Source: Acetobacter sp. AN02
GTDB lineage: Bacteria; Pseudomonadota; Alphaproteobacteria; Acetobacterales; Acetobacteraceae
Direction: 5' to 3'
DNA: 64,000 nucleotides
Assembly (NCBI RefSeq): GCF_029759835.1
Contig: NZ_JAJJND010000002.1
Coordinates: 1 to 64,000 of the forward strand
Below are positions 1 to 64,000 of this stretch, one piece after another. A program made the translations under genes and the position numbers. Position 1 is the first letter of the stretch; each line of letters starts with the position of its first letter. The notes beneath the pieces were generated by a model. The model saw only the letters and a list, made by a program, of their open reading frames with translations. It searched no databases and was not told the origin of the DNA.

Positions 1-12
1 TCATAAGGGGAT

Positions 13-195
13 ATGTGTATTCCTGCCAACGTAGAGAACCAATATTGGCATGGGTTGCAGCAAGCAACGACTGGTATTATTCTGGCGGACTGTTTTTCTC
101 CTCTGGCTGAGACCGAGGAGCCGGACCGGCTGACGGAGGATACGCTGCGCGCCGTTCTCCGCTCGGTCCGGTCTGTTCTCAGCTCTTCAGACTGA
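13..195 (+). CDS. small hypothetical protein (60 aa), doubtful
   Basis: A 60-residue open frame. An in-frame stop lies just upstream (bases 4-6), so the frame is bounded. An AAGGGG stretch lies only two bases before the ATG, which is close for a ribosome site. No domain, signal peptide or membrane segment is recognisable; the C-terminal half is charged and probably helical. It runs tail-to-tail into the reductase gene on the other strand and overlaps it by 17 bases. It may be a real small gene or a remnant at the window edge. Confidence 0.35.
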
Positions 196-1168
196 CGACC
201 ACCCGTCCGCGGACGGTGCCTTCCAGAATGTTCCTGCTGACCTCGGGGACATCACGGAGGGTGATTTCCTTTGTCATCAGCGCCAGTCTGTCCGGATTGA
301 CGTCTCTGGCCAGCCTGTCCCATGCGCGTTTGCGTACGGGTGCGGGGCACATGACGCTGTCTATGCCTGCGAGTGTCACGCCGCGCAGGATGAAGGGGGC
401 GACGGTTGCGGGGAAGGACATTCCTGCGGCGAGGCCGCAGGCTGTCACGACGCCGCCATAGGCCATTGAGGCGCAGATATTTGCGAGTATCTGTCCGCCC
501 GCGACATCGACCGCTCCGGCCCAGCGGGCTTTTTCGAGCGGCTTTCCCTTTTCTGAGAACTGGCTGCGCGGGAGGATTTCCGAGGCACCGAGTGTACGGA
601 GATACTCTTCCTCTTCCGGGCGTCCCGTGACGGCAGCGACTTTGTATCCTGCACGGGACAGGAGGATGAGCGCGACGCTGCCGACGCCTCCTGCGGCACC
701 CGTGACGACGATAGGGCCGCTTTCGGGCGTAACGCCGTGGTCTTCCAGCGCGTTGACGCACAGTGCGGCTGTATAGCCTGCCGTTCCGAGGGACATGGCG
801 TCTTTCGGGCTGATGCCTTCGGGGAGCGGGGTCAGCCAGTCTGCGCTGACGCGGGCTTTTTCCGCGAGGCCGCCCCAGTGTTTTTCTCCGACGCCCCATC
901 CGTTGAGGATGACTTTATCTCCGGGGCTGAATTCCGGCGATGATGAGGTTTCCACGACGCCGGCGAAGTCCACGCCGGGCACCATCGGGAAAGACCTGAC
1001 GATGGAGGGGTTTTTCCCTGTTACGGCGAGGGCGTCCTTGTAGTTCAGCGTGGACCATTCCACGCGGACCGTGACGTCGCCCTCCGGCAGCATGGTGTCA
1101 TCCAGTTCGCGCAGGGAAACGCCGTATTCCCCTGCTTCGTTTTTTTCGATCAGCAGTCCTGTGAACAT
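179..1168 (-). CDS. acuI: acrylyl-CoA reductase (NADPH)-type quinone oxidoreductase, AcuI/YhdH family
   Basis: A 329-residue medium-chain dehydrogenase/reductase without zinc-binding cysteines. It has the N-terminal GroES-like domain and a Rossmann domain with the dinucleotide loop GAAGGVGS at residues 157-164, followed by a TGRPEE stretch typical of an NADPH pocket. Family members (AcuI of Rhodobacter, YhdH of E. coli) reduce acryloyl-CoA or related activated alkenes with NADPH, detoxifying a strong electrophile in the cytoplasm. Length fits the family. The next gene upstream on the same strand is a zinc alcohol dehydrogenase; the 39-bp gap allows co-transcription. The family is clear; the true substrate here is not. 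Confidence 0.85.
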
Positions 1169-1207
1169 TTATTTTTCTTTCTTTCAGGATGTGGCGAGAG
1201 GAAAAAT

Positions 1208-2266
1208 TCAGATTTTCTCCGGCATTGTTGCCATGTCGATGACAAAGCGATAGCGCACATCCGAGCGGAGCATGCGTTCATAGGCCGTTTCGATCTCGTC
1301 CATACGGATCATCTCGATATCTGATGTGATGTTATGCTTGCCGCAGAAATCAAGCATTTCCTGTGTTTCCGCGATGCCGCCGATCAGGGAGCCGCTGAAA
1401 TTCCTGCGTTTTCTGAGCAGGCCGGAGACTGCGACCGGCAGCGGTTCGTTCGGCAGTCCGACCTGCACGAGGGTTCCGTCGCGTCTGAGCAGGCTGAGAT
1501 ATGCATTGATGTCGTGTTTTGCCGAGACTGCATCGATAATCAGGTCGAAGCTGTTTTTATGCTTCTGCATGGCATCGTCATCTTTTGACAGGATGACTTC
1601 GTGCGCGCCGAGACGCAGGCCGTCTGCGATCTTGCTTTCCGATGTCGTGAACAGGGCGACTTCGGCACCGAGTGCGCGGGCGAGTTTGACGGCCATGTGT
1701 CCGAGGCCGCCGAGACCGACCACACCCACGCGTTTTCCCGGGCCTGCGTTCCAGCGTTTCAGCGGGGACCAGGTTGTGATTCCGGCGCACAGGAGCGGTG
1801 CGAGGGCGGCCGGATCGAGGTGGACCGGCATTCTGAGGACGAAGCTCTGATCCGTGACGATGCTGCGGGAATAGCCGCCGAGCGTGATGTCTCCGCCGTG
1901 GCGACGGTCCTTGCCGTTATAGGTTCCGACGAAGCCTTCCTCGCAATACTGCTCCAGCCCCTCTCTGCAGCTTTCGCATTCGCGGCAGGAATCGACCATG
2001 CAGCCGACGCCGACCATGTCACCTTTCTGGAATTTCCGGACGTTTTCGCCGGTTTCCACGACATGTCCGACGATTTCGTGGCCCGGGAGGCAGGGGAATG
2101 TCGTGCCGCCCCATTCGTTGCGAGCCTGGTGCAGATCGGAGTGGCAGACGCCGCAGAACAGGATGTCGATCCTGACATCGTCCGGGCCGGTATCGCGTCT
2201 TTCGAATGTGAAAGGTGCGAGCGGTCGGTCTGCTGCTGTTGCGGCGTATCCGGTGCAGGTGAACAT
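1208..2266 (-). CDS. zinc-dependent NAD(P)-alcohol dehydrogenase, YahK/cinnamyl-alcohol type
   Basis: A 352-residue zinc alcohol dehydrogenase. Catalytic zinc ligands are visible as Cys41 (in GVCHSD), His63 (GHE) and Cys160. The structural zinc lobe has Cys94, Cys97, Cys100 and Cys108. The dinucleotide loop GLGGLG spans residues 184-189. The PLLCAG and LGGYS motifs are typical of the YahK/AdhC group, which reduce aldehydes with broad specificity, usually with NADPH. In acetic acid bacteria such cytosolic enzymes handle aldehydes that escape membrane oxidation. It follows yfdX on the minus strand after a long hairpin. Specificity cannot be read from sequence. Confidence 0.9.
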   Translation of the reverse strand: MFTCTGYAATAADRPLAPFTFERRDTGPDDVRIDILFCGVCHSDLHQARNEWGGTTFPCLPGHEIVGHVVETGENVRKFQKGDMVGVGCMVDSCRECESCREGLEQYCEEGFVGTYNGKDRRHGGDITLGGYSRSIVTDQSFVLRMPVHLDPAALAPLLCAGITTWSPLKRWNAGPGKRVGVVGLGGLGHMAVKLARALGAEVALFTTSESKIADGLRLGAHEVILSKDDDAMQKHKNSFDLIIDAVSAKHDINAYLSLLRRDGTLVQVGLPNEPLPVAVSGLLRKRRNFSGSLIGGIAETQEMLDFCGKHNITSDIEMIRMDEIETAYERMLRSDVRYRFVIDMATMPEKI

Positions 2267-2392
2267 GGGGCCTGTTCCTTTTCTGAGTTACCGGAGGATC
2301 CGGTCAGAGGCAGGCCGTATTTATAGGAACACGTTTATGCGTCTTGCAAATAAACTGTCGGGTGAGCGGGAATGCTTTTTCCCGTGTTTTTA

Positions 2393-2426
2393 CCCTGGCA
2401 TGGCGGCTTGATGCGCCATGCCAGGG
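2393..2426. other. perfect 13-bp hairpin downstream of yfdX
   Basis: Left arm 2393-2405 and right arm 2414-2426 are exactly complementary, with an 8-base loop. It lies in the gap between yfdX and the alcohol dehydrogenase, both minus strand. On the minus strand the stem is followed by an A-tract, not a U-tract, so it is not a textbook intrinsic terminator. It may stabilise the yfdX mRNA 3' end or terminate with a factor. A second, weaker inverted repeat (GGGAA/TTCCC) lies at about 2370-2384. Confidence 0.6.
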
Positions 2427-2437
2427 ATGTCCGGTCG

Positions 2438-3208
2438 TCAGTTTGCGGCAGGGGCCGGTGCGGCGTGCGCGGGGGCTGCCGGTGCCTTTGCGGCGGTGTT
2501 TTTACCGGTGTTCGTGCCTGTGTTTTTGCCGGCGGGGGCCAGCGTGTCCACTTCCTCATCAGCGATGAAGACGAGGCCGTCCAGGGCTGAGCTGAGCGCG
2601 GCGGCGGCGGAGGTGGCGTCGTCTCCCTCGGCCAGAGCTGCGGCACGGTTGACTGCGCCCTGGGTCTGCTGCAGCGGAGCCAGTGCGATGATGAGGGCGG
2701 CATCCTGGCCGACGACCTGCACGGTCTGGGAGGCCTGGGCTGTATTACCCTGACGGATCTGCGTGTTGGCCGTTGTCAGTGCGGCTTTCTTCTCCGGGGC
2801 CATTTCATCTGTCACGATGAATTCAGCGCCCACCGGGATCCAGTCTGTCGGCTGCGTTGTGGCGGTGTGTCCGGCCGGGGCCGGATGCTGCGGAACGCGG
2901 TGCAGCGCGGCTTCTGCGGCGTTGAATTTCAGGCGGGCCTTGCCTGCGGCTTCAAGGCGCTTACCGGCATCGGTGATCAGGGGGACGGCCTGGGTGGTTT
3001 TTCCGGCGGCGAGGAGATCGCGGGCCTGGAGGATGTCGTCGATGGCGCGCTGACCGTCCTTTGAGAGATGTCTGAAGGAGTGGTCTGCCCTGCCCTGCTC
3101 GTATCTGTCGTGGATTTTCTGCATGACGCCTTCGGCTGAGGCAGCGACCGGGGTGAAGGAGAGTGCGGCCACGATGGCGATGGATGATGAGAGGCGCATG
3201 GTTTTCAT
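2438..3208 (-). CDS. yfdX: YfdX family periplasmic protein
   Basis: A 256-residue exported protein. Residues 1-25 form a signal peptide ending in ASA. The body matches the YfdX family: a helical N-terminal half, the conserved DWIPVGAEF segment and a second helical half. YfdX in enterics belongs to an acid/oxalate-related operon (yfdXWUVE); none of those partners is nearby, so a link to acid tolerance here is inference. The last 30 or so residues are a low-complexity Asn-Thr-Gly then Ala-Pro tail not expected in the family. An AAGGAA site touches the first ATG; the in-frame ATG three codons later has better spacing, so the start could be 3199. Confidence 0.8.
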   Translation of the reverse strand: MKTMRLSSSIAIVAALSFTPVAASAEGVMQKIHDRYEQGRADHSFRHLSKDGQRAIDDILQARDLLAAGKTTQAVPLITDAGKRLEAAGKARLKFNAAEAALHRVPQHPAPAGHTATTQPTDWIPVGAEFIVTDEMAPEKKAALTTANTQIRQGNTAQASQTVQVVGQDAALIIALAPLQQTQGAVNRAAALAEGDDATSAAAALSSALDGLVFIADEEVDTLAPAGKNTGTNTGKNTAAKAPAAPAHAAPAPAAN

Positions 3209-3280
3209 TTCCTTAAAATGAGCTTGATCCGAATATAGGCTGGAAATGATATGTTACAATACTCCGTTGTGACACTTCTC

Positions 3281-4639
3281 CTATGCCGCAACGCATACGT
3301 CCCTGAGGGCGCTGCACATTTCCTCGACCGTTTCCTCCACGAGCTGCGTGTCTTCGGCTTCCACCATGACGCGGATCAGGGGTTCGGTTCCGCTGGCGCG
3401 CAGGACGAGGCGACCTCGGCCTTCGAGGCGTGATTCTATTTTTTTCCTGACCTCGTTCACGCGGCTGTCGTGCAGCGGGCTTTCTCCGGTGTAGCGCACG
3501 TTTTTCAGGAGCTGCGGGAACGGGCTGAACACGCGGCAGACTTCGCTGGCGGGGCGTCCGTCTTCCATCAGCACGGCGAGGACCTGGAGGGCGGCGATCA
3601 GGCCGTCTCCGGTTGTACTGAAGTCCGAGAGCACGACGTGTCCGGACTGTTCCCCGCCGAGATTGCATCCGAGGTCGCGCATTTTCTCGACGACGTAGCG
3701 GTCTCCGACGGCTGTGCGGACGAGGTTCAGGTTCTGGCTTTCCAGGAAGCGTTCCAGGCCCATATTGGACATGACGGTTGCCACGACCGAGTCTGTTGCG
3801 AGGCGGCCTGCAGCTTTCCATGAGCGGGCGATGACGCCGAGGATCTGGTCTCCGTCCACGAGCTGGCCTTTTTCGTCCACGATCAGCATGCGGTCCGCAT
3901 CTCCGTCGAGGGCGATGCCGAGATCTGCTCCGTGTTCGACGACGGTGCGGCAGAGGGTTTCGGGGTGTGTCGAGCCGCAGTTTTCGTTGATGTTGACGCC
4001 GTCGGGTTCGCAGCCGATGCGGATGACGTCCGCGCCGAGTTCCCACAGGGCTGTGGGGGCCACGCGGTAGGCTGCTCCGTTGGCGCAGTCCACGGCGATT
4101 TTCAGTCCGTCGAGGCGTCTGCCGCGCGGGAATGAGGCCTTGGCCTGTTCGATGTATCGTCCGGCGGCGTCGTTGAGGCGGGAGGCTCTGCCGATCTGGT
4201 CCGGGGCGGCCAGCCTGTCTGACAGGTCCGTATCCATCAGGGTTTCTATATCGAGTTCGGTGCGGTCCGAGAGTTTGAAGCCGTCGGGGCCGAAGAGCTT
4301 GATCCCGTTATCGCCGAAGGGGTTGTGTGATGCGGAGATGACCACTCCGAGATCCGCGCGCAGGGAGCGTGTCAGCATGGCGATCGAGGGGGTTGGCATG
4401 GGTCCGACGAGGATGACGTCGAGCCCTGCCGAGAGGAAGCCTGAGACGAGGGCGCATTCGATCATATATCCCGAGAGGCGGGTATCTTTTCCGAGCAGGA
4501 CGCGGTTGCGGTGTGCGCCGCGCCGGAAGTGGAGACCTGCGGCCTGGCCCAGTCTGAGGGCCGTGTCCACTGTCATGGGCGCTTTATTGGCTGTGCCCCT
4601 GATGCCGTCTGTTCCGAAGTAGCGTCGTGCAGCGTTCAT
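3281..4639 (-). CDS. glmM: phosphoglucosamine mutase
   Basis: A 452-residue alpha-D-phosphohexomutase. It interconverts glucosamine-6-phosphate and glucosamine-1-phosphate, feeding UDP-N-acetylglucosamine for peptidoglycan and lipopolysaccharide. Seen are the N-terminal YFGTDGIRG motif, the phosphoserine loop [12 protein letters not shown] with catalytic Ser104, the metal loop DGDADR near residue 248, and the C-terminal phosphate-binding RASGTEP. Length matches GlmM rather than PGM. It lies downstream of pyk on the minus strand with a 75-bp gap that holds a hairpin. Confidence 0.97.
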
Positions 4640-4667
4640 TGCGCCCGTTTATCCCTGCCCCTTGTCC

Positions 4668-4690
4668 GGAGGCCTTTGGTGCGGGCCTCC
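4668..4690. other. 7-bp GC-rich hairpin between pyk and glmM
   Basis: GGAGGCC at 4668-4674 pairs with GGCCTCC at 4684-4690 around a 9-base loop. On the minus strand, the transcribed strand here, a run of six T lies before the stem rather than after it, so a simple intrinsic terminator for pyk is unlikely. It sits about 30 bases upstream of glmM. Confidence 0.45.
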
Positions 4691-4714
4691 GCAAAAAATA
4701 TACGGGCGTTCTGT

Positions 4715-6169
4715 TCAGCCCGCCGCCCGGGGGATAGTTACAACCCGCAGCGTGTTTGTGGAACCGCTGACTCCGAAGGGCATACCTGCGGCGATGACGA
4801 GCGTGTCGTCCGGCTTTATGTTTTCGTGTTCCGACACGATTTTTATGGCAGCGCTTACGACGCTTTCCATCGTGACTTTCTGAGTGTCCGGGTTGCTGAT
4901 TGCCGGGTGGACGCCCCAGACGAGGGCGAGGCGGCGGGCTGTTTCGGGTGTTGGTGTGATGCCGAATATGGTGCAGCCCGGGCGTTCACGGGCGATACGC
5001 AGTGCGGTGGGTCCGGATCTGGTGAAGGCGACGATGGCGGCGGCGTTCAGGGTATGGGCGACCTGGTGCGCGGCTCCGGCGATGGCGTCCGCGACGTAGC
5101 GTTCCGGTTCGGGGCATCCGGCCTGGATGAGGCTGCGCCAGCTTTCGTCCTGCTCCACTGCACCGATGATGCGGTTCATCATGCTGACGGCTTCGCGCGG
5201 GTATTCGCCTGCGGCGGATTCCGCGGAGAGCATGACGGCGTCCGCACCGTCGAACACGGCGGTTGCGACGTCCGAGGCTTCGGCGCGTGTGGGCACCGGG
5301 GTCGTAATCATGCTTTCCAGCATCTGGGTTGCGACGATGACGGGTTTTCCGGACTGTCTGGCCAGCCGGACGATCCGTTTCTGTGCGAGCGGGACGGTTT
5401 CCGGCGGGAGTTCGACGCCGAGGTCTCCGCGGGCGACCATGACGGCGTCCGAGGCTTCCATGATGGCTTCGAGGCGTTTAATGGCTTGGGGTTTTTCGAG
5501 TTTGGAGACCAGCCAGGCTTTTCCGCCGATGATGTCTCTGGCTTCCAGAACGTCTTCGGGTCGCTGGACGAAGGACAGGGCGACGAAATCGACGCCGAGT
5601 TCGAGGGCGAAGGCGAGATCCTTGCGGTCTTTTTCCGTCAGTGCCGGGATGCCCAGTTCCATGTCGGGCACGTTGACGCCCTTGCGGTCGCTGAGCTGGC
5701 CGCCGTTGACGACTTTTGTCTCTATGAAGTCCGGGCCGGTTTTCGTGACGGTCAGGCGCAGGCGTCCGTCGTTGAGCAGCAGGGTCGTGCTCTCACTGGC
5801 CGCGTCTATGATTTCCTGATGCGGGAGGCAGACGCGGGTTTTGTCGCCGGGTGTTTTATCGAGATCGAAACGGAAGGGCTGGCCTTCCTCCAGTGTGATT
5901 TCCCCGTCGCGGAAGGTTCCGACGCGGAGTTTCGGTCCCTGGAGATCCGCGAGGATTCCGACCGGGCATCCGAGTTCTTCCTCTACCTTGCGGATGGTGC
6001 GGTAGCGTTCCGCGTGGTCCTCGTGGGCGCCGTGGGAGAAGTTGAGGCGGAAGACGTCCGCTCCGGCGATGACCAGGTCGCGGATCACGTCTTCCGTTGA
6101 GGAGGCCGGGCCGAGTGTGGCGACGATTTTTGTCCGGTACTGTGTGATCGGACTTTTTTCTTTTTTCAT
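4715..6169 (-). CDS. pyk: pyruvate kinase
   Basis: A 484-residue pyruvate kinase, converting phosphoenolpyruvate and ADP to pyruvate and ATP, the last step of glycolysis and Entner-Doudoroff. Visible are the N-terminal TKIVATLGPAS, RLNFSHG, the B-domain, the catalytic lysine in VSKLEKPQ, the metal-binding MVARGDLGVELP, and NATQMLESM-like VATQMLESM. The C-terminal allosteric domain is complete. It starts with ATG after a GGGAA-type site. Minus strand, upstream of glmM and downstream of the SH3 gene. Confidence 0.97.
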   Translation of the reverse strand: MKKEKSPITQYRTKIVATLGPASSTEDVIRDLVIAGADVFRLNFSHGAHEDHAERYRTIRKVEEELGCPVGILADLQGPKLRVGTFRDGEITLEEGQPFRFDLDKTPGDKTRVCLPHQEIIDAASESTTLLLNDGRLRLTVTKTGPDFIETKVVNGGQLSDRKGVNVPDMELGIPALTEKDRKDLAFALELGVDFVALSFVQRPEDVLEARDIIGGKAWLVSKLEKPQAIKRLEAIMEASDAVMVARGDLGVELPPETVPLAQKRIVRLARQSGKPVIVATQMLESMITTPVPTRAEASDVATAVFDGADAVMLSAESAAGEYPREAVSMMNRIIGAVEQDESWRSLIQAGCPEPERYVADAIAGAAHQVAHTLNAAAIVAFTRSGPTALRIARERPGCTIFGITPTPETARRLALVWGVHPAISNPDTQKVTMESVVSAAIKIVSEHENIKPDDTLVIAAGMPFGVSGSTNTLRVVTIPRAAG

Positions 6170-6215
6170 TCCCTGTCCTTCCCGGCCTTCCTTTCCGTCG
6201 GGGACGCATCAGCCG

Positions 6216-7226
6216 TCAGGACGGCTGAAGGGCCTCGTCCGGGAGGAGACCCCAGATCTCCTTGCGACGCACCCATCCGGCATACTGCTTTACCGATACC
6301 TGGCACCACGCCGCTCCGGCGGCGCAGGTTTTTATGGTTCCGACGGTTCCCGGCAGAAGGACGGCGACGCCTGAGGCCGTATCTTCTCCTGCGGAGCGGA
6401 GGATGACGGCACCCGGATAGTGCGACATGTCTGTCTGCCCGGTAACGTACCCCGTTACAACGGGTTCCATGTGGCGGGGCGGATTCTTAGGATCTGCCGC
6501 GGTTTCCTTCTGTGTTCCGGGGATCACGAAATCGCGTGCGCCGACGAGAGTGGCCTGGTGAACCCATCCCTGGATTCCGTCCGCGTCTTCCACCAGACGC
6601 CAGATATCGAACTCGCGGGTGATTTTCACGGGGAGGCCGCGGCGGTGATAGACCCACTGGATCGGGTAGCGCTGGCCTGGTCCGGCACGCATGTTGACCT
6701 CATCGGCACGGAAGGCGGCGAAGCGGGGCAGCGGCAGACCGGTGTTGCTGCCTTTTTTCAGGTCCCGGGCATCTGCGGGGGGCACGTCCGGATTTTCCGG
6801 CGTTGCCGTTCCGGGCTGTGCGGCACCGGGCTGCGGCGCCAGCGGGGTGGCGGTGACGGCGGGCGGTGTGGCTGCCTGCGGCGCTGCAGTGCGTGCGGCG
6901 GCGTGCGGGGTGGCGGGCTTTTTATGGTGCGCCGGTTTTGCGTCCTTGTGGTGCGCCGCGGAGGATTTGTGCTCCTCCTTCACCTTGTCCTCGTGCTTCT
7001 TTTTTACGGCGGTTTTTTTCCTTGCCGCGGCCTCGCTGTCTTTCTTTGCCGCCTTTACGGATGAGGCGCCTTTCTTTTCCCCGTCCTTCTTATGGTGGGG
7101 ATGCGGGTGCTCTTTCCCTGCTGCCGTTTTGTGTTCCTGGGCCTGGGCCGCGGACAGCACGAGGGGGGGCAGTGCCGGCATCAGGGCCAGCGCCAGAGCG
7201 AGGCGGAGCGGGGACAGGGCGTTCAT
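6216..7226 (-). CDS. exported SH3-domain (DUF1058-type) protein with His/Lys-rich linker
   Basis: I place the start at 7226, giving 336 residues. It opens with a signal peptide (about residues 1-30, ending AQA) and avoids the 92-bp overlap with moeB that the longer frame would give. After the signal lies a long low-complexity stretch, roughly residues 31-125, very rich in Lys, His, Glu and Ala, then an Ala/Pro/Thr stretch. Two bacterial SH3 modules follow: one with VNMRAGPGQRYPIQW and WRLVEDADGIQGWVH, and a second ending AGWVRRKEIWG. Such proteins are usually periplasmic and may contact peptidoglycan. An alternative ATG lies at 7235. Function is unknown. Confidence 0.8.
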   Translation of the reverse strand: MNALSPLRLALALALMPALPPLVLSAAQAQEHKTAAGKEHPHPHHKKDGEKKGASSVKAAKKDSEAAARKKTAVKKKHEDKVKEEHKSSAAHHKDAKPAHHKKPATPHAAARTAAPQAATPPAVTATPLAPQPGAAQPGTATPENPDVPPADARDLKKGSNTGLPLPRFAAFRADEVNMRAGPGQRYPIQWVYHRRGLPVKITREFDIWRLVEDADGIQGWVHQATLVGARDFVIPGTQKETAADPKNPPRHMEPVVTGYVTGQTDMSHYPGAVILRSAGEDTASGVAVLLPGTVGTIKTCAAGAAWCQVSVKQYAGWVRRKEIWGLLPDEALQPS

Positions 7227-7329
7227 GGTCCGCATCCGTGCCAATCCGTGCGGTCCCGGGCAAGTGGTTTTGTGCTCTTTCTGCGTCGTTGGCGATATTT
7301 TTTTCCGTTCCGGAGCGGAAAGCCGCGCT

Positions 7330-8106
7330 TCAGGGCTGCTTTTGCTCTTCCGTCTTTCCGCAGGCCGGGCAATCGGGGTCGCGACGCGTCTGCAGGGTTG
7401 TAAAGCGCATGTCCAGGGCATCCCACATCAGGAGGTGTCCGGCCATGGTTTCTCCGATGCCGAGCAGTTCCTTGAGGGTTTCCGATGCCTGGAGCGTGCC
7501 CATTACGCCTGTGACGGCTCCGAACACACCTGCCTCGCTGCAGGTGAGCTCGCCTTCCGTGCCGTCCCGTTCGGGGAAGATGCAGCGGTAGCACCCGCAG
7601 CCGGTTCCGGGTTTCCAGGCCATGAGCTGGCCTTCGAAGCGGCGGACGGCGGCTGAGATGAGGGATTTGCCTTCAGCAACGCAGGCATCGCTGACGAGGT
7701 ATCGCGTGGTGAAATTGTCGCTGCCGTCGCAGACGATGTCGTAGCTGCGGATCAGGCGTCTGAGTTCCGCCGGGTCTGTCAGTCTGTGCGGGATAAGATC
7801 GAGGCGGACATCGCTGTTCAGGGCTGTGATGGCGTCCCGGGCGGAGTCGGTCTTTTTATCTCCGACGCGGGCCGTGGTGTGGAGGATCTGCCGCTGGAGA
7901 TTGGAGAGATCCACGTGATCGTCATCGGCAAGGCCGAGGCGTCCGACGCCTGCTGCGGCGAGATACAGCGCGACGGGGGAGCCCAGCCCGCCTGCGCCGA
8001 TGATCAGGACGGAGGAGGAGAGCAGCTTTTCCTGGCCTGTTCCTCCGACTTCGGGGAGCAGGATGTGGCGGGAGTATCGTGTGATCTGATCTTCGTTCAG
8101 CTGCAT
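7330..8106 (-). CDS. moeB: ThiF/MoeB/HesA family sulfur-carrier adenylyltransferase
   Basis: A 258-residue E1-like enzyme. It adenylates the C-terminal Gly-Gly of a small sulfur carrier (MoaD or ThiS). Seen: N-terminal RYSRHILLPEVG, the nucleotide loop GAGGLGSP at residues 37-44, the DxDxVxLSNLQRQ segment, and two zinc-binding CxxC pairs (Cys172/Cys175 and Cys246/Cys249). There is no C-terminal rhodanese domain, so this is the short MoeB/ThiF form. No moa or thi genes are adjacent, so molybdopterin versus thiamine use cannot be settled. Confidence 0.9.
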   Translation of the reverse strand: MQLNEDQITRYSRHILLPEVGGTGQEKLLSSSVLIIGAGGLGSPVALYLAAAGVGRLGLADDDHVDLSNLQRQILHTTARVGDKKTDSARDAITALNSDVRLDLIPHRLTDPAELRRLIRSYDIVCDGSDNFTTRYLVSDACVAEGKSLISAAVRRFEGQLMAWKPGTGCGCYRCIFPERDGTEGELTCSEAGVFGAVTGVMGTLQASETLKELLGIGETMAGHLLMWDALDMRFTTLQTRRDPDCPACGKTEEQKQP

Positions 8107-8226
8107 GCCGGTGTCCCGATTATGACTTTTTTACGATCAGGGGCATTCCGGCGCAGAAATCTGGTGCATGTCTGGAATGCGCATGGTAGATAGCTTGGAG
8201 GCCCTGAAGTAAGGAGAAGAAAGGCT

Positions 8227-8871
8227 ATGTCCGGCGCTCTTGCTATCACCGCACCTGCCGACATAACAACCGCGAGGGTCTCTGCGCCTGCAGTTTTCAG
8301 GGTCAGGGCACGCAGGCTCTGCCTTGCGTCTTTTGTCTGTGCCTTTGTTCTTTTCCTTGCCTCTCCTCTCATCACTCTGTGGAATATCTCGGCTGCGATT
8401 CAGTCGGGGAATATGGAAGGGCTTGGCCGTTCGATCAACTGGGGGTCTCTGGACTCCTGTCTCAAGCAGCAGATTCTGGCCGGTCTTAATCTGGATATGT
8501 CTCCGCCTTCGGATGAGCTTCCCGATTTCGGGTCTTCCTTTGCCGTGGCGGCTGTGTCGAGCGCGATCGATCATCGTCTGACGCAGGAGAATATCGGGTC
8601 TGTTGTCGGGCAGATCTTTCCCGACGGGATCGGTGCGCAGGCCGTGAGCAGCGGTACGGTTCTGTCCGTTCTGCAGCATGCCTCGGGGCGGTTTTCGAGC
8701 TATAACGTGTTTGAGGCGCGTGTCGTTCTTCCCGGTCATGAGAAGGAGACGCCTCTGGGCATTCAGCTGAAGATCGAGGGCTGGCGCTGGAAGCTGACCC
8801 GTGTGGATCTTCCCGTGGCGCGGCCTGTCGTTGCCGGGAAGGATCAGGCCGGGGCCGGACGCGGGGCCTGA
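8227..8871 (+). CDS. DUF2939 family membrane-anchored protein
   Basis: A 214-residue protein with a strong AGGAGAAG site before the ATG. A single hydrophobic segment at about residues 36-55 follows an arginine-rich stretch, so it is probably anchored in the inner membrane with the bulk outside. The segment after it (AAIQSGNMEGLGRSINWGSLDSC) looks like the DUF2939 repeat start. DUF2939 proteins have no established role. It diverges from moeB across 120 bp and converges on the DUF3126 gene. Confidence 0.7.
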   Translation: MSGALAITAPADITTARVSAPAVFRVRARRLCLASFVCAFVLFLASPLITLWNISAAIQSGNMEGLGRSINWGSLDSCLKQQILAGLNLDMSPPSDELPDFGSSFAVAAVSSAIDHRLTQENIGSVVGQIFPDGIGAQAVSSGTVLSVLQHASGRFSSYNVFEARVVLPGHEKETPLGIQLKIEGWRWKLTRVDLPVARPVVAGKDQAGAGRGA

Positions 8872-8930
8872 GAGCTTTCTTTTTCCGGCTTCCGGGCGGG
8901 AGGAGTGGCGCTCCGCCTGCCCTGATGCTG

Positions 8931-9167
8931 TTACTTCCGTGAGATTTCGGCCGGGAGATCTTCTTCCAGGACGATGATATTGATTGCGTAGGACGTCTCA
9001 CCTTCGTCCTCATCCTTGTGGACCGTTCCGATCACTTCTCCGTTCACGGCGATTTCCACGGACAGACCGGCCCGCGGCGGCGGGTTGACAGTCAGGCCGG
9101 AAGACCCGAGGAGACGACGCAGACAGGTCTGAAGGCGAGTGACTTCAGAAGAGGTAATTGTGCTCAT
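8931..9167 (-). CDS. DUF3126 family protein
   Basis: A 78-residue protein. The start at 9167 follows a GGAG site eight bases upstream and gives the normal family length; the longer frame adds an arginine-rich tail that is antisense to the neighbour. The sequence has the alphaproteobacterial DUF3126 pattern: an N-terminal helix, VNPPPRAGLSVEIAVNGEVIGTV, an acidic KDEDEGETSY stretch, then a beta strand ending LPAEI. Function unknown. Its first base overlaps the likely first codon of the plus-strand gene at 9166, a head-to-head arrangement. Confidence 0.8.
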   Translation of the reverse strand: MSTITSSEVTRLQTCLRRLLGSSGLTVNPPPRAGLSVEIAVNGEVIGTVHKDEDEGETSYAINIIVLEEDLPAEISRK

Positions 9168-9807
9168 GAGCGCGACTCCAGACATCACCGGCACTGCCCA
9201 GTTCATTGCAGCCAGCCGGTCTGAGAAACATACCCCGGAGCGGCACCGTCCGGACCGTGGCGGTATAGGCTCCCCTCTCCTGCCCCGCAACCTCCTGGGC
9301 GGGATCATGGCTGTGACTTTTTCCGTGCTTGCTGCGAGTGCCTTAACCGTTCGTGAGAGCCGGGCGCAGAACAGCGGTCTGTCCGCTCATTTCGTTCAGG
9401 CCAGCGAGATCGAGCAGTATATTCACCGGCATGGCGCACGGGCTGCGGCTGAGGCTCTGACGAAGGAGAATGAGTGGTCCCGTCTTCGCAGGGCCGTGGC
9501 GTCGGGCTGGGGCAACTGGGAGAAGCTGGTTCCTGAGCTGATGCCGGCCGTGAGCGTGCATACGGGGGAGTCTCTGCTCGGGGCGCTGAACACGGCTCTG
9601 CCTCTCAACCCGCATGCGACGCTGGAGGCGGTTCCGCCGTCTGCGCGGGAGGAGTATCTTGCGCGGGTCTGTTCTCCTGTGCATCAGCCTGAGCTGTGGC
9701 GTCACAGGACGCTGAGGGCTTTGTCCAGTATGCATCCGGCCCATGCGGAGGAGCAGGAAAAGGTCAGTTTCTGCCTGAAATCCCTGAAGGAAGCTTCCGA
9801 GACCTGA
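9166..9807 (+). CDS. hypothetical exported or membrane-anchored protein
   Basis: Not recognised. From the ATG at 9166 it has 213 residues: about 45 polar residues, a 20-residue hydrophobic stretch (LLGGIMAVTFSVLAASALTV), then RESRAQ and a soluble, mostly helical domain of about 140 residues. The hydrophobic stretch begins before the in-frame ATG at 9307, which argues for an upstream start; still, 9307 could give a 166-residue protein with a weak signal peptide. An upstream in-frame ATG at 9139 also exists. The C-terminal domain has one WGNWEKL motif and a single cysteine pair. Confidence 0.55.
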   Translation: MSATPDITGTAQFIAASRSEKHTPERHRPDRGGIGSPLLPRNLLGGIMAVTFSVLAASALTVRESRAQNSGLSAHFVQASEIEQYIHRHGARAAAEALTKENEWSRLRRAVASGWGNWEKLVPELMPAVSVHTGESLLGALNTALPLNPHATLEAVPPSAREEYLARVCSPVHQPELWRHRTLRALSSMHPAHAEEQEKVSFCLKSLKEASET

Positions 9808-9890
9808 GGGGCGGATTTCTGCCGGGCTTTGCGCCTTTTCGCGAAGTCACCTAAAGCTTCTTTTCCTGCGGGGAGAAGGATCTGATTCGG

Positions 9891-10484
9891 GTGTTTCGCA
9901 ACAGGCTGGCTGCTTTCCTTTCATTGTCTTTCTGTCTTCCTCTTCTGTCTTCCTGTGGCTATTTCCATTCGCGCTCCGCGCATCAGGCTCAGGTCAGCAT
10001 GATCGGGACGACGCTGACGGATCTGGAGGCCTGTGCGGGACTTCCTGACAAGCGTGAGAAGATCAGCGATACGGTTCAGATTCTGGAATATGTCTACAAG
10101 CCTGAGACGACCGGGGATATCTCGATCAATCCGTTCGGGATTTCCCAGATCTCCTATAACGGCAAGGGGCATTTCTGCATTGCGGTTTTCCGTATCGATG
10201 AGGGCCGGGTGAGTTCCCTGCATTATAACGGATCGACCGATATGGAGATCGGGACGGATGGTATCTGCGAGCCTCTGTTACGCGGGTGTCTGCGTCAGCC
10301 TGTGACCAGCATGAAGCATATCCGTTCTTCCGGCCTTGGTGTTTCCGGGTTCTATTCTCCGTCCGAGCCGTCCCAGACTCCTGAGGCCATTTATGGCGTT
10401 GTTCCGAAGGATGCCGCGCCGGCGGCGGCGTCTGACCTGACTGCTCCTGCCGCCCCGGCTTCGGCAGCACCTGCGGTCAGGTAA
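9891..10484 (+). CDS. probable outer-membrane lipoprotein, unknown function
   Basis: A 197-residue protein with a GTG start after a GGAGAAGGA site. Residues 1-21 form a lipoprotein signal with lipobox LLSSC, so Cys22 is the likely lipidated residue. The mature part has TTLTDLEACAGLPDKRE, reminiscent of small lipoproteins of the SmpA/BamE-like fold in which a GMT..E....G.P motif is common; this is only a resemblance. The C-terminus is an Ala/Pro tail. It overlaps rimI tail-to-tail by 8 bp. Confidence 0.7.
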   Translation: MFRNRLAAFLSLSFCLPLLSSCGYFHSRSAHQAQVSMIGTTLTDLEACAGLPDKREKISDTVQILEYVYKPETTGDISINPFGISQISYNGKGHFCIAVFRIDEGRVSSLHYNGSTDMEIGTDGICEPLLRGCLRQPVTSMKHIRSSGLGVSGFYSPSEPSQTPEAIYGVVPKDAAPAAASDLTAPAAPASAAPAVR

Positions 10485-10950
10485 GCAGGCGGCACAGGAT
10501 GAGGGCATCGTCCCCGTCCGGATAATACGCGCGGCGGTATCCGGTTTCGGTATAGCCGTCGCGTTCGTAAAGCGTGCGGGCGGCGGTGTTGCGGGTGGCA
10601 ACCTCCAGCAGGAGACGTGTCACGCCGAGCGTCTGCATGTCCTGTGCGAATACGGAGAGCAGGGTCCGGGCGATGCCGTTATGGCGGAAGTCCGGGCGAA
10701 TGCCGAATGTGAGGATTTCGGCTTCATCGGCGACGGCGCGGGCGAGGAGGAATCCTGCATCTTCTGCTGTCTCCTCCGTTTCCCCTGACCGGGCCAGCCA
10801 GACTGCGCTGCCGGGCATGTTCAGCATGTCCGTGAAGTCTTTTTCCGCCCATTGTTCTGCGCGGACGAACATGTCCTGGTGCATCCGTGCGAGGGCGGCT
10901 CCGGTTTCCGGCGGAAAATGACTGGACAGGGCTGAGAGGAAGACGGGCAT
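10477..10950 (-). CDS. rimI: ribosomal-protein-alanine N-acetyltransferase family GNAT protein
   Basis: A 157-residue GNAT acetyltransferase, starting at the ATG at 10950; the longer upstream frame is antisense to tsaB. The acetyl-CoA motif A is seen as FGIRPDFRHNGIARTLL, followed by LLLEVATRNTAARTLYERDGY, the RimI signature. RimI acetylates the N-terminal alanine of ribosomal protein S18. It lies 14 bp downstream of tsaB, the usual partner in many bacteria. Confidence 0.85.
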   Translation of the reverse strand: MPVFLSALSSHFPPETGAALARMHQDMFVRAEQWAEKDFTDMLNMPGSAVWLARSGETEETAEDAGFLLARAVADEAEILTFGIRPDFRHNGIARTLLSVFAQDMQTLGVTRLLLEVATRNTAARTLYERDGYTETGYRRAYYPDGDDALILCRLLT

Positions 10951-10964
10951 GTGCGGTGCGGGGG

Positions 10965-11657
10965 TCAGACCGGGCGGGGCCGGAGGCCTCCGGCGGGCAG
11001 TTTTGCCTCCGGCGGGTCGATATAGAGCGGCAGGACCGGGCGGGTTCTGTCTCCGCTGTCGTATTTCGTGAGGGCTGCGCGGGCGATTTCCTGCGGCTCC
11101 GGGGCGGTTCTTCCCGAGAGGGTGATACGGCCGGGGAAGCGGGTGGTCAGGTCGTTTCCGTCTGCATCCCCTGCGATGAACCAGCGGCCTGGCGGGGGTT
11201 CCCATGTTCCGGCCGGGCTGGCTTCGGGTGTGAGGGGGCCGTCCCTGAGGGAGGCGCCTTCGATGAACCACCGTCCCTGCCTTGCCGTGCTGAGACAGAT
11301 CCAGCCGTCCAGGCCGTTATCCTGTGCCTGTGCGTGCAGTGCTTCGGCCAGGGCTTCTCCTCTTGAAAGGCCGGTGACGTCACAGCCTGTTCCGAGCGCG
11401 AGACCTTCCGCGAGGGCGCAGGAGGTGCGCAGGCCGGTGAAGGAACCGGGGCCGGTGAGCACGGCGATCAGGTCCGGTGTGATTTCTTCCAGGCAGGCGG
11501 CGGCGAGCTGCGGGAGATGTGCGATTCCGTCGTGCCCGGCCTCTTCCCGCATGATGTGTGTGGTGAGGGACTGATCCTGACTGATCAGCATTGCGGCGCG
11601 GGCGTGGGGGGTGAGTGAGGATGCGTCCAGGATCAGGATTGTCTGCGGGCCGGGCAT
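10965..11657 (-). CDS. tsaB: tRNA threonylcarbamoyladenosine biosynthesis protein TsaB
   Basis: A 230-residue member of the TsaB/YeaZ family. It scaffolds TsaD and TsaE during synthesis of N6-threonylcarbamoyladenosine at position 37 of ANN-decoding tRNAs. Seen: N-terminal TILILDASS, GHDGIAHLPQLAAACLEE, and the hallmark GPGSFTGLRTSCALAEGLA. The ATG at 11657 shares one base with the stop of the nitroreductase gene (TGATG), indicating translational coupling. Confidence 0.92.
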   Translation of the reverse strand: MPGPQTILILDASSLTPHARAAMLISQDQSLTTHIMREEAGHDGIAHLPQLAAACLEEITPDLIAVLTGPGSFTGLRTSCALAEGLALGTGCDVTGLSRGEALAEALHAQAQDNGLDGWICLSTARQGRWFIEGASLRDGPLTPEASPAGTWEPPPGRWFIAGDADGNDLTTRFPGRITLSGRTAPEPQEIARAALTKYDSGDRTRPVLPLYIDPPEAKLPAGGLRPRPV

Positions 11658-12244
11658 CAGAGGACCTGGCAGGCTTCTTCGAATGTCAGGCGGGCGGCGC
11701 GGGGCGGCATGTCTGTCGGGTCTGCATGGCCGAGGCAGACGAGGAAGTTTGCGCGCCAGTTCCATGTGCTGAGGAAGGTGTTTTCCACGGCCATCTGATC
11801 GAAGCCTGACATGGGGAGGGCGTCGAGCCCCAGCGCGCGGGCGGCGAGGATGAGGAAGCCTCCGGCGAGGGTGCCGTTTCTCAGGGCGGTTTCTTCCGAG
11901 AGGCCGACATCTGCGGCGAACCAGTCGCGCAGGGCGGGTTCGGGATTGAGCTGCCCGAGCTGTTCGAAGAAGAGCGGATCGTGCGCGACGATCACCACGA
12001 CGGGGGCTGTCATGGCTTTTTCGATATTGCCTGCGGAGAGGGCCGGTCTGAGGCGCTGTTTTGCGTCGTCCGTCGTGAGGAACACGAAGCGGGCGGGCTG
12101 GCAGTTGCCTGAGGTCGGTCCCAGTTTTACGAGATCGTAGAGATCCTGGAGCAGGTTCTGCGGGACCGGCTGGTCTGTCCAGCGCTGCGGGGTACGGGCC
12201 TGCCGGAACAGGCTGTCGAGCGCGTTATCGTCCACCGGTGTCAT
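11657..12244 (-). CDS. nitroreductase family protein, malonic semialdehyde reductase (RutE/HadB) type
   Basis: A 195-residue FMN-dependent nitroreductase-fold protein. The N-terminal QARTPQRWTDQPVP and GPTSGNCQPARFVFL, and the C-terminal FLVCLGHADPT, match the RutE-like subgroup that reduces malonic semialdehyde or related aldehydes with NAD(P)H. No other rut genes are near, so a pyrimidine-degradation role is not supported by context. It is coupled to tsaB by a one-base overlap and lies about 100 bp below nfu. Confidence 0.8.
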   Translation of the reverse strand: MTPVDDNALDSLFRQARTPQRWTDQPVPQNLLQDLYDLVKLGPTSGNCQPARFVFLTTDDAKQRLRPALSAGNIEKAMTAPVVVIVAHDPLFFEQLGQLNPEPALRDWFAADVGLSEETALRNGTLAGGFLILAARALGLDALPMSGFDQMAVENTFLSTWNWRANFLVCLGHADPTDMPPRAARLTFEEACQVL

Positions 12245-12343
12245 TCTGCTCTCCCGCCGTTATTGCGGCGGGTGTGTGTTTCCGCTCCCGGCCGCATCCT
12301 GCGGAGATAGGACGCGGCGGGGTGGAAACTCAAGGGGTGTGTT

Positions 12344-12904
12344 TCAGAACACCTGCTCGACCGAGACGATTTCGGGGACGTAGTGCCGCAGCATGTTCTC
12401 GACGCCGTGTTTGAGGGTGGCGCCTGAGGAGGGGCATCCGGAGCATGCGCCCTGCATGGTCAGCCGCACGACGCCGTCGCGATATCCGCGGAAGACGATG
12501 TCTCCTCCGTCTCCGGCGACGGCGGGGCGTACGCGGGTGTCGAGGAGTTCCTTGATCTGCTGGACGATTTCCTCGTCCCCCGGAAGGATCGGGTCTTCAG
12601 TGACGGCCTGGCTGTCCTCTACGCAGGGGCGTCCTGCGGCGAAGTGATCCGCGAGCGTGGAGAGGATTTCCGGCTTGAGCTCTGCCCAGTCTGCCTCATC
12701 CGATTTGGTGACGGAGACGAAATCGGAGCCCATGAAGACGCGGGAGACGCCGGGGAGATCGAAGAGCACCTCTGCGAGGGGGGAGCGGCCCGCAACGGAA
12801 TCGGGGCTGACGAAATCGATGGTTCCCTGGTCTCCCGTGACGTCACGGCCGGGGAGGAATTTCAGGGTTGCGGGGTTGGGTGTGCTTTCGGTTTCGATGA
12901 ACAT
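12344..12904 (-). CDS. nfu: NifU-like Fe-S cluster carrier
   Basis: A 186-residue protein with an N-terminal Nfu-N domain (MFIETESTPNPATLKFLPG) and a C-terminal NifU domain (about residues 110-186) carrying the CxxC pair Cys154/Cys157 in ACSGCPSS. Pairs of monomers bridge a 4Fe-4S cluster through these cysteines and hand it to target enzymes in the cytoplasm. The two-domain form is usual for alphaproteobacteria and mitochondria. It heads a minus-strand group nfu, nitroreductase, tsaB, rimI, and diverges from the gene at 13060. Confidence 0.95.
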   Translation of the reverse strand: MFIETESTPNPATLKFLPGRDVTGDQGTIDFVSPDSVAGRSPLAEVLFDLPGVSRVFMGSDFVSVTKSDEADWAELKPEILSTLADHFAAGRPCVEDSQAVTEDPILPGDEEIVQQIKELLDTRVRPAVAGDGGDIVFRGYRDGVVRLTMQGACSGCPSSGATLKHGVENMLRHYVPEIVSVEQVF

Positions 12905-13059
12905 GGCGGCTGGTCTCCCTGGCTGCTCCGCTGCGGCTCCGGGTTCGTTCGGGGCTGATCACGGACGGGCACGGTCCTGATTTGTCTCTGCACATGGGAC
13001 AGGATGTGCGAAATGGCAAGGGCAGACGATACTTGCAAGGTGCGCGTGTCGGGCGGAAA

Positions 13060-14271
13060 ATGTCTTTCATGTTCCGCTTTTCCTTTCGAGGCCGCTCCGG
13101 CCTGCTGCCCTTCCCTGCCCTTCGGGCGCGCTCCCCTGCGGGCCGTGCGGCCGTGATCTGTGCGGCCGCGGCCTGTGCTGCTGTTGTGGGGATCATGCCT
13201 GCTTCGGCGGTGCCCATGCCGCCGAAGCCTCTTCTTGGGGCGTCGGCCCTGACGGAGGCTGCACACTCGTCGGGGCAGATATGGGAGTCCGTTGCGGCTC
13301 TGCCGTCCGGGGATATTTTGATTCTCTCGCCTGTATGGCCGGGGAATACGGGGCCGCAGCTTCAGCTTCTGGGGCGTGACGGGGCGTTGTCTCCCTTTCC
13401 GGATGCGGCCTGGAATGCGGCGGGCGGTGATCCTTCGGGGCGTTTTGTCTCCGTGACTGCGATGACGGTTCTGCCTGACGGGGCGTTATGGATTCTGGAC
13501 AGCGGGCGGCCGTCCCGCGACGGGACCGCGCGGGTTGCGCTGCCGCGTCTGATCCGGTTCGATCCGGCCTCGGGCAGTGTCGTGCAGACGGTGACGATCA
13601 GGGATACGGCGCTCCGGCCAGAGAGTTTTCTGAGTGCGATTCAGATTCACGGCACGCGCGCCTATGTTCTGGATTCCGGGTCTGCTGCCATTGTTCTTGT
13701 TCATCTTGATACGGGCGTGGCGGAGCGTCGTCTGGAGATGCATCCGTCCCTGACGTCCCAGAAGCCGATTGCGGGGCCGGAGGGGATTGTGAAGGCTGCG
13801 AACGGACGGCCTTTTGAGGTGGATGCCTCTCTTCTGGCGATCAGTCCTGATGGTCGGTGGCTGTATTACCAGCCCTATTCCGGGCCTTTGTATCGTCTGA
13901 GTGCGGAGACTCTGGAGGATTCCGGCTTTACGGGTGCGGCTGTCGAGGAGAGTGCGACGCTGTGGTACAAGACGCCAGCTCTGGGCGGGATGACGGTCGG
14001 GCCGGACGGGACGCTTTACTGGTCTGACGTGACCTCTGGCAGCATCGAGAGCTATACGCCCGGGCGTGTTCCGCATCGTCTGATTACGGATCCGCGTCTG
14101 CACTGGCCCGGGGGGCTGGCTGTGGACGGGCATGGCACGCTGTATGTTCCTGCGGCTCAGCTTGATCGTTCGGCCTGGTTCACGCATGGCGATCCGCAGG
14201 TTCAGCCGCCTGTCGTGCTGTGGAAATTTGCCATTCCTGCTATGGCAACTTCGGACGTGGTTGAAAAATAA
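13060..14271 (+). CDS. major royal jelly / yellow-like beta-propeller protein, exported
   Basis: From ATG 13060 the protein has 403 residues. An arginine-rich N-terminus precedes a hydrophobic export segment (VICAAAACAAVVGIMPASA), so a periplasmic location is likely. The rest shows propeller-type repeats with the royal-jelly family hallmarks: DGALWILDSG, LPRLIRFDPASG, AYVLDSG, FEVDASLLAISPDGRWLYYQP, PDGTLYWSD and GTLYVPAAQ. Related bacterial proteins resemble SMP-30/gluconolactonase-type lactonases, but activity is unproven. An alternative ATG lies at 13069. It diverges from nfu and precedes panB by 38 bp. Confidence 0.8.
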   Translation: MSFMFRFSFRGRSGLLPFPALRARSPAGRAAVICAAAACAAVVGIMPASAVPMPPKPLLGASALTEAAHSSGQIWESVAALPSGDILILSPVWPGNTGPQLQLLGRDGALSPFPDAAWNAAGGDPSGRFVSVTAMTVLPDGALWILDSGRPSRDGTARVALPRLIRFDPASGSVVQTVTIRDTALRPESFLSAIQIHGTRAYVLDSGSAAIVLVHLDTGVAERRLEMHPSLTSQKPIAGPEGIVKAANGRPFEVDASLLAISPDGRWLYYQPYSGPLYRLSAETLEDSGFTGAAVEESATLWYKTPALGGMTVGPDGTLYWSDVTSGSIESYTPGRVPHRLITDPRLHWPGGLAVDGHGTLYVPAAQLDRSAWFTHGDPQVQPPVVLWKFAIPAMATSDVVEK

Positions 14272-14309
14272 CTGCAGCCTGGCGGGAGACTGCCGGGGAG
14301 GAGAACAGG

Positions 14310-15137
14310 ATGCGCAGGACTATTTTCGATTTTCAGAAGATGAAGCAGGATGGCGAGAAGATCGTCATGCTGACCGCTTATGATTATCCGTCGGCTCTGC
14401 TGGCGGAGCGGGCAGAGATTCCTGTGCTTCTGGTCGGGGATTCCGCTGGCATGGTCGTGCACGGGCATGACACGACCATTCCCGTGACGGTGGATGACAT
14501 GATCGGTCATGCCCGGGCCGTGATGCGCGGGAGCCGTTCGGCGCTGGTTGTCGTGGACATGCCGTTCCTGAGTTATGGCGATGTTCCGCAAGCTCTGCAG
14601 ACCGCGCGGCGGCTGATGCAGGAGGGCGGTGCCCCGGCCGTGAAGCTGGAGGGGGGCGAGATGGTTCTCCCGGCCGTGCGGGCGCTTGTGGCGTCCGGTG
14701 TTCCGGTGATGGGGCATCTTGGTCTGACGCCGCAGTCCCAGCATACGATCGGTCTGCGGGTTCAGGCGAAGGGCGCGGAGGCGGCGGGGCGGCTGATCCG
14801 CGATGCGCAGGCTCTGGAGGCGGCAGGAGCATTCGGTGTGGTTCTGGAGGTGGTTCCGGCGGAGCTTGCGGCGCATATTGCCGGGCTTCTGACCATTCCG
14901 GTGATCGGGATCGGGGCCGGGGCCGGGTGTGATGGCCAGGTTCAGGTCTGGCATGATGTGCTGGGTCTGTTTGAGGGGCGTCCGCCGCGCCATGCTTCCG
15001 TGTTCGCGCCGATCGGGCGGCAGATTGAGGACGGTCTGAAGGAATATGCCGAGGCGGTCCGGATGGGGACATTTCCGACGAAATCCAACTCTTCCTCCAT
15101 GGACCCTGAGATTCTCCGGGAAGTGCTGGAATCATGA
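14310..15137 (+). CDS. panB: 3-methyl-2-oxobutanoate hydroxymethyltransferase
   Basis: A 275-residue PanB. It transfers a hydroxymethyl group from methylenetetrahydrofolate to alpha-ketoisovalerate, giving ketopantoate, the first step to pantothenate. Seen: MLTAYDYPSA, the metal/substrate site VGDSAGMVVHGHDTT, EGGAPAVKLEGG, and GHLGLTPQS. A GGGGAGGAG site precedes the ATG. Its last bases overlap panC in an ATGA. Confidence 0.97.
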   Translation: MRRTIFDFQKMKQDGEKIVMLTAYDYPSALLAERAEIPVLLVGDSAGMVVHGHDTTIPVTVDDMIGHARAVMRGSRSALVVVDMPFLSYGDVPQALQTARRLMQEGGAPAVKLEGGEMVLPAVRALVASGVPVMGHLGLTPQSQHTIGLRVQAKGAEAAGRLIRDAQALEAAGAFGVVLEVVPAELAAHIAGLLTIPVIGIGAGAGCDGQVQVWHDVLGLFEGRPPRHASVFAPIGRQIEDGLKEYAEAVRMGTFPTKSNSSSMDPEILREVLES

Positions 15138-15967
15138 AAGTTGTGAATTCGATTGCCGGTGTGCGGGCGCATCGTCCGGACTGTGGCCAGGCGGGGTTCG
15201 TACCGACGATGGGGTTCCTGCATGAGGGGCATCTGAGCCTCGTGCGGACGGCGAAGGAGCAGTGCGGCTCCGTTATTGTCAGTATTTTCGTCAATCCGAC
15301 GCAGTTTGGTCCGAATGAGGATCTGGATCGTTATCCGCGGGCTCTGGAGCGCGATACGCAGCTTTTGCGTGAGGCCGGGGCGGATATGCTGTTCGTGCCT
15401 GATGCGCGGGAGATCTATCCGCCGGGATGGGCGACAGTGATACAGCCCGGGCCTGTTGCGGAACGGTTTGAGGGCGGGCTGCGTCCGGGGCATTTTGAGG
15501 GTGTCGCGACGGTCGTGACGAAGCTGTTTCAGATCGTGCAGCCTCAGCGGGCCTATTTCGGGCAGAAGGATGCGCAGCAATGTGCCGTGATCCGGCAGAT
15601 TGTCCGTGATCTGAACATTCCCGTTGAGATCGTCGTCTGTGACATCATGCGCGAGGCCAGTGGCCTCGCGATGTCCAGCCGGAATTCCTATCTGACGGAT
15701 GAGCAGAAGGCGCGGGCTGCGGATATTTCTCTGGCTCTGGTGCGGGCGCGGGAGATATGGTCCGGCGGAGAACGGCGGGCTGAAGTGCTGCGAGCTGCGG
15801 CGCTTGAGGTTCTGGCGACTCACTACCGCGATGCGGTGGATTATCTGGCGCTGGTTGATGCTGACACGTTTGAGGATGTCTCGGATGTCGGGTCCGGCGA
15901 TCTTATGATCACGGCGGTTCGCGAGGGAACCGTGCGTCTTCTGGACAATATCGTTTTCCAGGACTGA
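15134..15967 (+). CDS. panC: pantothenate synthetase
   Basis: A 277-residue ATP-dependent ligase joining pantoate and beta-alanine. The nucleotidyltransferase HIGH-type motif is in PTMGFLHEGHLSLV, followed by SIFVNPTQFGPNEDL, FGQKDAQQCAVI and MSSRNSYL. The start codon overlaps the panB stop by four bases (ATGA), so the two are coupled. A hairpin with T-tracts on both sides follows. Confidence 0.97.
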   Translation: MKVVNSIAGVRAHRPDCGQAGFVPTMGFLHEGHLSLVRTAKEQCGSVIVSIFVNPTQFGPNEDLDRYPRALERDTQLLREAGADMLFVPDAREIYPPGWATVIQPGPVAERFEGGLRPGHFEGVATVVTKLFQIVQPQRAYFGQKDAQQCAVIRQIVRDLNIPVEIVVCDIMREASGLAMSSRNSYLTDEQKARAADISLALVRAREIWSGGERRAEVLRAAALEVLATHYRDAVDYLALVDADTFEDVSDVGSGDLMITAVREGTVRLLDNIVFQD

Positions 15968-15981
15968 TCCGAGGTTTCAGG

Positions 15982-16008
15982 AAAAAAGGGGGCTGTGATG
16001 CCCCCTTC
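15982..16008 (-). terminator. intrinsic terminator of the cytochrome c peroxidase gene
   Basis: GGGGGC at 15988-15993 pairs with GCCCCC at 16000-16005. On the minus strand the stem is followed directly by six T, a classical terminator 14 bases beyond the peroxidase stop. On the plus strand the tail is only TTCCCTTT, so panC may end here too, but less well. Confidence 0.85.
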
Positions 16009-16018
16009 CCTTTGCCTC

Positions 16019-17473
16019 TTACTGAGGCGAGACGTTTTCTGCCTGTCCGAGCTGCTTTCCGTTATATTTTCCGGTCAGCGTTTTCAGGAAGGCCGTGATG
16101 TCGTCCACATCCTTTTCCGAGATGGATTTGTCCGGCGTCTGGTAGATCGCCATTTTGCGGACGGCTTCATGCAGGGTTTTCACGCTGCCGTCGTGGAACC
16201 AGGGGCCTGTCAGCTCTACGTTACGCAGGGTCGGCACCTTGAAGCGGTGTCTGTCCAGCGGGTCTTTCGTGACGTTGAAGCGTCCTTCATCCGCATCCGT
16301 CTGCTTTCCGCCGCGATCTGCGAAATAGTCGCCTTCCAGACCCATGACCTCGAGCGCTCCGCCACCGGCGGCGGGTCCGCTGTGGCAGCCTGAGCAGCCG
16401 ACGGTTCTGAACAGGTCGTAGCCGTGTTTTTCCTGTGCCGTGAGGGCTTTCTCGTCACCCTTGAGCCAGGCGTCGAAGCGGCTGTCCGGGGTGATGAGTG
16501 TTTTCTCGAACTCGGCGATGGCGTTGGTTATCGTGTCCTTGCCGATTTCCTGGTCGGGATAGATTTTCCCGAATGCGGCTGTGTAGTCCGGATCCTGTTT
16601 CAGTTTTCCTGCGACTTCCTCCCAGTTATGGGAGCCCATTTCCAGGGGGTTCATGACGGGGCCTGCAGCCTGATCCTGGAGGTCTTTTGCGCGGCCGTCC
16701 CAGAACTGCAGCACGTTGAAGGCCGAGTTATAGACGGTCGGGACGTTGATCGGGCCTTTCTGGCCGTGGATTCCGGTTGCCGTGACGAGGTGATCGACGC
16801 CGCCCCGGTTCAGGTCGTGGCAGCTTGCGCAGTTCAGCGTGTTGTCGCCGGAGAGGTTCTTGTCGAAGAAGAGCTTCTGTCCGAGGGCGACCTTATCGGC
16901 ATTCACGTCCAGGGATTCGGGGACGGGCTGGACGGGTTCGCTGCGGAAGCGGTCTGCAACGCCGGGTGTTGCGTAGTATTTCGCACGGGTCTGTGCGATC
17001 CAGTCCAGCATGATTTTCCGCTGGTCTTCCGACAGATGTGCGTGCCAGTGCATCAGGAGATACTGCGGCGGGGGCATCCGGTTCTGACGGATGACTTCCT
17101 CGATCCTGGACAGTGTCTCGTAGGGCGGGGCTTCTCCCTTCTGCATGGCGCTGAGGACCGGCTCGATACGGAAGTGCCTCAGACCCTGGGTCAGATCGCG
17201 CTGCATGATCTGTTTTGCGACCGGGATGCTGAAGTAGAACGGCAGGTTCACGCCTTTTGCGTGGCAGTAGTCGCAGCGGGCTTCGGCCATGACGCCGAAT
17301 GCGGCACGGGCTACCGGATCTTTTTCCGCCGTTCCGATGCGTGGTGCGCCTTCGTGATCGAAATGCGTCAGGTACGCTACCGTACCGCCATAGGCGATGA
17401 CGCCCGCACCGATCGCCCCCAGAATAATCCGTCTCAGCACGATATGTTTCCTGTGTCCCGTTTTCTGTTTCAC
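16019..17473 (-). CDS. tri-haem cytochrome c peroxidase, YhjA/quinol-peroxidase type
   Basis: A 484-residue periplasmic peroxidase anchored by a hydrophobic N-terminal segment (about residues 13-36). There are three haem c sites: Cys67-Cys70-His71 in an added N-terminal domain, Cys215-Cys218-His219 and Cys360-Cys363-His364 in the MauG/CcpA-like core. Classical CcpA has two haems; the third, N-terminal haem is the mark of E. coli YhjA (Ccp) and Aggregatibacter QPO, which take electrons from quinol to reduce hydrogen peroxide. That electron route is inferred here. It is preceded by the DNA methyltransferase gene 107 bp upstream. Confidence 0.9.
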   Translation of the reverse strand: MKQKTGHRKHIVLRRIILGAIGAGVIAYGGTVAYLTHFDHEGAPRIGTAEKDPVARAAFGVMAEARCDYCHAKGVNLPFYFSIPVAKQIMQRDLTQGLRHFRIEPVLSAMQKGEAPPYETLSRIEEVIRQNRMPPPQYLLMHWHAHLSEDQRKIMLDWIAQTRAKYYATPGVADRFRSEPVQPVPESLDVNADKVALGQKLFFDKNLSGDNTLNCASCHDLNRGGVDHLVTATGIHGQKGPINVPTVYNSAFNVLQFWDGRAKDLQDQAAGPVMNPLEMGSHNWEEVAGKLKQDPDYTAAFGKIYPDQEIGKDTITNAIAEFEKTLITPDSRFDAWLKGDEKALTAQEKHGYDLFRTVGCSGCHSGPAAGGGALEVMGLEGDYFADRGGKQTDADEGRFNVTKDPLDRHRFKVPTLRNVELTGPWFHDGSVKTLHEAVRKMAIYQTPDKSISEKDVDDITAFLKTLTGKYNGKQLGQAENVSPQ

Positions 17474-17580
17474 GGACCGTGCCGGTCCGTTCTGCGATAT
17501 GCCTCGCGTCCGTTCTTAGTGTACTGGCCGCGGGAATTCGTCAAAACGATTATTTTGATACAAATGATCGAAAAATACGT

Positions 17581-18414
17581 TCAGACGTTCTGCGGGGATC
17601 GGGCGGCGGCCAGTTCTGCGGCGAGCCTTGCGCGGGCGACCGAGACGTAGTGCGGGTCTATTTCAATACCGATCCCGGTAAGCCCCTGGCGCTGTGCCGC
17701 GATCAGTGTCGTTCCGGTTCCCATGAAGGGGTCCAGGACTTTTTCCGCGTTCCCACCGTGCAGCTTCAGGCAGAGTTCCGGCAGGGCCACGGGGAAGGTT
17801 CCGGGGTGATGAAATTTCTGTTCTTTTTTCCTGACGGTCTCATAGGGGATCAGCCAGGTGTCTCCGCGGCATCTGCGGTCCTGGGCATGTCCGCGGCGGG
17901 CGATATTGCTCTTGTCCTTGTAGGGCACGCCTGCGGCGAGGCGGTCGAGCCGGACATCTCCCGAGAGTGTCAGGTGGAACAGGTGTTCGTGGTTGCGGTT
18001 GAGGAAGCGCGGGCTGTTGACGGGTTTGAAATGTCCGACCGTGCTGCCGTCCACGGCGATGGATTTGACCCAGACGATGTGGTTCTGCAGCACGAACTGC
18101 TTCCGAAGGCGGACTGCCAGCTCGAAGGGCAGCCAGGGCTGTGCCGAGGTGCCTGCGATATTGAGGAAGAAGGAGCCGTCCGGGGTGAGGATTTTGCGGA
18201 TGGCGGCGCAGATGTCTTCCATCCAGCCGAGATATCCGTCTTCTGTCAGGCTGTCCTGGTAGCTCTCATAGGCGAGGCCGATATTGTAGGGCGGTGACGT
18301 GATGACCACGTCGATCGTGCCTGAGTGCATGCGGCGCAGGATCTGCAGGCTGTCTCCCTGCACGATCCGGTGTCGCCCGGCGCGGAAGCGTTGCGGGCGG
18401 CTGCTCTGTGTCAT
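17581..18414 (-). CDS. orphan site-specific DNA methyltransferase, beta-type motif order
   Basis: From ATG 18414 the protein has 277 residues. The catalytic motif TSPPYN is at residues 39-44 near the N-terminus and the S-adenosylmethionine motif DPFMGTG at 228-234 near the C-terminus, the order of beta-class amino-methyltransferases (N6-adenine or N4-cytosine). No restriction enzyme gene lies next to it. The longer upstream frame is antisense to the Tim44-like gene. No good ribosome site precedes the ATG. It has no extra C-terminal domain like that of CcrM. It may act as a solitary epigenetic or regulatory enzyme. Confidence 0.88.
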   Translation of the reverse strand: MTQSSRPQRFRAGRHRIVQGDSLQILRRMHSGTIDVVITSPPYNIGLAYESYQDSLTEDGYLGWMEDICAAIRKILTPDGSFFLNIAGTSAQPWLPFELAVRLRKQFVLQNHIVWVKSIAVDGSTVGHFKPVNSPRFLNRNHEHLFHLTLSGDVRLDRLAAGVPYKDKSNIARRGHAQDRRCRGDTWLIPYETVRKKEQKFHHPGTFPVALPELCLKLHGGNAEKVLDPFMGTGTTLIAAQRQGLTGIGIEIDPHYVSVARARLAAELAAARSPQNV

Positions 18415-18451
18415 CACGGGGATATGGTCGGTTCGGAAAAAGGCTTTCCGT

Positions 18452-19135
18452 TCAGGCGCTGCGGGCTGCTGCGAGGCGCCAGCTTCCGCCGGTGCTTCCG
18501 GAATAGAGGCGCTCGAAGGTCCACAGATCGGAGAATTCCGTGACGGCATCCGTTCCGGCGACCGGCTGCTGTGAGGAATCGAGCGTGAGGCTGATCTGAT
18601 CCGAGACGATCCGCACGTCGATGGCCACTCCGGTTCCTGCTGCGAGGTCCGTTTTCCGGACGTCCTCGATCGCCATGGACTGGACGCTGCGGATTTCGCT
18701 TTTCTGCGTCTCGCCTGCCTGTTCGCGTGTGATGATGGCTGACTCGAAGGCGGCAAAGGCGGCCGGGGTCAGGCGTTCCTGGAGGACGGGTCTGTTGCCT
18801 GCGGCAAAGGCCGTCACGATCTGACGGAAGGCACCTTCAGCGCCGCTGAGGAACTGCTCGGGCGTGAAGCTCTGATCCAGGCTTCTGAGCGTTCCTAGCT
18901 CCTGTCCCACGCGGGTTGCGGGCGCCGGGATGTTCGTGGAGACGTCTGATGCGGGTTTCTGTCCACCGACGACGGCAGCCCCCCGGGAAGGCTGCGGAGC
19001 CTGCGGAGGCGCGACCGGCCCTGGCTGCAGTCCGGCTTTCTTCCCCAGCACGCTGCGCAGACGCAGGACGAGGAACACCGCGACCAGAGCAAAAAAAATC
19101 AGATCAAACGGAAAATGTCCGCCGGTTACATTCAT
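18452..19135 (-). CDS. Tim44/TimA family putative adaptor protein
   Basis: A 227-residue protein with an N-terminal membrane segment (residues 8-25), a Pro/Gln/Ala-rich linker and a C-terminal Tim44-like domain (about 85-227) ending in EFSDLWTFERLY and WRLAAARS. In alphaproteobacteria this protein (TimA) commonly sits near secB and envelope genes, as here; a part in membrane protein assembly is proposed but not settled. The DNA methyltransferase gene follows after 37 bp. Confidence 0.85.
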   Translation of the reverse strand: MNVTGGHFPFDLIFFALVAVFLVLRLRSVLGKKAGLQPGPVAPPQAPQPSRGAAVVGGQKPASDVSTNIPAPATRVGQELGTLRSLDQSFTPEQFLSGAEGAFRQIVTAFAAGNRPVLQERLTPAAFAAFESAIITREQAGETQKSEIRSVQSMAIEDVRKTDLAAGTGVAIDVRIVSDQISLTLDSSQQPVAGTDAVTEFSDLWTFERLYSGSTGGSWRLAAARSA

Positions 19136-19324
19136 CTCAGATCTTCCCGCTGGTCCGGTCAGACCGGATCAAGAACCAGACGCTCTCCAGAATCGCACGA
19201 AGGGGCCTGACGGTTGCCTGCCCCTGTGCAAAACATAAGGTCTGCGGGCGTGCTGCACAATGCCGGAGCTGTCCTGACGGCGGAGAACTTGCTCCCTGTG
19301 CGGCTTATTTCCTATGTGTACTGG

Positions 19325-19855
19325 ATGATTGTGCTGCGTCATTGCGAAAGCGAATTCAACCGTCTCTATACCCTGACGGGTCGTGATCCGGGGATTGCGG
19401 ACCCGCCTCTTTCGGCGCGGGGGCGGTCTCAGGCCGCGGCGCTTCCTGCGGTGCTGGCCGGGCATCGGATCGGCCGGATTCTTGTGTCTCCCTATCACAG
19501 GGCGATCGAGACCGCGCAGCCTCTGGCGCGGGAGCTGGGCCTGACGCCGCGAATTCAGCCTCTGGTCCGGGAGCGGGCGCTTTATTCGTGTGATATCGGT
19601 TCTCCCCGTTCGGAGCTTGAGGGGCGCTGGCCCGATCTGGATTTTTCCGGTCTGGATGAGAACTGGTGGACCGAGGGTGTCGAGCCGGTGCGTGAGACCG
19701 AGCGGCGGGCCAGGGCGTTCTGCGCTGAGGCGGGTGCGGATGAGGCTGCGGATGGCGAGACGCTGGTGGTATCTCACTGGGCCTTTCTTCTTTCCCTGAC
19801 CGGTGAGGGTATGGAGAACGGTTCCTGGCGGTTCTTTAACCCTTCCCGGCGATGA
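19325..19855 (+). CDS. histidine phosphatase (phosphoglycerate-mutase-like) family protein
   Basis: From ATG 19325 it has 176 residues. The family signature is LRHCES (Arg5-His6), where Cys replaces the usual Gly of RHG. The second half-site LVSPYHRAIETAQPLA and the late VVSHWAFLLSL carry the remaining active-site residues. Substrate unknown. The ATG lacks a ribosome site; a GTG at 19298, with GGAGA upstream, is a possible earlier start. It is divergent from the Tim44-like gene and 85 bp before secB. Confidence 0.82.
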   Translation: MIVLRHCESEFNRLYTLTGRDPGIADPPLSARGRSQAAALPAVLAGHRIGRILVSPYHRAIETAQPLARELGLTPRIQPLVRERALYSCDIGSPRSELEGRWPDLDFSGLDENWWTEGVEPVRETERRARAFCAEAGADEAADGETLVVSHWAFLLSLTGEGMENGSWRFFNPSRR

Positions 19856-19940
19856 GCAGGCGTGCTTGGCGTCTTCGTCCGGCCATGCTACCGCCTGTGG
19901 TGGAATTTCTGTTTTCTTATTTTCAGGATATCTGTCTGAT

Positions 19941-20462
19941 ATGAGCGCATCTGGCACCCCTGCCCCCGACACTCCGGCACCGCCTGCCCTGCCGCTGATG
20001 ATCAACCTTCAGTATACGAAGGATCTGTCATTTGAGGTTCCGGCCGGCGCTGCGATTTTCCCGACTCTTACGGCACCCCCGCAGATTTCCGTCAATATCG
20101 ACGTGCAGGCCACGCCAGTTCAGGAAGGTCAGCCGGTTTTTGAGGTTGCTCTGACGATCCGTGCAGAGGCTGACGAGGCTCCGCAGAGCGAGGGCGGTCC
20201 GGCCGGTCGCAAGGTGTTCATTGCCGAGCTGACCTATGCTGCGGTCGTGACGCTGACGGGAACGCAGACCGAGCTGGTTGAGCCTCTGCTGCTGATTGAG
20301 GTTCCGCGTCTGATCTTCCCGTATGCCCGCAATATTCTGGGTGACGTGACGCGCGATGGCGGTTTCCCGCCGGTTGTTCTGCAGCCGATTGATTTTGTGG
20401 CTCTGTGGCAGGCCCGCCGCAGCCAGGAAGCCGGTTTCCCGCAGACTGTCGGCAACGCCTGA
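19941..20462 (+). CDS. secB: protein-export chaperone SecB
   Basis: A 173-residue SecB. It keeps preproteins unfolded and delivers them to SecA. Seen: NLQYTKDLSFEVPAG, NIDVQATP, FIAELTYAAV, LIEVPRLIFPYARNIL and GGFPPVVLQPIDF. The ATG at 19941, not the longer frame, fits the family; the N-terminus carries an extra Ala/Pro-rich stretch of about 18 residues. A strong terminator follows. Confidence 0.96.
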   Translation: MSASGTPAPDTPAPPALPLMINLQYTKDLSFEVPAGAAIFPTLTAPPQISVNIDVQATPVQEGQPVFEVALTIRAEADEAPQSEGGPAGRKVFIAELTYAAVVTLTGTQTELVEPLLLIEVPRLIFPYARNILGDVTRDGGFPPVVLQPIDFVALWQARRSQEAGFPQTVGNA

Positions 20463-20470
20463 GACCGGAT

Positions 20471-20500
20471 GGCCTGTCGTTCTGCGGCAGGCCGTTTTTT
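20471..20500 (+). terminator. intrinsic terminator of secB
   Basis: Arms 20471-20479 and 20485-20493 form a 9-bp stem (one G-T pair) with a 5-base loop, followed by G and six T. It starts 8 bases after the secB stop. Confidence 0.9.
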
Positions 20501-20558
20501 CTTTCAGCCTTTTCAGCCTGATCCCGGGCCGTCCGGGAATATGTCCGGAGCTTCCGTC

Positions 20559-20948
20559 ATGATTTTTCGGCGCTCGTTTTTCCCGGCTCTGGCTCTTGCG
20601 GCCGGCTGCTTTCTTTCTGCCTGTTCCGAAGACGCGCCGGCTGAGGCTCCTGCCGCACAGGCTCAGGACCAGGCCCGTGCGCAGGCGGCGCGCATTCCTC
20701 CGCAGGATTTCCCGCCGGGCACCGTTGCCGAGACCCCGCCTCCTGCGGGTGTGACGCTGGTCAATGATCCGTCGGCCCCGGCTGATACGCCGCTGTGCGG
20801 TACGGCTGCGCGTGAGGCGAATGCGATATCTGCCACGAATTATCCGCAGCCACTCAGTACGGGCAACAGCTGCACGGCGAATGCGTGTTTTGATCCTTCG
20901 ACCGTGACCTATATCGCCTCTGACGGCACGCGGCGCGTCTGCCGCTAG
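20559..20948 (+). CDS. small lipoprotein, unknown function
   Basis: A 129-residue protein from ATG 20559, with GGAG nine bases upstream. Lipobox LSAC gives Cys22 as the lipidated residue. The mature part begins with an Ala/Gln/Pro-rich linker and ends in a compact region with four cysteines, GTAAREANAISATNY, NSCTANACFDPSTV and a final TRRVCR, which suggests disulfides. Not recognised beyond that. Confidence 0.65.
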   Translation: MIFRRSFFPALALAAGCFLSACSEDAPAEAPAAQAQDQARAQAARIPPQDFPPGTVAETPPPAGVTLVNDPSAPADTPLCGTAAREANAISATNYPQPLSTGNSCTANACFDPSTVTYIASDGTRRVCR

Positions 20949-20959
20949 GTTCTGTTTCC

Positions 20960-21778
20960 GTGCGGCTGCTGTCACGTCTTTTTCGCAGGAGAAAGCCCCG
21001 GCTTCTGGGGGTTCTTCTGTGTTATAATGACGGGGATATTCTCGCGAACAGCATAGAGGCGCTGCTGGAAAGCGGTCATGAGATCGTGGTCTGGGACCAC
21101 GGGTCCGATGATACGACGCCGCAGGTTCTTGATCGTTATAACAGGTATTTCCGGGAGCGGCGGTTCATTCCGCGTGAGGTTGATTTCTATGGTCTGTATC
21201 AGGCCATGTCTGAAAACCTGCTCCGCAGCCATGTTGCGTCTTTCGACTGGGTGACGTGGCCGGATCAGGATGAGATTCCTGAGGGTCCGGACCGGTCCCG
21301 GCCTTATACCTCCTTTGTGGAGGAGGTTCTGGAATCAGAACACAGCTGGGTGCGGTTTCATAATTTCAATTTCTGGTTCACCTCGGCGGATGATCCTGCT
21401 GTTTCCGACCCGGTAAAGCGTGTCCGGCATTATGCGCTGTTTCCGGACTGTGCGCCGCGCATCCGGGCGTGGCGGGCATCGGCGACCAATATCCGCGTGT
21501 TCAATCACAATCCGCCTGAGGGCACGCCATGGCCTGAGCCGTTCTGTCTGCGGCATTATCCGATGCGGGACCTTGCGCAGATGCGGCGCCGGCTTGAGAA
21601 GGATCGTGCCGGGCTGGAGCGGGACGGTGCGAATTATCATTATGAGAATATGAAACGGGCTGAGCAGCGGCTGATCATTCCGCCTTCTTCTCTGCATCTG
21701 GATGACGGTGTTTCCGACCTTGATCCCTCCCCTGTTTTTAACTGGCGGGAGATTTACGGGCATGGTCCGTCGCGCTGA
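20960..21778 (+). CDS. glycosyltransferase family 2-like protein
   Basis: A 272-residue protein with a GTG start 11 bases after the lipoprotein stop. The fold signature is LGVLLCYNDGDILANSIEALL, IVVWDHGSDDTT and the later WVTWPDQDEIPEG, whose DQD is the probable metal/nucleotide-sugar site. This resembles the Glyco_tranf_2_4 group. A basic N-terminus without a membrane helix suggests a cytoplasmic, membrane-associated enzyme. Acceptor and donor are unknown. The 3' end overlaps the convergent acetyltransferase gene by 41 bp. Confidence 0.8.
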   Translation: MRLLSRLFRRRKPRLLGVLLCYNDGDILANSIEALLESGHEIVVWDHGSDDTTPQVLDRYNRYFRERRFIPREVDFYGLYQAMSENLLRSHVASFDWVTWPDQDEIPEGPDRSRPYTSFVEEVLESEHSWVRFHNFNFWFTSADDPAVSDPVKRVRHYALFPDCAPRIRAWRASATNIRVFNHNPPEGTPWPEPFCLRHYPMRDLAQMRRRLEKDRAGLERDGANYHYENMKRAEQRLIIPPSSLHLDDGVSDLDPSPVFNWREIYGHGPSR

Positions 21779-22361
21779 ATGATTCTGCCTTTCTGAGGAA
21801 GGCTTCGATATCGCCGCTCATCAGCAGGGAGAGGCTGTCCCTGATCCTGTCGCGGTCCCAGTCCCACCAGGACGTTGCCAGGAGGCGGGTGATCAGATCA
21901 TCTGAGAAGCGTTTGCGGATCACGCGGCAGGGGTTTCCCGCGACGATGGCGTAGGGCGGGATGTCTCCGCGGATCATTGCGCCTGCACCGATGACCGCGC
22001 CGGTTCCGATGACGGCACCTGAGAGGATGGTGCTGCCGGCTCCGAACCAGACATCGTTGCCCACGACGATATCGCCCTTGCTGGAGTGGTCGGTTTCGAG
22101 ATCTTCCGGTGCGTCCCAGAAGTCTTTCAGTTCCGCGAAGGGATAGGTCGTGACGGTGTCTGTCCTGTGGTTGCCCAGGATGAAGGTGACATCAGGTCCG
22201 ATGGAGCAGAAGCGGCCGATCTTCAGTTTTGCGAGCTGCGGCTCCAGGACGAGCGGCCTGCCGTAGGTGTAGTCTCCGATCTCCCAGCCCCAGTCTTCGA
22301 TATCTGCCGCGAGCTGGTATTTTGTCAGGGCCCGGAAGACCTTGTTGCCGTGGATGGACAT
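21738..22361 (-). CDS. CatB-related hexapeptide O-acetyltransferase
   Basis: A 207-residue left-handed beta-helix acetyltransferase. Hexapeptide repeats are seen from LKIGRFCSIGPDVTFILGNHRTD through IVVGNDVWFGAGSTIL to VIGTGAVIGAGAMI and the closing YAIVAGNPCRVIRKRF. Catalytic His is probably the H of GNHRTD. Homologues acetylate xenobiotics (chloramphenicol, streptogramins) or sugars; the target is unknown. Its ATG shares one base with the msrA stop (TAATG), so it is translated with msrA. The C-terminus overlaps the convergent glycosyltransferase gene by 41 bp. Confidence 0.85.
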   Translation of the reverse strand: MSIHGNKVFRALTKYQLAADIEDWGWEIGDYTYGRPLVLEPQLAKLKIGRFCSIGPDVTFILGNHRTDTVTTYPFAELKDFWDAPEDLETDHSSKGDIVVGNDVWFGAGSTILSGAVIGTGAVIGAGAMIRGDIPPYAIVAGNPCRVIRKRFSDDLITRLLATSWWDWDRDRIRDSLSLLMSGDIEAFLRKAESFSATDHARKSPAS

Positions 22362-22909
22362 TATGTCTCCGCTCCTTTTTTCAGTCGCTCGGAAAAATGC
22401 CTGCGCATTTTGGCGACTTTGGGGGCGATGACGGCGGCGCAGTAGGGCTGTGCCGGATTCCTGGCAAAATAGTCCTCGTGATAGGCCTCTGCGGGCCAGA
22501 TATGTGCTGCGGGTTCGATCTGCGTGACGATCGAGGCATCCCATATTTTTTCCGCCTCGATCTCCGCTTTTACGGCGCGTGCGGTTTCCATCTGCGCTTC
22601 GTTTTCGCAGAAGATGACCGAGCGGTATTGCGGGCCGACGTCATTTCCCTGCCGGTCCTGTGTGGTCGGGTCGTGCGTGACGAAAAAGATTCTCAGCAGA
22701 TCGGCAAAAGACAGAATTTCGGGATCGAAGGTGATGTCCACCACCTCCGCGTGCCCGGTTGTTTTCGTGCAGACCTGCTCATAGGTGGGCGCATCTGCAT
22801 GGCCTCCGGCATAGCCGGGTTTTACGGAGTGCACGCCCGCGAGATCTTTGAGGACGGCTTCCACGCACCAGAAGCATCCGCCTCCCAGGACAGCTTTTTC
22901 CATGATCAT
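22361..22909 (-). CDS. msrA: peptide-methionine (S)-S-oxide reductase
   Basis: A 182-residue MsrA that repairs methionine-S-sulfoxide using thioredoxin. The catalytic motif GGCFWC has the reactive Cys12. Also seen: GYAGGHADAPTYEQVC, HAEVVDITFDP, FFVTHDPTTQDRQGNDVGPQYRS. The ATG at 22909 overlaps the stop of the ester hydrolase gene (ATGA); a second ATG at 22903 has better spacing from GGGAG. It links two enzymes not usually found with it. Confidence 0.96.
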   Translation of the reverse strand: MIMEKAVLGGGCFWCVEAVLKDLAGVHSVKPGYAGGHADAPTYEQVCTKTTGHAEVVDITFDPEILSFADLLRIFFVTHDPTTQDRQGNDVGPQYRSVIFCENEAQMETARAVKAEIEAEKIWDASIVTQIEPAAHIWPAEAYHEDYFARNPAQPYCAAVIAPKVAKMRRHFSERLKKGAET

Positions 22910-24864
22910 TTCTCTCCCTGCGTCACGACCGGCAGCAGAACGGCGCTGGCGGTGTTTCCGCCCTGGTGCACGGTCTGCGTGGCGGCAATGAAGTCCGTTT
23001 TCTTCGCATCGAAGATATTGGGCACGTATTTCTGCGGGTTGCGGTCATAGAGCGGGAACCAGCTTGACTGCACCTGGACCATGATGCGGTGTCCGGGCTG
23101 GAAGACGTGGTTCACCGGCGGGAGATCGAAGCGGTAGAGTTCCGTCTTTCCCGGTTCTGCGGGCTCGGGTTTTTTGAAGCTTTTTCTGTAGCGGCCGCGG
23201 AAGATGTCCATGGAGATCGGAAGTTCGTATCCGCCTGCGGCCGGGGTGTCTGCCGTTGTCGGCGGTGCGACGTCGATCAGCTTGACGACCCAGTCTGAGT
23301 CCGTGCCTGTCGTGGCGGCGTAGAGCTGCGCGACCGGGACGCCGCTTACGGCGACGGGGTGATCGAGCACCGGGGTTTCCCAGGTCAGGACATCGGGGCG
23401 GGATTCCGCCTCTCTCTGGTCTTCGGTCAGCCAGGGTTTCCAGCGGGCTGAGTCTGAGAAGGCATAGGGTCTGTGCAGGAACGGGACCGGGTGTGCCGGG
23501 TCCGAGACATAGGAGGCGGCGCTGTCATTTCCGGCGTGTGAGAAGGACAGGCCGTTATTTTCCGACATGTACAGCGGTGTGAGGGCTGTGGCGGCGGGCC
23601 ATTTCGGGAATCTGTCCCATTTCTGCGTGCCGGTGTTGTAGATGATGGCGTCCGGCAGGTGCACCATCGGGGAGCCGGGCTTGAGATAGGCGTTAAAGAA
23701 GGGGCGGAATACGGTTTCCCGATACTGCCGGGCTGTATCGCCTTCGAATTTCAGGTTTCCGAGTTCGGAGCCGTTATAGTTGACGCCGCTGTGTCTCCAC
23801 GGTCCCATGACGAGTGTGTTGGGTGTGGTGTCTCCGGCGTTTTTGATTGCGCGCCAGGCGTGGATGGCGCCCCACATATCCTCCTGATCCCACAGTCCCT
23901 GCTCCCAGAGCATGGGCACGGCGGGTTTTTTCTGCGCGATCAGTTTGTCGAGGGCCTGTCCGCTCCAGAAGGCGTCATAGGCCGGGTGCGCGTGCATGCG
24001 CTGCCAGAACGGGAACTGGTCGAGGCCTGCGGCTGTGGCGAAGGCTCCGGCTGAGCCGGCCTGGAGGAAGTTCGTGTAGTCATCGGCGCTGATGCGGGGG
24101 ATGGGGTTGCCTTCTCCGCGCACGGTCATCTGGTCTGTGAAGTAGTCGAGGCTGCTCTGGCGGAAGGCGCCGTAGTGGAACCAGTCATCTCCCATCCATC
24201 CGTCGACCATCGGGCTTTCCGGGGCGGCGACCTTAAGGGCCGGGTGCGGGTCCAGCAGGGCCATGACGACGGTGAAGCCTTCATAGGAGGATCCGGTCAT
24301 CCCGACGCGTCCGTTGGATTGCGGGGTGTTTTTCACGAGCCAGTCGATGGTGTCCCAGGCGTCTGTCGTCTCGTCCGTTTCTGTCGGGTTGAGCGGGCCG
24401 CGCGGCGGGCGGGTCATGACGTAGTCGCCTTCGGAGCCGTATTTGCCGCGGATATCCTGGAACACGCGGATATAGCCGCTTTCCACGAAGACGTCGTCGC
24501 CCTGTGGCAGGAGGGCGCGCATGGTGGGGGCGGCATGGATGCGGTTGAGGCGCTGTCCCGCGTTATAGGGCGTGCGTGTGAGGAGGATCGGGGCGTTTTT
24601 CGCGCCTTTGGGGATCACGATGACGGTGAAGAGTTTCACGCCGTCCCGCATCGGGATCATGACTTCCTTGCGGATGTAGTCCTTTCCCTGGTCCGGGAAT
24701 GTCACTTTTTTCGGAATGTCGCTTCCGGTCTGCACCATGTCCTGTGTGACCGGACCCTGTGTGGTCTGGTCTTGTGCGGCGTGTGCGGATGTGAGGGTGC
24801 AGGACAGGAGGAGGGCTGTGAGCAGGGTGAGACGTGCGGATGAGGCGCGGACGGGAAGCGGCAT
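22906..24864 (-). CDS. alpha-amino-acid ester hydrolase (CocE/NonD, peptidase S15-like)
   Basis: A 652-residue secreted alpha/beta hydrolase. Residues 1-29 are a signal peptide ending AHA. The nucleophile elbow GSSYEG puts Ser193 as nucleophile; Asp326 (WDQED) and His358 (WRHSG) complete the triad. These sit exactly 12 residues before the triad I recall for the Acetobacter turbidans enzyme, and long blocks look nearly identical. A C-terminal jelly-roll domain starts at about 470. That enzyme hydrolyses alpha-amino acid esters and transfers the acyl group to beta-lactam nuclei; the natural substrate is unknown. First gene of a coupled hydrolase-msrA-acetyltransferase operon. Confidence 0.9.
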   Translation of the reverse strand: MPLPVRASSARLTLLTALLLSCTLTSAHAAQDQTTQGPVTQDMVQTGSDIPKKVTFPDQGKDYIRKEVMIPMRDGVKLFTVIVIPKGAKNAPILLTRTPYNAGQRLNRIHAAPTMRALLPQGDDVFVESGYIRVFQDIRGKYGSEGDYVMTRPPRGPLNPTETDETTDAWDTIDWLVKNTPQSNGRVGMTGSSYEGFTVVMALLDPHPALKVAAPESPMVDGWMGDDWFHYGAFRQSSLDYFTDQMTVRGEGNPIPRISADDYTNFLQAGSAGAFATAAGLDQFPFWQRMHAHPAYDAFWSGQALDKLIAQKKPAVPMLWEQGLWDQEDMWGAIHAWRAIKNAGDTTPNTLVMGPWRHSGVNYNGSELGNLKFEGDTARQYRETVFRPFFNAYLKPGSPMVHLPDAIIYNTGTQKWDRFPKWPAATALTPLYMSENNGLSFSHAGNDSAASYVSDPAHPVPFLHRPYAFSDSARWKPWLTEDQREAESRPDVLTWETPVLDHPVAVSGVPVAQLYAATTGTDSDWVVKLIDVAPPTTADTPAAGGYELPISMDIFRGRYRKSFKKPEPAEPGKTELYRFDLPPVNHVFQPGHRIMVQVQSSWFPLYDRNPQKYVPNIFDAKKTDFIAATQTVHQGGNTASAVLLPVVTQGEK

Positions 24865-24936
24865 CAGGAACTGGACTCCGGATTTCGATGATGCCTCAGA
24901 ATGAAAGCCTGCTCCGTGGAAAGTCCAGCCCGGGAA

Positions 24937-26262
24937 TCAGTTTTCGGGTTTTTCCCGTCGCGTTACCAGAAGCTGGTTGATGCGAAATCCCTCCACATCC
25001 ACGACTTCGAAGCGGAAACCGGCTTCGTCGATGCGGTCTGCCTTACGCGCCATCCGGCGGAGGCGGTGCAGGACGAAGCCTCCGATTGTATCGAAATTCT
25101 GGCTTTCGGGGAGATCGGCTACGCCGAGTTCGCGGATGACGTCTCCGATCGGGGCGGCGCCGTCCACGAGCCAGGAATGTGTATCGCGGCGGACGATGGC
25201 CTGTTCCTCGAAGGGGTTGGCGAGGCCGTCCATCAGGGCGCCGAGAATGTCCTTGAAGGTGATCAGCCCGACCACCAGGCCGTATTCGCTGACGACGAGT
25301 GCGAAGCCTGCGCCCTGCGTGTCGAACTGGGCCAGGGTGTCCCACAGGTTCAGGGTTTCGGGGACGGAGAGGACGTCCCGGCGGAGTCTGAGGATGGAGG
25401 CGCGGACGTTCTGGGAGGATGGCGGGACGCCGTGGTCGTCCACCACCGTGACGAGAACGTCTTCCGCGCGGATGGAGCCGATGACGTGATCGAGGCCGCC
25501 ATCGCAGAGCGGGTAGCGTGAGTAGGGCCGCACGCGGACCTTGTCGCGCTGTTCTTCCGGTGTGTCCTGCACGTCGAGGAAGACGATCTCGTCACGCGGG
25601 GTCATGGCGGAGGTGACGGAGCGGTCCTGGAGGCCCAGGACGTTGTGGATCATCTGGTGTTCCTGTTCCAGGAGCACACCGGATGCGGTGCCTGCGGCGA
25701 GGATGGCGCGGAGGTCTTCGGGCGTGACCGGCTCCACGGCTGAGGCGGCGGGGATTTTCAGGAGGCGCAGCAGGGCGTCTGCGATGCGGGAAAAGACGAC
25801 CACGAGGGGATAGAGCACCCGGAGTGCGCCTGCGGGGAACCAGCCGACCGAGAGGGCAATCCGGTCCGGGGCGTTCATGGCGATGCGTTTGGGCAGCAGG
25901 TCGGCAAAGATGACGAACATGCCTGTGACGATCACGAAGCCTGTTGCCGAGGCGAGGCTTGAGGCGGAGGCCGGGATCAGCCCCCATCCGGCATAGATTA
26001 CGGTCAGGGGCGGGGTCAGCATTTCCGAGCTGATGATACCGCCCATCACGCCGACGGCGTTGAGGCAGATCTGGAGCACGGTCATGACCTGACCTGTGTT
26101 TTTTCTCAGATTAAGGAAGGATGTCGCGCGTTCGTCACCTGCGTCCGCGCGCGCCCGGAGACGGACATCCCGTGCTGCGGCGAACGAGATTTCCGACAGG
26201 GAGATGAGGATATTGACGGCAACGAGCAGGACGAGGGCGACGAGGCCCATGAAAAGGAGCAC
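24937..26262 (-). CDS. CNNM/CorC-HlyC family membrane protein (hemolysin-like)
   Basis: A 441-residue protein with an N-terminal DUF21/CNNM membrane domain (about residues 1-175, several helices, with the conserved FADLLPKRIAMNAPDRIAL), a pair of CBS domains (about 205-335, including MTPRDEIVFLDV and VVSEYGLVVGLITFKDILGAL) and a C-terminal CorC_HlyC domain. Relatives are implicated in magnesium or cobalt efflux; older names call them hemolysins. It is an inner-membrane protein. No partner gene is evident nearby. Confidence 0.92.
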   Translation of the reverse strand: MLLFMGLVALVLLVAVNILISLSEISFAAARDVRLRARADAGDERATSFLNLRKNTGQVMTVLQICLNAVGVMGGIISSEMLTPPLTVIYAGWGLIPASASSLASATGFVIVTGMFVIFADLLPKRIAMNAPDRIALSVGWFPAGALRVLYPLVVVFSRIADALLRLLKIPAASAVEPVTPEDLRAILAAGTASGVLLEQEHQMIHNVLGLQDRSVTSAMTPRDEIVFLDVQDTPEEQRDKVRVRPYSRYPLCDGGLDHVIGSIRAEDVLVTVVDDHGVPPSSQNVRASILRLRRDVLSVPETLNLWDTLAQFDTQGAGFALVVSEYGLVVGLITFKDILGALMDGLANPFEEQAIVRRDTHSWLVDGAAPIGDVIRELGVADLPESQNFDTIGGFVLHRLRRMARKADRIDEAGFRFEVVDVEGFRINQLLVTRREKPEN

Positions 26263-26328
26263 GACGGGTTCAACCGGTTTCTGATCAGAGGCCGGAAACT
26301 ACCTCATCCCGTACGGACCTGGCGAATC

Positions 26329-26472
26329 CTATCGATTCGGCTGTACCGATTTCAGGTTTTCCCGGTAGCCCATCTGCTCCCACTGTTCTTTTTTCGTCAG
26401 TTTCTTTTCCGGTCCTGAGCAGGCCGAGAGGGCCAGGACCGCGGCAGCGAGGGCGAGTGTGGAGCGCAGCAT
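26329..26472 (-). CDS. 47-residue lipoprotein
   Basis: A short lipoprotein gene. An AAGGACG site precedes the ATG at 26472. The signal ends in LSAC, making Cys18 the lipid anchor, and leaves a mature peptide of 30 residues that is highly charged (KKLTKKEQWEQMGYREN). Such tiny lipoproteins are common in Acetobacteraceae but have no known role. It is separated from the aldehyde dehydrogenase by a strong terminator, so it has its own promoter or reads through. Confidence 0.7.
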   Translation of the reverse strand: MLRSTLALAAAVLALSACSGPEKKLTKKEQWEQMGYRENLKSVQPNR

Positions 26473-26517
26473 GTTTTTCGTCCTTCTGCGGAAAGAGGCC
26501 TGAGAAAAAGATCCGGG

Positions 26518-26551
26518 AAAAAGGCCGGGCCGGATGTGAGATCCGGCCCGG
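26518..26551 (-). terminator. intrinsic terminator of the aldehyde dehydrogenase gene
   Basis: An 11-bp perfect stem (26525-26535 with 26541-26551, 5-base loop). On the minus strand it is followed by CC and five T. It starts 12 bases after the dehydrogenase stop. Confidence 0.9.
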
Positions 26552-26563
26552 TTGCGGGGGGAA

Positions 26564-27955
26564 TCAGAACGGGGCGTCGATATCGACCACGTCGACCAGC
26601 TTGTGGTTGACGAATTCCTTGATTCCCAGATCGACGAGTTCGCGTCCGAATCCGGAGCGACGGACACCGCCGAACGGCAGGTCTGCCTTGACCATCGTCG
26701 GATGGTTGATGAAGACCATTCCGGTCTCGATCTGGCGGGCGACGGCCACGCCGCGCTCCTCATTCTGCGTAAAGACCGAACCGCCGAGACCATAGGGGGT
26801 GTCGTTGGCGATGCGGATGGCGTCCTTTTCGTCCTTTGCGCGGAACACCATGGAGACCGGGCCGAAGAATTCGAAGTGACGGGCCGGATTCTCGCTGTCG
26901 ATATCGGTGAGGATGGTCGGCTGGAAGAAGGCGCCCTGGTTCGGCAGACTGATTCCGGCCTCGACAGCTTTTGCTCCGTGAGAGACAGCTTCGGCGAGCT
27001 GTTTCTTCAGATCGTCCACAGCACCCTGGGAGGAGAGCGGTGCGAGCGTGGTGCTCTCGTCCATCGGATCTCCGGCGCGGAGTTTTGCGACACCGGCCAT
27101 GTAGAGATCCATGAAGCGGTCATAGACCTTGTCTGCGACGATCAGACGCTTGGCCGAAACGCAGACCTGGCCTGCGTTCCAGTGGCGTCCGAAGACGGCC
27201 CATTTTGCAGTTTTCTCGATATCCGCGTCATCTAGGACCACGAAGGCGTCTGCACCGCCGAGTTCCATGATGGTCTTTTTCAGAGCCTTACCTGCCTGGG
27301 CGGCGACTTTTGCGCCTGCGCCTTCCGAGCCGGTCAGGGCCACGCCGTGGACGCGCGGGTCACTGATGATCCGCTCGATCTGTGCGTGGGTGGGGTAGAG
27401 ATTGGTGAAGCAGCCATCGGGCAGACCGGCGCGGCGCAGCAGGTCTTCTGCCTTTGCAGCACTCTGCGGCAGGTTGGAGGCGTGCTTGAGCAGCAGCGTG
27501 TTTCCGGCGGAAATCTGCGGGGCCAGGATGCGGATCACCTGGTAGAGCGGGAAGTTCCAGGGCTCGATAGCCAGCAGGACGCCGAGCGGCTCGTGGTAGA
27601 TTCTGGCCTTGCCGGTCTGCGGATCTTTCACGTCCAGATCTGTCGGCTTCAGAAGTTCTTCCGCGAATGTCACGTAGTAGTCGAGGATCTGGGCGGAGAG
27701 TTCGACCTCGGCGCGGGCTTCGGCCAGGGTCTTGCCCATTTCCGTCGTCATGATTTTTGCGAAATCATCGGTTTCCGCACGCAGAATCGAGGCGGCTTTG
27801 GCGAGGATGCCGCTGCGGGTGGCGAAATCCGTCTCGCGCCATGAAAGGAACGCCTCGTGCGCCTTTGTGATGGCCTGCTCGAGTTCCGCGTCTGTCGTGT
27901 TCGGGAAGGTTTTGAGGACTTCGCCGGTGTATGGATTTGTCGACTGATAGGCCAT
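26564..27955 (-). CDS. NAD(P)-dependent succinate-semialdehyde dehydrogenase family protein (GabD/YneI-like)
   Basis: A 463-residue aldehyde dehydrogenase. I choose the ATG at 27955, spaced nine bases from AAGGA; an ATG at 27964 abuts that site. Seen: the cofactor region PWNFPLYQ, the catalytic Glu in MELGGADAF, the catalytic Cys in GQVCVSAKR, and the FEFFGPVS and NDTPYGLGGS motifs. The order and MELGGxDxF pattern fit the short YneI/Sad-type succinate-semialdehyde dehydrogenases. In acetic acid bacteria such enzymes can close a 2-oxoglutarate/succinate route. The exact aldehyde is inferred. It stands alone, ending in a strong terminator. Confidence 0.85.
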   Translation of the reverse strand: MAYQSTNPYTGEVLKTFPNTTDAELEQAITKAHEAFLSWRETDFATRSGILAKAASILRAETDDFAKIMTTEMGKTLAEARAEVELSAQILDYYVTFAEELLKPTDLDVKDPQTGKARIYHEPLGVLLAIEPWNFPLYQVIRILAPQISAGNTLLLKHASNLPQSAAKAEDLLRRAGLPDGCFTNLYPTHAQIERIISDPRVHGVALTGSEGAGAKVAAQAGKALKKTIMELGGADAFVVLDDADIEKTAKWAVFGRHWNAGQVCVSAKRLIVADKVYDRFMDLYMAGVAKLRAGDPMDESTTLAPLSSQGAVDDLKKQLAEAVSHGAKAVEAGISLPNQGAFFQPTILTDIDSENPARHFEFFGPVSMVFRAKDEKDAIRIANDTPYGLGGSVFTQNEERGVAVARQIETGMVFINHPTMVKADLPFGGVRRSGFGRELVDLGIKEFVNHKLVDVVDIDAPF

Positions 27956-28085
27956 TGCGGGCATTCCTTCGTCTGGTATCACATCACTGCGAGATGATCT
28001 GTAGAGCAGACACCTCCCTGTGTGCAACGAGGCAGCGTGCGTCCTAGTTCAGGAGCGGGCGCGTCACAGGGATATGAGACGGGCT

Positions 28086-29183
28086 TCAGCGGTGGCGGCG
28101 TTCCGCCGAGAGCGCGACGTTCATCAGCAGTGTCCGCAGCGGCGAGTCCGGCACGGTTTCGAGCGCCTTACAGGCTTTGGCCGCGAATTCCGCGGCCTTG
28201 CCGAGCGTTCTGCTGATCGCGTCCGTGCGGGCGATCAGGGAGAGGGCGCGGTCGAGATCCTCGTCCGTCTGGGACTCGCAGTCTTCGATGGTGCGGAGCC
28301 AGAAGGCGCGCTCTTCTTCCGTGCCTTCGCTATGGGCGATGATTACCGGGAGGGTCATCTTGCCTTCCCTGAAGTCATCACCGACGGTTTTTCCCAGTTC
28401 GCTCTGGCTGGCGGAGTAGTCCAGCGCATCGTCCACGATCTGGAAGGCCATGCCGAGATTTGCGCCGTATTCCCGCAATGCCTCACGCAGGGCGGGGTCG
28501 GCCCCGGCGATGACGGCGCCGCATTCGCAGGCGGCGGCGAACAGGGCTGCGGTCTTGCCGTAGATGACCTTGAGATAGCTGTCGATCTGCGTGCTGAGAT
28601 CATTCTGCGTGGTCATCTGCATGACCTCGCCTTCCGCCAGTGTGGCGGAGGCGGCGGACAGGATGGCCATGACGGGCAGGCTGCCGTCTGCGGTCAGGAT
28701 CTGGAAGCTGCGGGCGAAGAGAAAATCGCCCACGAGCACCGAAGCCTTGTTGCCGAACACGGCGTTTGCACTGGCTCTGCCGCGCCTGAGGAGGCTATTG
28801 TCCACGACATCGTCATGCAGCAGAGTCGCTGTGTGAATAAACTCCACACAGGCTGCCACACCGACATGACGCATGGCTTGGGGACCGGGCTGATATCCTG
28901 CGACGCGCGCGGCGGCGAAGACCAGCAGCGGGCGGAGGCGTTTGCCGCCTGCCGCGACCAGATGCGCCGCGAGCTGCGGAATCAGCGGCACATTGCTCTG
29001 CATCCGTGCGATGATTTCGTTATTACAGGCCAGCATGTCATCTGCGAGACAATCAGCCAGCGCGGCCAGCGCAGCCTCTGCGTCCGGAACGGCTGCGGAG
29101 GCAGCGCTTTCTTTTTCCGGCAGGTTAACCGTGACACCCAAAAGACGTTCTCCCGCGGCAGGAACAGCCTGTGAGTGTTTCAT
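28086..29183 (-). CDS. ispB: trans-polyprenyl diphosphate synthase (octa/decaprenyl, quinone side chain)
   Basis: A 365-residue long-chain prenyltransferase. The first aspartate-rich motif is Asp124-Asp125-x-x-Asp128 and the second Asp251-Asp252-x-x-Asp255. GGKRLRPLLV, GKTAALFAAAC and GDDFREGKMTLPV are conserved. It extends farnesyl or geranyl diphosphate with isopentenyl units to make the ubiquinone side chain; chain length cannot be read. The N-terminal 45 residues are extra compared with E. coli IspB. It diverges from the methyltransferase gene at 29270. Confidence 0.93.
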   Translation of the reverse strand: MKHSQAVPAAGERLLGVTVNLPEKESAASAAVPDAEAALAALADCLADDMLACNNEIIARMQSNVPLIPQLAAHLVAAGGKRLRPLLVFAAARVAGYQPGPQAMRHVGVAACVEFIHTATLLHDDVVDNSLLRRGRASANAVFGNKASVLVGDFLFARSFQILTADGSLPVMAILSAASATLAEGEVMQMTTQNDLSTQIDSYLKVIYGKTAALFAAACECGAVIAGADPALREALREYGANLGMAFQIVDDALDYSASQSELGKTVGDDFREGKMTLPVIIAHSEGTEEERAFWLRTIEDCESQTDEDLDRALSLIARTDAISRTLGKAAEFAAKACKALETVPDSPLRTLLMNVALSAERRHR

Positions 29184-29269
29184 ATGATAGTGCGGCTGAC
29201 AGTGGTCAACCCGCCTCTCCTTTGTCTGCGTCCCCGGATTCCGTGATCGGGGCGTCTGCAGGAGAGGAG

Positions 29270-30013
29270 ATGACCTCCGGCACGCTGCTGGACGGGCGCA
29301 TTCCCTATACCCAGTTCCGCCAGGGCAATCGCACCGGATTTGAGCCGGTTTTCATGGCTGCCGCCGTTCCGGCGCGGCGTGGTGAGCGTGTGCTTGAGGC
29401 GGGGTGCGGGGCCGGTGCGGGGCTTTTGTGTCTCGCCTCGCGAATTTCTGACCTGCACGGAACGGGGGTCGAGGCGGATGCGGCAACGGCGGCGCTGGCG
29501 GAGCGGAATATCCGGGATGCGGCAACGGCGGGGCTGAACACGGCGGGGCTCAGAATCGTGCAGGATGATCTTCTGCGGCCGGACAGCCCGCTTCTGTCGG
29601 AGCCTTTGTGGCATCATGCCTTTGCCAATCCTCCCTGGCATCCCTGGGAGGGGACGGCTTCGGAGGTACCCCGGCGCGATCTGGCGCGGCGTGCGCCTCC
29701 GGATACGGTTTCGGGCTGGGTTGCCGCGCTGTCGCGGCTTGTGCGCGAGCGGGGCACGCTCACGCTTGCCCTTCCCCCTGCCCGGCTTGGCGAGGCTCTG
29801 GCGGCGTGTGCCGAGCATCGGCTGGGCAGTGCGTGTATTTTTCCGCTCTGGCCCGGGTCCGGGCGGGAAGCGCGTATTATCCTCGTGCGCGCGCGGGCCG
29901 GTGGCAGGGGCGGAGTGCGGCTGCATGCGGGTCTTGTGCTGCATGACGAGGCGGGCGGACTCAGTCCTGCGGCGGAGCGTGTGCTGCGCGGAGGTGAGGC
30001 CTTGCAATTCTGA
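29270..30013 (+). CDS. class I methyltransferase, tRNA1(Val) A37 N6-methyltransferase-like
   Basis: A 247-residue methyltransferase. I place the start at ATG 29270, directly served by AGGAGAGGAG; an earlier GTG frame (29171) would overlap ispB. It begins LLDGRIPYTQFRQGNRTGFEPVFMAAAVP, as in TrmN6/YfiC, followed by the SAM loop LEAGCGAGAGLLCL and the catalytic motif NPPWHP. YfiC proteins normally have NPPY, so the tryptophan is unusual. The gene lies divergent from ispB, a frequent alphaproteobacterial arrangement. It probably modifies tRNA or another nucleic acid. Confidence 0.8.
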   Translation: MTSGTLLDGRIPYTQFRQGNRTGFEPVFMAAAVPARRGERVLEAGCGAGAGLLCLASRISDLHGTGVEADAATAALAERNIRDAATAGLNTAGLRIVQDDLLRPDSPLLSEPLWHHAFANPPWHPWEGTASEVPRRDLARRAPPDTVSGWVAALSRLVRERGTLTLALPPARLGEALAACAEHRLGSACIFPLWPGSGREARIILVRARAGGRGGVRLHAGLVLHDEAGGLSPAAERVLRGGEALQF

Positions 30014-30095
30014 GGGGTCTGGCAGTCTTTTTCCGGACCGGAACCCCGCAACTCCGTTTCCGTTAGTGATCTTCGGAAGATTTCGTTCCATTTTA

Positions 30096-30121
30096 CAGAC
30101 AGCCGGACGGATGTCCGTCTG
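30096..30121 (+). promoter_or_regulatory. imperfect hairpin in the dps leader
   Basis: CAGAC (30096-30100) pairs with GTCTG (30117-30121) and GGAC (30105-30108) with GTCC (30113-30116), with a 4-base bulge. It lies 23 bases before the dps start and just upstream of the GGAG site. It could be a leader structure or chance; no consensus promoter was recognised in 30014-30144. Confidence 0.3.
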
Positions 30122-30144
30122 CTGACATGAGGAGCTTAAGACTT

Positions 30145-30696
30145 ATGGCCAAGAGCACATCTTCTAAATCAGCCTCTGCCAAGGAAGCCCGGATTCACGA
30201 GCATCTCGGCACGCCGACGGATCTCCATAAGGACGCCGTCCATGAGGTATCGGCAGCGCTGCGTGTTCTGCTTGCGGATGTCTTTGCGCTTTATCTCAAG
30301 ACGAAGAATTTTCACTGGCATATGAGCGGTCGTCATTTCCGTGACTACCATCTGCTTCTTGACGAGCAGAGTGCGGAGCTTTTCGCCATTACTGATCCGA
30401 TGGCCGAGCGGGCGCGCAAGATCGGCGGGATCAGCCTGCATTCGATCGGTGAGGTGTCCCGTCTTCAGCGCATTCGTGACAACGATGCCGAATATGTCAC
30501 GCCGCAGGACATGCTGGCGGAGCTGGCGGAGGATAACCGGCAGCTTGCTGCAGCGATGCGTGTGACGCACGGGGTGACGTCCGATGGGCGCGATGTTGCC
30601 ACGACCAGCCTTCTTGAGGAGTGGATCGATCAGGCCGAGCGCAGGACGTGGTTCCTGTTCGAGGCTTCACGCAACACGGCGGGCGAGAACAGCTGA
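30145..30696 (+). CDS. dps: Dps family ferritin-like protein
   Basis: A 183-residue Dps. The ATG at 30145 is ten bases from GGAG; an ATG at 30127 has no ribosome site. The protein forms a 12-subunit shell that oxidises and stores iron with hydrogen peroxide and can coat DNA. The ferroxidase signature is seen as KNFHWHMSGRHFRDYHLLLDEQ. The N-terminal tail (about residues 1-25) is rich in Lys and Ser, suited to DNA contact. It fits the peroxide-defence genes 2-4 kb away. The TPR gene converges with it, 5 bp away. Confidence 0.93.
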   Translation: MAKSTSSKSASAKEARIHEHLGTPTDLHKDAVHEVSAALRVLLADVFALYLKTKNFHWHMSGRHFRDYHLLLDEQSAELFAITDPMAERARKIGGISLHSIGEVSRLQRIRDNDAEYVTPQDMLAELAEDNRQLAAAMRVTHGVTSDGRDVATTSLLEEWIDQAERRTWFLFEASRNTAGENS

Positions 30697-30701
30697 GGCT
30701 G

Positions 30702-31322
30702 TCAGGTCGGTCGTCCGAACGCCTTGAGATGCAGTTTCTCAAGGCGTTTGAGTCCGTCGGCGGCGTTCGGATTGAGCGTCAGCACGTGCTGCCAGGCTTT
30801 GAGCGCGGCCGTCGGATCATTCTGTGCCTCTTCCGCCAGCGAGAGTGCTGACCAGCTTTCCGCGTCGTCACTGTCCAGGCGCAGGGCCTCCCCCAGATCG
30901 GTGATGGCGCCGGGGGCATCTCCGGCGGCGAGACGCGCCCTGGCCCGCAGGCGCCACAGGACTTCCTCGTTCTTCTGAAGAGCGATGGCATCTCCCAGAT
31001 CCGCGACGGCGTCTGCGGTTTTTTCTCCCGTGAGATTTCTCTGTGCCCGGCGCATCAGAAGCCGGGTGGCGGGTTTGAGCGTGGAACTGCGCAGGGTTTC
31101 AAGCTCGTCCTCTATCGGCTGGGCCTCGGAGCGGTTCTTTGCGCTGGCCAGCTTTGCTGCGAGCTTTGCCTTTTCCGTTGTGAGTCTGGTGTCTTCCGCA
31201 CTCCGGGGCGACGGTGTCCGTACTGCTGATGCCGCCGGTGATGGTGGCCCGGCGAGGACCGGCGTGGTGATTGCCGATGTGGCGAGGATCGGGGCGGCGA
31301 TCAGCAGGCGGAGATATTTCAT
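30702..31322 (-). CDS. exported tetratricopeptide-repeat protein
   Basis: A 206-residue protein with a signal peptide (residues 1-24, ending VLA). A charged helical segment (about 45-80) leads into about three TPR units, e.g. ADAVADLGDAIALQKNEEVLWRLR-like and PGAITDLGEALRLDSDDAESW repeats. These make a helical scaffold for protein contacts in the periplasm. Partner unknown. The ABM gene lies 15 bp upstream on the same strand. Confidence 0.8.
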   Translation of the reverse strand: MKYLRLLIAAPILATSAITTPVLAGPPSPAASAVRTPSPRSAEDTRLTTEKAKLAAKLASAKNRSEAQPIEDELETLRSSTLKPATRLLMRRAQRNLTGEKTADAVADLGDAIALQKNEEVLWRLRARARLAAGDAPGAITDLGEALRLDSDDAESWSALSLAEEAQNDPTAALKAWQHVLTLNPNAADGLKRLEKLHLKAFGRPT

Positions 31323-31337
31323 CGGTGGCGGCTCCGT

Positions 31338-31634
31338 TCAGATGAACGTATCGAGCTTGTATACAGCCAGCGGAGCCTCAAGATCGGGCGTCAGGCCTTC
31401 TGCCATTGCGAGGAAGTGAGGGGTGTTCACATGCGCCTCGAACGCATCGTTCCCTGCCCAGCGTTCCGTGAAGATGAAGCGGGAGCTGCGCTCCCTGTCC
31501 CTGCTGATGGTGTAGCTCAGGCAGCCCGGCTCCTTGCGGGTTTCGATAACGCAGGCCCGGATGATTTCCGCGGCCTTGTCTGCCTTGTCTGCTTTTACGT
31601 CCACGACAGCCACGACGGAGAGTTCTGTGGTCAT
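31338..31634 (-). CDS. antibiotic-biosynthesis-monooxygenase (ABM/YgiN-like) domain protein
   Basis: A 98-residue ferredoxin-like alpha/beta-barrel protein, whole ABM domain. Typical blocks are VAVVDVKADKADKA, CLSYTISRDRE, FIFTERWAGNDAFEAHVNTPHF. The family includes quinol monooxygenases and haem-degrading enzymes as well as proteins with no catalysis. Probably a cytoplasmic dimer. The location between oxyR and dps hints at a stress link, which is inference. Confidence 0.85.
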   Translation of the reverse strand: MTTELSVVAVVDVKADKADKAAEIIRACVIETRKEPGCLSYTISRDRERSSRFIFTERWAGNDAFEAHVNTPHFLAMAEGLTPDLEAPLAVYKLDTFI

Positions 31635-31678
31635 GAGAGGTTTCCTTCGGATCGGATGCGTGTCGGAAGATCAGCATG

Positions 31679-31721
31679 AAAAAACCCGCCAGACCACCCC
31701 GGAAGGTGATATGGCGGGTTT
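31679..31721 (-). terminator. intrinsic terminator of rpmJ
   Basis: AAACCCGCCA (31682-31691) pairs with TGGCGGGTTT (31712-31721). On the minus strand the stem ends in a run of T. It lies 38 bases past the rpmJ stop and just upstream of the ABM gene. A second inverted repeat, GGCGGCAGC/GCTGCCGC, lies at about 31732-31754. Confidence 0.8.
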
Positions 31722-31759
31722 CCGAACTGCAGCGGCAGCACAGGCTGCCGCCGGAGCAC

Positions 31760-31885
31760 TCAGCCCTGGCGGGCTTTCATGCGCGGGTTCTTTTTGTTGA
31801 TCACGTAGACGCGGCCACGGCGGCGAACGACGCGGCAGTCTTTATCGCGCACCTTGGCGGATTTGAGGCTGTTTCTGATTTTCAT
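31760..31885 (-). CDS. rpmJ: 50S ribosomal protein L36, zinc-free type
   Basis: A 41-residue ribosomal protein reading [16 protein letters not shown], then [19 protein letters not shown] and ending MKARQG. It is strongly basic. Only one cysteine remains, so the zinc-ribbon of the canonical L36 is absent; this C-minus form is the usual one in alphaproteobacteria. It is a single gene between oxyR and the ABM gene, with its own terminator. Confidence 0.96.
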
Positions 31886-31964
31886 GACTCTTGTCCCAAC
31901 AGAACTGACGCCGGCCTGGAAACCGGGAAAAGATGGTGCGAGTTACGCAGACAGGTGCGGAAAG

Positions 31965-32939
31965 TCAAGGGTCTGCGTGAGTTATGGTGCAGGAAACTTC
32001 GTCTTCCCCGCTCTCCCCTGCCCGGTTTTCCGCAGGTGCAAGAGCGGAGAATGCCGCGGCCAGAGCCCGGAAGTCCTCGGCGCGTGGTGAACGGGCACGC
32101 CAGCCGAGGCTGATGGTCCGCCATACGGGGCCTCCTGCCACAGGGCGCACGACGACGGGTTCTTCGTCGAGAATCCCGGCGTCCACGGCAATCCTCGGCA
32201 CGAAGCCTGCCCCCATTCCCTGCCCGATCATGCGCACGAGGGAATGCAGGGAGGAGACGGAATGCAGGGCGGCGTCCGCATCCGTGCGGCTGCGTTCCCG
32301 GCAGATATCCAGCACCTGATCGCGCAGGCAGTGTCCGTCTTCGGGGAGGATCATCGTGTCCGGGGTGATCTTTTCTGCGGGGACGCGGGAAAATTCCGTG
32401 AGGTCATGTGATTCAGGGACGGTCAGCAGCAGTTCGTCGCGCCACAGCGGGACCGTTTCAAGGCTGTCGCATGAGCAGGGCATGGCGAGGATGAGCACGT
32501 CGAGGCGGCCGCTGTGCAGTTTTTCGAGCAGCCGCTCGGTCATGTCCTCTGTCACCTCGGGGCGGATCTGCGGGAAGCGCTCCCGGATGACGGGCAGCAG
32601 GCGGTGCAGGAGGAACGGACCTATGGTCGGAATCACGCCGAGTCTGACGGGTCCTGTCAGCGGTTCGCGGGCAGCCTGGACCAGTCCCTGGACCGATTCC
32701 AGCGCATCCAGCACGGCTCGGCCGCGGCGGACGACCTCGTCCCCGAGCGGTGTGAACACCACGCGGCGTCCGGCTGCGCGATCGAGCAGCCGGGCATCGA
32801 GCTGTCGTTCGAGGGCGAGGATTCCGGCGGACAATGTGGACTGCGTGACGGCGCAGAGTTCTGCCGCTCTGCCGAAATGGCGCAGTTCCGCAAGTGCCGT
32901 CAGATAGCGCAGCTGCTGGGGTGACGGGAGGGCGATCAT
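31965..32939 (-). CDS. oxyR: LysR-type hydrogen peroxide regulator OxyR
   Basis: A 324-residue LysR-family regulator from ATG 32939; the longer frame would begin with TTG. The N-terminal helix-turn-helix covers about residues 5-65 (LPSPQQLRYLTALAELRHFG). The redox pair is conserved: Cys204 in PEDGHCLRDQ and Cys213, nine residues apart as in E. coli OxyR (199/208). Peroxide joins the two and switches on the target promoters. It is divergent from ahpC, its likely target, across about 136 bp. The C-terminal 20 residues are extra. Confidence 0.93.
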   Translation of the reverse strand: MIALPSPQQLRYLTALAELRHFGRAAELCAVTQSTLSAGILALERQLDARLLDRAAGRRVVFTPLGDEVVRRGRAVLDALESVQGLVQAAREPLTGPVRLGVIPTIGPFLLHRLLPVIRERFPQIRPEVTEDMTERLLEKLHSGRLDVLILAMPCSCDSLETVPLWRDELLLTVPESHDLTEFSRVPAEKITPDTMILPEDGHCLRDQVLDICRERSRTDADAALHSVSSLHSLVRMIGQGMGAGFVPRIAVDAGILDEEPVVVRPVAGGPVWRTISLGWRARSPRAEDFRALAAAFSALAPAENRAGESGEDEVSCTITHADP

Positions 32940-33075
32940 GGCCGGTGATCTAATCGATTTATTCAATAGTAAGAAAGTAAATTATTCATTGGCATGATCG
33001 TGCTGCCAGGCTCATATACGTTTCCGGAGGCGGCGACATCGTCTCGCCCGAAACATCTGATGAAGGAAAAGAGCC
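32940..33075. promoter_or_regulatory. oxyR-ahpC divergent control region
   Basis: This intergenic segment has an AT-rich core at about 32950-32990 in otherwise GC-rich DNA. Within it TTATTCA occurs twice in the same orientation, at 32959-32965 and 32982-32988, 23 bp (about two helical turns) apart, which would suit an OxyR tetramer bound to one face. It does not match the enteric OxyR consensus well. I could not assign a convincing -35/-10 pair. Confidence 0.45.
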
Positions 33076-33618
33076 ATGCTGACAGTTGGCGATAAATTCC
33101 CTGCTTTTGATCTGGCTGCCGTTCCCGGCGGTCCGGACGGCCTGAAGGGTAATTTCACGCAGATCACGGATCAGACCGATGCCGGCAAGTGGAAGGTTTT
33201 CTTCTTCTGGCCGAAGGACTTCACCTTTGTCTGCCCGACGGAAATCGTTGCGTTCGGCAAGCTGGCGAAGGAGTTTGCCGATCGTGACACCGTTCTTTAC
33301 GGCGCGTCCATCGACAGCGAGTTCGTTCATCTGAACTGGCGTCTGCACCATGAGGATCTGAAGTCCCTTGAGATCCCGATGCTGGCTGACATCAAGCGCG
33401 AGCTGAGCAATGCGCTGGGCATCATCGCTCCGGGACCGGGCGTTGATCTGCGTGCGACCTTTGTTGTCGATAACACCGGCGTCATCCGCCACGTGTCTGT
33501 CAACGATCTGTCGGTCGGTCGTAATCCGCAGGAAATCCTGCGTATTCTGGACGGTCTGCAGAGCGATGAGCTGTGCCCGTGCAACTGGAACAAGGGCGAC
33601 GAGTTCCTCAAGGTCTGA
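33076..33618 (+). CDS. ahpC: alkyl hydroperoxide reductase / peroxiredoxin AhpC
   Basis: A 180-residue 2-Cys peroxiredoxin that reduces hydrogen peroxide and organic hydroperoxides. The peroxidatic Cys53 lies in FTFVCPTE; the C-terminus ELCPCNW carries Cys167 and Cys169, one of which resolves. This is the AhpD-linked form known from mycobacteria and actinomycetes rather than the AhpF-linked enteric form. An AAGGAAAAG site precedes the ATG. ahpD follows after 91 bp that hold a terminator. Confidence 0.96.
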
Positions 33619-33644
33619 TTTCTTTCGAAAGAGAGACCTGAAAC

Positions 33645-33679
33645 AGGTCCGGTCGCCGCCCGGTGACCGGACCTTTTTT
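33645..33679 (+). terminator. intrinsic terminator between ahpC and ahpD
   Basis: A perfect 10-bp stem, 33645-33654 with 33665-33674, 10-base loop, followed at once by a run of T. It should stop most transcripts after ahpC, letting only part continue into ahpD. Confidence 0.9.
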
Positions 33680-33709
33680 ATTCCGGACTGTCCGGAGGAG
33701 AATACTGTT

Positions 33710-34237
33710 ATGTCTGTTGAATCCCTCAAGGACCGCATCCCCGATCATGCGAAGGATCTGCGGCTGAACCTCGGCTCTCTTGCGACGGATATCTCTCTGT
33801 CGGAGCAGCAGCTTGCGGGTACGTTCGTGGCTGTTGCCATTGCATCGCGCAATCCGGATGTGATCCGGGCGATCGAGGCGGAGTTCGGCCCGAAGCTTTC
33901 GGCTGAGGCGCTGTCTGCGGCGCGTTCGGCTGCGGCGATCATGTCGATGAACAATATCTATTACCGCTTTACGCATATGGCGGGCGGTGATTACGCACAG
34001 ATGCCTGCGAAGCTGCGTATGAGCGTGATTGCGCGTCCGGGTGTTGAGAAGGCGGATTTCGAGCTGTGGAGTCTGGCGGTTTCGGCCATCAACGGCTGTG
34101 AGATGTGCGTCAGAAGCCACGAGAAAGTGGTGCGTGAGGCCGGTCTGACATCCGAGCAGGTTCAGACTGCCGTACGGATTGCCGCGACGGTTTTTGCGGT
34201 GTCTGTCACGCTGGGTGAGCTCAGCGCCGTCGGCTGA
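33710..34237 (+). CDS. ahpD: alkylhydroperoxidase AhpD
   Basis: A 175-residue AhpD. It regenerates oxidised AhpC through a thioredoxin-like CxxC, seen as Cys130 and Cys133 with His137 in [12 protein letters not shown]; Glu118 is the likely proton-relay residue. GGAGGAG lies before the ATG at 33710. In known systems AhpD is itself recycled by lipoylated dihydrolipoamide acyltransferase and Lpd. It is the second gene of the OxyR-linked unit. Confidence 0.96.
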
Positions 34238-34248
34238 GACCGGTTTTT

Positions 34249-34275
34249 CCGGACCTGTTTACACGGCAGGTCCGG
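34249..34275. other. 9-bp hairpin between ahpD and mtnA
   Basis: CCGGACCTG (34249-34257) pairs with CAGGTCCGG (34267-34275), 9-base loop, in the 53-bp gap between convergent ahpD and mtnA. Five T precede the stem on the plus strand and no T-tract follows on either strand. It shares the core AGGTCCGG with the ahpC terminator. It may serve both genes as a weak terminator. Confidence 0.55.
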
Positions 34276-34290
34276 CTGTCCGGGCCGGGT

Positions 34291-35361
34291 TCAGGCGCTC
34301 AGTGCCTCGTGCAGTTCCCGGGGGCCGTTCAGGACGCCTTTGTCCGTGATATAGGCTGTGACGAGATCTGCGGGGGTGATGTCGAAGGCCGGGTTTCTGG
34401 CCGGTGATGTCGTAAGGGCGATACGGCGCATCACGCCGTTTTCATCCGGTCCGGTAAGGAATCGGACCTCGTCCTGGGTGCGTTCCTCAATGGGGACTGC
34501 GGCACCGTCCGGCGTCTGTACGTCGTATGTGCTGGACGGAAGCGCGACATAGAACGGGATATCTGCGGCCTTTGCCGCGAGAGCCTTGAGGCAGGTTCCG
34601 ATCTTGTTGCAGACGTCTCCGTTGGCCGTGACGCGGTCCGTGCCGACGATGACCATGTCCACCTGGCCCTGCTGCATGAACAGGCCGCCTGCATTATCGG
34701 CGATATAGCTGTTCGGAACGCCGTGTCCGCCCAGTTCGAAAGCTGTCAGGGCGCCCTGGTTGCGGGGGCGGGTTTCATCGACCCAGACATGCACCGGGAT
34801 TCCTGCATCATGCGCCATATAGATCGGGGCTGTTGCCGTGCCCCAGTCGATGGTGGCGAGCCAGCCTGCATTACAGTGTGTGAGAATATTGACGGGATTT
34901 CCGTTTTTCCGTTCGGCAATCTTGCGGATCAGTTCCAGGCCCGCCACGCCGATCGCGTGGTTCATGGCGGCATCCTCGTCGCAGATGTCCCTGGCCTCTT
35001 TCCAGGCTGTTACCGCACGTTCCGAGGGCGGGAGCGGTGCGACGAGTGTTCTGACGCGCTCGAGTGCCCAGCGCAGGTTGACGGCTGTCGGGCGGGCATT
35101 GACAAGCAGTTCCCATGCTGAATCCAGCGAGATGTCGGAGCTGTCATCCGTCAGGGCCATGGCCAGACCGCAGGCTCCTGCGGCGCCGATCAGCGGGGCG
35201 CCGCGTGTTGCCATTTCCGCGATGGCGTTACGGGCCTGTTCTGCTGTGGATATCCGTATTTTCTCGACGGCCCAGGGCAGTCTGCGCTGGTCGAAAATGC
35301 CGATGCTGCGTCCGTCCTCCTCGAACCAGAGCGAGCGTGTTGCAACTCCGTTGAGTTTCAT
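34291..35361 (-). CDS. mtnA: S-methyl-5-thioribose-1-phosphate isomerase
   Basis: A 356-residue eIF-2B-like isomerase converting methylthioribose-1-phosphate to methylthioribulose-1-phosphate in the methionine salvage route. Seen: RGAPLIGAAGACGLA, ILTHCNAGWLAT with the catalytic Cys, and the catalytic Asp in VIVGTDRVTANGDVCNKIGT. The ATG at 35361 overlaps the mtnB stop by four bases (ATGA); the longer frame starts inside mtnB. It sits in a tandem repeat at this junction. Confidence 0.95.
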   Translation of the reverse strand: MKLNGVATRSLWFEEDGRSIGIFDQRRLPWAVEKIRISTAEQARNAIAEMATRGAPLIGAAGACGLAMALTDDSSDISLDSAWELLVNARPTAVNLRWALERVRTLVAPLPPSERAVTAWKEARDICDEDAAMNHAIGVAGLELIRKIAERKNGNPVNILTHCNAGWLATIDWGTATAPIYMAHDAGIPVHVWVDETRPRNQGALTAFELGGHGVPNSYIADNAGGLFMQQGQVDMVIVGTDRVTANGDVCNKIGTCLKALAAKAADIPFYVALPSSTYDVQTPDGAAVPIEERTQDEVRFLTGPDENGVMRRIALTTSPARNPAFDITPADLVTAYITDKGVLNGPRELHEALSA

Positions 35362-35390
35362 CTCCTGACTCCGTTCAGCTTCATTTCCTC
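35344..35390 (-). repeat. 23-nt imperfect tandem repeat at the mtnB/mtnA overlap
   Basis: On the minus strand two copies run 35390-35367 and 35367-35344. Each holds a purine-rich ribosome-like site, then ATGAA, CT, AACGGAGT. I count 19 of 24 aligned positions alike. The first copy encodes the mtnB C-terminus (MKLNGVRR); the second is the start of mtnA (MKLNGVAT). The 23-nt period moves the second copy to another frame. Confidence 0.85.
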
Positions 35391-35984
35391 CCAAGCGCAG
35401 GCAAGCAGGAATTCGCAGGCTTCCACCGCATATTCAGCATTCTGCATGGTTTTTCCCCAAGCGTAGAGGCCGTGGCCGCGAATATAGAAGGCGGGGAGCA
35501 GCTTTTTCTGTCTGCCCAGGATGCTCCGCAGCTCAGCGGCCAGGGCAGGCATATCCTGGCTGTTATCGACAAGGGGCATGTCCACGCGGACCTCATGCGT
35601 GTCAATTCCCGGAAAAGCCTTGAGAACTTCATAGCCTTCCAGAACGATTGTGTCCTGCCCCGCAAGTGCGCGGCTGAGGACGGTGCCGGGGATGCTGTGC
35701 GTGTGCAGCACGGCACCGGCTTCGGGGTCGAGATCGTAGATCAGGCAGTGCAGCAGGGTTTCTGCGGAGGGTTTCTTGCCGTCGAGCGGGGTTCCGTCGG
35801 CGGAGACGCGCATGACCTGATCGGGGGAGAGCATGCCTTTATGCGCGCCGGAGACCGTGATGGCTGCGGAGCCGTCCGGCAGTCTCACCGAGTAGTTTCC
35901 GGCTGTTGCCGGGGCCAGGCCGCGGGCGGCCAGGCGGTTTCCCGTTTCGATGATGGCCGCGGCGGCCCCCGTAAAATCACTCAC
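35358..35984 (-). CDS. mtnB: methylthioribulose-1-phosphate dehydratase
   Basis: A 208-residue class II aldolase/adducin-like zinc enzyme, next after MtnA in methionine salvage. Seen: NYSVRLPDG, the metal-binding HTHSIPGTVLSRAL, and the YIRGHGLYAWG with a third histidine. Length fits MtnB. It starts 37 bp after gcvP on the same strand, so it may share the gcv transcript. Later salvage genes (mtnC, mtnD) are not in the window. Confidence 0.92.
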   Translation of the reverse strand: MSDFTGAAAAIIETGNRLAARGLAPATAGNYSVRLPDGSAAITVSGAHKGMLSPDQVMRVSADGTPLDGKKPSAETLLHCLIYDLDPEAGAVLHTHSIPGTVLSRALAGQDTIVLEGYEVLKAFPGIDTHEVRVDMPLVDNSQDMPALAAELRSILGRQKKLLPAFYIRGHGLYAWGKTMQNAEYAVEACEFLLACAWEEMKLNGVRR

Positions 35985-36021
35985 TCAAAATCACTCATTC
36001 AGGGATTCTCCGGCTTTCGTA

Positions 36022-38886
36022 TCAGGTGTAGCTGCTTATGTCGGGGCAGGAACAGACCAGATTGCGATCACCGTAGACATTGTCGATGCGTCCGACCGGT
36101 GGCCAGTATTTGGACTCCGGCTTCACGCCCGGGGGAAAGCAGCCTGTTGCGCGGCTGTAGGGGCGGTCCCAGGTTTCTGCGGCCAGGTCTTCGCCCGTAT
36201 GCGGTGCGTGACGCAGGGCGGACTGTTCTGCCGGGACGCCTCCGTTTTCAACGGCGGCGATTTCCGCGCGGATTTCGAGCATGGCCTCGCAGAAGCGGTC
36301 CAGCTCTGCCTTGCTTTCCGATTCCGTCGGTTCGATCATGAACGTTCCGGCGACGGGGAAGCTGACGGTCGGGGCATGAAATCCGAAATCGACGAGGCGT
36401 TTGGCGATATCGTCCACCGTGATTCCGCAGGCATCCCTGATCGGGCGCAGGTCGATGATGCATTCATGCGCCACCCTGCCCTTCTCCCCGCGATACAGCA
36501 CCGGATAGGCATCCTGAAGGCGTGCGACGATATAGTTTGCATTCAGGATGGCGAGTTCGGTGGCGTGTCTCAGCCCTTTATCGCCCATGAGGCGGATATA
36601 GACCCAGGAGATCGGCAGGATGGAGGCCGACCCGGACGGTGCTGCCGAGACGGCACCGGCTTCTCCCGTTTCCGGGCGCGTCGGCAGATAGGGAGCCAGG
36701 TGCGCCTTCACCCCGATCGGCCCCATGCCCGGGCCGCCGCCGCCATGCGGGATGCAGAAGGTTTTGTGCAGGTTGAAATGGCTGACATCGCCGCCATATT
36801 CGCCGGGTTTTGCGAGGCCGACCTGAGCGTTCAGGTTGGCGCCGTCGACATAGACCTGCCCGCCTGCAGCGTGGACGAGTTCGCATGTCTCGCGCACGGT
36901 TTCCTCGAACACGCCGTGTGTCGAGGGGTAGGTGATCATGATCGCCGCGATGTTCTTTTCGTGTTCTGCGATTTTCAGTTTCAGATCATTGATGTCGATA
37001 TTGCCGCTGGCATCGCATTTCACGACGACGACGCGCATGCCGACCATCTGTGCCGATGCCGGGTTGGTGCCGTGTGCGGAGGCCGGGATCAGGCAGATAT
37101 CGCGGTGGCCTTCCCCCTGTGCCCGGTGCCAGCCGCGGATGGCCAGCAGACCGGCATATTCTCCCTGGGCACCTGAATTGGGCTGGAGCGAGACGGCTTC
37201 ATATCCGCTGATGCCGCAGAGCCATTTTTCCAGACCGGCAAAAAGCTCCTGATAGCCCTGCGTCTGATCCGTCGGGGCGAAGGGATGGATATTCGCGAAT
37301 TCCGGCCATGTGATCGGGATCATCTCCACGGTCGCATTCAGCTTCATCGTGCAGGATCCGAGGGGGATCATGGAGCGATCCAGCGCCAGATCCTTATCGG
37401 CAAGACGGCGGAGATATCTCAGCATATCCGTTTCCGAGCGGATGGCGGAGAAGACCGGCTGCTTCAGGAACTCTCCCGTACGGGCCAGGTTCTGCGGGAT
37501 GCCTGCGACGACTTCAGCCTCACCTGCTGAGGAAGTCCCGAGGCAGCTCAGGATTTTCTCGACGGTTTCGGGGGTGGATGTCTCATCAAGGCTGAGACCG
37601 ATCCGGCCCTTTCCCGCGTGGCGCAGGTTGATCCCGGCCTTTACCGCGCGCTGGTGAAGGCTCCGGGCTTCATCCTCCGGCAGGGAAATCGTGAGTGTAT
37701 CGAAGAATTTTTCCGATTCCGGAGAGATTCCGCGTGCACGCAGACCCGCTGCGAGCAGTGAGGTCAGACCAGCCACGCGGCGGGCAATGGCGGTCAGGCC
37801 CTCCGGACCGTGCCAGACGGCGTACATTGATGCGATGACGGCAAGGAGCACCTGCGCCGTGCAGATGTTCGACGTCGCTTTTTCACGGCGGATATGCTGC
37901 TCGCGGGTCTGGAGCGCGAGGCGGTAGGCCGGGCGTCCTGCGCTGTCCACGGACACGCCCACGAGGCGGCCGGGCATACTGCGCTTGAGGGCATCCTTCA
38001 CCGCCATATAGGCGGCGTGCGGGCCGCCGAAGCCCATGGGCACGCCGAAGCGCTGCATGGTGCCGATGGCGATATCCGCATTCATGTCGCCTGGTGTTTT
38101 CAGGAGTGTCAGTGCCAGGGGATCGGCGGTGATGACGGCGATGCCGCCTGCCTCGTGCAGGGCTGCGATTGCCTGTGTCGGGTCGTTCAGTGCGCCCGAG
38201 CTGCCCGGCCAGGAGAACAGTGCGCCGAACGCATCTGCTGCGACGAAATCCGTGTGTGAACCGATCTGAAGGGTAATGCCCACGGGTTCCGCACGGGTTT
38301 TCAGGACGGCGATGGTCTGCGGATGCGTGTCTGCATCGACGAAGAATGTCTGTGCCTTACTCTTTGCCGAACGCCGGGCGAGCATCATGGCCTCTGCTGC
38401 GGCGGTTGCCTCATCAAGCAGCGAGGCGTTGGCGATATCGAGGCCTGTCAGTTCGCAGACCAGAGTCTGGTAGTTCAGCAGGGCCTCAAGACGGCCCTGG
38501 CTGATTTCCGGCTGATACGGGGTGTAGGCCGTGTACCATGCCGGGTTTTCAAGAATATTCCGCTGGATCACGCCCGGGAGGATCGTGCCGTAATAGCCCT
38601 GCCCGATCAGGGAGGTCATCACCTGGTTTTTCGAGGCGATGGCCCGCAGTTCCTCCAGAACCTCCGCCTCTGACGTTCCGGCTCCGGTGTGTGTCGTTGT
38701 GGTGTTCAGGATGGAGGCCGGAACGGTCTGCGCGAGCAGTTCTTCCATTGAGGCCACACCGACAGTGGCGAGCATCTCCGCCGTTTCTTCCGGGCCGGAG
38801 CCGACATGCCGGCGGAGGAAGGCGGCGGCCGGCGGCCTGAGGCCCGCATGGAGGGAAGTGGCGGAGGAAGGCGGCATGGCGTTCAT
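36022..38886 (-). CDS. gcvP: glycine dehydrogenase (decarboxylating), P protein
   Basis: A 954-residue single-chain P protein of the glycine cleavage system. It decarboxylates glycine with pyridoxal phosphate and passes aminomethyl to the H-protein lipoyl arm. The cofactor lysine is Lys708 in [17 protein letters not shown]- and C-terminal halves of the ancient duplication are both complete (GQGYYGT... and [11 protein letters not shown]). Third gene of gcvTHP, with 33 bp after gcvH. Confidence 0.97.
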
Positions 38887-38919
38887 GCGGGCAGGTCTCT
38901 CTCAGGCGGTCTGTTCAGA

Positions 38920-39288
38920 TCAGGCCAGGAAGGTTTTGTAAGCTTCGGCATCCATCATACCGTCCATCTGGGACGGGTTCGTCAGCTTCATGCGGAAGAG
39001 CCAGCCTTCTCCTTCGGGATCTTTCGTCACGAGTGACGGATCTCCGTCGAGTTCCGGATTATTGTCCGTCAGCTCTCCGTCTGCCGGGGCATAGACATCG
39101 GAGGCTGCCTTGACGGATTCGACCACGGCAGCGCTGTCGCCTTTGCTGACGGGGGTTCCGGCTTCACGAACCTCCACGAAAACCAGCTCACCCAGTTCTT
39201 CCGCCGCGTGGCGGGTGATGCCGACTGTGGCTACGTCGCCCTCGACGCGGAGCCATTCGTGTTCTTCAGTGTAGTACGTTTTCGTCAT
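38920..39288 (-). CDS. gcvH: glycine cleavage system H protein
   Basis: A 122-residue lipoyl carrier. The lipoylated Lys60 is in [13 protein letters not shown]. Typical [16 protein letters not shown] and [13 protein letters not shown] are present. It shuttles the aminomethyl group between GcvP, GcvT and Lpd. It is 17 bp from gcvT and 33 bp from gcvP. Confidence 0.98.
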
Positions 39289-39305
39289 GATCTGTTTCCT
39301 GAAAT

Positions 39306-40439
39306 TCAGCGTTTGTAGCGGGAAGAAACGAAAGGCATCTCTGCGACGGTCACCCGGACGCGGCGTCCGCGCAGATTTGCGAAGAGAACGGTTCCGGGGT
39401 CCGAATGCGCGGTGTCCACATATCCCATGGCGACCGGTGCGCCGACAGTGGGGCCGAACACGCCGGATGTGACGGTTCCGATGGCCTGTTCCCCGTCTTC
39501 GGAGGCGAAGAGTTCGGCGCCTCCCCGGATCGGGGCGCGTCCTTCCGCCTTCAGGCCCACGCGACGACGGGGAGCGCCGGAGGCGAACTGCTGCAGGATG
39601 ATGTCCGCACCGGGGAAGCCGCCCTCACGGCTGCCTCCTGCCCTGCGGCTTTTCTGGATCGCCCATTCCAGCGCGCCCTCGACCGGGGTGGTGGTTTCAT
39701 CCAGGTCGGAGCCGTAGAGGCAGAGTCCGGCTTCCAGGCGCAGGCTGTCCCGGGCGCCGAGGCCGATCGGCTTTACTTCCGGCTGTTCCAGCAGGAGGCG
39801 GGCGATCCGGGCGGCGTCGTGGCCCTCGATACCGATCTCGAATCCGTCCTCTCCGGTGTAGCCCGAGCGGGAAATGATGACGCGGGCTCCGTCGAGCACG
39901 ATCTCGCGTGCATCCATAAAGCGCATGTCGTCCGTTTCCGGAGCGAGGCGGGACATGACCTGGCCTGCTTCCGGTCCCTGGAGCGCCAGGAGTGCGCGGC
40001 CGGACATAGACTCAACGATGCATGTGTCGTTCAGCCCTTCTTTCATCAGAGCGATGTCCTGCGTCTTGCAGGCCGCGTTCACCACGACGAGCAGCCAGTT
40101 TCCCATGCAGGAGACCATCAGATCGTCCAGGATTCCGCCTTTTTCATTCGTGAAAAGGGCGTAGCGCTGGCGGCCGGGCTTTATCGACACGATGTCGGCG
40201 GGCACGAGGGATTCGAGCGCCTTTGCCGCGACGCTCACGTCACCGCTGCGCGGGCGGACACGCACCTGACCCATATGCGAGACATCGAACAGTCCGGCAT
40301 GGGTTCGGGTGTGCTGGTGCTCGGCCATGATGCCGTCTGCGTATTGCAGGGGCATTTCATAGCCGGCGAAGGGAACCATTTTCGCGCCCTGTGCGACATG
40401 CACGTCGTACAGCGGCGTCCTCTGGAGGGTACCGTTCAT
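39306..40439 (-). CDS. gcvT: aminomethyltransferase, glycine cleavage T protein
   Basis: A 377-residue T protein from ATG 40439; a TTG one codon upstream is also possible. It takes the aminomethyl from GcvH to tetrahydrofolate and frees ammonia. Seen: [37 protein letters not shown] and [18 protein letters not shown]. The ribosome site is weak (GAG seven bases off), which fits control by the glycine riboswitch upstream. Confidence 0.96.
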
Positions 40440-40471
40440 CAAGAACTCACAGTATGGAGAAGGTGGAGAAA

Positions 40472-40530
40472 GGAACAGAAGATCAAAGGACGCGCTCCGG
40501 CCTGCTTAAACCCTGCGCCCCTTCTGTTCC
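40472..40530 (-). promoter_or_regulatory. expression platform of the glycine riboswitch
   Basis: GGAACAGAAG of the RNA (complement of 40521-40530) is the exact 10-base complement of CUUCUGUUCC 39 bases further down (complement of 40472-40481). The same CAGAAG also pairs with CUUCUG at 40585-40580 to close aptamer 2. The pairings exclude each other. After the lower helix comes only a short UUUCUCC, so control may be by structure near the gcvT start more than by classic termination. Confidence 0.7.
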
Positions 40531-40679
40531 CTTGCCTGAGATTGCTATCCCGTCGGCGGGCGCATAGGGCGCCTCTCTCCAGAAGTATGGTGTCTGCGGG
40601 GTCCTTTTGCCTGAGAGTTTCCGGGGCGGTTGCTCCTTCGGCGCCGGACCTCTGAAGGCCCGGTCTCTCCCTCCGCGAC
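40518..40679 (-). ncRNA. tandem glycine riboswitch
   Basis: Upstream of gcvT on the minus strand are two glycine aptamers in a row. Aptamer 1 shows GGAGAGACC, CCGAAGGAGCAA and AACUCUCAGGCAAAAGGACC. Aptamer 2 shows CUGGAGAGAGG, the GAUAGCAAUCUCAGGCAAGG core. These CUCAGGCAA and GAGAG elements are the conserved core of the glycine class, and the site before gcvT is its classical location. Glycine binding should raise gcvTHP expression. Confidence 0.93.
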
Positions 40680-40686
40680 ACTGCCG

Positions 40687-40715
40687 AATGTGGCAGCCGT
40701 CATTGGCAAAGTCAA
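40687..40715 (-). promoter_or_regulatory. probable promoter of the gcv operon
   Basis: On the minus strand TTGACT (40715-40710) is separated by 17 bases from CACATT (40692-40687). The start point would fall a few bases before aptamer 1. The -35 is good and the -10 poor. Confidence 0.5.
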
Positions 40716-40795
40716 ACGAAATCAGGCTCCCTCACCTTCTCCGGAAAGAAGGGCCGGAGCCTGCTGTATCGATGCTGTTTTTCGCGGATTCCCGC

Positions 40796-41656
40796 TCAGG
40801 GGAGACAGCGGGAGATATAGGGCGGGAGCGCGAAGGATGCGGCGTGAACTTCCGGTGTCCAGTACTCCGTTTTACCGGTCAGACCCGCCTGTTCTGCACG
40901 TTTGCGGATGGTGGCGACATCCTGTGATCCGGCGATGTCTTTTTTGCTGCCGATCCCCAGCGTCATGAAGCCGCCGACATAGGTCGGCACGGCGGCGACA
41001 TAGGCTGATACGTGGCTGAAGAAGCGGGCGCGGCGCAGGCTTGTGTCGCGCAGTTCGTCCGCCTGCATGAACGGTACGCCGCACTGATTGACGATCAGGC
41101 CATCCTCACCCAGCACGCGGGCGCAGTTCTCATAAAACGAATCCGTAAAGAGAACCTCTCCCACACCGATGGGATCGGTGCTGTCCACGATGATGACATC
41201 GAATGCACCGTCGGGAGCTCGGGTGACATAATCAATGCCGTCTCCGACAATGACTTCGGCACGCGGATCGGACCAGGCGTCTCCTGAGATTTTCGGCAGG
41301 AATTTTTTTGAAAGTTCGATGACATCGCCATCGATTTCCACCATCACCGCTTTTTCCACAGTCGGGTGCTGCAGCACGCGGCGGAGGACGCCGCCGTCTC
41401 CGGCTCCGATGATCAGGACGCGGCGTGCAGCGCCATGAGCCAGCAGCGGCACATGCGTGAGCATTTCCTGATAGACGAATTCATCGCGTTCGGTGATCTG
41501 TACCACGCCGTCCAGGAGCAGGACACGTCCGTGGCTGTCGGTTTCGATAATTCTTATATCCTGGAAGGGACTTTTTGTATGAGCCAGTTCGGCTGTCACA
41601 CGAAAGCGCTGTCCCCAGCTGTCATAGAGTTCTTCCGCGATCCATGTTCCGGACAT
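40796..41656 (-). CDS. speE: polyamine aminopropyltransferase (spermidine synthase)
   Basis: A 286-residue spermidine synthase. It moves aminopropyl from decarboxylated S-adenosylmethionine to putrescine and frees methylthioadenosine. Seen: FQDIRIIETDSHGRVLLLDG, the EMLTHVPLL block, the nucleoside loop IIGAGDGGVLRRVL, and the catalytic VIIVDSTDPIGVGEVLF. It follows speD on the same strand after 124 bp. Confidence 0.96.
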   Translation of the reverse strand: MSGTWIAEELYDSWGQRFRVTAELAHTKSPFQDIRIIETDSHGRVLLLDGVVQITERDEFVYQEMLTHVPLLAHGAARRVLIIGAGDGGVLRRVLQHPTVEKAVMVEIDGDVIELSKKFLPKISGDAWSDPRAEVIVGDGIDYVTRAPDGAFDVIIVDSTDPIGVGEVLFTDSFYENCARVLGEDGLIVNQCGVPFMQADELRDTSLRRARFFSHVSAYVAAVPTYVGGFMTLGIGSKKDIAGSQDVATIRKRAEQAGLTGKTEYWTPEVHAASFALPPYISRCLP

Positions 41657-41780
41657 ACGCGCTATCTCCCGCAGGAAGTAAAATCAGCAGATCGGGCATG
41701 CGCATTTCGTACGGGGGAAAGAATTCCTCCGCACGAAATCCGGATATATGCCGATAATTGAAAATGCCTTGCGGCAGATT

Positions 41781-42248
41781 TCAGGAACGGTCGACCCGTC
41801 CGCGCCGTTCCTCGTCAATTTCCAGGCGTCCTGCCTGAAACAGGCGCTGCATGACCGGCACGGCCATGTGCGGATCGCAGGCGCCGCACATGAAGATATC
41901 CACGGCTGCGAAATTACGCTCGGGCCAAGTGTGGATCGAGATATGGCTCTCTGCGAGAACGACCACACCGGACACGCCGCCATTTGGTGAAAAATGGTGA
42001 AAATGACTGTGAAGAATCGTAGCGCCCGCCACAATAGCAGCCTCGCGCAGCGTGGCGTCTATTCTGTCAGGATCGTCGAGATTCTTCGCATCCCAGAGAT
42101 CGACCAGAAGATGCGTTCCCGCAAACTTCATTCCGTCGCGTTCGACAAAATAGTCCTTCCGCTCATCGTCCGATGCAGCGGCAAAAGAAGCATTCTGGTT
42201 ATTTCTCGGGAGTTCCGAGACCATCCCCAGTTGAGCAAGTGCGTTCAC
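41781..42248 (-). CDS. speD: S-adenosylmethionine decarboxylase proenzyme, bacterial class
   Basis: A 155-residue pyruvoyl-dependent enzyme. The proenzyme cleaves itself between Glu100 and Ser101 in LAESHIS, turning the serine into pyruvoyl. Also seen: GTHLLVDLWDAKNLDDP, ILHSHFHHFSPNGGVSG, HTWPE and FMCGACDPHMA. It starts with GTG; the first 38 residues before MKFAGTH are longer than in short family members. An RNA hairpin lies just upstream. Confidence 0.95.
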   Translation of the reverse strand: MNALAQLGMVSELPRNNQNASFAAASDDERKDYFVERDGMKFAGTHLLVDLWDAKNLDDPDRIDATLREAAIVAGATILHSHFHHFSPNGGVSGVVVLAESHISIHTWPERNFAAVDIFMCGACDPHMAVPVMQRLFQAGRLEIDEERRGRVDRS

Positions 42249-42271
42249 GACGTACCCCCAAACCAGCAGAC

Positions 42272-42300
42272 GGCCTGTTGGGCTTACGCCCCCTTGGGCC
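42272..42300 (-). promoter_or_regulatory. GUAA-capped hairpin in the speD leader
   Basis: On the minus strand GGGC-GUAA-GCCC (42291-42280) forms a 4-bp stem with a GNRA loop, nested by an outer GGCC/GGCC helix (42300-42297 with 42275-42272). It ends 23 bases before the speD GTG. It matches no riboswitch I can name. Confidence 0.4.
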
Positions 42301-42389
42301 AGGAGCGCGACTGATAGGGCTTCTCTTCCCGCAGTGCAAGCGAAATTACGATAATAAAGGGTAAATATTTTTCCGCAGTGAAATCAGGC

Positions 42390-42719
42390 TCAGTACAGCT
42401 GGTGATGGCGGTCGTAGGGCACCACGATTTCGTTTTTACGGGACAGGTTGAGCATGGCGCGTGCACGCTCATCCAGAAGATCGGGATCGAGTGCGCCTTC
42501 CTTCAGGCCCGCCACGCGACGGCGCCAGATGTCCTGCTCGACCATCGCGTTCTGCTGGGCCTCGTGCGCCTCATCCAGCTTGAGAAGCTCTTCATGATAG
42601 GCCTTCAGGCCGTGATCGCCCTGAGTAGCCTCCCAGCCGAAATAGGTTGTAAGACTGAGAAACAGGGCCGGGGGAACGGTCGCGCTGAGCGCGCGTCTGA
42701 TAAAACGTCCGATTTTCAT
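42390..42719 (-). CDS. ftsB: FtsB/DivIC-like septum formation initiator protein
   Basis: A 109-residue single-pass membrane protein: short basic N-terminus, membrane helix (about residues 12-28), a coiled coil (35-75) and the conserved DPDLLDERARAMLNLSRKNEIVV tail. It fits FtsB, part of the FtsQLB divisome. An AGGACGGA site precedes the ATG. Position directly after eno is the classical arrangement, though the eno terminator separates them. Confidence 0.88.
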   Translation of the reverse strand: MKIGRFIRRALSATVPPALFLSLTTYFGWEATQGDHGLKAYHEELLKLDEAHEAQQNAMVEQDIWRRRVAGLKEGALDPDLLDERARAMLNLSRKNEIVVPYDRHHQLY

Positions 42720-42815
42720 TCCGTCCTGCTTACCGTTCGCCTGTTTGCCTGATTCACCCTATCAGCCGAAAACTGACAAAGTTATGTCAGGATCTGACCT
42801 ACACTAGGCTTTCCT

Positions 42816-42850
42816 AAAAAAAGTAACCTGTTGCCCGAAAGCAACAGGTT
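42816..42850 (-). terminator. intrinsic terminator of eno
   Basis: AACCTGTTGC (42825-42834) pairs with GCAACAGGTT (42841-42850), 6-base loop. On the minus strand AC and seven T follow. It starts 26 bases after the eno stop. Confidence 0.95.
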
Positions 42851-42875
42851 GCTCTGTGTCCGGAGAAGAGGACTC

Positions 42876-44222
<1,347 letters not shown>

Positions 44223-44297
44223 CTAGTCCATTGCCTGTTAGGACGGAACGCCGCAGAGGCAAAAAAGTGGCCCGGTCCCTGCGTGTAATTTACGTGA

Positions 44298-46280
44298 TCA
44301 GCGCGGCCTTGCCCGCCGGATGATCCGTTTCAGTATCTCAGCCGCACGCGGGCAGCGCCGTGCGATCCGGCGCAGGCCGGAGCCGGCACGCCAGATCGTG
44401 CTGTCCCTGATGATCCGGTTCTCCTGCTCAAGATGGTCGGCCCGCTGACGCTGGGCATCCGAATCGGATAGAGCCGCGCTGAGGGCCTGGTCCCGTTCCT
44501 GAACCAGCCTCTGCATTTCAACGATACGGAGTTCCAGCTGTGTTCTTGCCTCGATCGACGCTCCGTCCGAAAGCGGCTCGTACCAGCGCAGGGGAAAATC
44601 ATTGAAGCGGACACGCTCGGCCGTATTCAGGGGATAGGGGCCATCATTCACCATGACCTGAAATGCGGCTTCCTGCTCCGAATACCGGTCGAGATCGGCC
44701 TGCGTGAGTTTCAGGTCAAAACGCTCCAGCAGGCGCAGGATGATACGGTCGGGTGTCGACAGTGTCCGGTCTGCGGGCGGTGCCGGAAGGGTAATTTTGC
44801 GGATCGACTCCCTGAGGCCGCGGACGATGATGAACATCGCCTCCACGGGCGCCTCTGCCTGCCATTCAAGATCGAAGAACAGGGGGGTGGAGCCGTCCTG
44901 CGGGACGATCAGGTTGAATGGTGTCGCATCAACCAGATCGCCGGTGACCTTCATGTCCGCTGTCAGGTGATCCGCATCTGCCCGGTTCAGCCAGGCGCGC
45001 AGCCAGATATCCGCCCATTCTTCCAGGGTATCGAGGGTCCAGCCTTCGCGAGAGAGGATATCGAGCAGCCGGAACCACCAGCATGGCTGCGCGTGATACA
45101 CCTCCCTGCCCGCTTCGCAGGTCCAGGCGAACGGACTGTCGGATCGGGTGGCAGATGAGGCGGAGGCCGGTGCGAGCGGATGACGTTCCACCAGGATGTC
45201 ATCTTCCTGCGTAAGGAAGCGGGTTTCCTTCACATAAGGCTGCGCGCGGCCGGTGGCATAATGCCAGGCCAGAACGGAAGGGTCTGCGATATCTGCCGGG
45301 AGGGCACTGCCGGAGGCGAGCATGAGGAAGGAGTTTGTCACGTCCTGCAGCAGGCCGTTCCGCGCCATGACCGGCCAGGCTTTCTGAGGCGAGAAGGACG
45401 GACGACGCTCACACTCTCCGGTCTCGGCAATCAGATGTCCGGCCAGAAATCCGCTCTGCCCTGCTGCCCGCGGGGGCAGGACAAGGGCAGGCAGTTTGTA
45501 GTCCGGAAAGGGCATCCAGGGTTCAGTGATCCCTAACCCGGCCTGTGTAAGTGCCTGTGTCAGCTCCGCGCGTCCGAAAGTGACGGCGGTACGCGCGGTA
45601 TAGAGATCATTGATGCCGAACCACGGAATACCGAGGTGGTCTTCCTTTTCTCCAGCCAGATATTTCAGGCCGGTCTGGTTCTCTATCGCGAGAAACAGCA
45701 CGCCGTCCGGTTTAAGAAAGCGGCGGAGATACGCGAGAAAAGCTGCAACGGGATCGGCCTCTTGCGCCCCGAACAGCCTTGCATATTCCAGAACGCCGAC
45801 CAGGACCACCGCATCGAACTTCTGAATCGGCTCAAGCTGCAGAAGATCTCCCGCGATGACATCCATCTGCGGGAATTCCTCTGTCCGCGCCCGCGCGATG
45901 GCAGCCCGGCGTGAGCTGCTCTCAACGGAAACGACCTTTCCGCCCTGCCCGGCCGTGATCTCGCCCAGAAACCGGCTGATCGCGCCGCATCCTGCGCCGG
46001 GTTCAAGAATGGTGCGGGTGGCAAGAAAACCGGCAAACGGGCGGAGCAGGTTCGCCCGGGAAGGAGACAGGTGATAGAGGGATGGCCAGTCCGTGACGGC
46101 GCCACGCAGTTCGGACGAGAACAGCGAGCGGTCTTTCGCATTGCGGACCGCCGTGAGCAGGCGTGTTTCGGTTTCGTCCCCGTCACTGTAGTGATGCGCG
46201 GGCGGAGCGGCTGTGCCGCAATGCAGAACTCCGTTTTCATCCGGCGTGAAAGCGCCGCTGAAAAACTCCGTCACCGGCAT
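44298..46280 (-). CDS. SAM methyltransferase with kinase-like region and C-terminal coiled coil (WbdD-like layout)
   Basis: A 660-residue protein from ATG 46280, one base after the gntK stop. Residues about 60-270 are a class I methyltransferase: SAM loop LEPGAGCGA (92-100), acidic VVSVES, and FDAVVLVGVLEYAR. A middle region has PYVKETRF (Lys351), then DATPFNLIV (451-459) and FFDLEW (469-473), resembling the beta-3 lysine, catalytic loop D..P.N and metal aspartate of aminoglycoside-kinase folds. Residues about 578-626 are a coiled coil, then STIWRAGSGLRRI and a very basic end, like tails of O-polysaccharide proteins. Kinase assignment is inference from motifs. The O9a chain terminator WbdD has this order. 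Confidence 0.7.
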   Translation of the reverse strand: MPVTEFFSGAFTPDENGVLHCGTAAPPAHHYSDGDETETRLLTAVRNAKDRSLFSSELRGAVTDWPSLYHLSPSRANLLRPFAGFLATRTILEPGAGCGAISRFLGEITAGQGGKVVSVESSSRRAAIARARTEEFPQMDVIAGDLLQLEPIQKFDAVVLVGVLEYARLFGAQEADPVAAFLAYLRRFLKPDGVLFLAIENQTGLKYLAGEKEDHLGIPWFGINDLYTARTAVTFGRAELTQALTQAGLGITEPWMPFPDYKLPALVLPPRAAGQSGFLAGHLIAETGECERRPSFSPQKAWPVMARNGLLQDVTNSFLMLASGSALPADIADPSVLAWHYATGRAQPYVKETRFLTQEDDILVERHPLAPASASSATRSDSPFAWTCEAGREVYHAQPCWWFRLLDILSREGWTLDTLEEWADIWLRAWLNRADADHLTADMKVTGDLVDATPFNLIVPQDGSTPLFFDLEWQAEAPVEAMFIIVRGLRESIRKITLPAPPADRTLSTPDRIILRLLERFDLKLTQADLDRYSEQEAAFQVMVNDGPYPLNTAERVRFNDFPLRWYEPLSDGASIEARTQLELRIVEMQRLVQERDQALSAALSDSDAQRQRADHLEQENRIIRDSTIWRAGSGLRRIARRCPRAAEILKRIIRRARPR

Positions 46281-46281
46281 G

Positions 46282-46815
46282 TCAGCCCTGCCTGCCGGCC
46301 GAAAGCTTCGCGAGAACGGCCTGAACGATCTGCTCTGTCGGCATCTCTCCGTCGATGACGAGAGCATGTTCGTCCTGTGCGGGGATTTCGAGCGTATCGA
46401 GCTGGCTTCTGAGCAGTCCCACGCCCATATAGTGGCCGGAGCGATGGATCAGCCTGTCGCGCAGGCGCTCTTCCGGAACATTAAGATACAGAAAAAGCGG
46501 TGTGAAGCCGGGGGATTTGAGGCGCTCGCGATAAACCCGCTTCAGTGCCGAGCAGGACAGGATCGCCCCGTGTCCCTGTGCGTGCATGGCGGCCAGCCAG
46601 TCCCGGCATTTATCCAGCCAAGGCCAGCGGTCCTCATCCGTGAGCGGGATGCCCGCGCTCATCTTTTCCACATTCGCGGCGGGATGAAGCCCGTCTCCCT
46701 CCTGGAAAGACCATCCGAGGGCCTTCTGAAGCGCTTCTGCCAGGGTGGATTTTCCGCTTCCGGAGACGCCCATCACGACCAGCGCACCCGCCGGTTTATG
46801 TACTGATGTGCTCAT
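46282..46815 (-). CDS. gntK: gluconokinase
   Basis: A 177-residue gluconate kinase from ATG 46815. It phosphorylates gluconate to 6-phosphogluconate. The P-loop GVSGSGKST is at residues 16-24; EGDGLHPAANVEKMSAGIPLTDEDRWPWL and SCSALKRVYRE are characteristic. The ATG overlaps the rpiA stop (ATGA). In acetic acid bacteria this is the entry of cytosolic gluconate to the pentose-phosphate pathway. Confidence 0.95.
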   Translation of the reverse strand: MSTSVHKPAGALVVMGVSGSGKSTLAEALQKALGWSFQEGDGLHPAANVEKMSAGIPLTDEDRWPWLDKCRDWLAAMHAQGHGAILSCSALKRVYRERLKSPGFTPLFLYLNVPEERLRDRLIHRSGHYMGVGLLRSQLDTLEIPAQDEHALVIDGEMPTEQIVQAVLAKLSAGRQG

Positions 46816-47519
46816 CTTTCGCGATGAAGACGGAACACTCCGTCTTTTCCCGCGATGATGGCCTCTGCCGCATAGCCGATAAACAGACCGCTTTCGATCA
46901 CGCCGACAATATCTCCGATGTGGTGCTCCAGTCCTGCCGGATCCGCGATCTGACCGAACCGGCAGTCCAGGATCAGATTGCCGCCATCCGTCACGAAAAG
47001 CTGTCCGTCGCGAGTGCGCCTCGCCTCGACCTCGGCTCCGAGCTTTTCGAGCCTGCGTGCGGTGTTTTCCCATCCGAACGGGACGACTTCGACCGGAACG
47101 GGTGTGTGATCCCCGAGGTGATCGACCACCTTGCGGTCATCGGCGACGATGACCATACGCTCCGATGCGGCGGCAACGATCTTCTCCCGCAGCAATGCAC
47201 CGCCAAGCCCCTTGATCAGAAAGAGCGAGCCGCGCTCCACCTCATCCGCGCCGTCGATGGTCAGATCGATATGCTGATGGGTCGCAAAGCCCGCAAGCTC
47301 GATCCTCTGCTGCCTCGCGAGTGTTTCCGTTGCTTCTGATGTCGGTATGCCGACAAAGCGGAGACCTTCCTCCCTCATCCGGCGGCCCAGCTCCTCCACG
47401 ACGAGAGCGGCCGTGCTGCCGGTTCCGAGCCCGACGACCATCCCCGGGCCGACCAGCGCAGAGGCCGCGACGGCCGACTGCCGCTTGAGGTCCAGAAACC
47501 GGGCTTCTTCTTCGTTCAT
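46812..47519 (-). CDS. rpiA: ribose-5-phosphate isomerase A
   Basis: A 235-residue RpiA interconverting ribose-5- and ribulose-5-phosphate. Seen: VVGLGTGSTAALVVEELG, the TIDGADEV catalytic block, LIKGLGGALLREKIVA and VPVEVVPFG. It overlaps pgl upstream and gntK downstream, each by an ATGA. Confidence 0.96.
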   Translation of the reverse strand: MNEEEARFLDLKRQSAVAASALVGPGMVVGLGTGSTAALVVEELGRRMREEGLRFVGIPTSEATETLARQQRIELAGFATHQHIDLTIDGADEVERGSLFLIKGLGGALLREKIVAAASERMVIVADDRKVVDHLGDHTPVPVEVVPFGWENTARRLEKLGAEVEARRTRDGQLFVTDGGNLILDCRFGQIADPAGLEHHIGDIVGVIESGLFIGYAAEAIIAGKDGVFRLHRER

Positions 47520-48259
47520 GTCCTGCTTTCCCCGGCGGCCGCACTGTCGGCCAGAAACGTGATCCGGCCTTCGGAGACGATGTGGCTGGCCGGCTCGGCA
47601 GGATCGCCTGCCCTCACCCGCTCCAGAACCTGCTGTTTCCCCTGGCCGGTCACCAGAAACCAGACCTCCCGGCTTGAGGCAATAGCGGGATATGTCAGCG
47701 TCAGGCGTGTGTGAGGCGCGTCGTCCGGAACGCAGGTGGCCACCCAGCGCTCACGTTCGTGCAGGACCGGCTGCCTCGGGAAAAGAGAGGCCGTATGCCC
47801 GTTCTCTCCCAGCCCGAGCAGCACGATATCGAACAGCGGCCTGCCCGGATCGAGTGTATCGGCCTCGTAATACTCTTTAAGATTACGCTCATAGGCGCGT
47901 GCGGCATCCTCCGCATCGCCTGAATCCGGCATCGGGTGGATATTTGCGGCCGGAATGTCGATTTTGCTGAACAGAAGTCTGTCCGCCATGCCTGCGTTAC
48001 TGTCCGGATCGTCATGCGGGACGAAGCGGTCGTCACCATAGAAAAAATGCACACGCTCCCAGGGAAATCTATCCGCGTAGTCTTTCCCGGCCATCAGCCC
48101 GTAGAATTTTTTCGGCGTGGAGCCGCCTGAAAGCGCAACCGAGAGCGGGCCTTTTGCCGCAAGGGCACGTTCCATAAGACGGTCGGCCACGTCGCGCGCG
48201 ACCGCGTCCGCGTCCTTCAGAACCGTAAATTCTGCATCCTGCACGCCATGTTCCGGCAT
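47516..48259 (-). CDS. pgl: 6-phosphogluconolactonase
   Basis: A 247-residue DevB-type lactonase hydrolysing 6-phosphogluconolactone. Seen: VALSGGSTPKKFY, HFFYGDDRFVPHDDPDSN, and LLGLGENGHTASLFP. It is coupled to rpiA by ATGA. No zwf is in the window. Confidence 0.95.
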   Translation of the reverse strand: MPEHGVQDAEFTVLKDADAVARDVADRLMERALAAKGPLSVALSGGSTPKKFYGLMAGKDYADRFPWERVHFFYGDDRFVPHDDPDSNAGMADRLLFSKIDIPAANIHPMPDSGDAEDAARAYERNLKEYYEADTLDPGRPLFDIVLLGLGENGHTASLFPRQPVLHERERWVATCVPDDAPHTRLTLTYPAIASSREVWFLVTGQGKQQVLERVRAGDPAEPASHIVSEGRITFLADSAAAGESRT

Positions 48260-48277
48260 TTCCGTTTTCCTTCTGTA

Positions 48278-49141
48278 TCAGCCGTCTGCTTTTACGCGCG
48301 GAAGAATGTAGTCCGTAACGGCCCGCGCCCAGCCGTCCTGATCATTGGGAGCTGTCCGGAAATGCGCGTGCGATGCCACTTCTCCGGAGGCCTGTCCCAT
48401 GGCGATGGCCACCCCGGCCACGTCCATCATCGGCACGTCGTTCGGCATATCCCCGAGGCACGCCACCTGATCAGGCGTGATTCCGAACAGGCGGGCCAGT
48501 TCTTTCAGCGCATGGCCCTTGCTGGCACCTTCCGGCGTGATGTCCAGATAATAGGGAGAGGAGCGTGCGACATGGGCCTGCCCGGAAAGCAGCGCGCCGA
48601 TCTCGGTTTCTATGCGTTCCAGAAGCGGATAATCCGACCCTGATCCGGTGATTTTTCCGATCCTGTCGATCCAGGGATCAACGGAGCTGATGACCTTCGG
48701 CCGGATGCCTGTCCCGCGTGACTCCTTTGGGACATAGGCCGAGGTCTCGTCATGAACGAGCCACTCGCTGTCCGTGTAGAACCACTGATCGACGCCATGA
48801 ACCGCCAGCATGTCCACTGCCATGCGCACGACATCCTCAGGCAACGTGAGAGAGGACAGAACCTTTCCGCGGCCATCGGAAATCACCGCGCCGTTCAGGC
48901 TGCCGAAGGGAAGGTCTTTCCCCGTGACCTCAAGAAAGGAGGACATCCCGGCCGGCGGACGGCTGCTGACCAGGCAGACCGGAACACCGGCTTCCGCCAG
49001 AGTCCGGATGGCCTGCCGGGTTGAGGCCGCGATGTCCTTGTCCGGATCGAGCAGCGTCCCGTCCACATCGGAGACCACGAGCCTCACACGGTCAGAAGGT
49101 GCACGAAGGGCATCGTGCCGGGCCTGCTCGTCGGTTTTCAT
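48278..49141 (-). CDS. HAD superfamily Cof-type phosphatase
   Basis: A 287-residue cap-IIB HAD hydrolase. Motif I is VVSDVDGTLLDPD, motif II LVSSRPP, motif III lysine in ASKGHALKEL, motif IV CLGDMPNDVPMMDVAG. Such enzymes dephosphorylate sugar phosphates or cofactors. Its place between gnd and pgl suggests removal of a sugar-phosphate by-product; the substrate is unknown. Confidence 0.9.
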   Translation of the reverse strand: MKTDEQARHDALRAPSDRVRLVVSDVDGTLLDPDKDIAASTRQAIRTLAEAGVPVCLVSSRPPAGMSSFLEVTGKDLPFGSLNGAVISDGRGKVLSSLTLPEDVVRMAVDMLAVHGVDQWFYTDSEWLVHDETSAYVPKESRGTGIRPKVISSVDPWIDRIGKITGSGSDYPLLERIETEIGALLSGQAHVARSSPYYLDITPEGASKGHALKELARLFGITPDQVACLGDMPNDVPMMDVAGVAIAMGQASGEVASHAHFRTAPNDQDGWARAVTDYILPRVKADG

Positions 49142-49155
49142 GTCAGTCTTTCGCC

Positions 49156-50151
49156 TTATTTCTTTTCGAGATGACCGCCGAAACCGAAGCGCATCGCGGA
49201 GAGAACCTTTTCCGCATAGGTGTTGTCGGTGCGCGAGCGGAAGCGTGTGAACAGCGCTGCCGTCATGACCGGAACCGGCACGTCTTCCTCAATCGCGGCC
49301 TCGATCGTCCAGCGGCCCTCTCCGGAATCGCTGACCTTACCTGAGAATTTCGCCAGATCACCGTCCGAGGCCATGGCCTGTGCCGTAAGGTCCAGCAGCC
49401 AGGAGGAAACGACGCTGCCGCGACGCCAGACTTCCGCGATGTCGGCCATGTTCAGGGAAAAGCGCTGATCTTCCGGCAGAAGCGGGGAGTCCTTGCTTTT
49501 CATGACATCAAAGCCTTCCGCGAAGGCCTGCATCATGCCGTATTCGATGCCGTTATGGACCATTTTCACGAAATGGCCCGAACCGGCGGGTCCGCAATAG
49601 AGATATCCCTGCTCGGCACGCGGATCGAGGTCCGAGCTGTCGCGTCCCGGCGTGACGGGGATATCTCCCTTGCCCGGTGCAAGCGCGGAGAGGATCGGGT
49701 CGATATGCTCGGCCGCATCCTTCGTTCCGCCGAACATCATACAATAGCCGCGATCCAGACCCCAGACGCCGCCTGAGGTACCGACATCGATATAGTGAAT
49801 ACCGCGCTCGCTGAGTTCCGCTGCTCGGCGGATATCATCCTTGTAATAGGTATTGCCGCCATCGATGAGGATATCATCCTTGCCAAGGAGCTTTCCGAAC
49901 TCCTGCACGGCGACTTCCGTGATTTCACCTGCCGGAAGCATCAGCCAGACGATCCTGCGTCCGCCGGAAAGTTTCGAGACCACGTCCTCATAACCCGAAG
50001 CGGCGACGGCCTTGCCTTTCTCCGCAGCTCCGACGGTTTTTGACGTTGCTTCTTCCGAGCGGTCATAGACAACGACATCATGTCCGTGACGGCTCAGCCG
50101 GACGGCAATATTGCCGCCCATCCGTCCGAGCCCGACGATACCAATCTGCAT
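49156..50151 (-). CDS. gnd: 6-phosphogluconate dehydrogenase (decarboxylating), short type
   Basis: A 331-residue enzyme; the ATG at 50151 is eight bases from GGAGG, while the longer frame starts with GTG. It oxidises 6-phosphogluconate to ribulose-5-phosphate, CO2 and NAD(P)H. Seen: [54 protein letters not shown] and [18 protein letters not shown]. The length fits the short GndA/YqeC group, often NAD-preferring, rather than the 470-residue enzyme. Confidence 0.95.
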
Positions 50152-50168
50152 CTTTCTGTCCTCCACTT

Positions 50169-53024
50169 TCACAGAACGGACCGGATTGCCGCAGACAGGG
50201 TCTGCAATCCGGCTTTCAGGTCACCTGTAATATGTACTCGCAGCGCACGGCGGCCGCGTTCTGCCAGAACGTCAAAATCCCCGCGTGCCTGTGCGGCTTT
50301 CACGACGCCAAAGCTGAAACGCTCGCCCGGGACCTCGAGGTCTTTCGCATCCTCAGCTGTGATCTGCAGGAACACGCCGCTGTCCGGCCCGCCCTTATAG
50401 GCCTGCCCGGTCGAGTGCAGGAACCGCGGACCGAACTCTGCGGCGCTCGCCACCTTCTTCGCGTCGCGGATTGCAAGGCGCGTGTGCTGGATCCACTCGC
50501 ATGTGGCGTGATCGCGCTCGATATAGGCCAGCAGGGCAACGTAGTCACCCGCCTTCACCCGGGAGAAATGCGCACCCAGGATATCCTTTGCCGTTTTTCC
50601 GGCAAGTGCCCCGGCATTTTTCGGATCGGCAAAGAAGCTGAGCGCACCGTCGGTTGCAAACGGCTTTTCCTCGGGCAGGCTGCCGGTTTCGTTATACGCC
50701 GTGGTCAGTTTTTTCGTTCCGACCTTGCTGGCCTCCACATCCGGCTGATCGAAGGGATTGATCCCGAGGAACGCACCGGCGACCGCCGTTGCGATCTCCC
50801 AGCGGAAGAATTCCTGGGCGATCTGCCGGGGTGCATGCAGCGTGATCGTGACGACCGGCTGCCCGGCCTCGATCAGCGTTTTTACGGCCTCATCCTGCTC
50901 GTGCATGTGCTCTGTCGCGAGACGGATATAGACGAACAGGCGATCCTTGCCGTAATGCGCCGGTCCGGCCAGCGTCTCGTCATCAATGGGGATCAGACCC
51001 TTGCCGGATTTTCCGGTGGACTCGGCAATCAGCTGCTCGGCCCATGCGCCGAAATCCTTCACCTTCGGCGTGGCGATGATCGTGATCTTGTCACGGCCGA
51101 ATTTCGTTGCGGCAACACCGAATACGGTGCCCAGCAGCACGCCGGGATTGATGGCCGGCGGCACGCTGGCATCACACGCCTTCACGCCGCGCAGCGCATC
51201 CTCGAGGAAAGCTTTTACGGGCACGCCGGAAGCAGCCGCCGGGACGAGGCCGAAATCGGACAGGACGGAGTAGCGGCCGCCGATTTCCTTCTCTCCGTAG
51301 AAGATTTTCCAGAAGCCGTCCTGTTTCGCCCGCTTCTCCATATTCGATCCCGGATCCGTGACCGCGACGAAATGGGAACCGACCTTGTCTCCGACAGCTT
51401 TTTTCGCGAGATCGAAGAAATAGGACAGGAGGATGTTGGGCTCCAGCGTTCCACCGGATTTGGACGAGACGATGAACAGCGTTTTCGCCGGATCGATTTT
51501 CTTCTCAAACGTGGCGATCTGCTGCGGGTCCGTGCTGTCGAGCACATAGAGATGGCCGTAGCCCTCATGCTTGCCGAACGTCATGGCCAGCACTTCCGGG
51601 CCGAGGCTTGAGCCGCCCATGCCAAGCAGGAGAATCTGGCTGAAGCCGCGCTTTTTCACCTCGGCCTGGAAGGCTTCCAGTTCGCTGACATGCGCGAGGC
51701 GATCGTCAACGATATCGAGCCATTTCAACCATTTCGCCTCGTCCGCGCCGGTCCAGACGGAGGCATCCTTTGCCCAGAGTTTGCGGATGGCACCGTCTTT
51801 TCGCCAGCTTTCCAGACCGTCCTTTACAGCGGCCGCGAGGTCGTCCGGCAGAGAAAGCTTCGTGCCGGTCAGCTTGTCTCCGAGAAACTTCTCCTGCTTT
51901 TCCGCAACGGAGCCGAGCAGCGTGTCGAAGGCATCGGCAAAGGAGGATACGCCTTCCTTGACGAGCACATCCGTAACACCGTCGAGATCGAGTTTCAGAC
52001 GCTCTGCCTCAGCCAGGACGTGCTTTGCTTCCTCAACCCCCTGATCCAGAGACCGTTTCGGCGTGCCATGATCGCGGAAGGCGTCCAGCGTCGCGGGCGG
52101 GATGGTATTGACCGTCTCCGGGCCGATCAGTTCCTCAATGTAAAGGACGTCGCTGTAGGCCTTGTCCTTAACGCCCGTCGAAGCCCAGAGCAGACGCTGG
52201 GGCTGCGCGCCTTCTGCCTTGAGTTTTTCCCATCGGGCGCTTTTCATCACGTCCAGCCAGTACTGATAGGCCATTCTGGCGTTGGCGATCGCGACCTTAC
52301 CGCGCAGAGCCTTGAGTTTTTCGGATTCCGGATCGCCCGCCTTCACGCGGCGGTCAATTTCGGCATCAATCTTGGCGTCGATGCGGCTGACAAAGAACGA
52401 GGCTACGGACGCAATGCCGGAGATTTTCTTTCCGGCGGCCAGGCGATCTTCCAGACCGGACAGCCAGCACTCCACAACATCCTTGTAGGACTGCTGGGAA
52501 AACAGCAGCGTGACATTGATATTGACGGCATCTGCAATTTTTTTACGGATCGCCGGGACGCCTTCAGCCGTTCCCGGAATCTTGATCATCAGATTGGGTT
52601 CGTTCACCTCGTTCCACAGGCGACCGGCTTCCTCAATCGTGCCTTCGGTATCACGCGCGAGATAGGGGGACACCTCAAGGCTGACATACCCGTCCAGCCC
52701 TCCGGTCTCTTTGAAGACGGGGCGGAGAAGTTTCGCGACGGCGCGGATATCGTCAATTGCGAGCAGTTCATAAAGACGTCCGGGAGAGACGATCTCCCTG
52801 CCGAGAATCTCGCGGATCTGCGTGTCATATTCCGTGCCTTCGCCCATGGCTTTCTGGAATATGGCCGGGTTGGAGGTCACGCCCTTCACGCCGTCCTCGG
52901 TGATCAGCTTTTCCATCTCGCCGCCCTCGGTATAGGCGCGACGGACGAAATCCAGCCACGGGGACTGACCGAAATCAGACAGACGCGCCAGAGGGTTGGC
53001 ACCCTGAGCGGATTTGGCTGTCAT
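50169..53024 (-). CDS. tal-pgi: bifunctional transaldolase / glucose-6-phosphate isomerase
   Basis: A 951-residue fusion. Residues about 1-370 are transaldolase (FAB/TalB-like [23 protein letters not shown] with the Schiff-base lysine, [15 protein letters not shown]). Residues about 400-951 are phosphoglucose isomerase ([39 protein letters not shown]). It joins the pentose-phosphate and hexose-phosphate pools. The fusion is common in acetic acid bacteria and related groups. GAGGAG precedes the ATG. Confidence 0.97.
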
Positions 53025-53083
53025 TTTCGTATCTCCTCTGTTGTGTCCGTTATTTTTGCTGTTATCGATTTTTTCTTGATGGC

Positions 53084-53108
53084 GGCTGCCGGCAAGAAAC
53101 CGGCAGCC
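53084..53108. other. 9-bp hairpin between tkt and tal-pgi
   Basis: GGCTGCCGG (53084-53092) and CCGGCAGCC (53100-53108) around a 7-base loop, 31 bases after the tkt stop on the minus strand. The minus-strand tail is A-rich, so termination by a U-tract is not expected. It may be a processing or stability element that sets tkt above the rest of the operon. Confidence 0.5.
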
Positions 53109-53138
53109 CGATGTCAGTTGGGATTTTATATCGTGCGA

Positions 53139-55244
53139 TCAGAGCGCGATCTGGCGTTTTGCCGCGGCGATGACGGCTTCTGTCGTGAAGCGGAATTTTT
53201 TCATCAGGGCACCCGCAGGGGCCGACGCGCCGAAACCGTCCATTCCGACGATCTCGCCCGTCAGACCGACATAGCGGTGCCAGCCGAACGAGGAGCCTGC
53301 CTCGACCGCCACGCGGGCCGTCACTTTCGGCGGCAGAACCTCATTGCGGTAGCTTTCCGGCTGCGCGTTGAACAGTTCCTGGCTCGGCATCGAGACGATA
53401 CGTGCAGCAACGCCCTCGGCCACCAGTTTTTCATAGGCCTCGACAGTGATGCCAAGCTCGCTGCCCGTGGCGATCAGAATGACGGACGGCGTCTTTCCGC
53501 TGTCTGCCAGGACATAAGCCCCTTTCGCGACACCGCTGGCCGGTGCGTATTTCGTGCGATCCAGCGTCGGAAGGTTCTGACGGCTGAGAGCCAGCACCGA
53601 GGGCTTGTCCTTTGTGCTGATCAGCACGCGCCAGGCTTCTGCAACCTCGTTCGCATCACCCGGGCGGAAGGTCACGACATTCGGGGTGGCGCGAAGCTGG
53701 GCCAGCTGCTCGATCGGCTGATGCGTCGGGCCGTCCTCTCCCACGCCGATGGAATCATGCGTGAAGATGAAAAGAGACGGCAGGTTCATCAGCGCCGCGA
53801 GACGGATCGGCGGCTTCATATAGTCGGAGAAAATCAGGAAGCCTGCGCCATAGCCCCGGATTCCCGAAAGCGTGATGCCGTTGACGATGGCGCCCATCGC
53901 ATGTTCGCGCACGCCGTAATGCAGGTTGCGGCCTGAATAGGCCCCGCCCCAGGCTTCCGGCTGGAAGGACTCCGCGCCTTTGATGAGGGTTTTGGTCGAA
54001 GGCGCAAGATCCGCGGAACCGCCGATCAGCCAGGGCAGCTTCTTCGCAACGGCATTGAGCACCTCTCCGGAGCTCTGGCGGGACGCCACGCCCTTGGCAT
54101 CTGCCGGGTAGACCGGAATTTCAGAATCCCATCCCTGGGGAAGCTCGTGCGAGAGGATCAGGCTGATTTCCTTTGCCTGATCAGGATATTCCTTGCCGTA
54201 GGCCGCGAATTTCTCTTTCCACTCGCTGCTTTTCCTTGCGCCGCGCGCGCCCAGGCCCTGCTGCACGTGATCAAGCACGCCGTCAGGCACGAAGAACTGC
54301 TCGTTTTCCGGCCAGCCATAGACCTTCTTGGCCCCGCGGATTTCCTCATCACCCAGCGGCTCACCATGTGCGGATGCGGTGCCTGCCTTGCCGGGCGCGC
54401 CGTAGCCGATCACGGATTTTACGATGATCAGGCTCGGACGATCGGTTTCCTTTTTTGCTTTTTCAGCAAGACTGAGGAATCCGGCCGTATCGTTCGCATC
54501 CTCAAGCTCGGAAACATGCCAGCCATAGGCCCGGAACCGCTCCGCCACGTTTTCCGTCAGGGCGATATCGGTGGAGCCTTCAATGGAAATCCGGTTGCTG
54601 TCATAAATCCAGGTCAGATTGCCCAGTCTGAGATGACCGGCGGTTGATGCAGCCTCGCTGACCACGCCTTCCATCATGTCGCCATCGCCGCAGATCGACC
54701 AGACGTGATAATCAAACAGGGAGAAACCGGGGCGGTCATAGCGAGCGGAAAGCCATTTTCCGGCAATCGCCATACCGACGGAGTTCGCGCAGCCCTGACC
54801 GAGCGGACCCGTGGTGGTCTCCACGCCGCTCGTGTGCCCGTATTCGGGATGCCCGGGGGTTTTCGAGTCGAGCTGGCGAAAGTTTTTCAGATCCTCAAGC
54901 GTCAGGGACGGCTTGCCCGTGACCTTTCCGTGCGTGACCTCTTTCACGCCTGAAATATAGATCAGGGAGTAGATCAGCATCGACACGTGGCCGACGGACA
55001 GAACGAAGCGGTCACGGCCCGGCCACAGCGGATCGGCCGGATCATAATCCAGAACATCCTGCCACAGCGTATAGGCAACGGGAGCCAGCGCCATGGCCGT
55101 TCCCGGGTGACCTGAGTTTGCTTTCTGGACCGCATCCATCGAGAGCGTGCGGATCGTATTGATGGCAAGACGGTCCATATCCGCATTTCCGGAGGAACTG
55201 CCGGTTTCCGGCGCTCGGCAGACAGAATTAAGACTGAAAGGCAT
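53139..55244 (-). CDS. tkt: transketolase
   Basis: A 701-residue thiamine-diphosphate enzyme transferring two-carbon units between sugar phosphates. Seen: NTIRTLSMDAVQKANSGHPG, GHGSMLIYS-like GHVSMLIYS, the cofactor motif GDGDMMEGVVSEA to SNRISIEG, and FIFTHDSIGVGEDGPTHQP. GGAGG lies six bases before the ATG at 55244. The N-terminal 22 residues are extra. It is the first gene of the pentose-phosphate operon. Confidence 0.97.
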   Translation of the reverse strand: MPFSLNSVCRAPETGSSSGNADMDRLAINTIRTLSMDAVQKANSGHPGTAMALAPVAYTLWQDVLDYDPADPLWPGRDRFVLSVGHVSMLIYSLIYISGVKEVTHGKVTGKPSLTLEDLKNFRQLDSKTPGHPEYGHTSGVETTTGPLGQGCANSVGMAIAGKWLSARYDRPGFSLFDYHVWSICGDGDMMEGVVSEAASTAGHLRLGNLTWIYDSNRISIEGSTDIALTENVAERFRAYGWHVSELEDANDTAGFLSLAEKAKKETDRPSLIIVKSVIGYGAPGKAGTASAHGEPLGDEEIRGAKKVYGWPENEQFFVPDGVLDHVQQGLGARGARKSSEWKEKFAAYGKEYPDQAKEISLILSHELPQGWDSEIPVYPADAKGVASRQSSGEVLNAVAKKLPWLIGGSADLAPSTKTLIKGAESFQPEAWGGAYSGRNLHYGVREHAMGAIVNGITLSGIRGYGAGFLIFSDYMKPPIRLAALMNLPSLFIFTHDSIGVGEDGPTHQPIEQLAQLRATPNVVTFRPGDANEVAEAWRVLISTKDKPSVLALSRQNLPTLDRTKYAPASGVAKGAYVLADSGKTPSVILIATGSELGITVEAYEKLVAEGVAARIVSMPSQELFNAQPESYRNEVLPPKVTARVAVEAGSSFGWHRYVGLTGEIVGMDGFGASAPAGALMKKFRFTTEAVIAAAKRQIAL

Positions 55245-55571
55245 GGAGAACCTCCGGATTTGCTATCGGCTTATTATGGCGGGAGAGGGACATCCCCTCG
55301 CCCGGGCCGGTTCGGGCGCAGTCTATGCACCGCTTGTCATCATCGGCAAGAGACCAGCTGCAAAGCTTTGTCATTGAGCAGGCCCTGTCGGAACCAGAGA
55401 GCGCCTGACCTGCCGGAGTTGCCTTGATCACAGGTATGTGAATCTCCGCAGATCCCCGGTATCCGGCCGGTCCGCCGTTTTTCCGTCATCCGGCTTGTTT
55501 ACCGAGACATTCCCCCCACGTTCCTGCTAGTGTTGCACCGAAGGCAAGAACAATCAGGGGAGCGGTCGTTT
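55245..55571. other. 327-bp divergent intergenic region, tkt / ankyrin gene
   Basis: It should hold the promoter of the tkt operon (leftward) and of the ankyrin gene (rightward). I saw no convincing -35/-10 pair, operator palindrome or RNA motif. Short open frames in it lack ribosome sites. A TGCTAGTGT at about 55526-55533 could be an extended -10 for the ankyrin gene, very tentative. Confidence 0.5.
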
Positions 55572-56105
55572 ATGAACACCAGCAGCACTGCCAGCGCGAG
55601 TCGGCAGGATAACACCCCTTCCTTCAGCCCCGAGCAGATCAGGGATCTTTTCCTTGATGCCGCGCGCGACGGGGATACGGATCTGGTTACCGGATTTATC
55701 TCTGCGGGCATCGATCTGAACATTCCCGGCCCGGGCAAAGGGCATACGGCCCTGATCCTTTCGTCCTATAACGGCCATGCGGATGCGGCGCGCGCCCTGC
55801 TTGCAGCCGGGGCGGACCCGGACAGACGTGATGTCAAAGGTGCTACGGCGCTGGCCGGCGTGTCCTTCAAGGGACAGACCGAGATTGCGCGGATGCTTCT
55901 GGAGGCGGGAGCCGACGTCAACGCAACCGATCTCCTCGGCCGGACGCCGCTGATGTTTGCCGCGATGTTCGGACGGACGGATATGGTGCGTCTGCTGCTT
56001 GATGCCCGTGCCGATATCTCGCTCAAGGATGGCGAAGGGCATACGGCTGCCGATATTGCCAGCCGGCACGGACGCTCCGATGCAGCGGCTCTTCTTGCCT
56101 CCTGA
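55572..56105 (+). CDS. ankyrin-repeat protein
   Basis: A 177-residue cytoplasmic protein from ATG 55572, after GGGGAG. Residues about 25-177 form four to five ankyrin repeats, e.g. GHTALILSSYNGHADAARAL, GATALAGVSFKGQTEIARML, GRTPLMFAAMFGRTDMVRLL, GHTAADIASRHGRSDAAALL. Small bacterial ankyrin proteins often accompany catalases or other enzymes; here the partner is unknown. hisC follows after 25 bp on the same strand. Confidence 0.88.
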   Translation: MNTSSTASASRQDNTPSFSPEQIRDLFLDAARDGDTDLVTGFISAGIDLNIPGPGKGHTALILSSYNGHADAARALLAAGADPDRRDVKGATALAGVSFKGQTEIARMLLEAGADVNATDLLGRTPLMFAAMFGRTDMVRLLLDARADISLKDGEGHTAADIASRHGRSDAAALLAS

Positions 56106-56130
56106 TTCTGTGTAACTCTGCGGAAAGACC

Positions 56131-57195
56131 ATGAATTCTCTCTGGAGCCCGCTCGTCGGGCAGCTCACCCCCTATGTGCCCGGTGAGCAGCCGAAAATTT
56201 CTGACCTCATCAAACTGAACACGAATGAGCTGCCCTACGGTCCCTCCCCGCGCGCCATCGAGGCCATCCGGGATGCCGCCGGGGAGCTGCAGCTCTATCC
56301 CGATCCTGACGCCGTGGCGCTGCGTGATGCGATTGCCACACGCTATGGCCTGACGCGGAACGAGGTTTTCACCGGAAACGGGTCTGACGAGGTTCTGGCT
56401 CATGCCTTCAGGGCTTTTTTCGATCACGGTGATCCGGTTCTCTTTCCGGACGTGACCTACAGCTTCTATCCGGTCTACTGCCAGCTGTTCGGTCTGCCCT
56501 TCACCCGGATTCCCGTCGGTGATGATCTGCAGGTCCGTGTGGAGGATTTTTCCGGTCCCTGCAGCGGTGTCGTGCTTGCAAGTCCCAATGCGCCGACGGG
56601 GCAGATATTTTCCCTGGACGAAATCCGTCAGCTTCTGCGGGCAGTTCCTGATCGCGTCGTGCTGATTGATGAGGCTTACGTGGATTTCGGCGCGGAATCC
56701 TCTGCCGCTCTCATCAGGGAGTTCAGAAATCTGCTTGTCGTGCAGACCTTCTCCAAATCCCGGGGACTGGCCGGACTGCGCGTGGGTTTCGCAATGGGGC
56801 ATGAGTCGCTGACAGAGGCTCTGGTCCGCGTGAAGGACAGTTTCAATTCCTATCCGCTTGACCGGCTGGCTCTGGCCGGAGCCACAGCGGCGATGGAGGA
56901 CGAGGAATGGTTCCGGCAGACAACCGCCAGAGTGATCGCGACGCGGGAGCGGCTTTCGGGACTGCTTGAGGAACTGGGCTTCCGGGTCTTGCCCTCGGGC
57001 GCGAATTTTGTGTACGTTTCTCATGGTGATCGCGACGCTGCCGCTCTGGCAGCTCAACTGAGGGAAAGGGCTGTTATCGTGCGCCATCTGAAAGGCCCGC
57101 GAACCTCTGCTTGGCTCAGAATCACCATCGGAACCGACGAGCAGTGTGAAAAACTTGTCGTGGCGCTGAGAGATATTCTGAAGCGCAATGACTGA
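56131..57195 (+). CDS. hisC: histidinol-phosphate aminotransferase
   Basis: A 354-residue fold-type I aminotransferase. Cofactor Lys209 lies in QTFSKSRGLAGLR; KLNTNELPYGPSP, NGSDEVLAHAFRAF and SPNAPTGQ are typical. It converts imidazole-acetol phosphate to histidinol phosphate; paralogues act on aromatic amino acids, and as no his gene is adjacent that alternative stays open. Confidence 0.88.
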   Translation: MNSLWSPLVGQLTPYVPGEQPKISDLIKLNTNELPYGPSPRAIEAIRDAAGELQLYPDPDAVALRDAIATRYGLTRNEVFTGNGSDEVLAHAFRAFFDHGDPVLFPDVTYSFYPVYCQLFGLPFTRIPVGDDLQVRVEDFSGPCSGVVLASPNAPTGQIFSLDEIRQLLRAVPDRVVLIDEAYVDFGAESSAALIREFRNLLVVQTFSKSRGLAGLRVGFAMGHESLTEALVRVKDSFNSYPLDRLALAGATAAMEDEEWFRQTTARVIATRERLSGLLEELGFRVLPSGANFVYVSHGDRDAAALAAQLRERAVIVRHLKGPRTSAWLRITIGTDEQCEKLVVALRDILKRND

Positions 57196-57275
57196 GTGAT
57201 CATCCGGCCGTCTCCGGAGCGGTGCCTATCTCGCGTGGCCGGCAGGACCACGGAGTTAATAAACCCGCGAAGGCT

Positions 57276-57290
57276 TTCGTTTTAAACGAA
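57276..57290. promoter_or_regulatory. 15-bp palindrome upstream of an unknown gene
   Basis: TTCGTTT-T-AAACGAA, perfect 7-bp arms about one base, in the 162-bp gap before the gene at 57358. A possible -10 (TATGGT, 57320-57325) lies about 30 bp downstream, placing the palindrome near -45. It may be a regulator site. Confidence 0.4.
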
Positions 57291-57357
57291 TGATTCATCT
57301 TTCTGCCCCAGCTTAGGGGTATGGTTCTCATCTCCTGCCTGAACAGGTTGTAATTCT

Positions 57358-57651
57358 ATGCGCTCTATTCATGGTCAGCTTTCGGACAATCAGCCGATCC
57401 GCCGGTCCCTTGCTGAAAAGCAGAAACAGCTCCGCGATCTGAAGGAAACTCTGGCAACGATGAAATCCCACACCTCTCCCGCGCTCCGGGACAGTGTGAA
57501 AAAGCGGATTACGCAGTTGCAGGCAGAACTTTCCGCCGCGCCCGTTCTCAAGACGGGCCCGAAAGACAAGCCGCGCGAGGCCAGCCCGGGCACCAGCCAG
57601 GACCGGCCCCGCCGTCAGGGCAGCCGTATCCGCGCCCTGACAACATTCTGA
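57358..57651 (+). CDS. small basic coiled-coil protein, unknown
   Basis: A 97-residue protein, not recognised. Residues about 15-58 form a predicted coiled coil (LAEKQKQLRDLKETLATMK and VKKRITQLQAELS). The C-terminal 35 residues are basic, disordered and rich in Pro, Lys and Arg, perhaps for nucleic-acid contact. No signal or membrane segment. It stands alone, with a palindrome upstream and a hairpin directly after, which supports a real transcript. Confidence 0.65.
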   Translation: MRSIHGQLSDNQPIRRSLAEKQKQLRDLKETLATMKSHTSPALRDSVKKRITQLQAELSAAPVLKTGPKDKPREASPGTSQDRPRRQGSRIRALTTF

Positions 57652-57658
57652 GACATAC

Positions 57659-57688
57659 GGGCGGCTTTCCTTACTGAGGGAGCCGCCC
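57659..57688 (+). terminator. probable terminator after the coiled-coil gene
   Basis: GGGCGGCT (57659-57666) pairs with AGCCGCCC (57681-57688), 14-base loop, starting 7 bases after the stop. Only two T follow, so it is weak as a U-tract terminator. It also sits at the 3' end of the convergent WecA-like gene. Confidence 0.55.
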
Positions 57689-58696
57689 TTACCATCTTCC
57701 GACCCGGGTTCTGCCCGCTATCCGCGCAGCGCAGAACGTCCAGATAATCTGCGGCACCAGAAGCAGCGCGATCAGTTTCATGGCTTCAGCGGCAGAATAG
57801 CCCGGCGCCACGATATATGTGCATATCGCGCCCCACAGCACGAACCCCCAGTGAATAAGGGTGATGACCACCGGTGACATCCCCGCGCGATGGGCGATCT
57901 GATACAGATGCCCCCGATGCGCCTGCATGAGGCGGTCCCCGGCTCTGGCCCGGCGGACGAGTGTGAAGAGCACGTCATAGAGCAGCCCTGAAAGCAGCGC
58001 CGGGACCAGTATTGCCGTCGGAAAATATCCCGGCCCTGGCGGCACGACAGCCAGTGCAGCGAAAAAAAGCCCGATACCCTGGCTGCCCGCATCTCCGAGA
58101 AAAATCCGTGCATATGGAAAATTGAAAGGAAGAAAACCGGCCAGCGCGGCTGCGAGCACGACTCCGGCACAGAAAGGGTCGGGCAGAATGGTCAGGTAGG
58201 CGACACAGAATCCTGCAAGGAACAGAGAACCGGAGATCAGTCCGTTCAGACCGTCCATGAAATTGATCGCGTTGGTTGCCAGCATCAGCCAGAGAAACGC
58301 CGCTGCCATCATGGCCGGAGACAGCCCGGATCCCGCCACGATGACCAGCGCCGCAATTGCCTGCGCCAGCAGCTTGGAGGCCGGGGGCCACTGATACACA
58401 TCGTCGGCCCAGGAGAAGGCTGCCAGCCCCGCGCTTGCCAGCCATAGCGTGACGAAATCCGCACTCAGAACCGGCAGCCCGGCAACCATCCGCAGGGCAG
58501 GCAGGAACACGAGCAGCGCTGTCATCACGCCCACGCCGCCGCCTTTGGGGACCGGCCTGTCATGTGCGCTGCGTCCGGCCGGCACATCCATAATCCCGAC
58601 GCGTGACATGATCCGGACCAGCACGGCGGACACGATGGCTGTCAGAGGACAGATCAGGACAGGCAGCGCGGAATGCAGCCAGGATTCAGAGTTCAT
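57689..58696 (-). CDS. polyprenyl-phosphate sugar-1-phosphate transferase, WecA/MraY family (GT4)
   Basis: A 335-residue multi-pass membrane enzyme from ATG 58696, after GGAGGAAAG; the upstream frame is spurious. About ten membrane helices. Active-site motifs: Asp98-Asp99 in WADDVYQ, NAINFMDG (Asp148), ARIFLGDAGSQ and AHRGHLYQ. It moves a HexNAc-1-phosphate from UDP-sugar to undecaprenyl phosphate, starting a surface polysaccharide. It diverges from the dehydratase gene, with which it probably works. Confidence 0.9.
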   Translation of the reverse strand: MNSESWLHSALPVLICPLTAIVSAVLVRIMSRVGIMDVPAGRSAHDRPVPKGGGVGVMTALLVFLPALRMVAGLPVLSADFVTLWLASAGLAAFSWADDVYQWPPASKLLAQAIAALVIVAGSGLSPAMMAAAFLWLMLATNAINFMDGLNGLISGSLFLAGFCVAYLTILPDPFCAGVVLAAALAGFLPFNFPYARIFLGDAGSQGIGLFFAALAVVPPGPGYFPTAILVPALLSGLLYDVLFTLVRRARAGDRLMQAHRGHLYQIAHRAGMSPVVITLIHWGFVLWGAICTYIVAPGYSAAEAMKLIALLLVPQIIWTFCAARIAGRTRVGRW

Positions 58697-58798
58697 GTCT
58701 TTCCTCCGGATGCTCCGCGGCTTTCCTGCCATATAACGGACGGCAGGCGTCGGAGCCGCCTTCTTTAAGGCGATGTGCCAGGCTATAGGATCAGGGTG

Positions 58799-60823
58799 AT
58801 GACATCGCAACGCCCTGAGACCATGCCCCTGATGATACGGCTGCGGCCGTATAACCGGATCATGGTCAACACCCTGCTTGACGGCCTTGTCGCGGCACTG
58901 GCCGCTCCGGTCGCGCGCTGGCTTGCCGCGCCGCAGGATGGGCTGATGCATCCGCTGTGGTTTGTTGCGGGCGGCGCCATCACTCTGGTCGTCAGCGGCG
59001 TGCCATTCCGGATGCCCCAGCAGTACTGGCGCTTTTCCGGCGTGGCCGATCTGGTGCGCATCGCGGGCGCCTCCGTGGCCAGTTCAGTGCTTTTTACGGT
59101 GATGCTGCTCGTGACCGGGTTTCCCCTGCCCGGCCCGACCTTTCCGTTCATCTATTTTCTGCTGCTGGTCGTCTCTCTCGGCGGACTGCGGCTGGCCTAT
59201 CGTCTGCTTTATGGCATCGGCACGCGGGCTGCAGTGCAGAAGCCGGTCGTTCTGGTCGGGGCCGATACGGTGGCCGATCTGTTTCTGCGGGCCATCAGCC
59301 GCAATCCGGCTTCCGGACTGAAAGTGACGGGGCTGATCGGCCAGGGGACCAATCAGCGCGGCCGTCGTATCCACAACGTGCCGATTCTCGGGCACGTCAA
59401 CGATATCGCCGCGATTCTGGAAACGATGAAACTGTCCGGCACGCTTCCTGACAGCATCGTGCTCACCGAGCCTGATTTCCGGGGGGAAGGACTTCAGCGC
59501 GTGCTGGAGGCTGCGGAAACCTACTGCGTGGAAGTGCGCCGCGCGCCTGTTCTGACGGCTCTCACCCCGGTCGATGAGATTTCTCTGCGGCCGGTGGCGC
59601 TAGAAGATCTGCTGAACCGTCCGCAATGGCCGCTGGACCGGGCAGGAATGGGACGTCTGATCCGTGATCAGGTCGTTCTGGTGACCGGGGCCGGCGGGAC
59701 GATCGGCTCCGAACTGGCCCGCCAGGTGGCCGGTTTCGGGCCGGAGCGGCTGATTCTGCTGGATCACGGTGAGTTCGCACTGTGGCAGATCGATCTGGAA
59801 CTGGGCGAGAAAGCTCCCGGCATTGCGCGCGAGGTCGTGATTGCCGATATCCGGGACGCCGGCCGCGTCGATGAGATCATGGCCCGCTTCCGCCCGGCTC
59901 TGGTGTTCCACGCCGCCGCACTCAAGCACGTTCCTCTGGTGGAGGGAAATCCGTGCGAGGGTCTGCTGACCAATATTGCCGGAACACGGATCGTGGCCGA
60001 TGCGGCGGCGCGTTGCAGCGTGCGGGCGATGCTGCTGATTTCCACGGACAAGGCCGTCAATCCTTCCAGCATCATGGGGGCCTCCAAACGCGTTGCGGAA
60101 ATGTACTGCCAGGCGCTGGATGTGGAGGCTCTCGCATCCGGCGTCGCCGGGGCGATGCGCTGCGTAACCGTGCGGTTCGGCAACGTGCTGGGTTCCAACG
60201 GCTCCGTGGTGCCGCTGTTCCGCCATCAGCTTGCCCGGGGCGGTCCGCTTACGGTCACGCATCCGGAAATCCGGCGCTATTTCATGACCGTTCCGGAAGC
60301 GGTCGGGCTGGTGCTTCAGGCCATGGTGCGCGGCCTGAACGGCAGCACGACGGAGAGTACGGAGGACGAGCGCGGACAGAAAACTGACGAGGCGCTGCGC
60401 GAGGGCGGGATTTTCGTGCTCGATATGGGCAGGCCGGTCAGGATCGTGGATCTTGCCCGCCGGATCATCCGTCTTGCCGGTCTGAGGCCGGATGAGGATG
60501 TGGAAATCCGCTTCACCGGCCTGCGCCCCGGGGAGAAACTGTTCGAGGAACTGTTTCACGGCCGGGAAGCGCCCGTCCCGAGCGACGCAGCCGGACTGCT
60601 TGTCGCCACACCGCGTCTGGTCAGTCGCGAGGGTATCACCTCCGCTCTGGAAAGGATCACCGGCCTGGCTCATGACGGCAATGCGTCAGGGGCGCTTGCC
60701 GAACTGGCTCGTCTCGTGCCCGAATTCGCCCATAACCCGACCGGTCAGGATCACGGCCCTCTCCCGTCAGACGGGTCACCTGAACACGGCTTCTTAACAG
60801 ACAGGGAACAGAAAGCCTCATGA
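58799..60823 (+). CDS. membrane-bound nucleotide-sugar 4,6-dehydratase/epimerase (CapD/WbpM/PglF family)
   Basis: A 674-residue protein; ATG 58799 is eight bases from AGGA, preferred over GTG 58775. Four N-terminal membrane helices (to about 140), a first Rossmann domain, then the catalytic SDR domain: TGAGGTIGSELA with the glycine loop, AAALKHVPLVE, STDKAVNPSS and the MGASK (Met426, Lys430) that replaces YxxxK in this family. It makes UDP-4-keto-6-deoxy-HexNAc, precursor of bacillosamine- or quinovosamine-type sugars. Coupled to the DegT aminotransferase by ATGA. Confidence 0.92.
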   Translation: MTSQRPETMPLMIRLRPYNRIMVNTLLDGLVAALAAPVARWLAAPQDGLMHPLWFVAGGAITLVVSGVPFRMPQQYWRFSGVADLVRIAGASVASSVLFTVMLLVTGFPLPGPTFPFIYFLLLVVSLGGLRLAYRLLYGIGTRAAVQKPVVLVGADTVADLFLRAISRNPASGLKVTGLIGQGTNQRGRRIHNVPILGHVNDIAAILETMKLSGTLPDSIVLTEPDFRGEGLQRVLEAAETYCVEVRRAPVLTALTPVDEISLRPVALEDLLNRPQWPLDRAGMGRLIRDQVVLVTGAGGTIGSELARQVAGFGPERLILLDHGEFALWQIDLELGEKAPGIAREVVIADIRDAGRVDEIMARFRPALVFHAAALKHVPLVEGNPCEGLLTNIAGTRIVADAAARCSVRAMLLISTDKAVNPSSIMGASKRVAEMYCQALDVEALASGVAGAMRCVTVRFGNVLGSNGSVVPLFRHQLARGGPLTVTHPEIRRYFMTVPEAVGLVLQAMVRGLNGSTTESTEDERGQKTDEALREGGIFVLDMGRPVRIVDLARRIIRLAGLRPDEDVEIRFTGLRPGEKLFEELFHGREAPVPSDAAGLLVATPRLVSREGITSALERITGLAHDGNASGALAELARLVPEFAHNPTGQDHGPLPSDGSPEHGFLTDREQKAS

Positions 60824-61962
60824 CCGCCGATACGGGACATACCGGGCCCATCGCCTTTCTTGATCTTGCCGCCCAGCAGCGCCGGATCGGGCCTGCCCTG
60901 CGGCAGCGGATCGATACGGTTCTGGAGCACTGCCGCTTTGTCATGGGACCTGAGGTTCAGGAGCTCGAAGACCGTCTGGCCGCCTTTGCCGGAGCAAAAG
61001 CCTGTGTGGGCGTGTCGTCAGGCACGGACGCTCTGCAGATCGTGATGATGGCGGAAAATATCGGTCCCGGAGACGCGGTGTTCCTCCCTGCCTTCACCTA
61101 TACCGCAACGGCGGAAGTGCCTCTGGTGCTTGGCGCGACCCCTGTCTTCGTGGATGTCGATCCCCTCACCTTCCAGATCGATCCGCAGAGTCTGCGGCAG
61201 CGGATTGCTGACGTAAGGCGGGCCGGAACGCTCACGCCGCGGGCCGTGACGGGTGTTGACCTGTTCGGCCAGCCTGCACCCTGGGATGAACTACGGGCTA
61301 TTGCGGAGGAGGAGAAGCTGTTTCTTCTGGATGACTGCGCGCAGTCATTCGGCGGTTCGTATCACGGCAGGAAGCTCGGACGGGAAGCCACGGCCACGAC
61401 GCTTTCCTTTTTCCCCTCCAAGCCGCTTGGCGGCTATGGCGACGGCGGTGCGATCCTGACGGATGATGAGGAGCGGGCCGAACTTTACCGCTCCCTGCGG
61501 ACACACGGGGAAGGCAAGACCCGCTATGAAGTTCTGCGGACCGGCATGAACGGCCGTCTCGATACGCTTCAGGCGGCTGTTCTTCTGGCCAAGCTGGACG
61601 GTTTTGAGGAAGAACTGGCGCGGCGTGAGGAGATTGCCCGGGCCTATGATGCAGGGCTGGCCGGTGCCGTCACGATCCCCGGGCGCGTTCCGGATTCCGC
61701 TTCGGCCTGGGCGGTATATGCCGTTCTTCTGAGGGATGAGGCGGAGCGCGGGACCGTTCAGGACCGTCTGAAGTCACACGGTGTTCCGTCTGCAATATAT
61801 TATCCGATGCCGCTGCACCGCCAGCCTGCCTACCGTCCTCATCATGACGGGGCTGCCCTGCCGGTCTCTGAGGATCTTTCAACACGAATCATGGCTCTAC
61901 CGATTCATCCCGAACTGACCGATACCGAGGTGGCCCGCGTGATCGCGGCCGTCCGGGGCTGA
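60820..61962 (+). CDS. DegT/DnrJ/EryC1/StrS family sugar aminotransferase
   Basis: A 380-residue PLP enzyme. Cofactor Lys201 in FFPSKPLGGYGDGG; GVSSGTDALQI and DDCAQSFGG are typical. It aminates a keto-sugar nucleotide, most simply the 4-keto product of the dehydratase whose stop it overlaps. Together they would give a 4-amino-4,6-dideoxy-HexNAc; a 3-amino product is an alternative. Confidence 0.92.
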   Translation: MTADTGHTGPIAFLDLAAQQRRIGPALRQRIDTVLEHCRFVMGPEVQELEDRLAAFAGAKACVGVSSGTDALQIVMMAENIGPGDAVFLPAFTYTATAEVPLVLGATPVFVDVDPLTFQIDPQSLRQRIADVRRAGTLTPRAVTGVDLFGQPAPWDELRAIAEEEKLFLLDDCAQSFGGSYHGRKLGREATATTLSFFPSKPLGGYGDGGAILTDDEERAELYRSLRTHGEGKTRYEVLRTGMNGRLDTLQAAVLLAKLDGFEEELARREEIARAYDAGLAGAVTIPGRVPDSASAWAVYAVLLRDEAERGTVQDRLKSHGVPSAIYYPMPLHRQPAYRPHHDGAALPVSEDLSTRIMALPIHPELTDTEVARVIAAVRG

Positions 61963-61975
61963 GGATTTTCCATAC

Positions 61976-62446
61976 ATGCGCAAGGAAACTATCTTCGTCA
62001 TCGCTTTTGTCCTCTTCACCTCCGTCAGCGCGCTGGCGATCTGGAGTTTCGCCATCCCGAATTTCCGGCCTGTCACGTTTCCGGAGATCACGGCGGGATA
62101 TATCGAGACCGGACCGATGCGTCACAAACGCGATCTGTCCGCTCAGGAAATCTCCATCGTGAATGACTGGATCAGTCAGCATAAGGAAAGCTGGGGACCG
62201 CTGACCCACACGCCGCCTTCCAGCGGTGATGCGCGCCTGTATCTGCACGGAAAGCTTGACGGGAAGGATGACGATATCGTCCTGACGCTGTGGACCGGCA
62301 TCAGCGCCGCAGACTGGAACAACACGATTTTCGTGGAAAATCCTGACGGCACTCATGTCCATGTCAGATCCGTCAAGGACAAGGAGTTCACGCCATTACG
62401 CCGTCTGGCGGATGACGGTCATTATCAGCGGTCAGCCTTTCCTTGA
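61976..62446 (+). CDS. hypothetical membrane-anchored protein
   Basis: A 156-residue protein, not recognised. One N-terminal hydrophobic segment (residues 5-27) is a signal anchor or uncleaved signal. The rest is soluble, with the even spacing LSAQEISIVNDWISQHKESWGP and a beta-rich LYLHGKLDGKDDDIVLTLWTG. It starts 14 bp after the aminotransferase and its stop overlaps the HAD gene, so it belongs to the sugar operon. Confidence 0.65.
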   Translation: MRKETIFVIAFVLFTSVSALAIWSFAIPNFRPVTFPEITAGYIETGPMRHKRDLSAQEISIVNDWISQHKESWGPLTHTPPSSGDARLYLHGKLDGKDDDIVLTLWTGISAADWNNTIFVENPDGTHVHVRSVKDKEFTPLRRLADDGHYQRSAFP

Positions 62447-63072
62447 GCCTGTCTGCCCCCGCTCCTGAAGCTCTCCTGTTCGATTGCGACGGTACACTTG
62501 TGGACAGTCTGCCGCTCTATCTGGATGCCTGGCTCGACTCACTGAAAACCCTGGCCGGACTGCATATTCCGCCCGGCTGGTTCGGGGATAAGGGCGGGCT
62601 GTCAGAACTGCGGCTGCTGGAAACCGTGGAAAGGGAGTTCGGCGTCTCTTTTGATCACGCGGCTTTTCTCGGCCATGCCCGCGAGGGTGTTCTGGCCCGG
62701 ATGAAAAGCGTTGATGAGATGCTCAGCGTCACGCGGATTGTCCGCAGATTTGCAGGCAGACTTCCTGTCGCGGTGGTCTCCAACGGCCCCCGGGACGTCG
62801 TGACGGCCTCCCTGCAGGCGGTCGGGCTGCATGATCTCTTCCCCGTTATCGTGACGGTGGAGGATGTCCAGAAGCCCAAGCCCGCGCCAGACCCTTATCT
62901 TCTGGCAGCGCGGATGCTGGAGGTCGCTCCCGAGAACTGCATCGTGTTCGAGGACAGCAGCGAGGGACTTACGGCGGCCCGGGCTGCGGGAATGCGGGCA
63001 GTCAATGTGCGGATTCCGGACTGGGAAGCCACGCTGTGGAAAGATACTGCTCCGGCACTTGCGGGACTGTAG
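62443..63072 (+). CDS. HAD-IA family phosphatase / phosphoglucomutase-like hydrolase
   Basis: A 209-residue HAD hydrolase. Motif I LLFDCDGTLVDS, motif II VVSNGPRDV, motif III KPKPAPDPYLLAA, motif IV VFEDSSEGLTAARAAG. It starts with TTG that overlaps the upstream stop (TTGA), so it is coupled. Family members cleave sugar phosphates or phosphoglycolate, or act as beta-phosphoglucomutase. Substrate unknown. Confidence 0.85.
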   Translation: MSLSAPAPEALLFDCDGTLVDSLPLYLDAWLDSLKTLAGLHIPPGWFGDKGGLSELRLLETVEREFGVSFDHAAFLGHAREGVLARMKSVDEMLSVTRIVRRFAGRLPVAVVSNGPRDVVTASLQAVGLHDLFPVIVTVEDVQKPKPAPDPYLLAARMLEVAPENCIVFEDSSEGLTAARAAGMRAVNVRIPDWEATLWKDTAPALAGL

Positions 63073-63234
63073 CAGAGGAATCAGGCTGTAATGAGGTCTT
63101 TTTCCCTGATTTTACCGCACACGGAAACCGGGCCGATTTACCCCACTCCCTGTTTGAGCTAGACCGGACAGCCATTCTCAGGCGCATTCCTTCGAGAAGG
63201 CGTACCCATCCATGAAGTGCAGACGGAAGAGCTC

Positions 63235-63984
63235 ATGAAAATTCTCGTCCCCGTGAAGCGCGTGGTCGATTTCAACATCAAGGTGCGGGTGAAGTCCGAC
63301 GGCACCGGTGCGGAGACCGCCGGGCTGAAAATGTCTATGAATCCGTTCGACGAGATCGCCGTCGAGGAAGCTGTCCGCCTTAAGGAAAAAGGGGTTGCGA
63401 CTGAAGTGATCGCCGTCTCGATCGGCGAGCCCAAAGCGCAGGACACCCTTCGTACGGCCATGGCCATGGGCGCTGATCGCGGCATCCTGATCACGACGGA
63501 AACCAGCCCGGAACCGCTCGCCGTGGCCAAGCTGCTTCAGGTGATTGTCGGAAGGGAAAATCCGGATCTCATCATCCTCGGCAAGCAGGCGATTGATGAT
63601 GATATGAATGCGACCGGCCAGATGCTTGCCGGTCTGCTGGGACGCCCCCAGGCCACATTCGCCAGCAAAATCGAGATTGCCGACGGCCGCGCCGAAGTCT
63701 CGCGCGAGATTGACGGCGGTGTCGAGACGATCTCCATCGCTCTTCCGGCCATCGTTACGGCGGATCTGCGCCTGAACGAGCCGCGCTATGCCTCCCTGCC
63801 GAACATCATGAAGGCAAAAAAGAAGCCGCTTGAGACGATCGACGCCGCCTCGCTGCCGGTGGATATCAAGCCCCGTCTGACGGTCGTGTCCGTTGTCGAG
63901 CCGTCGGAGCGCAAGCCCGGTGTGAAGGTGGCGTCTGTTGCCGAGCTGGTTGAGAAGCTGCGTAACGAAGCAAAGGTGATCTGA
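63235..63984 (+). CDS. etfB: electron transfer flavoprotein subunit beta
   Basis: A 249-residue EtfB starting [17 protein letters not shown] 63235 follows GGAAGAG, while the longer frame would begin with GTG. With EtfA it holds FAD and AMP and carries electrons from acyl-CoA and related dehydrogenases to ubiquinone. Seen: [72 protein letters not shown]. Confidence 0.97.
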
Positions 63985-63986
63985 TC

Positions 63987-64000
63987 ATGGCCGTTCTTGT
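63987..64000 (+). CDS. etfA: start of electron transfer flavoprotein subunit alpha (cut by the window end)
   Basis: ATG two bases after the etfB stop, reading MAVL, the usual EtfA opening. Only 14 bases are present; the assignment rests on position after etfB. Confidence 0.75.

Follow-up and report, generated by a model that had tools for sequence, protein, structure and literature searches.

What does a 660-aa methyltransferase-containing protein do when its gene lies outside any polysaccharide cluster in the genome of Acetobacter sp. AN02, with only a gluconokinase and an enolase gene as neighbours? An earlier note on the window (the whole 64,000-nucleotide stretch of DNA that was analysed) had read the protein as a capping enzyme of the WbdD type and had coupled it to gluconokinase and the pentose-phosphate pathway. 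We examined the gene, its predicted structure, its relatives, and its genomic surroundings.

The locus

The open reading frame that the note had placed at 44298-46280, naming no strand, is real and is found on the minus strand; the plus-strand translation of the same interval is interrupted by stops. The gene and its neighbours are as follows.

46282..46815, minus strand: gntK, gluconokinase of the GntK/IdnK type (TIGR01313, 182 bits against a cut-off of 113.75)
44298..46280, minus strand: terminator gene, complete CDS, 660 aa; predicted methyltransferase-kinase glycan chain terminator of the ORF6-O7-N family
42876..44153, minus strand: eno, enolase, 144 bp downstream of the terminator gene and its neighbour also in the only other Acetobacter carrier

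The gntK gene is the final member of a conserved pgl-rpiA-gntK order. The junction GGCTGACATG reads as TGA (the gntK stop), a single C, and the ATG of the terminator gene, which confirms the reported spacing of one base.

Domain architecture and predicted structure

The protein comprises, in order, a SAM methyltransferase, a two-lobed domain of about 250 residues, a long helix, and a basic tail.

45507..46280, minus strand: N-terminal class I SAM methyltransferase domain, about residues 1-258 (Pfam Methyltransf_12, 4e-9; conservation; model)
44601..45383, minus strand: two-lobed kinase-like domain, about residues 300-560 (conservation and models; weak Foldseek matches)
44355..44564, minus strand: long C-terminal helix, putative coiled-coil spacer, residues 573-642 (AlphaFold model)
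44301..44402, minus strand: STIWRAGSGLRRI motif and basic amphipathic tail, residues 627-660 (similar tail in many relatives)

Pfam recognizes the methyltransferase alone, in which the SAM-site residues are Y31, Y69, G95, G97, E120, and Y166; the middle domain has no match in Pfam or NCBIfam. The elements of the kinase-like domain are strands at residues 317-368, a D451-x-x-P-x-N456 loop, and D470-x-E-W. All motifs singled out in the earlier note occur at the residues it gave: LEPGAGCGA at 92, PYVKETRF at 348 (K351), DATPFN at 451 (D451 and N456), FFDLEW at 468 (D470), and STIWRAGSGLRRI at 627.

AlphaFold models of the full-length protein (pLDDT 90.3) and of the middle region alone (pLDDT 91.1) are both confident. 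Besides the methyltransferase, they show the two-lobed domain, which has four N-lobe strands and a segment resembling a catalytic loop; a helix of 70 residues and a short, basic one follow. A fold search with the middle region, a check that the note had proposed, gave a mixed outcome: the model is two-lobed and the top Foldseek matches are APH-type kinases (APH(3')-Ia and APH(9)-Ia), but these matches are non-significant (best E 0.075, TM about 0.3), as are those to eukaryotic kinases, which rank after the aminoglycoside phosphotransferases. The assignment as a kinase therefore leans less on the fold search than on homology to the O7 enzyme, which has been assayed (see below). As to the proposed coiled coil, a helix spans residues 573-642 of the AlphaFold model, but its heptad pattern is weak (9 of 14 a/d positions are hydrophobic, a count equalled in 9 per cent of shuffles). 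The last 18 residues of the protein carry a net charge of +6.

No defence system was observed, and the one PADLOC match, of model mad2 to the methyltransferase domain only (6e-16; 45678-46055), has the look of generic similarity among methyltransferases. We rejected a phage or defence role, given that this is the sole PADLOC match and that there is no PHROG match.

The family and its genomic context

Relatives were collected by tblastn and a genome-wide scan, which confirmed 376 loci; the best 80 of the 376 were kept for study. Full-length relatives span many phyla, with identities of about 31-57 per cent, and none was found in a scan of viral contigs. The matches of a broad family search (71 of 300) are nearly all partial and mostly confined to the methyltransferase domain; among these 71, only the window's own gene and a gene of genome G130 are near full length.

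Across 83 aligned sequences, D33, W65, E93, G95, G97, G99, E165, Y166, E200, N201, D451, P454, N456, and E472 are invariant, and D470 is conserved in 97 per cent. K351 is kept in 89 per cent of these sequences and is Arg in the closest relative, the other Acetobacter protein, and hence can be called no more than a putative ATP lysine.

A Wzm-like permease gene and a Wzt-like ATPase gene occur together at 53 of the best 80 loci, and at 49 of the 80 the Wzt gene ends no more than 400 bp upstream of the terminator homolog. Both Wzt proteins tested (loci L034 and L035) have a Wzt_C domain. Many family members (43 of 78) are at least 1000 aa long, leaving room for fused glycosyltransferase modules, and such modules are present in all four long members tested (GT2, GT4, WbsX, and RgpF). 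A tail resembling S-[ST]-x-W-[RK]-x-x-x-x-[LI]-R recurs in many relatives, and one resembling S-x-SW[RK]-x-x-x-PLR closes many stand-alone members, which accounts for the STIWRAGSGLRRI motif that had drawn attention earlier.

The methyltransferase of Citrobacter braakii plasmid pF217-3 (P0002, locus L035) is a stand-alone protein of similar length (649 aa, 33 per cent identical); its gene, unlike that in the window, is situated between wzm-wzt (with Wzt_C) and glycosyltransferase genes, downstream of dTDP-rhamnose genes. The fusion protein of Acidisoma sp. L85 (P0004, loci L031/L039) is about 41 per cent identical over residues 8-569, is likewise encoded away from wzm-wzt, and groups with the Acetobacter pair in the phylogenetic tree (SH-aLRT support of 99), but unlike the window protein it is 1423 aa long and carries C-terminal GT2 and GT4 modules. 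A recent foreign origin of the terminator gene was rejected: its GC and GC3 match those of its neighbours, and the tree places it with Acetobacter and Acidisoma.

At alphaproteobacterial loci L041, L043, L060, L063, L068, L081, and L091, no Wzm and CBM-type Wzt pair occurs within the fetched stretches. An RgpF-like (rhamnan synthesis) gene is located directly downstream at L063 and L068, both without Wzm/Wzt, and at L043 an ABC ATPase and a 1503-aa multi-glycosyltransferase protein are encoded near the terminator homolog.

Relationship to Klebsiella pneumoniae O7 ORF6 and to WbdD

The relative with experimental characterization appears to be the N-terminal half of K. pneumoniae O7 ORF6 (ORF6-O7-N). 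This part of ORF6 combines a methyltransferase with a domain of 223 residues that is unannotated and functions as a kinase; beyond it lie a CBM-like domain, a coiled coil, and a pair of GT2 modules (PMC11231755). The kinase is non-classical and APH-like, related to the aminoglycoside kinase AmiN/APH and unlike that of WbdD (PMC11231755). ORF6-O7 modifies the O-polysaccharide at its non-reducing end, by phosphorylation and then methylation; with the full-length enzyme, a repeat-unit mimic was phosphorylated, and then partly methylated, at O3 of its terminal rhamnose, whereas the D441A substitution abolished this activity in vitro and, in E. coli DH5alpha, blocked O7 chains at the surface (PMC11231755). 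Alphaproteobacterial orthologs have been reported, some of which stop after the coiled coil (PMC11231755), like the window protein.

The residue fingerprint of ORF6-O7, seven active-site residues named in PMC11231755, corresponds in the window protein to Y31, Y69, G95, G97, E120, Y166, and D451, each at least 97 per cent conserved in the 83 sequences. The family member P0003, from a Pseudomonas asturiensis plasmid, has Y28, Y66, G91, G93, E112, and Y158 at the ORF6-O7 numbers, and its D443 is the counterpart, two residues off, of D441. The six SAM-site positions of ORF6-O7 occur at their exact numbers in six family sequences (P0003 and five others). Like ORF6-O7-N, the window protein has a methyltransferase, a kinase-like domain that is not annotated by domain libraries, and a C-terminal helix in the same order. 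Unlike ORF6-O7, it has no room for an Ig-like CBM, lacks the C-terminal GT2 modules, and is encoded outside an exporter cluster; a Wzm/Wzt cluster is the usual context, but not a defining trait, of ORF6-O7-N type terminators. Membership in the family rests on the residue fingerprint together with the common architecture and the common context. The window protein is most likely an O7-type terminator, an enzyme of a kind described only recently, which would extend this type to acetic acid bacteria.

The relationship to WbdD is of a different nature. WbdD of E. coli O9a has the domain order methyltransferase-kinase-coiled coil, with a eukaryotic-like kinase (PMC3482155), and the window protein resembles it in domain order and proposed cap chemistry, by analogy only; the best fold matches of its middle domain, weak as they are, are aminoglycoside phosphotransferases. 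WbdD is absent from the PDB sequence matches of the terminator protein, from the 60 best PDB matches shown for the whole-family profile, from a search of the PDB with the middle-domain profile (E up to 10), and from the 50 best folds; the two profile searches, a check of the kind suggested by the note, did not recover WbdD in these listings. We consider it highly improbable that the protein is a WbdD ortholog, homologous to the O9a enzyme in both domains: the domain order and proposed chemistry agree with such an origin, but WbdD is missing from both the sequence and the fold matches. WbdD is instead a functional analog without a detectable sequence relationship. Of the idea of a "WbdD-like capping enzyme", the chain-terminator part is upheld by the family and its genomic context, whereas WbdD as a relative is not borne out by the PDB searches.

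Proposed function

The protein is probably a chain terminator of a cell-surface glycan that adds a methyl-phosphate cap. Using ATP, the kinase domain would phosphorylate a hydroxyl group on the sugar that ends the growing polymer on its non-reducing side; the methyltransferase domain would then methylate the cap phosphate using SAM, blocking elongation. The C-terminal helix and basic tail may serve as a spacer and as a membrane or polymerase anchor that fixes the chain length at which capping occurs. Homology to K. pneumoniae O7 ORF6 is our basis for inferring that phosphorylation precedes methylation and that the product is a methyl-phosphate. The chain-terminator reading as such draws on the domain order, the conserved catalytic positions, and the occurrence of the family mostly in Wzm/Wzt-type exporter clusters; the missing glycan cluster and Wzt_C domain, the weak fold matches, the change of K351 to Arg, and the weak heptads count against it. 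It suggests a likely function for a large family that databases label only as "class I SAM-dependent methyltransferase" or "glycosyltransferase".

K351 is replaced by Arg in the closest relative and is lacking from about 11 per cent of the family, which speaks for a distinctly unlikely alternative, namely that the kinase-like domain has lost or changed its activity and that the methyltransferase alone acts on the glycan end. The WbdD enzymes of K. pneumoniae O5 and E. coli O8 do add methyl only (PMC11231755). Nevertheless, the window protein retains the Asp and Asn of the catalytic loop as well as the Asp of the metal site, residues that are 97-100 per cent conserved in the family, and the equivalent Asp is essential in ORF6-O7 (PMC11231755).

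Linkage to gntK

The terminator gene was found in 2 of 49 Acetobacter genomes, Acetobacter sp. AN02 and G332, the latter judged from an identical protein to be the metagenome-assembled genome (MAG) Acetobacter sp. AS27yjCOA_120, and it is linked to gntK in only the first. In G332, the order is pirin, terminator, eno, and gntK is on a separate contig. At 29 other gntK loci of congeners, gntK follows pgl and rpiA, and at none of them does a terminator gene follow gntK. The region upstream of eno varies among congeners; eno is the neighbour common to both carriers, which are two genomes only. The gntK adjacency is peculiar to one species and is not a conserved link. Co-transcription of the terminator gene with gntK in Acetobacter sp. 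AN02 is plausible as a local arrangement, but the coupling to the pentose-phosphate pathway that had been proposed finds no support beyond this one genome.

The one-base gap to gntK could also be taken to mean that the protein cooperates with gntK in the metabolism of sugar phosphates, where it might modify a gluconate or pentose-phosphate metabolite. We regard this as extremely improbable in view of the 29 congener loci, the different contig of gntK in G332, and the typical location of the family in glycan clusters. A gluconokinase partnership was rejected, as the arrangement was seen in Acetobacter sp. AN02 only.

Exporters and the proposed capped glycan

Export in the known O3/O9 and O7 systems is restricted to terminated chains, whose cap is read by a CBM on the exporter (PMC11231755). 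A profile search did not find a Wzt_C domain in Acetobacter sp. AN02 (a 186-contig assembly), in G332, or in G130; as a control, the model matched 2 of 14 genomes, and it detects the Wzt proteins of loci L034 and L035. A nearby cap-reading exporter was rejected on the basis of this search. The genome of Acetobacter sp. AN02 does carry two exporter pairs.

L126:8532-10285 (contig C114): Wzm/Wzt-type exporter pair, no Wzt_C domain
L127:7034-8822 (contig C182): Wzm/Wzt-type exporter pair, no Wzt_C domain

The Wzt-like ATPases of the two pairs, in frames of 281 and 321 aa, have the ABC domain only. For both Wzm-like permeases the highest score comes from the galactan-type Wzm model, at a value short of that model's cut-off; 45 of 49 Acetobacter genomes encode permeases like these.

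Since a cap reader seems to be absent from Acetobacter sp. AN02, the cap may set chain length only, or its substrate may be another glycan. The first of these readings, in which a terminator, its gene expressed as the tail of the pentose-phosphate operon, is uncoupled from cap-reading export and capping sets chain length alone, draws on the missing Wzt_C domain and the ABC-only ATPases and is rather unlikely. If true, chain-length control would be separable from export licensing, the two being linked in E. coli O9a and Klebsiella O7. The second, capping of some glycan, such as a lipid- or protein-linked one, that is not an ABC-exported O-polysaccharide, seems unlikely: the missing Wzt_C domain and the multi-domain glycosyltransferase genes elsewhere in the genome, one set of which adjoins a gene for an RTX-repeat-like protein, speak for it, but the genome has two Wzm/Wzt-type exporters, as do most congeners. 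The glycosyltransferase regions of the genome contain multi-domain glycosyltransferases, and a clear partner cluster for the terminator was not found among them.

At L160:5061-12740 (contig C102), two large multi-domain glycosyltransferase genes flank the gene of the RTX-repeat-like protein (478 aa). This arrangement is present in both Acetobacter terminator carriers (similar genes are found in L165, G332) and possibly serves glycosylation of a secreted protein. Within the window, a plus-strand open reading frame of 272 aa at 20960-21778 has a weak match to glycosyltransferase family 2 (31.5 bits), with no obvious glycan cluster around it. About 12.5 kb from the terminator gene, a plus-strand pair at 58775-61962 consists of a Polysacc_synt_2 (CapD/PseB-like) dehydratase gene followed, with a 4-base overlap, by a DegT/PseC-like aminotransferase gene; this pair probably functions in nucleotide amino-sugar synthesis for a surface glycan.
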